Of a DNA stretch of 26,880 nucleotides, positions 1-26,880 are shown in pieces (the first letter of the stretch is position 1; each line of letters begins with the position of its first letter). Origin of the DNA: a virus. The position numbers and the translations under genes were made by a program. Below the pieces are notes generated by a model, which did not search any database, was not told where the DNA came from, and was given only the letters and a program-made list of their open reading frames with translations. The stretch spans positions 1 through 26,880 of IMG/VR virus record IMGVR_UViG_3300007276_000245, one strand, 5' to 3'.

Positions 1-55
1 AAAGTGATAAAATAGTTTCGTAACTGTATTTATCCTATTAAATAGGTACTTAATT

Positions 56-2086
56 ATGGCAATAGAAGACGACATCAGGCAGATTCACCAGCGTTATCCT
101 TGGGCAAGTGAGGATACATTAGGGAAGATTGCCGCAGCAACCGAATCTGATAATAATAAGTTAAAGAAGACATTTAAGTCATTAACTGGTGTTGCGTTTG
201 ATTATGATGTTGTTAAAAAAGAATTTGAAGATTCTGAAAAATCATTTAAAAAAACAAACAAACTAATTATAAAGATGGAATCCGCATCTAAAAGTTTGTT
301 TGGTGTTGCTACACGAGATACTGATCCATTGGTAGCAACCGCAGAATTATTGAAACTGAGTGTCGGAGCAATAGATGACACAATTGGTGGTATAACTTCG
401 TTTTCAAAATATCTTGGTCCTAAGGGGGCAGTCGTGTCATCGTTATTAAATTCTGGCACAGGAGCCGCAGTTGCAGCAGTTGGCGTAACCGCAATATATG
501 CAAAACTTATGTCCGAGCAAGAAAAAGGATTAAGACAAATAATAGACTATGGCGGTGTTGTTGGTAATATGAATCAATATACTGTTATGAGAGAAGCATT
601 AGCGGGCGTTGGCATGAGTATGCAAGAAATGTCAAAAATTATGACAGGAAATAAAGTCATGCTTGCAAATATGCCAGCAGACTTGATGGATACTACAATT
701 CAATTTATAAATTTTGCTGGAAAAGTAGAATCTGATGCATCAAAGACAATGGGTGATTTTGGTTACAATGTTGAACAACAAACTGCAAGATTGTTAGAAG
801 AAGCCAATTTAATGTACATGACAGGTGAATTAGAACAATTTGGTCAAGTGGCGAAAGATAAAATAAGAAAGAATTTTGAATCAAGTAGTGCAATGACTAC
901 GTTTCTTGCAGAAAAATTTGGTGATCAGAGAAGTGCATTATTGGCAATGCGAAGTGAAGCGATGACCAATATAGATTTTATGACAGCAATATCTATGAAT
1001 GCCAAATATCTGTCAGATAAGTACGGAAAAAATGCAGAAGAGAATGTTAGAAATACTGGAGCAAATATAAAGATGCTATTCAGCACTGTACTAGGTCCTC
1101 AATTTGGAGAGCAAACAGAACAAGTATTTAATAATTTTTTGAAAGATATCAATATAGATTCATCTGTATTAAATAATATGCCTAAAGAAATGATTAATAT
1201 GTTGAGTGCACTTGGTCCTGATGTGTCAAAGAAATTTACAGATATATTGGAACAATCTGGAACAGGGCAACTAACACAACCAGAATTGGTGATGAGAGTA
1301 AAAGAATTAACAACATCAATATCAAAGGCGAGTCCCAGATATGGAGATGACCCTATAGTTCAACAATCAAACGATTTAATAGCACAAGCACGTATAGCAC
1401 CAGAAGCATTCATGGATTTGACAAAAAATCAATTAGATTCTGGGTTAGAGAATGTCAGAGCATTGACTGAACAAGCAGATAGTTCAATTGATGCAATAGA
1501 TGCAGCGCGAATTGCATTTAGATCGGTGGTACATGAATTAACTCCTGGTTATGCACTAGGTGCAATCGCTGTTAAAAAGTTTGAAGGTGCACTGAGATCA
1601 GTTGAAGGTGGACTTAAACTTGTTGGATTGATATCGTCAGAAGATGATGATAATGATGAAAAAGAACCATATACAACTTCTAAAGGATTACCAAAGCGCA
1701 TGGGACAAGGACATCCATCTGCGGAGGCAAATGCCTATATAAGTAATATAGGAAAATATAAACCAACCAGCATAGATGAAGATAAAGTTGATGCACAAAA
1801 ATATTTATCAGCATATAATATTTTAAACAAACATTTCAGTCCAGAGCAATTTGCAGAAGGCGGTGGTCCGGTTCCAATTCAGCGACCTGATGGTAGATGG
1901 TATGCTAATATAAGAGATCCTGATTCACCTATAGGTAGTAAAAAAGTATATGTAGATGAGTTAAATATAGTTGGTATGAAGTTTAAAAATATGTACCAAT
2001 TAGATAGTTCACTTGTTGACCACTTACGACAAGTTGTTGAAGAAGTAGAAAAGATAAAAACATCGGAGAATATACATGGCGGATAA
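56..2086 (+). CDS. Tape-measure-like virion protein, paralogue 1
   Basis: A 676-aa protein of a family I cannot name with certainty. Near the N-terminus (residues 15-25) is a PWASEDTLGKI motif; the next gene has PKWASEETLSKI in the same place. A small-residue, hydrophobic stretch at about residues 125-152 is followed by a long, probably helical region. Residues about 155-255 align by eye with the next protein (GDFGYNVEQQ here, GDYGLRSAEM there), so the two are tandem paralogues. Length, helical character and one hydrophobic segment fit tail tape-measure proteins, which set tail length. In contractile phages these often follow the tube gene, and in T4 the tube gene 19 lies just upstream of 20. 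It overlaps the next gene by 11 nt. An AGGT about 8 nt before the ATG is a weak ribosome site. Function is inferred; that it is a real gene is secure. Confidence 0.6.
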   Translation: MAIEDDIRQIHQRYPWASEDTLGKIAAATESDNNKLKKTFKSLTGVAFDYDVVKKEFEDSEKSFKKTNKLIIKMESASKSLFGVATRDTDPLVATAELLKLSVGAIDDTIGGITSFSKYLGPKGAVVSSLLNSGTGAAVAAVGVTAIYAKLMSEQEKGLRQIIDYGGVVGNMNQYTVMREALAGVGMSMQEMSKIMTGNKVMLANMPADLMDTTIQFINFAGKVESDASKTMGDFGYNVEQQTARLLEEANLMYMTGELEQFGQVAKDKIRKNFESSSAMTTFLAEKFGDQRSALLAMRSEAMTNIDFMTAISMNAKYLSDKYGKNAEENVRNTGANIKMLFSTVLGPQFGEQTEQVFNNFLKDINIDSSVLNNMPKEMINMLSALGPDVSKKFTDILEQSGTGQLTQPELVMRVKELTTSISKASPRYGDDPIVQQSNDLIAQARIAPEAFMDLTKNQLDSGLENVRALTEQADSSIDAIDAARIAFRSVVHELTPGYALGAIAVKKFEGALRSVEGGLKLVGLISSEDDDNDEKEPYTTSKGLPKRMGQGHPSAEANAYISNIGKYKPTSIDEDKVDAQKYLSAYNILNKHFSPEQFAEGGGPVPIQRPDGRWYANIRDPDSPIGSKKVYVDELNIVGMKFKNMYQLDSSLVDHLRQVVEEVEKIKTSENIHGG

Positions 2087-4136
2087 AACTCAAACTATCG
2101 AAGTTGAAGGAATACAAATTCAAATACCTAAATGGGCTAGTGAAGAAACACTCAGCAAGATAGCAGAATTAACTGGCACATCTAATCTTATGACGAGCGT
2201 AATATCAAAATGGATGAAATCAAGTACCTTAAATGTATCACAATTATCTAATGATATTCGAGATATTGCAAAGCAATATGCTTCGGGTAATGAAGAAGTA
2301 TCAGAAGAAAAGAAGAAAGCTTTCAATGAAAAGATAGTCGGTGCAGCCGCATCCGCTAAAAATGTGGTTGACAAATTTAGTAATACCGATGCACCACTTA
2401 CTGCTATGATAGATATGATTGGTGACTTTGGTTCTGCTATTTCTGGTAGTGCAAAGGGATTGACTGATGATGTAAAAAGCAACAAATTAGTAGGAAAAAT
2501 GATGAAAACTGCTGGTATCGCGTTTGGCGCAGCAGGTTCAAGCACATTAGCATGGGCTGCGTTTCAAGCAGGTCAACTAGAACAATTTGCAAAAGCACAA
2601 GAGACAATGATAAATTCTGGTGCAATTATGTTTGATGATACATCTCCTTATGAAACATTGAAGCAAGCAGCAATATCTTCGGGTCTATCGTATAATGAGT
2701 TATCTAAATTAGTTAGTCAAAATGGTGTTGCATTACAGTCATTGGGCAATGGAGTATCAAGCGGTACGACTGCATTTACATCAATGTTTAAGTCTGTTAA
2801 TAATATAGGTGATAAATTTGGTGACTATGGTTTACGATCAGCAGAAATGGCAGAAGTGTTAGCTGATTATGTAAACATACAGCGTATGACATTAAATAAA
2901 GACATGTCATTATTGAGTACTCAAGATGGTGTTGAAGCAGGATTTCATAATTTGATGATTGAAACAACTGCATTAGCAAGTTTGACAGGCGAGAATAGAT
3001 CAGAAATATTACAGAAACGATTGGCAGCATTGTCACAACCACAAGTTGCAGCAGCATTGGCAACAATGGACGAAGCGGGTGGTGGTCATGCAGAGATAGC
3101 ACGATCTTTCATATCACAATTTGCATTACTTGAAAATTCGATGGGACCTGTCGGAAAAGATATATCAGATAGATTTAATGATTATATCTTTAGAGTGGCA
3201 GATACACCACAGGATTTTGATATGAAAGTTGCATTGGGACCAGATTTGGCTACAGCACTTGATACTGCAAATAATGGATTTACTGATAGAGTTAATGCAG
3301 TGTTTAGGTCTGGTGACATAAACGCAGCAAAAGACATGCTCGTTAAAGAAATGGCAAAAATGCGTGATGCAGAAGTAGGATCAAGTAATGTAGTAGTAGG
3401 TTCAGTCCAGCACATCGTACAACAGTTGAAAGCAGGTGGTGTTATGGTAGATAAGCAAATGAAAAAAATGATTGGCATGAGCAAGTCTGAATATTCGGCA
3501 TATCTTAAAGAAATAGAAGAGAAATCAGACACCTCGGGTGAAATGACAGTAGCAATGAACAACATGAAAACAGGATTTATGACAATTCAAGATGCATTTG
3601 TTTATAATTTAGATAGTGCATCTGAAATGGCAGAAAAACTTGCAGACGGATTAAAATCGGGAGCAGAAACAATAACAGATGTAATGAGTAGCGCCAAAGG
3701 TGCGGTTGAAACTGTTGTGAATGTTGCAGAGATTACATCATCACCGTTTAATAATGATGATATTTCATTAAACCAAAAAATACTATCGGCTTTGGCGGCA
3801 TATGTTTCATCATCTTTTTTCCTCTCTGTTGAGAAACCTAATGTTGAAGGCAAAAGAGAATTAGGTGGTCCCGTTACAAAAGATAAGCCCTATCTTGTAG
3901 GAGAGAAAGGTGCAGAATTATTCACACCAACTAGTCATGGTAGTATAACAGATACCAATAAAACAAAAATGATGGTAGGAAATACCAATACTGGTGATAA
4001 TAATATATCACAACATTTAGATGATATTGTAAACACCAAAAAGCAAACTTTAATGATGTTGAAACAGATGAAATCTGCAATGAAGAGCATACAACGCTCT
4101 ACTGATTATCAAAGATCAGTTAATAATATCACGTAA
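2076..4136 (+). CDS. Tape-measure-like virion protein, paralogue 2
   Basis: A 686-aa paralogue of the preceding gene. It has the N-terminal PKWASEETLSKI motif (residues 18-29), a hydrophobic Gly/Ala-rich segment at about 145-166, and a long helical body. Near the C-terminus, at residues 605-622, is PYLVGEKGAELFTPTSHG, a motif seen close to the end of many phage tail tape-measure proteins. This makes the tape-measure assignment better supported here than for paralogue 1. The start ATG lies inside the end of the previous gene (11-nt overlap) with CGGAGAA 6 nt upstream, so translation is probably coupled. It ends 48 nt before the portal gene, and that gap carries a late promoter. The alternative is an internal tail or capsid protein of unknown role. 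Confidence 0.65.
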   Translation: MADKTQTIEVEGIQIQIPKWASEETLSKIAELTGTSNLMTSVISKWMKSSTLNVSQLSNDIRDIAKQYASGNEEVSEEKKKAFNEKIVGAAASAKNVVDKFSNTDAPLTAMIDMIGDFGSAISGSAKGLTDDVKSNKLVGKMMKTAGIAFGAAGSSTLAWAAFQAGQLEQFAKAQETMINSGAIMFDDTSPYETLKQAAISSGLSYNELSKLVSQNGVALQSLGNGVSSGTTAFTSMFKSVNNIGDKFGDYGLRSAEMAEVLADYVNIQRMTLNKDMSLLSTQDGVEAGFHNLMIETTALASLTGENRSEILQKRLAALSQPQVAAALATMDEAGGGHAEIARSFISQFALLENSMGPVGKDISDRFNDYIFRVADTPQDFDMKVALGPDLATALDTANNGFTDRVNAVFRSGDINAAKDMLVKEMAKMRDAEVGSSNVVVGSVQHIVQQLKAGGVMVDKQMKKMIGMSKSEYSAYLKEIEEKSDTSGEMTVAMNNMKTGFMTIQDAFVYNLDSASEMAEKLADGLKSGAETITDVMSSAKGAVETVVNVAEITSSPFNNDDISLNQKILSALAAYVSSSFFLSVEKPNVEGKRELGGPVTKDKPYLVGEKGAELFTPTSHGSITDTNKTKMMVGNTNTGDNNISQHLDDIVNTKKQTLMMLKQMKSAMKSIQRSTDYQRSVNNIT

Positions 4137-4144
4137 TATTAAAA

Positions 4145-4157
4145 GCATAAATACTAT
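4145..4157 (+). promoter_or_regulatory. T4-type late promoter upstream of portal gene
   Basis: GCATAAATACTAT lies 28 nt before the portal ATG. Its ATAAATACTAT matches the known T4 late promoter -10 element TATAAATACTATT over 11 positions. The 10-mer GCATAAATAC recurs on the minus strand upstream of the gp14-like gene. T4 late promoters need only this element, read by the gp55-type sigma factor. Confidence 0.75.
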
Positions 4158-4184
4158 CATAATGAAATTAAAAGGTAAATTACT

Positions 4185-5828
4185 ATGAGTTGGAAGAAGC
4201 ATTTTCAGAAGCACAACATGAATCAAACTGGTCAACAGACCAAACAGTCGAGATGGCAGAGTTGGCTACCAGAAGTATATTCTGGTATGCCTAATCGTAC
4301 AGAACGCTATACGCAATATGATCAGATGGATCAAGATTCTGAAATTAATGGTGCATTAGATACTATTGCAGAATTTAGTACTCAGACAAGTGCGGAAACT
4401 CGTTTGCCGTTTGAAATATTTTATAAATCAGATGCAACTGATGCAGAAGTGTCTGCGTTATCTACTGCATTAAAGCAATGGTGCAATATCAATGATTTCG
4501 AGCGTAGGGCATTTAATATTGTGCGTGCAGCAATTAAATATGGAGATCATTTTTTTGTACGAGATCCAGAGACTTTTAAATTATATTGGGTTGCACCAGA
4601 AGATGTTACAAAGGCTGTTGTAAATGAATCAACTGGTAAAGAAATTGACCAGTATATAATGCGTAATATCAATTTAAATTTACATGATATGGTATTAACC
4701 GATACAAGAAATACCCAAAATATGGATATGCATAGTGCACCTGGATTTACCAATGCAACTAGTAATTCTGGATTATCTAGCAATCAAATGGCTGGAAATC
4801 CTAATGAAGAATATGCAGTTGATGGTACGCACGTAATTCATGTATCAATGTCAGATGGAATGACTGCAAGTTGGCCCTTTGGTCAGAGCATACTTGAATC
4901 TGTATTTAAAGTTTATAAGCAAAAAGAATTACTAGAAGATTCAATCATCATTTATCGTGTACAGCGTGCACCAGAACGTAGAGTGTTCTACATTGATGTT
5001 GGTAATATGCCAGCACATAAAGCAATGGGATTTGTTGAGCGAGTTAAAAATGAAGTTCATCAGACTAGAATTCCTAATAAAACTGGTGGTGGTAGTAGCG
5101 TAGTTGATGCCGCATACAATCCACTATCTATCATGGAAGATTATTTCTTTGCTCAAACAGCAGAGGGACGTGGTTCTAGGGTAGAAGTTTTGCCGGGTGG
5201 TGATAATTTAGGTGAGATTGATGATCTAAAATATTTCAATAATAAGTTATTGAGAGGTCTTCGTATACCAAGTTCATATATGCCAACTGGTTCAGAAGAT
5301 GGTACAGCGCAATATAGCGATGGTCGTCTAGGTACTGCATTAATACAAGAATATCGTTTTAGTAAGTACTGTGAGCGTATTCAGTTAGTTCTACAACCAG
5401 CATTAGATAATGAATTTAAGATGTTTTTGAAGTTCCGTGGAATAGATGTTACAAGTAGTTTATTTGATTTGAAATTTATAGAGCCACAGAGTTTCAGTAA
5501 GTATAGAGAGATTGAGTTAGATTCGGCAAGAGCAGCAGTGTTTGGTAATCTAGAAGGTGTTGATTATTTGAGCAGACAGTTCCTTTTGAAGAAATATCTT
5601 GGTCTTAGTGAATCAGAGATTACAGAAAACGAAATCTTATGGCGCAAAGAAAATAACGAAGGTAGTTCAAAAAATGATCCAAGTAGTGACTTAGGTTCTA
5701 TAGGATTGCGTGTTGGTGATGTTGATGGATTTGAAGCAACTGAATTAAGCGATGATGATTTTGATGATGGTGATTTCGATGATGTAACACCAGACACAGA
5801 TACAGGAGATACAGTCGATGAGATTTAA
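4185..5828 (+). CDS. gp20: Portal vertex protein (gp20)
   Basis: The T4-like portal protein forms the dodecameric ring at one capsid vertex. It nucleates prohead assembly, is the DNA channel, and docks the terminase and then the neck. At 547 aa it is close to T4 gp20 (524 aa). Family signatures include YRVQRAPERRVFYIDVGNMP at about residues 259-278, a Gly-rich KTGGG/GGGSS region, and PSSYMPTGSEDGTAQYSDGR followed by an EYRF segment. The C-terminus is a strongly acidic Asp-rich tail (about residues 520-547). The late promoter at 4145 probably drives it. The next small gene starts inside its last codons (11-nt overlap), and the head genes follow in T4 order, which supports the assignment. Confidence 0.97.
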   Translation: MSWKKHFQKHNMNQTGQQTKQSRWQSWLPEVYSGMPNRTERYTQYDQMDQDSEINGALDTIAEFSTQTSAETRLPFEIFYKSDATDAEVSALSTALKQWCNINDFERRAFNIVRAAIKYGDHFFVRDPETFKLYWVAPEDVTKAVVNESTGKEIDQYIMRNINLNLHDMVLTDTRNTQNMDMHSAPGFTNATSNSGLSSNQMAGNPNEEYAVDGTHVIHVSMSDGMTASWPFGQSILESVFKVYKQKELLEDSIIIYRVQRAPERRVFYIDVGNMPAHKAMGFVERVKNEVHQTRIPNKTGGGSSVVDAAYNPLSIMEDYFFAQTAEGRGSRVEVLPGGDNLGEIDDLKYFNNKLLRGLRIPSSYMPTGSEDGTAQYSDGRLGTALIQEYRFSKYCERIQLVLQPALDNEFKMFLKFRGIDVTSSLFDLKFIEPQSFSKYREIELDSARAAVFGNLEGVDYLSRQFLLKKYLGLSESEITENEILWRKENNEGSSKNDPSSDLGSIGLRVGDVDGFEATELSDDDFDDGDFDDVTPDTDTGDTVDEI

Positions 5829-6006
5829 TGAATTAGCAATTGATGAAACAAATGACCAAGACAAGTGGGATATTGATGATACTCGTAGACCACGATTGAC
5901 ATTGAAGCATTTAAATAAAATTCGTAATAAGCGCGAACTAGCTAAAGCAGAATACGAAAATGAGCAATCGGTTAATACAGCAATGTATGGCAAGCCGTCT
6001 GAGTAA
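5818..6006 (+). CDS. Small conserved-position protein between portal and core genes
   Basis: A 62-aa charged protein whose ATG overlaps the end of the portal gene by 11 nt, an arrangement typical of translational coupling. The N-terminal third is acidic (DETNDQDKWDIDDT) and the middle is basic (RRPRLTLKHLNKIRNKRELA), giving a bipolar, probably helical protein. No Cys and no membrane segment. Small ORFs of this type sit between genes 20 and 21 in several marine T4-like phages, but I do not know a demonstrated function. A role in the prohead core or in portal assembly is inference from position only. T4 itself has the small core genes 67 and 68 at this location. Confidence 0.72.
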   Translation: MRFNELAIDETNDQDKWDIDDTRRPRLTLKHLNKIRNKRELAKAEYENEQSVNTAMYGKPSE

Positions 6007-6210
6007 AAAGTTGCTAAATAAAAGTAATAGATTATACTGTAATTAATTGTTTTTTTGTAAAAAATTTGTAAAATCGCGATTTTAAACGTGTATTTGGCTA
6101 GTTATAGACAAAAAGTATTAAATACTACTGTAATAAATTAATTCCCTAGTAGCCTGTGGAATTAGTTAAATAAATAGATTTATAAAATTTTATTAAACGG
6201 AGAATATAAA
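6007..6210 (+). promoter_or_regulatory. Intergenic leader of the prohead core-protease-scaffold operon
   Basis: This is the longest non-coding gap in the window (204 nt). It holds two late-promoter-like elements, CTAAATAAA near 6014 and TTAAATAAATAG at 6165-6176; the second lies 34 nt before the ATG. It also has a perfect 16-nt palindrome at 6069-6084 and a T7/A6 inverted stretch near 6050-6064. The ribosome site CGGAGA lies just before the start of the core gene. None of the promoter elements is as close to the T4 consensus as the one at 4145. Confidence 0.45.
6069..6084. repeat. 16-nt perfect palindrome
   Basis: TAAAATCGCGATTTTA is self-complementary over all 16 positions, with a TCGCGA core. 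It sits in the middle of the gap between the small gene at 5818 and the core gene at 6211. It could be a protein-binding site or a weak hairpin. It has no adjacent T-tract long enough to make it a convincing terminator. Confidence 0.6.
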
Positions 6211-7023
6211 ATGAGCGTACAAGATCGTTATTCAAAGATCATTGAGAGCCTAGTAAATGGAGAAGGTGATAAAGCATCTGATTTATTACATGAAGCTTTT
6301 GTAGACAAAGCTCGCGAGATATGGTCAGGTCTTGTGGAGCAGGATGAAATTGTCGAAGATGACATTTCAGAAGAAGAAGAGATTGAAGAATCTTATTTTG
6401 ACGAAGATGAAGATGTTGATTCATTCGAAGAACAGATCGAAGCTGAAGAAGCGTATGCAATGGAAGATGAAACAGATTCCGAAGCAGAATTTGAACTAGC
6501 ATCTGATGAAATGGATATGGACGCTGAAAGCGACATGGACATGGAAATGGAGCCAGAATCTGAAGCAGCAATCGAAGACGCAATGTTAAGCGTTGAAGAT
6601 GCACTTGCTGATCTTAAAGCAGAATTCGCACAGTTGATGGGCGATGAGATGGACGATGAAAAAGAAGAGTTATCTGATGAACTTCCAGCCGATGATTTCG
6701 CATCTGACATTGAGCCAGAAGAAGAATTTGAAGAGCAATATGAAGAATTAGAAGAAGCCGCTGATCTTACAAAGATTGGTAAAGATGGAATGCATCCTTC
6801 AGAAATGCCAGCAGGAGATGATGGTAAAGCATCACCAGTTGCAGGCAAAAATGACATGGGTGGAAAAGTAATTCCAACTGGCGAAAAAGGATCTGAAGGC
6901 TCTAAGAAAGGCTTATCGGACGAATCAGCAAAAGACATGGGTGTAACACATCCTGGCGAAGGCGCTTCATTGAAGCCAGAAACTCGCGGTCATGGTGCTG
7001 AGAAGCGCGGTATGAAACAATAA
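6211..7023 (+). CDS. Acidic prohead core protein (gp67/gp68-like)
   Basis: A 270-aa protein with a short helical N-terminus (about residues 1-45) followed by an extremely acidic stretch rich in Glu and Asp to about residue 185. A Gly/Lys-rich tail follows. The N-terminal pattern (short helix, an LLHEAF-type segment, then the switch to acidic sequence) resembles T4 gp67 and gp68. Those are small internal core proteins that fill the prohead with scaffold gp22 and are degraded by gp21. Position immediately upstream of the protease supports this. It is much longer than T4 gp67 (about 80 aa) or gp68 (about 140 aa), and I cannot say which of the two it represents. CGGAGAATATA precedes the ATG. It ends 2 nt before the protease gene. 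Confidence 0.72.
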   Translation: MSVQDRYSKIIESLVNGEGDKASDLLHEAFVDKAREIWSGLVEQDEIVEDDISEEEEIEESYFDEDEDVDSFEEQIEAEEAYAMEDETDSEAEFELASDEMDMDAESDMDMEMEPESEAAIEDAMLSVEDALADLKAEFAQLMGDEMDDEKEELSDELPADDFASDIEPEEEFEEQYEELEEAADLTKIGKDGMHPSEMPAGDDGKASPVAGKNDMGGKVIPTGEKGSEGSKKGLSDESAKDMGVTHPGEGASLKPETRGHGAEKRGMKQ

Positions 7024-7025
7024 AA

Positions 7026-7667
7026 ATGCGCAACACACTAAATGAACATTTAACTTTCGATCAAGCAAACATTGTTACTGAAGCTGTGGATAACGGCAAA
7101 GGTGGAAAAGATTTGTACATGGAAGGTATATTTGTTCAAGGTGATGCACGCAATCAAAATCAGCGCGTATATCCATCTTCGGAAATTCGAAAAGCAGTTA
7201 ATTCGGTTCAAGAAAAAATCCAAGGTGGTTATTCAGTGTTGGGCGAAGCAGACCACCCAGATGATCTACAAGTGAATCTGGACCGAGTATCACACATAAT
7301 TGAAAAAATGTGGATGAACGGTAATGATGGTTATGGCAAGCTAAAACTATTACCAACACCAATGGGCAACATATGTAAAACTTTGTTGGACAATGGCGTA
7401 AAATTAGGCGTGTCGAGTCGCGGTAGTGGTAACGTAGGTGCAGATGGTAATGTGTCGGAATTTGAAATTGTAACAGTTGATATTGTTGCAAATCCAAGTG
7501 CTCCAGATGCATATCCAGACCCACTCTACGAGGCTATCATGAATGGTAGACGTAGCGACATTATTATGGACGTTGCGAAAGCTATAAATCACGATACAAA
7601 AGCCGAAAAGTATCTCCAGGAAGAGGTACTTAATATGATCAATAACCTAGATATTAGGAGAAAATAA
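7026..7667 (+). CDS. gp21: Prohead core protease (gp21)
   Basis: A 213-aa T4-like prohead protease, a serine endopeptidase that is activated inside the assembled prohead. It cleaves scaffold, core and capsid proteins so that DNA can enter; known T4 sites follow (L/I)xE. Family landmarks are GEADHPDD with the probable catalytic His77, a VSHII segment, GKLKLLPTPMGN, and KLGVSSRGSG containing the catalytic Ser (Ser130 or Ser131). T4 gp21 is the same size (about 212 aa). The gene begins 2 nt after the core gene, and its stop overlaps the scaffold ATG (TAATG), so the three are one translational unit. No catalytic landmark is missing. Confidence 0.95.
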   Translation: MRNTLNEHLTFDQANIVTEAVDNGKGGKDLYMEGIFVQGDARNQNQRVYPSSEIRKAVNSVQEKIQGGYSVLGEADHPDDLQVNLDRVSHIIEKMWMNGNDGYGKLKLLPTPMGNICKTLLDNGVKLGVSSRGSGNVGADGNVSEFEIVTVDIVANPSAPDAYPDPLYEAIMNGRRSDIIMDVAKAINHDTKAEKYLQEEVLNMINNLDIRRK

Positions 7668-8086
7668 TGGCAAATGCAATTGAACAACTCCTAAGTTCAG
7701 AAGTTCTTTCAGAAGAAGTTCGTTCTACACTATCAGAAGCTTGGGAAACTAAGTTAACTGAAGCACGTGAAGAATTGACTAATGAACTTCGTGAAGAGTT
7801 CGCAAATCGTTATGAAACTGACAAGCAGCAAATGGTGGAAGCCTTAGACGCAATGATGTCAGATACAATTACAACGGAATTACGTGAATTCGCAGCAGAC
7901 AAAAAAGCAGCAGTAGACGCAAAGGTGACTTACACAAGTCAAGTTGCGGAACATGCTAAGATGCTGGACACTTTTGTAATGGAAACTTTAAAGAAAGAAA
8001 TTACAGAATTGCGCGATGATCGCAAACTACAAGAAGGAAACTTTGAAAAGTTAGAAGACTTTGTAATGGAGCAACTAACTACTTAA
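7667..8086 (+). CDS. gp22: Prohead scaffold protein gp22, N-terminal part (ends at premature TAA)
   Basis: The first 139 codons of the T4-like scaffold (main prohead core) protein, which directs capsid shell assembly and is then digested by gp21. The sequence is Glu/Lys-rich and predicted helical throughout, without Cys. Translation starts at the ATG overlapping the protease stop, with TAGGAG 7 nt upstream. It ends at TAA 8084-8086, but the same frame is open immediately afterwards and continues with gp22-like coiled-coil sequence to 8776. As one gene it would span 369 codons with one internal stop. The break is a nonsense codon, not a frameshift, because both parts are in the same frame. Confidence 0.85.
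   Translation: MANAIEQLLSSEVLSEEVRSTLSEAWETKLTEAREELTNELREEFANRYETDKQQMVEALDAMMSDTITTELREFAADKKAAVDAKVTYTSQVAEHAKMLDTFVMETLKKEITELRDDRKLQEGNFEKLEDFVMEQLTT
8084..8086 (+). other. In-frame TAA interrupting the scaffold gene
   Basis: Codon 140 of the scaffold frame is TAA, in the context ACT ACT TAA CTT AAC. The downstream frame continues at once with LNDFHQDKQDLLTEKVKL, which is typical scaffold coiled-coil content. One substitution (for example from GAA, CAA or AAA) would restore a continuous 369-aa reading frame. Confidence 0.9.
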
Positions 8087-8158
8087 CTTAACGATTTCCA
8101 CCAAGATAAACAGGATCTGTTAACAGAGAAAGTTAAATTGGTACAAGAAGGCAAGAAA

Positions 8159-8776
8159 ATGATTGCCGAGACGAAGCGTGAATTCATCTCTAAAGCAAGT
8201 GCAAAATTAGCGAACATTGTTGAATCAACAGTGACTGGCGAGTTAAGCACACTTAAAGAAGATATCATGCTAGCTAAAGAAAACATGTTTGGACGCAAGA
8301 TTTTTGAAACTTTTGCAACTGAATTTATGAGTTCACATTTAGCAGAAGGCACACAGGTTTCTAAATTAAGCCTTGAACTATTAGATATGAAAACTGCTTT
8401 AGCAGAATCAGAATCTACTATTTCTGAAAAAGAAACATTAATTGAATCAGCAAACAAAAAGCTAAAGCGAGTTAATGAACGCGCTGAACGTAATAACGTA
8501 ATGGCTGATCTATTAAAGCCCTTGTCGAAGGACAAGCGTGAGTTAATGTCAAATCTACTTGAAAGCGTTGCTACTAGCAAACTTACTGTAGCATATGACA
8601 AGTATATTGGCACAGTTTTGAATGAAACTGTTACCTCTACTGAAAAACGCACTACGCAAAAACTTAACGAGTCCCGCACTAGCGAGATCACAGGTGATAA
8701 AACTAGCACACACGATCAAAGTACTGAAAGTAATGCAGATATCATTAACCTTAAAAAATTAGCTGGTATAAGCTAA
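8159..8776 (+). CDS. gp22: Prohead scaffold protein gp22, C-terminal part
   Basis: The continuation of the scaffold gene after the stop at 8084-8086. Sequence homologous to T4-like gp22 begins directly after that stop (8087), so the part from 8087 to 8158 also belongs to the original gene. If translated independently, the best start is ATG 8159, with AGAAGG at 8146-8151 giving 7-nt spacing. TTG 8138 is a weaker in-frame choice. The product would be about 205 aa, highly charged and helical, with scaffold-type segments such as LKEDIMLAKENMFGRKIFE. It ends 17 nt before the major capsid gene. Whether this half is made alone, by readthrough, or not at all cannot be decided from the sequence. Confidence 0.8.
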   Translation: MIAETKREFISKASAKLANIVESTVTGELSTLKEDIMLAKENMFGRKIFETFATEFMSSHLAEGTQVSKLSLELLDMKTALAESESTISEKETLIESANKKLKRVNERAERNNVMADLLKPLSKDKRELMSNLLESVATSKLTVAYDKYIGTVLNETVTSTEKRTTQKLNESRTSEITGDKTSTHDQSTESNADIINLKKLAGIS

Positions 8777-8793
8777 AAAGGAGTATACCTAAA

Positions 8794-9957
8794 ATGTCAC
8801 AAAATTTATTTGAAAACTGGAACGTAACTAAAGACGCTCTAACTGACGGTTTAACAGGCAACAAGAAATCTGTAATGGAATCTGTGCTTGAAAACACTAA
8901 GAACTATTTAACAGAATCAGCAGCAACTGGTTCTACAATGGCTGGCAACATCGCTACTATGAACAAGGTAATTTTACCTGTCATCCGTCGTGTAATGCCT
9001 ACCGTAATCGCTAACGAATTGGTTGGTGTTCAGCCAATGACTGGTCCTGTTGGACAAATTCACACATTGCGTGTGCGTTATTCTGAAGCAGCAACTGGCG
9101 TAACAGCAGGCGACGAAGCATTGTCTCCATTCGCTATCGCTAAAGGCTATTCTGGTGATGATGCTACTGGTGGACCAGCAGCAACTTCAGCTCTTGAAGC
9201 ATCAGCGGGTCGTAAGCTTTCAATCCAAGTATTGAAGCAGACTGTTGAAGCGAAGACACGTAAGTTGTCAGCACGTTGGACTTTTGAAGCAGCACAAGAT
9301 GCTAACTCAATGCACGGTCTTGACGTTGAAGCTGAAATCATGCAAGCACTTGCACAAGAAATCACAGCAGAGATCGACCAAGAAGTTCTTACTTCTTTAC
9401 GCGCTCTTTCTGGTACTGCAACCGATACATACGATCAAGGCAACGTTTCTGGCGTAGCAACTTTCGTAGGTGATCAGCACGCAGCACTAGCAGTTTTGAT
9501 TAATCGCGCAGCAAACTTGATCGCAGCACGTACTCGTCGTGGCGCTGGTAACTACGTTGTAGTTTCACCAACTATGTTGACTGTATTACAATCTGCTACT
9601 ACTTCTGCGTTTGCACGTACAACTGAAGGTCCTTTTGAAGCACCTACTAACACTAAGTTTGTTGGTATGTTGAACAACACTATGAAAGTATTTGTTGATC
9701 AGTACGCTTCTGACGCTACTCCAATCCTAGTAGGATATAAGGGTGACGGCGAAATGGACGCAGCAGCATTCTACTGCCCATATATTCCACTAATGTCTTC
9801 TGGTACTGTACTAGATCCATCAACATTCGAACCTACTGTGTCATTCATGACTCGTTATGGTTATGTTGAGTTGAATAACCAGGCTTCATCTCTTGGTAAT
9901 GCAGCAGACTACTTGGCTAAGATTGGCGTTGATGCAACGGCATTGTCTTTCCAGTAA
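8794..9957 (+). CDS. gp23: Major capsid protein (gp23)
   Basis: The T4-like major capsid protein, building the hexamers of the head. Recognisable stretches are VILPVIRRVMPTVIANELVG, LSARWTFEAAQDANSMHGLD followed by VEAEIMQALAQEI, the VVVSPTMLTVLQ strand, and the C-terminal FMTRYGYVELNNQ region. At 387 aa it is clearly shorter than T4 gp23 (521 aa). The N-terminus should be removed by gp21: YLTE41/S42 fits the (L/I)xE rule and lies at the right kind of position. AAGGAG at 8778-8783 is the ribosome site. Codon choice is slightly more GC-rich than in flanking genes, as expected of the most abundant product. No gene 24 (vertex protein) follows. Confidence 0.97.
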   Translation: MSQNLFENWNVTKDALTDGLTGNKKSVMESVLENTKNYLTESAATGSTMAGNIATMNKVILPVIRRVMPTVIANELVGVQPMTGPVGQIHTLRVRYSEAATGVTAGDEALSPFAIAKGYSGDDATGGPAATSALEASAGRKLSIQVLKQTVEAKTRKLSARWTFEAAQDANSMHGLDVEAEIMQALAQEITAEIDQEVLTSLRALSGTATDTYDQGNVSGVATFVGDQHAALAVLINRAANLIAARTRRGAGNYVVVSPTMLTVLQSATTSAFARTTEGPFEAPTNTKFVGMLNNTMKVFVDQYASDATPILVGYKGDGEMDAAAFYCPYIPLMSSGTVLDPSTFEPTVSFMTRYGYVELNNQASSLGNAADYLAKIGVDATALSFQ

Positions 9958-9980
9958 ACCCTAATTTTAAATTAGAAATA

Positions 9981-10008
9981 AAAAAACAGCCTACGGGCTG
10001 TTTTTTTT
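9981..10008. terminator. Bidirectional intrinsic terminator with UACG tetraloop
   Basis: The stem ACAGCC (9986-9991) pairs with GGCTGT (9996-10001) around a TACG loop, a member of the very stable UNCG class closed by a C-G pair. An A-run (9981-9986) precedes it and an eight-T run (10001-10008) follows. It can therefore stop transcripts from both directions: gp23 from the left and the minus-strand cassette, whose last stop codon is at 10011, from the right. Confidence 0.93.
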
Positions 10009-10010
10009 GT

Positions 10011-10319
10011 TTATAAACTAAGTTTTAGTAATGCTAATGTAGATTCATGTTTAATATAATATACTTCACATTTGATGTTACAGTCATAATGATATGCTAC
10101 ATCACCATTGTATAGTCGCTTCATAGTAAATGTAGAATTTCGCATACTTTTTAAACTTTCACTAGAATCAAAAAATATATATTTTTTGTTATCGTTGCCT
10201 ACTAACTTCTTTAGTGATGTTGGTATCATTTCATTAGAGTTAAATATATCATTTTCTATTTTATAATTAAATCCAAAATGAAATAATTTAGATCGTCTAT
10301 CTAACCTTTTAATTTGCAT
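10011..10319 (-). CDS. Unknown small protein of the minus-strand cassette
   Basis: A 102-aa protein I do not recognise. It is basic, with aromatic-rich strands (KKYIFFDSS, KCEVYYIKHE), no signal peptide and no membrane segment. Its ATG (10317-10319) overlaps the end of the metallopeptidase-like gene by 11 nt, so it is probably translated by coupling and belongs to the same operon. It ends right at the bidirectional terminator. Partnership with the upstream protein is inferred from the overlap only. Confidence 0.65.
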   Translation of the reverse strand: MQIKRLDRRSKLFHFGFNYKIENDIFNSNEMIPTSLKKLVGNDNKKYIFFDSSESLKSMRNSTFTMKRLYNGDVAYHYDCNIKCEVYYIKHESTLALLKLSL

Positions 10320-10980
10320 AGTAACTCGCTGTATATTTAAGTAACTGTTTTATTTGATTTGCTCCCTTAGGGAATATAGCACGATAGCGGGCATAAACTG
10401 GTAATTCATCAATAAACATTTCTGGATTACGCAAAGCAATCGATGGGTTACTAGATTCTTTAATCTCAACAGATAGATCGTGACCATACGCCATTATTTC
10501 ATGCGGGTCACGCAAGTAACTACGCATCCAATCTCTATCACTGCCCCCATTCTCTTTAAGTATCAATCCTTTTTGATGTCCAGATCGTAGAGTTTCTATT
10601 ACGAGAGGACTAATTTTATCATATTGATTGAAGTGAATAGTTTCATGTGCAAGCATCTTCATTACGATTTCTTTGAATGAATCAGGTCCCCATACATTCT
10701 CAAGATTTTTTGAATGCAAGATTACAGTTATTGTTTTACCATCTAGAATTGACCAATCTGCCATTGCAGAAATCCATTCATCTTTGTCCGCACGAGGCTT
10801 GTCATTTACAATAAATTCAATAGATAACTCTTCTATGTTATTGGAATTTAATATATCTGATAATTCTTCTATATCATCGACATCATCATTATTTTCAAGA
10901 AAAATTAAATACTCGATATTTGAGCGATCTATGATTTCTTCTATAGCAGCACTGAAATTAGTATCTGGTTTGATATTCAT
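10309..10980 (-). CDS. Putative HExxH zinc metallopeptidase
   Basis: A 223-aa protein with a zinc-peptidase-like signature: MLAHETIHFNQYD places HETIH at residues 112-116. Forty-five residues further on, RDPHEIMAYGHD supplies Glu161 as a candidate third zinc ligand, the spacing seen in gluzincin-type enzymes. The N-terminal 100 residues are acidic with no recognised domain. No signal peptide is visible, so it would act in the cytoplasm or be packaged. It is the first gene of a two-gene cassette on the strand opposite to the head genes. It has its own sigma70-type promoter (11011-11039), which suggests early or host-driven expression. Substrate is unknown. The motif is short, so peptidase activity is inference. 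Confidence 0.72.
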   Translation of the reverse strand: MNIKPDTNFSAAIEEIIDRSNIEYLIFLENNDDVDDIEELSDILNSNNIEELSIEFIVNDKPRADKDEWISAMADWSILDGKTITVILHSKNLENVWGPDSFKEIVMKMLAHETIHFNQYDKISPLVIETLRSGHQKGLILKENGGSDRDWMRSYLRDPHEIMAYGHDLSVEIKESSNPSIALRNPEMFIDELPVYARYRAIFPKGANQIKQLLKYTASYYAN

Positions 10981-11010
10981 ATATTATCTCAATAATTAAC
11001 TTACTTACCT

Positions 11011-11039
11011 ATTTTACAGTAAAGTATATCACTTGTCAA
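11011..11039 (-). promoter_or_regulatory. Sigma70-type promoter for the minus-strand cassette
   Basis: Read on the minus strand, TTGACA (11039-11034) is followed after exactly 17 nt by TAAAAT (11016-11011). This is a perfect -35 and a 4/6 match to the TATAAT -10. Transcription would start near 11004, about 24 nt before the metallopeptidase-like ATG. It sits back to back with the late promoters of the fibre block. Confidence 0.78.
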
Positions 11040-11048
11040 GTGAAATTT

Positions 11049-11074
11049 GATAAATACTTAAAAGCATAAATAAG
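11049..11074 (+). promoter_or_regulatory. Tandem late promoter motifs upstream of fibre block
   Basis: Two T4-type late elements lie 15 nt apart: GATAAATACTT (11049-11059) and GCATAAATAAG (11064-11074), ending 30 nt before the ATG at 11105. The spacing to the start resembles that at the portal gene. Which of the two is used, or whether both are, cannot be told. Confidence 0.65.
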
Positions 11075-11104
11075 TATGTACATAGTGCATAAACGGAGAA
11101 TATA

Positions 11105-11641
11105 ATGTCATCAGTAATAAACCCAGATAGTGGTTCACTACATATATTAGGTACGATAGATACCATTAGTGGAATCAGTTCAAAACTCAATATCACCAAT
11201 ATTTCAAACGTGAATTTAGCAACTCCTACTCTGGGAGATGCAGCACTAAATGTAACTGGTGGTGGATATATTGGTGGGCATTTATATGTAGACGGAAGTA
11301 TTGTTGCAAATGGTGATATAGTCACATTGGGCAATACAGGATCAGGTGTTATTATCGATGTGAGTCCTACCGTAGCGACAACCACAATTAATGCCAATTC
11401 AAGTGTATCATATCTTAATGCAACAACAAGTTTAGCATTAGCATTGGGCAATGGTACAGAAGGACAGATAAAGGTAATTGCAGTTACAGGAACACCAACT
11501 GGGACTGTAGTTATAACCCCAACTACCTCATTGGGATATACATCATTTAACTTGACAAATATAGGTGAATCTGTTACCATAGTTTATACAATTGCGGGTT
11601 GGGCTGTGACCTCTGTAAATGGAGCAATTATAACAGTATAA
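11105..11641 (+). CDS. Small beta-rich virion protein (fibre-type)
   Basis: A 178-aa Thr/Ser/Gly/Val-rich protein with no Cys and an alternating beta-strand pattern. The C-terminal half (GTEGQIKVIAVTG, TGTVVITP, a TSFNLTNIGESVTIVYTI stretch, then WAVTSVNGA) matches a module common in structural proteins of marine T4-like phages. A signal peptide is absent, as expected for a virion protein. AAACGGAGAATATA directly precedes the ATG, and tandem late promoters lie upstream. It is the first gene of the fibre block. An exact role (short fibre, head decoration or whisker-like) cannot be assigned. Confidence 0.6.
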   Translation: MSSVINPDSGSLHILGTIDTISGISSKLNITNISNVNLATPTLGDAALNVTGGGYIGGHLYVDGSIVANGDIVTLGNTGSGVIIDVSPTVATTTINANSSVSYLNATTSLALALGNGTEGQIKVIAVTGTPTGTVVITPTTSLGYTSFNLTNIGESVTIVYTIAGWAVTSVNGAIITV

Positions 11642-11645
11642 ATAG
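11637..11645 (+). promoter_or_regulatory. Late promoter overlapping a stop codon
   Basis: TATAAATAG is an exact match to the T4 late core octamer TATAAATA. It overlaps the TAA stop (11639-11641) of the preceding gene and lies 76 nt before the ATG at 11721. The distance is longer than at the portal gene but compatible with a leader. Confidence 0.65.
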
Positions 11646-11720
11646 TAACATAGAATATAGTCGAATAAGACAAAGCAGTAATACAACGATTAATAGAAAC
11701 AATGTAATAGGGGTACATAA

Positions 11721-14700
11721 ATGGCAGTAAATACCAATCATACTCAGAATAAAATAACGTCATCTGAGAACGACCTAACGTTAGACACGGTCGGCATTGA
11801 GAATAACATTAATGTATCTAATAATCGTATTACTGATCTTCTTGATCCTGTTGATAACCAAGACGCAGTTACTAAAGTATTCCTAGAAACTTCAATTGAA
11901 AATATCGAAACTTATGGTGATTCACAGACTTCTAATCTTGCTGAAGTTATTGAAAATATAAGAGTAAATACCTATGTTAAATCAGTTGATTTTTCATCCA
12001 ATAATGTTTCTGGCGGTGCTGGATTAACTGCAACTCTTTCTACCACAGTTGTCGGAAATGCAAATCGATATACAATTAATTGGGGCGATGGAGTTACTAC
12101 AACTGCTACTACTGATTCAACTCCGTCTCATGTATATGATAATTGGATAGGTTCTCCATTCGATGTAAATGTAACTGCATTTAATGAAAGTGGTGTTGGC
12201 GAAGGTAGTTCAGCATCAAAATTAATAGAAAATTATATAGAAATATTCACACCAGATCCTGTAGTAACATTTGTCGCATACTCACAAGCAGTAGGTGGAA
12301 ATCAACTTACATATTGGGATGATGGTGATACTGTTTACTTTGAAAATACAACATCAAATACACTTGGAATGGGCGCAGTAGTTCAATATACATGGAACTG
12401 GTCTGATGGAACCCCAGATGATATCATTAATAATGAAACTTCCGCAGGTGGTGTTAATGGTAGTCGTTTGGCGCATACATTTGCTATTAGTACAGAATCA
12501 GAAGTACAGCGCACTGTAACATTAACATTAGATAGTCATACTACTGCGCAACAATCAATTTTGCCACTAGATGATAATTCTTCATATTTGCTTTATGATA
12601 CACATACTCCAGATACAAGTTCAAATATTGTCACAGGAATTAATGAAGAATCTATCAACGGATTATCAGTTATATTTACAAACAATACGGAATCATCTAT
12701 TGGTAATTACAGTACATTTGGAACGACTTACAGATGGGATTTTGGTGATGGAACAATTACAACAGTAAATGCAGGTACTAATCAATCAGGTGATACTGGA
12801 CAAACAATAACACACAAATATACATTGGCAGGAAATAATACAGCACAAGATTTTACTGGTAACTTACAAGTTATCAATAGTCATACTAGCAGTCCATTTA
12901 CAAGTACAGACTTTGTAATACATGTTGAACCAGATGTCAGAGCAACAATTGCAGGTTCAGCGGATACAATTTCAAATCGCAGTGGCGATAATCAGTATGA
13001 TGTATATGATGGTATAGACTATACAGGTGTTAACAGAGCATTAGTCACAGTAAGCAATACAAGTGAACATGGTGATAGTCATGTATATAATTGGAATGAT
13101 AGTAGTGGTAATGATACAGAAGTAGGTTTAGATAGTGTAAATCATGACTTCACTGGTGTTGGTGCTGGAAATTATCAATTAGATTTTACAGTATCAGGCA
13201 CTCCTGATATAACTACTCAGACAGATTCTGCTAATTTAACATTCCAAGTAAATGCAATTCCATCTGCACCATCTGGATTGTCTAGTAAGACAATAACACT
13301 CGCAGATCCAGCACAAGGACACAGTCCTAAATTAGCACATGGATTTACAGATAATAGTGCAACAAATCCGTTAGTAGCAGGTGCAAGTTTACAAACTTCG
13401 ACTGCGAGGAGATATACAAATGGCACACTAGATACATCAATTGCATCAAATTCATTCAATGGATTAGCAGGTACAGTTACTGCAATAGTTAATGGTGTTG
13501 CAGATGGTGATAAAACTTTTACAACTGCATTAAATGAAAATGGAACTTTTTCAAGTTTAGTTATCAGTGATCAAAGAGATGCACATAATACCATAAGTAC
13601 ATCAACATATCCTACTGGATTTTTCCAAACGTTTGATTCAAAAATAACTAAACCTTTTTCTGAATATACAACTGGTGTCAATGATCAGCGTATTGAACAT
13701 AGTACAACTGGTAACACAAACTATGTCACAGTAGTATGTGACGATCATACAAGTGTACCAAGCAATGACGTATCAAATGCTACACTAACAGAAAATGTTG
13801 CGGGAAGTTACAGATATATTTCAGGAATACCTTATTATAACACTGGTAATCCCCAATTAACATTATCGGGCGTGACAGTAAATAATTGGATAGGTCAAGC
13901 ATACAAAGATACAAGTAATGTATTTGAAATTTCAAATGGTACTAATTCAGAAAGCACTTATGGTGCAACAATTAGTACTCAATATAAAACTTATTCAGAT
14001 TTAGAAGATATTGTTTATTTAACCAACAATATTCCAGCAGCAAACACGTTAAATTATCAATATGCTGATCAAACAATTAATATTACATCATCAAATATAG
14101 CAGCAGTTGAAACATTAAAAGTTAGAACATATAACGTAAATGGTACAGGTAATTATGCACATCTTGTAGAAAAAATTCAAGTACATACATCTTCTCCCAC
14201 TGGTATATTGGAATATGCAATTCCAGTAGCAAGTGGATTAGGAAATGGTGTCATTACAGATGGTGCGATTCGTATTGCTGACTTTCTTTCAGATAGCACC
14301 GATACGCCTACCATAAATAGTGCAATAGATTACTCAGCGACACCTTTTATTGGTGCAATAGACGTGAGTGGAACACAAGAAGCAACTGTGCGTTGGGGAA
14401 AAATAACACATAATACAGTTGACTATGGCACGGGATATTTACCATTGGGACCAGATAGAAGCGCAGACACAGGTACACAATATTTTACATTTGCATTCCG
14501 TAGAAGAGTGGTTGCCAATTTTGATGTAATCATTGCCGCTACTGGAATATCTGGTATGTGGATCGCATCTCCGGGAACCCAAGTAGATAATTCTAGTGGT
14601 GCTGGTGGTTGGTTAGATTGTTCTATTCAGTACGCTGGTGTAGGATTGCCTGGTTCTGACACAGCAGCAGGTGGAAATGGTTCAGACGGATGTGCATTAA

Positions 14701-14864
14701 CTGGATCAGACGTAATTCAAACTGGAACAAGTATTAATTCAAGTCACACCATGACACTAGGTTCTGAAAATATGAGTAATGCAACAAACAATGTTGTGTT
14801 GGTTAGAGTAGGATTAACTAGTGGTCAACAAATAACAAATATTGCAATTGGTGAGGCCTCCTAA
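11721..14864 (+). CDS. PKD-repeat virion protein (large fibre/adhesin)
   Basis: A 1047-aa protein. Residues about 37-55 carry DPVDNQDAVTKVFLE, a motif common near the N-terminus of phage tail-fibre proteins. Four PKD-like (Ig-fold) repeats follow, marked by WGDG (residue 121), WSDG (227), WDFGDG (339) and WNDSSG (458), spaced 106-119 residues, each followed by a Thr-rich strand and a HxF/HxY-type end. The middle is Ser/Thr/Asn-rich. The C-terminal domain (about 940-1047) has GMWIASPGTQVD and a Gly-rich, Cys-containing GNGSDGCAL stretch. PKD domains mediate surface and glycan contacts elsewhere, so adhesion or decoration is likely. Its stop overlaps the next ATG (TAATG). Confidence 0.72.
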   Translation: MAVNTNHTQNKITSSENDLTLDTVGIENNINVSNNRITDLLDPVDNQDAVTKVFLETSIENIETYGDSQTSNLAEVIENIRVNTYVKSVDFSSNNVSGGAGLTATLSTTVVGNANRYTINWGDGVTTTATTDSTPSHVYDNWIGSPFDVNVTAFNESGVGEGSSASKLIENYIEIFTPDPVVTFVAYSQAVGGNQLTYWDDGDTVYFENTTSNTLGMGAVVQYTWNWSDGTPDDIINNETSAGGVNGSRLAHTFAISTESEVQRTVTLTLDSHTTAQQSILPLDDNSSYLLYDTHTPDTSSNIVTGINEESINGLSVIFTNNTESSIGNYSTFGTTYRWDFGDGTITTVNAGTNQSGDTGQTITHKYTLAGNNTAQDFTGNLQVINSHTSSPFTSTDFVIHVEPDVRATIAGSADTISNRSGDNQYDVYDGIDYTGVNRALVTVSNTSEHGDSHVYNWNDSSGNDTEVGLDSVNHDFTGVGAGNYQLDFTVSGTPDITTQTDSANLTFQVNAIPSAPSGLSSKTITLADPAQGHSPKLAHGFTDNSATNPLVAGASLQTSTARRYTNGTLDTSIASNSFNGLAGTVTAIVNGVADGDKTFTTALNENGTFSSLVISDQRDAHNTISTSTYPTGFFQTFDSKITKPFSEYTTGVNDQRIEHSTTGNTNYVTVVCDDHTSVPSNDVSNATLTENVAGSYRYISGIPYYNTGNPQLTLSGVTVNNWIGQAYKDTSNVFEISNGTNSESTYGATISTQYKTYSDLEDIVYLTNNIPAANTLNYQYADQTINITSSNIAAVETLKVRTYNVNGTGNYAHLVEKIQVHTSSPTGILEYAIPVASGLGNGVITDGAIRIADFLSDSTDTPTINSAIDYSATPFIGAIDVSGTQEATVRWGKITHNTVDYGTGYLPLGPDRSADTGTQYFTFAFRRRVVANFDVIIAATGISGMWIASPGTQVDNSSGAGGWLDCSIQYAGVGLPGSDTAAGGNGSDGCALTGSDVIQTGTSINSSHTMTLGSENMSNATNNVVLVRVGLTSGQQITNIAIGEAS

Positions 14865-16384
14865 TGGCAATTTCTGATAATCAAAAATTAGACTTTCTAT
14901 TTAAGAAACTCGGTCTAGGTGCCGCCAAAACTGATACAGTTTTCAACAAGTTAGCAGCCAACGAAAGTATACCTAGTCCGTTATTAATACGTGGCGATAC
15001 AATTTGGTCTTCTTCTGGTGATATTCCTAATGTACGACCATCTGTTACATCTGGTGTTGTAGAAATTCGTACAGCAATTGAATCAGTTGAAGATATCACT
15101 GCAACTGGTAATAGAACTTGGAATACTGGAATTACTGATTGGATTCCAACTGAATTTGGCTCAACTTATATCGTTAATGTTTATATACACACTGCCGGCG
15201 ATGCCGCTGGTGCTGAGACTATGTCTAATAAAGTATTTACTACTGGTAGTGGTAATAACGATGAATGGTTTTTTGATTATCAAGCTGGTATACTAAACTT
15301 TATTGGTGATAATCTTCCTAATGGAAAATCTTTTACAGGTAACAGTGTTTACATATCTGGCGCTACCTATTCTGGTTCAAAGGGCGTTGCATCTGCAACA
15401 GGTCAACAAGCAGATGTTAGTTCATTACAATCCCAGATTGATAATATAGTATCAAATACTGATCCAGCAACATTAGACTCTCTTACAGAAATTGTTGCAG
15501 CATTCCAAGATGCTGATAGTACATTTGCAACATCGTCACAATTAATTGCCCAGAATGACGCTATAAGAACTGATTTAGCATTCTCAGTAAGTGAAATTAA
15601 TAGTGTAGGATCATCAAATTTATCAGTAGTTGTTACTGGATTAAAATTTGATGTCGGTAGTGGTTTTGAATTAACAGATAACAGTGATGGAACTGTTACT
15701 ATATCATCAACTGTAGTTGGTGGATTACTTGATCTTGGAATTACAGATGGTGCACTTGGTCAAGTATTATTAACAGACGGAAGTGGTAATTTCTCGTTTG
15801 GAGACCCCGATGATGGATTACTTGATCTTGGAATCTCCGATGGTACAAATGGACAAGTATTAGTAACGGACGGAAATGGGAATTTCTCGTTTGCTGACAA
15901 TGGTATTAATTTATCACCAATTCCAGCAGCACAAGAATTTATTGGAAATGGCGTAACTGTAGCATATCCATTAACTGATACACCAGAAGATGTAGAATCA
16001 GTTGACGTGTATGTAAATGATGTTCTACAGCGCCCAAGTGTGTTTGCAATAAATGCCAATATACTGACGTTCAATGTAATCCCTGCGAATGGTGCTGAAA
16101 TTTATATTAAGTATCGTTACCCGTTTGCTACGATGACATCACCTATACATAATTCTATAGAAAATCATCACTTGAATTTGACATATACTAGTAGTCAATA
16201 CGCTGGCGATAATTCCACCACACAGTACACTATACAACCAGGTCATAGTGTGCACAGTGTTCTTGTTATTGTAGATGGTGCAATATTACCACCTACCTCA
16301 TACTCAATTTCAAATACAGCATTGACGTTTAATGTCGCACCAGAAGCGTCATCAATTGTTGATATACGTTACCTACCCGTATAA
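14864..16384 (+). CDS. Fibre-type virion protein with repeated modules
   Basis: A 506-aa protein translationally coupled to the PKD gene (TAATG). An N-terminal region with RGDTIWSSSGDIP is followed by a module at about 195-230 (NTDPATLDSLTEIVAAF) that recurs four times in the giant protein encoded next. At about 287-348 there are two tandem 31-aa copies built on LLDLGITDG, GQVLLTDGSGNFSF. The C-terminus (about 350-506) holds two copies of a beta module of the form GNGVTVAYPL ... VDVYVNDVLQRPS ... LTFN, also present near the end of the giant protein. These modules are widespread in marine phage tail and baseplate-periphery proteins. The exact structure (fibre, collar or baseplate attachment) is unknown. 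Confidence 0.65.
   Translation: MAISDNQKLDFLFKKLGLGAAKTDTVFNKLAANESIPSPLLIRGDTIWSSSGDIPNVRPSVTSGVVEIRTAIESVEDITATGNRTWNTGITDWIPTEFGSTYIVNVYIHTAGDAAGAETMSNKVFTTGSGNNDEWFFDYQAGILNFIGDNLPNGKSFTGNSVYISGATYSGSKGVASATGQQADVSSLQSQIDNIVSNTDPATLDSLTEIVAAFQDADSTFATSSQLIAQNDAIRTDLAFSVSEINSVGSSNLSVVVTGLKFDVGSGFELTDNSDGTVTISSTVVGGLLDLGITDGALGQVLLTDGSGNFSFGDPDDGLLDLGISDGTNGQVLVTDGNGNFSFADNGINLSPIPAAQEFIGNGVTVAYPLTDTPEDVESVDVYVNDVLQRPSVFAINANILTFNVIPANGAEIYIKYRYPFATMTSPIHNSIENHHLNLTYTSSQYAGDNSTTQYTIQPGHSVHSVLVIVDGAILPPTSYSISNTALTFNVAPEASSIVDIRYLPV
15722..15907 (+). repeat. 93-bp tandem duplication
   Basis: Two adjacent in-frame copies begin with the identical GGATTACTTGATCTTGGAAT at 15722 and 15815, exactly 93 nt (31 codons) apart. 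Later parts have diverged slightly. Each copy encodes an LLDLGI-S/T-DG ... GQVL ... DG-GNFSF unit. Confidence 0.85.
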
Positions 16385-16407
16385 TATAACTATCAATCTC
16401 GAATTGC

Positions 16408-16419
16408 ATAACTAGTTAT
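16408..16419. repeat. 12-nt palindrome upstream of the giant fibre gene
   Basis: ATAACTAGTTAT is a perfect 12-nt palindrome in the 176-nt gap between 16384 and 16561. The same gap has TTTGTAACAAA near 16499-16509. No terminator-like T-run follows either. Confidence 0.5.
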
Positions 16420-16466
16420 ACACTATACATTATATAATCACGTAGTTTAATTAATAAAATTTTTAT

Positions 16467-16475
16467 GATAAATAA
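16467..16475 (+). promoter_or_regulatory. Probable late promoter for the giant fibre gene
   Basis: GATAAATAA keeps the ATAAATA core of the T4 late promoter. It lies 85 nt before the ATG at 16561, in a 176-nt AT-rich gap with no gene. The same GATAAATA form recurs upstream of the tail fibre gene at 21821. Confidence 0.55.
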
Positions 16476-16560
16476 CAGTGTTAACGAAATGTTTACCATT
16501 TTGTAACAAATTGTCGGCAATAGCGGACAGTTAATATATATATTGATTGGAGAAGAATTC

Positions 16561-19500
16561 ATGGCTTTTAGACAGATTAAAGCACCAGCACTGGCGAACG
16601 CAGCAATTACGCCACTGAAAGTAGCACCATCAGCAGTATCTGGCCAAGATGCAGCATTGGTAGTGAACTCATTAGACACCGACACTTTGTTATTACACGT
16701 AGCAAGTTCGGAAACATTATCACGTATTACAGTACGTCATTTAGTAAACTCATTAGATACTAATGACTTAGCAGAAGGTACTGGTGTAGATGCAAATTTA
16801 TACTTTACAGACCAACGTGCGAAAGACGCAGTCGCAGATGATATCGCAGCAGCAGTATTAACTGAAAAGACTCGTGCAATGATTGCAGAAGGCGCAAACG
16901 CAACTAGTATTACAAACGAAACTAATCGTGCAACATTAGCAGAAGTTGCAAACGCAGACTCTATCGCAGCAGAAATAACTCGTGCAACAGCAGCAGAAGG
17001 GTCAATAACCACTGCGTATCAATTGGCTGATACTAACTTGCAAACGCAAATAAATAATATTTTGAACAACACTGACGAAGTTGCATTAAACTCGTTGGCT
17101 GAAATTGTTACAGCATTCTCAGATGCAGATGATGTATTTACTGTTAGTGTTCAGACAAACGCAAACAGCATTAGTACTGAAACTAGTAATCGTATAGCAC
17201 AAGATAGTGTATTAAATGCTAGTATAAGTAATACTCAATCTGAATTAGATACTTCGCAAGCAGGCGCAGGATTAGCAGCATCAGGCGCATATGTAGTAGG
17301 CGCTTCAACTAACTATCTTACAGCAGCGACTTCATTGAATGATGCAGACGTTAAGTTAGATGCACAGATGAAGACTAACGCAGACGCAATTGACGCACTA
17401 GAAGCTAGTGTATCTGGTCTATCTGGTTCAAGTGCAGCAGACATCGCAGCAAACGCAGCAGACATCGCTACTAACGTATCTGATATCGCAGCAGAAATAT
17501 CTCGTGCAACAGCAGCAGAAAGTGCATTGTCATCTTCACTAACAAACGAAACTACTGCACGTGGTCTTGCAGACACAGCAATTCGTGGCGAATTTGCAGC
17601 AGCAGACACAGCACAAACAACTGCATTACAGACTTATGCAGATACAGCAGAAGCAGACGCAGTTGCAACAGCAGCAGCAGACGCAACTACTAAAGCAGAT
17701 GCAGCAGAAGCAGACGCAATTGCATCAGCAGAAGCAAAAGACGTAGCTCGTGCAGTTACCTCAGACGCAGCAGACGCAGTCCTTGCTGGTCGTGCTACTA
17801 CACTAGAAACTGAGATGGACGCAGCAGAAGGTCGTCTTGACGTTATTGAAGCACAATCAGGTTCAGCAACATTAGGTACTGTTGCACAAACATTGAGTGG
17901 TGCTATAAACGAATTACATACAGATACAAATGCTGTAGAAGTTCGTGTATCAACTAATGAAACAGACATCGCAACTAACGCAACAGCGATTGGAAATATT
18001 CTTACAAACACTGACGCAGTTGCATTAAACTCGTTGGCTGAATTGGTAACTGCATATGAAGCAGCAGATACAGGCCTTGCAGGACTTATTACTACAAACG
18101 CAACTGCTATTTCTGATGAAGAAGCACGTGCATTGGCAGCAGAAGCTGTTCTACAAGCAAATATTACCGCAGAAGCAGTCACAGCACGCGCAGCAGAATT
18201 AGTATTGACTAATGATTTAGCAGCAGAAGCAGTTACTCGTGCAGCCGCAGATGTTACATTGCAAGATAACATTGATGCTATCGCAACAAATGCATCAGGT
18301 GATACAACTGCAATTCAAGCAGAATTAGATGCTACCCAAACTGGCGCTGGTTTAGGAATTGATGGAACGTATACAGCACATGCAACTGGCGATTATATCT
18401 CAGCAGCAACTTCATTAAAAGATGCAGACATTAAGTTAGACGTACAGATGAAGGCTAACGCAGACGCTATCGCAGCAGAAGCAGTCACAGCACGCGCAGC
18501 AGAAGGTACTAACGCAACTAATATCGCTACTAACGTAACTAATATCGCTACTAACGTAACTAATATCGCTCAAGAGATTGTTGATCGTGGTATCGCAGAT
18601 GTTGCATTGCAAGATAACATTGATGATGTACAAGCAGAACTTGATGCAACTCAAGTTGGTTCTGGTTTAGCAGCAACAGGTGCATATACACAAACTGCAT
18701 CAGCAGATTATATCTCAGCAGCGACTTCATTGAATGACGCAGACGTTAAGTTAGACGTAGCACTCAAGACTGAAGCATCTCGTGCAGCACTAGCAGAAGG
18801 AGTCAACGACGCAGCAATTACAGCAGAAGTAACTCGTGCAGAAGCAGCAGAAGCATTGATAGATACTAAGGTTGATAACGAAGTAACACGTGCAACAGCG
18901 GCAGATGCGGCTCACGTAATCGATATTGCTACTAACGCAACTGATATCGCTACTAACGCAGCATCTATTGTAACAAATAATGCAAGAGCAGTTGGTGCAG
19001 AATTAGTATTGACTAATGGTTTAGCAGCAGAAGTAACTCGTGCAGAAGCAGCAGAAGTTGTTAACGCAGGCGCTATTGCAGCAGAAAAGATTCGTGCAGA
19101 AGCAGCAGAGTCGGTATTGACTACTGACGTAGCAACCAACGCAACTGCAATTGCATTCATCAACACAAACACTGATGGCGCAGCATTGGATTCATTGACT
19201 GAGATTGTGGCAGCATTTACGGCAGCAGACAGTTCAACACTTGCCACTGTTCAGTCTAATACAGCAGCAATTGCAGCAGAAGAAACTCGTGCACTAGCAG
19301 CAGAAGGTCTTAACACAACAGCAGTAGGTACAGAAAGAACTCGCGCATTATTAGCAGAAGGTGTAAATACTACCGCTATTACAGCAGAAGAAACTCGCGC
19401 TCTTGCAGCAGAAAGTGCACTAGCAACACGTATGACTACAGAAGAAGGCAACGTAGATACTCTACAAGCAACTATGGGCGTAGCAGTATTGTCTACTGAC

Positions 19501-21705
19501 GCACAAACTGTAACAGCAGCGATCAACGAACTTGACGCTTCTAGCGTATCTGGTTTAGGTAATATTCAAGCAGAACTTGATACAGCCGAAGCAGCAATTG
19601 TTACTAATGCAACAGCAATTGTAACAGAAAAAAATCGCGCAGAAGCAGCAGAATTAGTATTGACTAATGCAGTATCAGGTAATGATACACAAGTTCGTTC
19701 AGATTTTGCAGCAGCCGATCTTTTAATTCAAAATGAATTAGATGCTTCACAATCTGGAGCAGGCTTATCATCAACAGGCGCATATGTTGCTCCTACTACT
19801 TCTAATCATCATGATTCAGCAGTTTCATTAGCTGATGCAGACATGAAGCTTGATGCAGCAATTTTTGCAGAAAAGACTCGTGCAGTTGCAGCAGAACTTG
19901 TTGCAACTAATGCAATTGCAGCAGAAGCAGGCACAGCACGTGCAGCAGAAGGTGTTAACGCAACAGCAATTAGTACAGAAGTAACTCGTGCAACTGGCGT
20001 AGAGTCTGGTTTGGCAACAGATATCGCATCTAACTTGACTGAAATCACTGCCACACAGTCTGGTGCTGGTTTATCAGTAACTGGTGCATATGTTGCTCCT
20101 ACTACATCAAACTATCACGATACTGCAACTTCACTTGCAAGTGCAGACATGAAACTTGATGCAGCACTAAAAGCAGAAGCAGATCGCGCTATCGCAGCAG
20201 AAGGTGTACTCACAACTGATATTTCAGATGAAGTAACTCGTGCAACAACCGCAGAAGGTGTTAACGCAACAGCAGTAGTAACCGAGAGAGATCGTGCAGT
20301 TGCAGCAGAACTTGTTCTTACTGGCAATGTGACTTCGGTTACAAATGATTTAGCAACTGAACTTGTAGATCGTGCAGCAGCAGATTTAAACTTACAAGGA
20401 CAGATTGACTTTATAACTTCAAACACTGATAATGTAGCATTGGATTCATTGACTGAATTGCTTGCAGCATTCCAATCAGCAGACAGTGGTCTAAGTACTC
20501 TTATTACTGATAATGCAAATGACATTGCAGCAGAAGAAACTCGTGCAACAACCGCAGAAGGTGTTAACGCAGCAGCAGTAGTAACAGAAAGAACTCGTGC
20601 AATGGGTGTTGAATCAACCAACGCAGCAGCAGTAGTAACAGAAAGAACTCGTGCACTAGCAGCAGAAGTTGTTCTTCAATCTGACATTGATACTAAAGTT
20701 GCAAAATCTGGTTCAACAATGTCTGGTGTACTAAACATGGGTTCTAACGTCATCTCTGGCTTGGCAACTCCTAGTGCAGCAACAGATGCAGCATCTAAGT
20801 CTTACGTTGATGGTTTAATTTCATCATCTGATATTAGTACTACTAACACAGACAGTTTAACAGAAGGTTCAACGAACTTATACTTCACTGATGCTCGTGC
20901 ACACGCAGCAATCTCAGTAGTTGACACAGAAGGAACAGGTCGCGTATCTTACGCAGATGGTGTTGTTACTGTTGATACACAGAAGTCATTCTTAGAATTA
21001 TCTGACTTTGCAGGTTCAGAAGTTAATTACGATACAACTGCTAACTATATTGCAGTAGTTAATCCAGAAGGAACTGGCATGGTTCTTGTTGATCCTACTG
21101 GTCTTTTAGTGTCAGATGTACAGCGTCAAACATTGAATGGTGATGATGTAACAACTACATTCGCAGTAACTTTCGAAATCGGTACAGCAGAAGACTTAAT
21201 GGTATTCGTTGGTGGTGTTATTCAAGATCCATCATCTCACTACACTGTTAACTCTGTTGCTCAAACGATTACATTCACAGCAGGTGCAATACCAACTGGT
21301 ACGCAAGCAGTTCTTGTGGGTCATCAAACTGGTTATACTGTTCAAGCAGGTGCGGTTACTTCTGAGAAGTTAGCAGCAGATGTTAAGCCATTTATTCAGT
21401 CTGGTAACGTTTCAGCAACTACTGGTGGTGATGTTATTGATACATTTGATTCATCATTGTATCGTTCTGCTAAGTATGTTATCCAAGTTAGTGATAGCGT
21501 AAGTGGTGAATACGAGACTCGTGAAGCATTAGTTGTTCATGACGGATCAGCAGCATATATCACTGAATTCGCAATGGTTTACACCGGCGCTGCATTAATG
21601 GGTGATGCATCTGTAGCAATGAATGCAGGCAACGTTGAACTTACTTATACTACAAGTGCTGTTACAGCATCAGTTAAAGTAATCTCTACTTACATCAACA
21701 TTTAA
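16561..21705 (+). CDS. Giant Ala/Thr-rich coiled-coil fibre protein (1714 aa)
   Basis: The largest gene in the window, dominated by heptad-like repeats rich in Ala, Thr, Asp and Glu (for example ITAEETRALAAE and ATNVTNIATNVTNI). These suggest a long trimeric coiled-coil shaft. Near both ends is the phage motif TxxLxEGxxxNLYFTDxRA (about residues 67-85 and 1425-1445). Five copies of an LDATQxGAGL ... DADxKLD module and four copies of an NTDxVALxSLxEI module are interspersed. NVISGLATPSAATDAASKSY near residue 1397 is a typical fibre element. The last 200 residues are beta-rich with MVFVGGVIQDPSSHY and probably form the tip or a receptor-facing domain. ATG 16561 is chosen because GGAGAAG precedes it; the in-frame TTG at 16543 has no better site. 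A terminator follows. Confidence 0.75.
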   Translation: MAFRQIKAPALANAAITPLKVAPSAVSGQDAALVVNSLDTDTLLLHVASSETLSRITVRHLVNSLDTNDLAEGTGVDANLYFTDQRAKDAVADDIAAAVLTEKTRAMIAEGANATSITNETNRATLAEVANADSIAAEITRATAAEGSITTAYQLADTNLQTQINNILNNTDEVALNSLAEIVTAFSDADDVFTVSVQTNANSISTETSNRIAQDSVLNASISNTQSELDTSQAGAGLAASGAYVVGASTNYLTAATSLNDADVKLDAQMKTNADAIDALEASVSGLSGSSAADIAANAADIATNVSDIAAEISRATAAESALSSSLTNETTARGLADTAIRGEFAAADTAQTTALQTYADTAEADAVATAAADATTKADAAEADAIASAEAKDVARAVTSDAADAVLAGRATTLETEMDAAEGRLDVIEAQSGSATLGTVAQTLSGAINELHTDTNAVEVRVSTNETDIATNATAIGNILTNTDAVALNSLAELVTAYEAADTGLAGLITTNATAISDEEARALAAEAVLQANITAEAVTARAAELVLTNDLAAEAVTRAAADVTLQDNIDAIATNASGDTTAIQAELDATQTGAGLGIDGTYTAHATGDYISAATSLKDADIKLDVQMKANADAIAAEAVTARAAEGTNATNIATNVTNIATNVTNIAQEIVDRGIADVALQDNIDDVQAELDATQVGSGLAATGAYTQTASADYISAATSLNDADVKLDVALKTEASRAALAEGVNDAAITAEVTRAEAAEALIDTKVDNEVTRATAADAAHVIDIATNATDIATNAASIVTNNARAVGAELVLTNGLAAEVTRAEAAEVVNAGAIAAEKIRAEAAESVLTTDVATNATAIAFINTNTDGAALDSLTEIVAAFTAADSSTLATVQSNTAAIAAEETRALAAEGLNTTAVGTERTRALLAEGVNTTAITAEETRALAAESALATRMTTEEGNVDTLQATMGVAVLSTDAQTVTAAINELDASSVSGLGNIQAELDTAEAAIVTNATAIVTEKNRAEAAELVLTNAVSGNDTQVRSDFAAADLLIQNELDASQSGAGLSSTGAYVAPTTSNHHDSAVSLADADMKLDAAIFAEKTRAVAAELVATNAIAAEAGTARAAEGVNATAISTEVTRATGVESGLATDIASNLTEITATQSGAGLSVTGAYVAPTTSNYHDTATSLASADMKLDAALKAEADRAIAAEGVLTTDISDEVTRATTAEGVNATAVVTERDRAVAAELVLTGNVTSVTNDLATELVDRAAADLNLQGQIDFITSNTDNVALDSLTELLAAFQSADSGLSTLITDNANDIAAEETRATTAEGVNAAAVVTERTRAMGVESTNAAAVVTERTRALAAEVVLQSDIDTKVAKSGSTMSGVLNMGSNVISGLATPSAATDAASKSYVDGLISSSDISTTNTDSLTEGSTNLYFTDARAHAAISVVDTEGTGRVSYADGVVTVDTQKSFLELSDFAGSEVNYDTTANYIAVVNPEGTGMVLVDPTGLLVSDVQRQTLNGDDVTTTFAVTFEIGTAEDLMVFVGGVIQDPSSHYTVNSVAQTITFTAGAIPTGTQAVLVGHQTGYTVQAGAVTSEKLAADVKPFIQSGNVSATTGGDVIDTFDSSLYRSAKYVIQVSDSVSGEYETREALVVHDGSAAYITEFAMVYTGAALMGDASVAMNAGNVELTYTTSAVTASVKVISTYINI
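17236..20190 (+). repeat. Five dispersed copies of a ~50-codon module in the giant fibre gene
   Basis: The module (LDxxQxGAGLxxxGxY, about 12 variable residues, SLxDADxKLD) occurs near 17236-17391, 18313-18474, 18628-18785, 19723-19880 and 20035-20190. Copies 4 and 5 share the variant GAYVAPTTSN, which indicates a more recent duplication. Between them lie heptad repeats and four copies of the NTD-SL-E module (near 17047, 17989, 19150 and 20404). Confidence 0.85.
18508..18570 (+). repeat. Three tandem 21-bp repeats
   Basis: Unit ACTAACGTAACTAATATCGCT is present three times in direct succession (18508-18528, 18529-18549, 18550-18570); the first copy differs by one base (GCA for GTA). Each unit encodes one heptad, TN(A/V)TNIA. 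Confidence 0.92.
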
Positions 21706-21750
21706 TCGTTATAACATAGTAATTTATTACTAAGACGAATAAAGATGATA

Positions 21751-21778
21751 AAAAGACTCCGAAAGGGGTCTTTTTTTT
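21751..21778 (+). terminator. Intrinsic terminator after the giant fibre gene
   Basis: AAAAGACTCC (21751-21760), a GAAA tetraloop (GNRA class) and GGGGTCTTTT (21765-21774) form a 10-bp stem with one G-T wobble. It is followed by T-rich sequence to 21778. It lies 46 nt after the stop codon. The A-run on the left arm would also allow some termination in reverse, but no minus-strand gene converges here. Confidence 0.92.
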
Positions 21779-21820
21779 GCTCTAAATAAAATACATTAAC
21801 TATGCATATAATTTAAAAAA

Positions 21821-21829
21821 GATAAATAG
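21821..21829 (+). promoter_or_regulatory. Late promoter for tail fibre gene
   Basis: GATAAATAG retains the late core and lies 68 nt before the GTG start at 21898, after the terminator at 21751-21778. The fibre and its chaperone therefore appear to form a separate late transcript. Confidence 0.6.
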
Positions 21830-21897
21830 TAACAGTAAATAAAATTAATATTGAGACAAATAGATGTTTCATATATCACAAATAAGGGAGAGACAAC

Positions 21898-22809
21898 GTG
21901 GCTTTTAAAATAGGCAATCAGACAGTATTAGATATTGATGGTGTCGGAGGTACAAGAATTGATTCGGCAACTGGAACAGATGTTGTATTAGGCGCTGGTA
22001 CTGGAGGTGAAATCTCTATTCCAATAGACACGTCACTAAATTTACCATCAGGCACAACATTGCAACGACCTACGGGTGAAGTAGGCATGGTAAGACATAA
22101 CACTGATCTTAATCAATTCGAAGGTTACAATAATGGAGCATGGGGTCCGTTATCAGAAGGTGATTTTTTGCCCTTATCTGGTGGTACACTAACGGGAGAC
22201 ATCTTGCTTGGTGACAACGTCAAGGCTATTTTTGGTTTGCCAGGCAATGACTTAAAGATTTACCATGATGGAGCTGACAGTTACATTGAAGATGCTGGTA
22301 CTGGCTCGTTATGGTTAGCAAGTAACGAGTTTAGAGTTTCAAATGCTGCCGCAACTGAAAATATGATAATTGGGACAGAAGATGCGGAAGTGCAATTGTA
22401 TTACGACAATGCTAAGAAATTTGAAACCACATCTACAGGTGTTGACATATCAGGCATACTTGCAATAAACGGCACTGATATACCAGACTTTCATAGGGCT
22501 GTATCAATAGCAGGTGGTACTGGGTTTACAACTGATTTTAAACATGTGTTTGATGATGGTTTTATGATTCAATGTACACTGACAGGAACAAACAATGTAA
22601 ACACCAGCGTAGTTCATACTTTCCCTACTGCATACTCTAATTGCATGGGTACTAGTTTATCTATTCTTGATAATGGTGATAGAGAAGGAACTGCATGTAC
22701 CAAGGGTTCTGCTTCTAATACACAAGTTACAGTATTTTATCGACTAGGACATGTTAGTGGCAGTGTTGGCACAGCATATGTTATGGTCTATTCATGGGGA
22801 CTAGCATAA
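21898..22809 (+). CDS. Tail fibre protein
   Basis: A 303-aa fibre protein starting with GTG, supported by AAGGGAGAG 5 nt upstream. Fibre motifs appear in order: PTGEVGMVRHNTDLNQFEGY with NGAWGPL (about 59-85, a common fibre-attachment segment), LPLSGGTLTGDI (about 92-103), and NDLKIYHDGADSYIEDAGTG with SLWLASN (about 117-145, typical of marine phage fibres). A compact C-terminal domain (about 205-303) contains FPTAYSNCMGTSL, ending VMVYSWGLA, in the style of receptor-binding fibre tips. It is much shorter than T4 gp37. The next gene encodes the usual tail-fibre assembly chaperone, coupled by TAATG, which strongly supports a host-recognition role. Confidence 0.85.
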   Translation: MAFKIGNQTVLDIDGVGGTRIDSATGTDVVLGAGTGGEISIPIDTSLNLPSGTTLQRPTGEVGMVRHNTDLNQFEGYNNGAWGPLSEGDFLPLSGGTLTGDILLGDNVKAIFGLPGNDLKIYHDGADSYIEDAGTGSLWLASNEFRVSNAAATENMIIGTEDAEVQLYYDNAKKFETTSTGVDISGILAINGTDIPDFHRAVSIAGGTGFTTDFKHVFDDGFMIQCTLTGTNNVNTSVVHTFPTAYSNCMGTSLSILDNGDREGTACTKGSASNTQVTVFYRLGHVSGSVGTAYVMVYSWGLA

Positions 22810-23195
22810 TGATTTTATATTCAACATCTAATTCAGGATTTTACGACACTGAGGTAAACAGAGTGATACCATCTGATGCGGTAGAAATATCGATAGAAGC
22901 ACATACTGCTTTGATATCAGAACAAAGAAATAAATGTGGGGAAATTGTATTCCCTGCGGATGGATCTGAACCTACTTTTGTACCACAGGTAGCAGACGCA
23001 ATGGAACAGTTAAGACAGTACAGAGATAGACTTATTGCTCAAACAGATTGGAGAGCAGGACAGGATGTACCTACTATGAGTCAAGAATGGGTAGATTACA
23101 GACAGGCTTTACGTGACATTACTGAGGGTGCAGACCCACAAATTGGTGATGATGGAAGTTTAATAAATGTAACTATGCCAACGAAGCCTGCATAA
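22809..23195 (+). CDS. Tail fibre assembly chaperone
   Basis: A 128-aa protein of the phage tail-fibre assembly (tail_APC-like) type. These chaperones bind the fibre C-terminus and help it trimerise. The N-terminus MILYSTSNSGFYDTEVNRVI, the IPSDAVEIS segment and the helical C-terminal block RDRLIAQTDWRAGQD ... WVDYRQALRDI are family hallmarks. I place the start at ATG 22809, which overlaps the fibre stop (TAATG) and leaves GGGGA at a usable distance. The longer in-frame start at 22794 would add MGTSI and lies inside the fibre gene. It converges on the Nudix gene with only 23 nt between the stops and no visible terminator. Confidence 0.87.
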   Translation: MILYSTSNSGFYDTEVNRVIPSDAVEISIEAHTALISEQRNKCGEIVFPADGSEPTFVPQVADAMEQLRQYRDRLIAQTDWRAGQDVPTMSQEWVDYRQALRDITEGADPQIGDDGSLINVTMPTKPA

Positions 23196-23218
23196 CAATT
23201 ATATATAATATTCACAAA

Positions 23219-23677
23219 TTAAAGCGTATCTAACCAATTAGAACCATTCATTGAACTAGTTTCGTGTATGGTTCTAATTTTCTTAATTATCTCTTTATTA
23301 TATAATTGTGCCTTAGTTCCTGGATGTAGAGGACGAGGCCAGTTACTTATCTTGACCCAACAAAATCCATCACTTTCGTTATTAAGTTGCGGAATAAATT
23401 CTTCAAACACAGCAACTGCAAATGTATTATACTCAAATCTATTATCAGGTGATATGAACTTATTTAGTGGGTATATCTTCTCAACATCAGGTAATAATCC
23501 AACTTCTTCTTCAAGTTCACGCAGTAAAGTTTCTAATGGTCGTTCTCCGTTTTCGCCTTTACCTCCAAAGAATCCCCAAGTACGCGGATGACTAGATTTC
23601 TCACTTCGTTGTTGCAGTAATACTCTTCCAGTGTCTATACTTAAAAATATGCACCCACTTGCATGTAACTTACTCAT
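23219..23677 (-). CDS. Nudix hydrolase
   Basis: A 152-aa enzyme with a complete Nudix box at residues 39-61: G-x5-E-x7-REL-x-EE-x-GL, with Gly39, Glu45, Arg53, Glu54, Glu57 and Glu58 all present. A conserved WGFFGGKGE entry precedes it. Nudix enzymes hydrolyse a nucleoside diphosphate linked to another moiety, using Mg2+ bound by the Glu residues. The MutT-like N-terminus (VLLQQRSEKSS) is compatible with a damaged-nucleotide or NDP-sugar substrate, but the substrate cannot be read off. It is 26 nt downstream of the gp15-like gene on the same strand and may share its late transcript. The ribosome site is weak (TAAAG). Confidence 0.93.
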   Translation of the reverse strand: MSKLHASGCIFLSIDTGRVLLQQRSEKSSHPRTWGFFGGKGENGERPLETLLRELEEEVGLLPDVEKIYPLNKFISPDNRFEYNTFAVAVFEEFIPQLNNESDGFCWVKISNWPRPLHPGTKAQLYNKEIIKKIRTIHETSSMNGSNWLDTL

Positions 23678-23703
23678 ACTTTATACATGACCATTATGTT
23701 TGA

Positions 23704-25059
23704 TCATATATAAAGTCGCCAGAATCCAGCGTTATATATTCCTTCATGACTATTAATCCATTCAGTGCCAGTCCATTCCAATTGATCATCTGACAAAATG
23801 TTATCTACATATTGTTGAGTAGTTACTGCACTACTATCAAATGATACTGTCCATATTGATCCGTTGTATTCAATAATGTCATTAGTATATGCATTTAATC
23901 CAGACCATTCTGGTCCGTTTGGAATATCATTAGTAATAATATATCTAGCACCGATAACCGCAGCATCTACCATTCCATCACCCGGATAATTCTGTAACGG
24001 ATCTAATACTCCATTGATAGCAGTCAATGTGTTTGTTGGTAATGTACTAGTGTCAACATCTACATTAAGTGCATTTACATTAAGACTATCAAAACTAAGT
24101 CTACCAATAATATCATTATCCATATCATTCGGTGCACTTGATTTTCGTATACGAATCTGACTAATGCCTTCTCGTAATTCACCGAATGGCGTAAGGAATT
24201 TAGACCAATCAAGAAGTACACTTTCGGCATCTAAATTAGTACCAGACTCATTTAGTAAATATGCTTTGTTATTATCAAATTTAATTTTCATATCATCTAA
24301 TGTAACTGTTACATATTGCAGCGATGATTTATCAAATGACTCCTTTGCATCAAATGCATCTAAATTAACATCATCTAAATTATATAATTGATTGATTACG
24401 GTATAAATCAATTTTTGCTGCTTTAATTTTGCAGGGGGATTAATAAATATCGGCATTTCAAATGTCAGTGTGCTAACATCAATAATATCATCAACACTTG
24501 CACCTACACTACGACTTGACCATTGAGAATTCTTCATTTCAACATATGCAAGACTCGACCAATCCATTGGATTGTCGGTGGTATGAATATTCAACGTAGG
24601 ATTAAACAATACCATTATTTGTTCAAGCAATTGTAATTTCTGATCTGTGTTTGATGACCATATATCACAATTCATAGTTAGGTTATAAGGAACTGGCATA
24701 TGTCGCTCTACTGTATACCTATTACCTACGTTACCTGTGTATTCACCTGTTGTCTCATCTATTTGTTTTTCATATACTTGTACTTTATCTATATGTTGTT
24801 GGCTCATTCTACGCTCAGGAGCCATGTCAAGTGCAGTTACATAACAAGATATGAATGGAACAGTGTTTATTACATTCTCACTATTTTCGCGAGTAATATG
24901 TGCAGCCATGCGATTTGTGTCACCGTATCTAACTGGTACAGTTTGGTATATGGGCATCTTTTGATCGTTGATTCCCATTTGTACATCAAATCCACCAAAT
25001 AATCTGATGAACTGTTGTATATATCGACGAATTTGTCTATCATAAAAATATTGTGCCAT
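23704..25059 (-). CDS. gp15: Tail sheath stabiliser/completion protein (gp15-like)
   Basis: The N-terminal half aligns by eye with T4 gp15, which caps the tail tube and sheath and joins tail to neck. MAQYFYDRQIRRYIQQFIRL corresponds to the T4 start MFGYFYNSSFRRYATLMGDL, then VPVRYGDTNRMAAHI, PFISCYVTALDMAPERR, VPYNLTMNCDIWSSN and QLLEQIMVLFNPTLNIHTTD follow in the same order. It is 451 aa against 272 in T4. The extra C-terminal region (about 330-451) contains GARYIITNDIPNGPEW, NDIIEYNGSIWTVSFDS and a terminal EGIYNAGFWRLYI, resembling additions seen in marine T4-like phages. Its ATG is 2 nt from the end of the gp14-like gene, so both are one operon. Confidence 0.85.
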   Translation of the reverse strand: MAQYFYDRQIRRYIQQFIRLFGGFDVQMGINDQKMPIYQTVPVRYGDTNRMAAHITRENSENVINTVPFISCYVTALDMAPERRMSQQHIDKVQVYEKQIDETTGEYTGNVGNRYTVERHMPVPYNLTMNCDIWSSNTDQKLQLLEQIMVLFNPTLNIHTTDNPMDWSSLAYVEMKNSQWSSRSVGASVDDIIDVSTLTFEMPIFINPPAKLKQQKLIYTVINQLYNLDDVNLDAFDAKESFDKSSLQYVTVTLDDMKIKFDNNKAYLLNESGTNLDAESVLLDWSKFLTPFGELREGISQIRIRKSSAPNDMDNDIIGRLSFDSLNVNALNVDVDTSTLPTNTLTAINGVLDPLQNYPGDGMVDAAVIGARYIITNDIPNGPEWSGLNAYTNDIIEYNGSIWTVSFDSSAVTTQQYVDNILSDDQLEWTGTEWINSHEGIYNAGFWRLYI

Positions 25060-25061
25060 AA

Positions 25062-26126
25062 TTAAAAATCACTCTTTGGTTTGATTACATCTGATAGCGC
25101 CTGTCTTTCAGGAACTTCTTTATTGTCCACAACAGTTGTTGCTTTGTTGTCTATAAATCCACTTGCATTGAATGTCTTATCTGACCAAGTAGAATCAGTT
25201 ACATTGTCGTACAATCGCTGCCATCTACTACCACGATAAACGAATAAACGATTTGGAGTGAAATCTTCTCTTATAAAATATTCACCATCGTTTGGCATTT
25301 GTGGAAATTGATCACCTTTTTCTAATACTTCACCATGATCATATTCATTATCAACAGGTGTAGCACCAAACAAATGACTAACTAATGGAATTCCTAATGG
25401 ATCGTCAAGTTCAGCACTTTGTATGATAGCATTAGAAATATTGATCTCTGTTTTATATGAACTTAAATCTTGTTTCAAACTATCTGGATCATCGGCTGTT
25501 CCTAATATATCTGCATATTCTTGTGTATCGGTCAATGGTGTTACTTTTACACGCCAAATATGACTATACCATGTTTGACTATATCCTTCGCTGCCACGGT
25601 TCGCATCTTGTACTACATAAAATTTGTTAATAGCACTTCTGTCATGATTTAATAAAAGATCATCTCGTAAATGAGGTAATTCTAGTACATCACCCGGCAT
25701 TAATTTTCTACCAACTTTTGATACCATATCATTTGTATGAAATGTGATAAACATTGTGTCATTAGTCAAGAATAGACCAAATTGTGTTAAGTCAAAATCA
25801 TTGTCTGTTACGTTGTATACACCACGTAATTCAAAAACGTCTGGATCATATTTACGATCACGATTTTCCATAAACAACAAGTCTTGTATCTTAGTTTCAT
25901 TAATAAATCCTTCGGGATTAATCTCAACGCCAAGTGTGGGATCAATTTCAAGACCAGAACCATAGTTTGGTTCAGTTGGGTCATCACTGTTGATAGTTTC
26001 TTTGGGTCCAAGATATTTATGAACATGTATGGCAGTGCCACCGATATCAAACTGTTCTCGGATGGTTCTGTCATGAAAGTTAAAGTCATTGGTTTTTGTC
26101 GCACGATAGAGACTTAAACGAGGCAT
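25062..26126 (-). CDS. gp14: Neck protein (gp14-like)
   Basis: A 354-aa protein assigned as gp14 because it directly precedes gp15 as in T4 and shows a weaker gp14-like pattern. That pattern is an early REQFDIGGTAIHVHKYLGP segment (compare the T4 region around the conserved YYVPRE), then QDLLFMENRDRKYD, PGDVLELPHLRDD (T4: EGDLIYFP), and KFYVVQDANRGSEGYSQTWY followed by an IWRVKV strand (T4: FEIHWV). With gp13, gp14 forms the neck that closes the filled head. It is about 100 aa longer than T4 gp14 (256 aa). The C-terminal addition has GEYFIREDFTPNRLFVYRGS ending in RW, a segment seen in marine T4-like relatives. AAGGAGT lies 5 nt before the ATG, and a late promoter lies upstream. Confidence 0.75.
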   Translation of the reverse strand: MPRLSLYRATKTNDFNFHDRTIREQFDIGGTAIHVHKYLGPKETINSDDPTEPNYGSGLEIDPTLGVEINPEGFINETKIQDLLFMENRDRKYDPDVFELRGVYNVTDNDFDLTQFGLFLTNDTMFITFHTNDMVSKVGRKLMPGDVLELPHLRDDLLLNHDRSAINKFYVVQDANRGSEGYSQTWYSHIWRVKVTPLTDTQEYADILGTADDPDSLKQDLSSYKTEINISNAIIQSAELDDPLGIPLVSHLFGATPVDNEYDHGEVLEKGDQFPQMPNDGEYFIREDFTPNRLFVYRGSRWQRLYDNVTDSTWSDKTFNASGFIDNKATTVVDNKEVPERQALSDVIKPKSDF

Positions 26127-26144
26127 AGATTACTCCTTATATAT

Positions 26145-26157
26145 AGAGTATTTATGC
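26145..26157 (-). promoter_or_regulatory. Late promoter for the inverted neck operon
   Basis: On the minus strand GCATAAATACTCT begins at 26157 and ends 18 nt before the gp14-like ATG. Its first 11 bases are identical to the late promoter upstream of the portal gene. It shows that the minus-strand neck genes are late genes like the plus-strand head genes. Confidence 0.78.
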
Positions 26158-26176
26158 AAAAAGATTTCAAAAACAC

Positions 26177-26205
26177 TTGACAAATGTAAGGCATCTTGCT
26201 ATAAT
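26177..26205 (+). promoter_or_regulatory. Perfect-consensus sigma70 promoter
   Basis: TTGACA (26177-26182), a 17-nt spacer and TATAAT (26200-26205) match the bacterial housekeeping promoter at all 12 positions. Transcription would start near 26212, about 34 nt before the ATG at 26246. It is divergent from, and 19 nt away from, the late promoter of the gp14-like gene. Confidence 0.95.
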
Positions 26206-26245
26206 AGTTAAGTAGGTTAATTAATCAATCAAAGAGAGAAACATT

Positions 26246-26533
26246 ATGTCACAAGTTGCTTCTATTATTAGAAACCAAATCGGTAACAAAGCATTATATA
26301 TGATGGGTGCTAAGAATTTAGCCACTAGTGGTAATGATCTTTCTTTTCGCATTAGAGGAAGTAAGAGAGTTAACCATGTTAAGGTTGCTTTAAACTCTAT
26401 GGATACATACGACATTACATTTAGTAAGATTTGGGGTGTTAAGATCGCAGAAGTCGCATCACATGATGGAATATACTGTGATATGATGCAAGATTTAATT
26501 GAAAAAGAAACTGGTTTATATTTGTCACTGTAG
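26246..26533 (+). CDS. Small conserved phage protein of unknown function
   Basis: A 95-aa protein starting at ATG with AAAGAGAGAA 5 nt upstream. The pattern MGAKNL ... FRIRGSKRVNHVKVALN ... YDITFSKIWG ... YCDMMQDLIEKETGLYLSL resembles small proteins I have seen in many phages and plasmid-borne sequences, without a demonstrated function. A mixed beta-then-helix fold is likely, with no membrane segment. The perfect sigma70 promoter upstream implies early, host-polymerase transcription, unlike the neighbouring structural genes. It ends with TAG, the only such stop among the genes here. Confidence 0.8.
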   Translation: MSQVASIIRNQIGNKALYMMGAKNLATSGNDLSFRIRGSKRVNHVKVALNSMDTYDITFSKIWGVKIAEVASHDGIYCDMMQDLIEKETGLYLSL

Positions 26534-26595
26534 TACTGCATAAACAGCCGCTACAGTACGCTAAATGTCTCCTCTGAGCAATGATGGTAAGACAT
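26527..26595 (+). repeat. Inverted repeats after the early gene
   Basis: ACTGTAG (26527-26533, containing the stop codon) is complementary to CTACAGT (26551-26557). GTACTG (26533-26538) is complementary to CAGTAC (26554-26559), so the two stems exclude each other. A further 6-bp pair is ATGTCT (26565-26570) with AGACAT (26590-26595). There is no T-run, so this is not a simple terminator. Confidence 0.45.
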
Positions 26596-26617
26596 ACAAC
26601 ACAAAGGGAGTATAATT

Positions 26618-26880
26618 ATGGCATTTGCACATTCATCTGTTTATTTTGACAAGGGAGACAGTTCAATTCTAGGTTGTTTCAGAGAAAAGACAACTGACAA
26701 CTTATTTGAATTTTCTAAAAACTTAGATGAATCAAAAATCCCGTATCTTGATGCATATCCTCATTTAGTATGGGTAACAGAGAGATCATCGTTTGATTAT
26801 GGGTATCGTTATGCTAATGTTAAGAAAGGCGTTGCATATATCGTGGTTAATGAAGATGATGATGGTAATCCTATCGTTGA
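26618..26880 (+). CDS. Unknown protein, 3' end beyond the window
   Basis: An open frame of 87 complete codons running off the right edge. ATG 26618 is preceded by AAAGGGAGTATAATT, a clear ribosome site. The sequence begins MAFAHSSVYFDKGDSSILGC and continues with charged and aromatic residues, among them SFDYGYRYANVKKG and an acidic NEDDDGN segment. I recognise no domain. It probably shares the sigma70 transcript of the preceding gene. Confidence 0.75.
   Translation, partial: MAFAHSSVYFDKGDSSILGCFREKTTDNLFEFSKNLDESKIPYLDAYPHLVWVTERSSFDYGYRYANVKKGVAYIVVNEDDDGNPIV

What the first reader, a model, noticed from the sequence alone, without database searches (positions are those of the whole stretch)
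10011..11040. Early-type metallopeptidase cassette inserted in the late head region
Where T4 has gene 24, this phage has two minus-strand genes with their own TTGACA-17-TAAAAT promoter. They are sealed from gp23 by a bidirectional terminator. The first has HETIH plus a downstream DPHEIMAYG with a candidate third ligand. Opposite strand, own promoter and own terminator are the marks of a self-contained accessory (moron-like) module, possibly acting on a host protein. The partner gene is unrecognised and overlaps it.
Basis: partly seen in the sequence, partly recalled or inferred. Interest (0 to 1): 0.56.

Follow-up and report, generated by a model that had tools for sequence, protein, structure and literature searches.

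The report
Phage protease that changed delivery route
A marine T4-like phage carries a zinc protease gene that its relatives seem to pack into the virus head for injection, but here the gene has moved, lost the packing tag and gained an early promoter, which suggests one enzyme family reaching the host cell by two routes.

Summary
In detail: two minus-strand ORFs (223 and 102 aa) lie behind gp23, with a TTGACA-17-TAAAAT promoter and a bidirectional hairpin. The 223-aa protein belongs to a family absent from Pfam and not found in 50,697 phage records, but present in uncultured marine T4-like phages. H112, E113, H116 and E161 are invariant in the 20-row family alignment. A confident AlphaFold model (pLDDT 90) shows the zincin layout: three strands, a HExxH helix, a Glu helix. 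Zinc geometry was not measured.

The main new result is a contrast. In 26 of 32 distant full-length family rows a late-type ATAAATA box precedes the ATG. In 29 of 32 the protein begins with a short peptide (e.g. MRLHELIE|A) fitting the T4 capsid-targeting/gp21 cleavage pattern. The gene often sits beside the neck gene. The window clade has one copy, behind gp23, without peptide or late box, under a strong early-type promoter. Empty or differently filled sites in relatives show an accessory locus.

Best reading: a zincin effector, injected with DNA in most relatives, here made early in the cell. Substrate and timing are untested. The partner gene is fast-evolving and replaced in one lineage, so not an obligate pair.

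The parts
10309..10980 (-). 223-aa zincin-like metallopeptidase, no capsid-targeting-like N-terminal peptide
10633..10647 (-). HETIH motif (residues 112-116); H112, E113, H116 invariant in the 20-row alignment
10498..10500 (-). codon of E161, candidate third zinc ligand, in an invariant RDPxE context
10969..10980 (-). N-terminus MNIK, where relatives carry M..(L/I)xE|A before the same core
10011..10319 (-). 102-aa partner ORF, fast-evolving, replaced in L005-L008
11011..11039 (-). early-type promoter TTGACA-17-TAAAAT, about 30 nt before the peptidase ATG
9980..10007 (.). hairpin terminator with A7 and T8 flanks, readable both ways; the gp23 terminator with a lengthened A-run
11049..11056 (+). 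late-type box GATAAATA facing the next plus-strand gene (11105)
   Evidence: sequence; late consensus recalled
11065..11072 (+). second late-type box CATAAATA
   Evidence: sequence
8794..9957 (+). gp23 major capsid protein, left border of the accessory site
11105..11641 (+). 178-aa plus-strand gene, right border of the accessory site

Best explanation
The 223-aa protein is a stand-alone zincin-type zinc metallopeptidase of marine T4-like phages. In most sampled relatives it is made late, carries an N-terminal capsid-targeting peptide, is presumably clipped by the gp21 prohead protease and enters the host with the DNA. In the window clade the gene lies away from its usual neighbourhood, in an accessory site behind gp23, on the other strand. 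It lacks the targeting peptide, so that it starts about where the mature protein would, and it is driven by an early sigma70-type promoter. The enzyme would then be made in the cytoplasm at the start of infection and cleave a host protein, for example a defence or regulatory protein. Shown: gene, conservation, different location, N-terminal and promoter contrast, predicted fold topology. Inferred: zinc binding, proteolysis, packaging of relatives, early timing, host target.
For: Family: the search for related loci. H112/E113/H116/E161 invariant in 20 of 20. AF2 with 20 rows: pLDDT 90.4, pTM 0.84, helix 99-121 holding HExxH, helix 159-174 holding E161, strands 54-59/70-77/81-89. This is the order described for phage zincin MPTases (PMC5512222, passages). 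Weak structural neighbours include several zincins (2ejq Z 4.3, 3e11 3.3, 4bzs 3.0). In BFVD two unnamed viral proteins have E<1e-4. N-termini: L/I-x-E, the gp21 rule (PMC9026906 section 9), in 15 of 21 distinct family N-termini against 18 of 155 other ORFs of the same loci. The late box is within 45 nt of the ATG in 26 of 32 non-window tree rows and 0 of 4 window-clade rows; the early promoter is in 0 of 32 and 4 of 4. Tree: window clade 100/100, and the outgroups L137 and L127 carry the peptide. One peptidase match per record, and in G001, G002 and G004 the usual C1-C2 junction lacks it. Sites: empty in L015 and L020, other content in L016, L018, L019.
Against: No Pfam or PADLOC match, and PHROG only at E about 0.02. 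PDB Foldseek has nothing at E<=0.001, and VIA Z stays under 5. Zinc geometry was not measured. No virion proteome or RNA data exist here. The N-terminal peptide is a pattern match; some CTS-bearing copies lie outside late structural clusters (L141/L142 next to primase and helicase, no late box). In G004 and G002 late-box ORFs are hardly richer in CTS-like starts (2 of 16 against 9 of 141; 2 of 12 against 4 of 74). The direction of change rests on long-branch outgroups.
Confidence: 0.55

Rival explanations
1. A virion-assembly peptidase: the enzyme trims head or neck proteins during morphogenesis, and the N-terminal peptide merely brings it into the prohead, as has been proposed for gp21 itself.
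For: Common neighbours are the head-tail adaptor and tail sheath/tube genes. A zincin of group 1 jumbo phages was suggested for maturation (PMC7824862, passages).
Against: Patchy: 4 of 15 records searched, all fragments and chosen as gp23 relatives, lack it, and no match was found in 50,697 phage records. In the window clade it has an early-type promoter and no late box. Some copies sit outside structural clusters.
Confidence: 0.2
2. An ordinary accessory hydrolase with an early promoter; the N-terminal peptide of relatives is a chance helix and the family was never packaged.
For: The CTS is a short pattern; 18 of 155 other ORFs match it too.
Against: 15 of 21 against 18 of 155; it co-occurs with late boxes. 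Other proteins of these genomes begin alike, e.g. MKSFTEYLTES and MRISDIITES.
Confidence: 0.17
3. A two-gene toxin/antitoxin or enzyme/adaptor pair made of the peptidase and the overlapping small ORF.
For: 11-nt overlap and shared promoter.
Against: The partner is replaced in L005-L008 and the canonical copies have other neighbours; dN/dS 0.41-0.65.
Confidence: 0.06

Closest known systems
Zincin-like MPTase domains of phage polyvalent proteins (PMC5512222, passages read)
   Same: Three strands, HExxH helix, later helix with Glu; phage proteins thought to act on entry into the host
   Different: Stand-alone 223-aa protein, no fused domains, about 37 residues with extra helices between the two zinc-site helices, no detectable sequence match
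T4 Alt and internal proteins IPI-IPIII with capsid targeting sequence (PMC9026906 section 9 and passages; PMC3012670 passages)
   Same: Relatives have a short N-terminal peptide ending in L/I-x-E, mostly behind late-type boxes
   Different: T4 internal proteins are not metallopeptidases; the window protein has no such peptide
Jumbo-phage SprT-like and ArdC-like MPTases (PMC7824862, passages)
   Same: HExxH metallopeptidases, patchy, proposed to target host proteins
   Different: No significant sequence or fold match here; different delivery context

Membership tests
Zincin-like metallopeptidase superfamily | HExxH plus a downstream Glu, conserved | tested here: met
   Invariant in 20 of 20 rows
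Zincin-like metallopeptidase superfamily | Core of strands, HExxH helix, Glu helix | tested here: met
   Order of elements in the pLDDT 90.4 model against the description in PMC5512222; order only, no superposition
Zincin-like metallopeptidase superfamily | Significant fold match to a solved zincin | tested here: inconclusive
   Best Z 4.3, Foldseek PDB none at E<=0.001
Zincin-like metallopeptidase superfamily | Zinc bound; proteolysis | not testable with these tools
   needs protein
T4-type capsid-targeted internal proteins | N-terminal propeptide ending in L/I-x-E, window protein | tested here: not met
   Starts MNIKPD; 0 of 4 clade members
T4-type capsid-targeted internal proteins | Same feature, distant relatives | tested here: met
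   15 of 21 distinct N-termini strict, 19 of 21 relaxed
T4-type capsid-targeted internal proteins | Present in virion, clipped by gp21 | not testable with these tools
   no proteome
Moron (self-contained accessory module) | Own promoter, variable presence at the site | tested here: met
Moron (self-contained accessory module) | Own terminator | tested here: not met
   It shares the gp23 hairpin found in 69 of 70 sequences

The most novel reading that the evidence does not exclude
One phage effector family switches between two delivery modes: packed in the capsid by a cleavable targeting peptide and injected, or relocated, stripped of the peptide and put under an early promoter. The tree needs three changes of the peptide, so the address tag looks like a labile evolutionary switch, and the injected form implies a protease that acts before any phage gene is expressed.
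Probability: 0.5. Interest if true: 0.72.

Novelty: new variant of a known kind. Interest (0 to 1): 0.58.

Why it matters
Injected phage enzymes are hard to recognise because they share only a short tag. A family in which the tag and the promoter class trade places gives a natural control: the same enzyme delivered or synthesised early should do the same job. It would also add a protease to the small set of T4-type injected proteins and supply a rule for finding others in uncultured marine phages.

Tried and rejected
Homology by Pfam, PADLOC and HMMER against PDB chains gave nothing usable. PHROG matches are weak: phrog_16532 in 11 of 20 members, best E 0.017. Enterococcus tail-protein hits at E 0.6-2 were judged chance. 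The first AF2 job with 4 rows was poor (pLDDT 54.5) and not used. Foldseek against PDB had no row at E<=0.001. A profile search of six cultured phages (T4, KVP40, HTVC008M, Serratia BF, Salicola SCTP-2, Vibrio 2.275.O) gave 0 of 6, so the 'Structural protein' BFVD hit of Serratia phage BF (E 0.05) was not followed. One genome-contig scan found 0 relatives, with poor N-terminal patterns. Partner against the L005 ORFs: hhalign probability 9, E 0.0036, too weak to call homologous. Link between a terminator A-run of 6 or more and a minus-strand next gene: one search gave p 0.067. By reading, both exceptions L058 and L066 do have a minus-strand ORF against the hairpin, so it is suggestive only.

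Literature searches. Listings were read, and passages of PMC3012670, PMC5694885, PMC9026906 (plus its section 9), PMC7824862 and PMC5512222. None of what I read described this family; most subscription papers are not in the library.

Full report
What is there. Behind gp23 (8794-9957 +, Gp23 E 8e-100) lie two overlapping minus-strand ORFs, 10309-10980 (223 aa) and 10011-10319 (102 aa). The first has HETIH (112-116) and E161. Its promoter is TTGACA-17-TAAAAT, the best of 43 matches in the 7-kb scan. Aligned with L003, L004 and L005, the -35 box, the 17-nt spacing and a TAnAnT-type -10 are kept while part of the spacer varies. In a 148,882-base record of the same clade (G004), TTGACA-17-TAnnnT occurs 32 times against 3.8 in dinucleotide shuffles, 14 of 32 lying 20-45 nt before an ORF start; in G002 the figures are 14 against 2.8, with 4 of 14 so placed. 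So the promoter belongs to a class this phage group uses, often before small ORFs. That the class is early is an inference from T4-like biology.

Selection. In four distinct clade members dN/dS is 0.05-0.10 for the peptidase, 0.13-0.17 for gp23 and 0.41-0.65 for the small ORF (three members). The peptidase dS (0.44-1.12) is several times that of gp23 (0.10-0.16) beside it, which suggests a separate history. In L005-L008 the peptidase stays but the partner is replaced by two tandem ORFs of about 100 aa whose kinship with the partner is unproven.

The family. Protein searches of 50,697 phage records gave no match to the window protein and only one chance-level partial hit to a relative; a profile search of six cultured phages gave 0 of 6. 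IMG/VR scans gave relatives at 44-62% identity. In a 20-row alignment H112, E113, H116, D121, D158 and E161 are among the invariant columns. AF2 on that alignment: pLDDT 90.4, pTM 0.84; strands 54-59, 70-77, 81-89, helix 99-121 (HExxH), inserted helices, helix 159-174 (E161). Zincin MPTases of phage polyvalent proteins are described as a three-stranded sheet, a helix with HEXXH and a helix with the Glu ligand (PMC5512222 passages). Direct fold matches are weak: no PDB row at E<=0.001, VIA best Z 4.3, with zincins such as 2ejq, 3e11, 4bzs and 4l7a among unrelated rows; BFVD has two viral proteins without a known function at E<1e-4 and, lower down, several SprT-, M10-, M34- and IrrE-named rows.

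The contrast. Of the 32 non-window rows in the tree, 26 have a late-type nATAAATA box within 45 nt before the ATG and 29 have a short N-terminal extension such as MRLHELIE|A, MRFWELTE|A or MLIRELLE|A; none has the TTGACA promoter. Of the 4 window-clade rows, 0, 0 and 4 have these features (L128 and L139, partial genes, were left out of the tree). T4 gp21 cuts after L/I-x-E, and the first 10 residues of IPIII suffice for incorporation into the head (PMC9026906, section 9 and passages). Strictly, L/I-x-E fits 15 of 21 distinct family N-termini against 18 of 155 other ORFs of the same loci. These counts are not corrected for relatedness. Within G004 and G002 late-box ORFs are not clearly richer in CTS-like starts; in G012 they are (9 of 43 against 24 of 388, Fisher p 0.003). 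Exceptions: L122/L123 lack tag and late box; L143 lacks both; L137 and L141/L142 have the tag without the box. For the L109/L112/L114/L119 group I took the second of two possible ATGs as the start.

History. The window clade is one side of a branch with 100/100 support and a long stem (0.83). The outgroup rows L137 and L127, both long branches, carry the tag, and the tree needs three changes of it, so loss in the window clade is the simplest reading. In 30 contexts examined, gene C1 (phrog_11903) occurs in 21 and the neck gene C2 (phrog_211, head-tail adaptor) in 15, often flanking the peptidase, with tail sheath and tube genes following. In the clade records G001, G002 and G004 the C1-C2 junction exists without the peptidase, and each record has one copy. 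The gene therefore is not an extra copy but sits elsewhere.

The site. Among gp23 relatives with the right-hand gene still recognisable, L015 and L020 have it about 136 and 102 nt behind gp23 with little more than the hairpin and a TAAATA-type box between; L016 has plus-strand ORFs in between, and L018 and L019 carry manA RNA, L018 also a glutamine riboswitch. In L017 a phosphoesterase- and a glycosyltransferase-like gene follow gp23. The 80 loci are the best of more than 600, and many end soon after gp23. A hairpin follows gp23 in 69 of 70 sequences examined; an A-run of 6 or more before it occurs in 4 of 4 carriers and 2 of 65 others with a hairpin.

Mechanism. Most likely the enzyme is a cytoplasmic zinc protease acting early on a host protein. 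In relatives it would arrive with the DNA; here it would be made from an early promoter on the strand opposite to the head genes, with the gp23 hairpin stopping transcription from both sides. Residue conservation, predicted fold order, the different location and the tag/promoter contrast are shown; packaging, timing, proteolysis and target are inferred.

Noticed in passing
window 7667-8086 and 8138-8776 (+): The gp22-like scaffold ORF is split in two here, while relatives L001-L005 have one ORF of 367-369 aa: a frameshift in this record, real or from assembly.
   Followed up: partly
L017 6771-6986, L018 2935-3335, L019 7311-7517: The region behind gp23 in relatives carries glutamine riboswitches, manA RNAs and a tRNA-Trp.
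   Followed up: partly
L158 and L165 (170-aa ORF), L161 and L168 (202-aa ORF): Other proteins of the clade begin with CTS-like peptides, MKSFTEYLTES and MRISDIITES, the latter before a nucleotidyltransferase-like GRFQPMHSGH motif: candidates for packaged proteins (motif names recalled).
   Followed up: no
L058 7162-7628, L066 7162-7570: Another small minus-strand ORF abuts the gp23 hairpin, again with a long A-run, perhaps an independent insertion of the same kind.
   Followed up: partly
L005 8542-9277: Two tandem small ORFs, 55% identical, replace the partner gene.
   Followed up: partly
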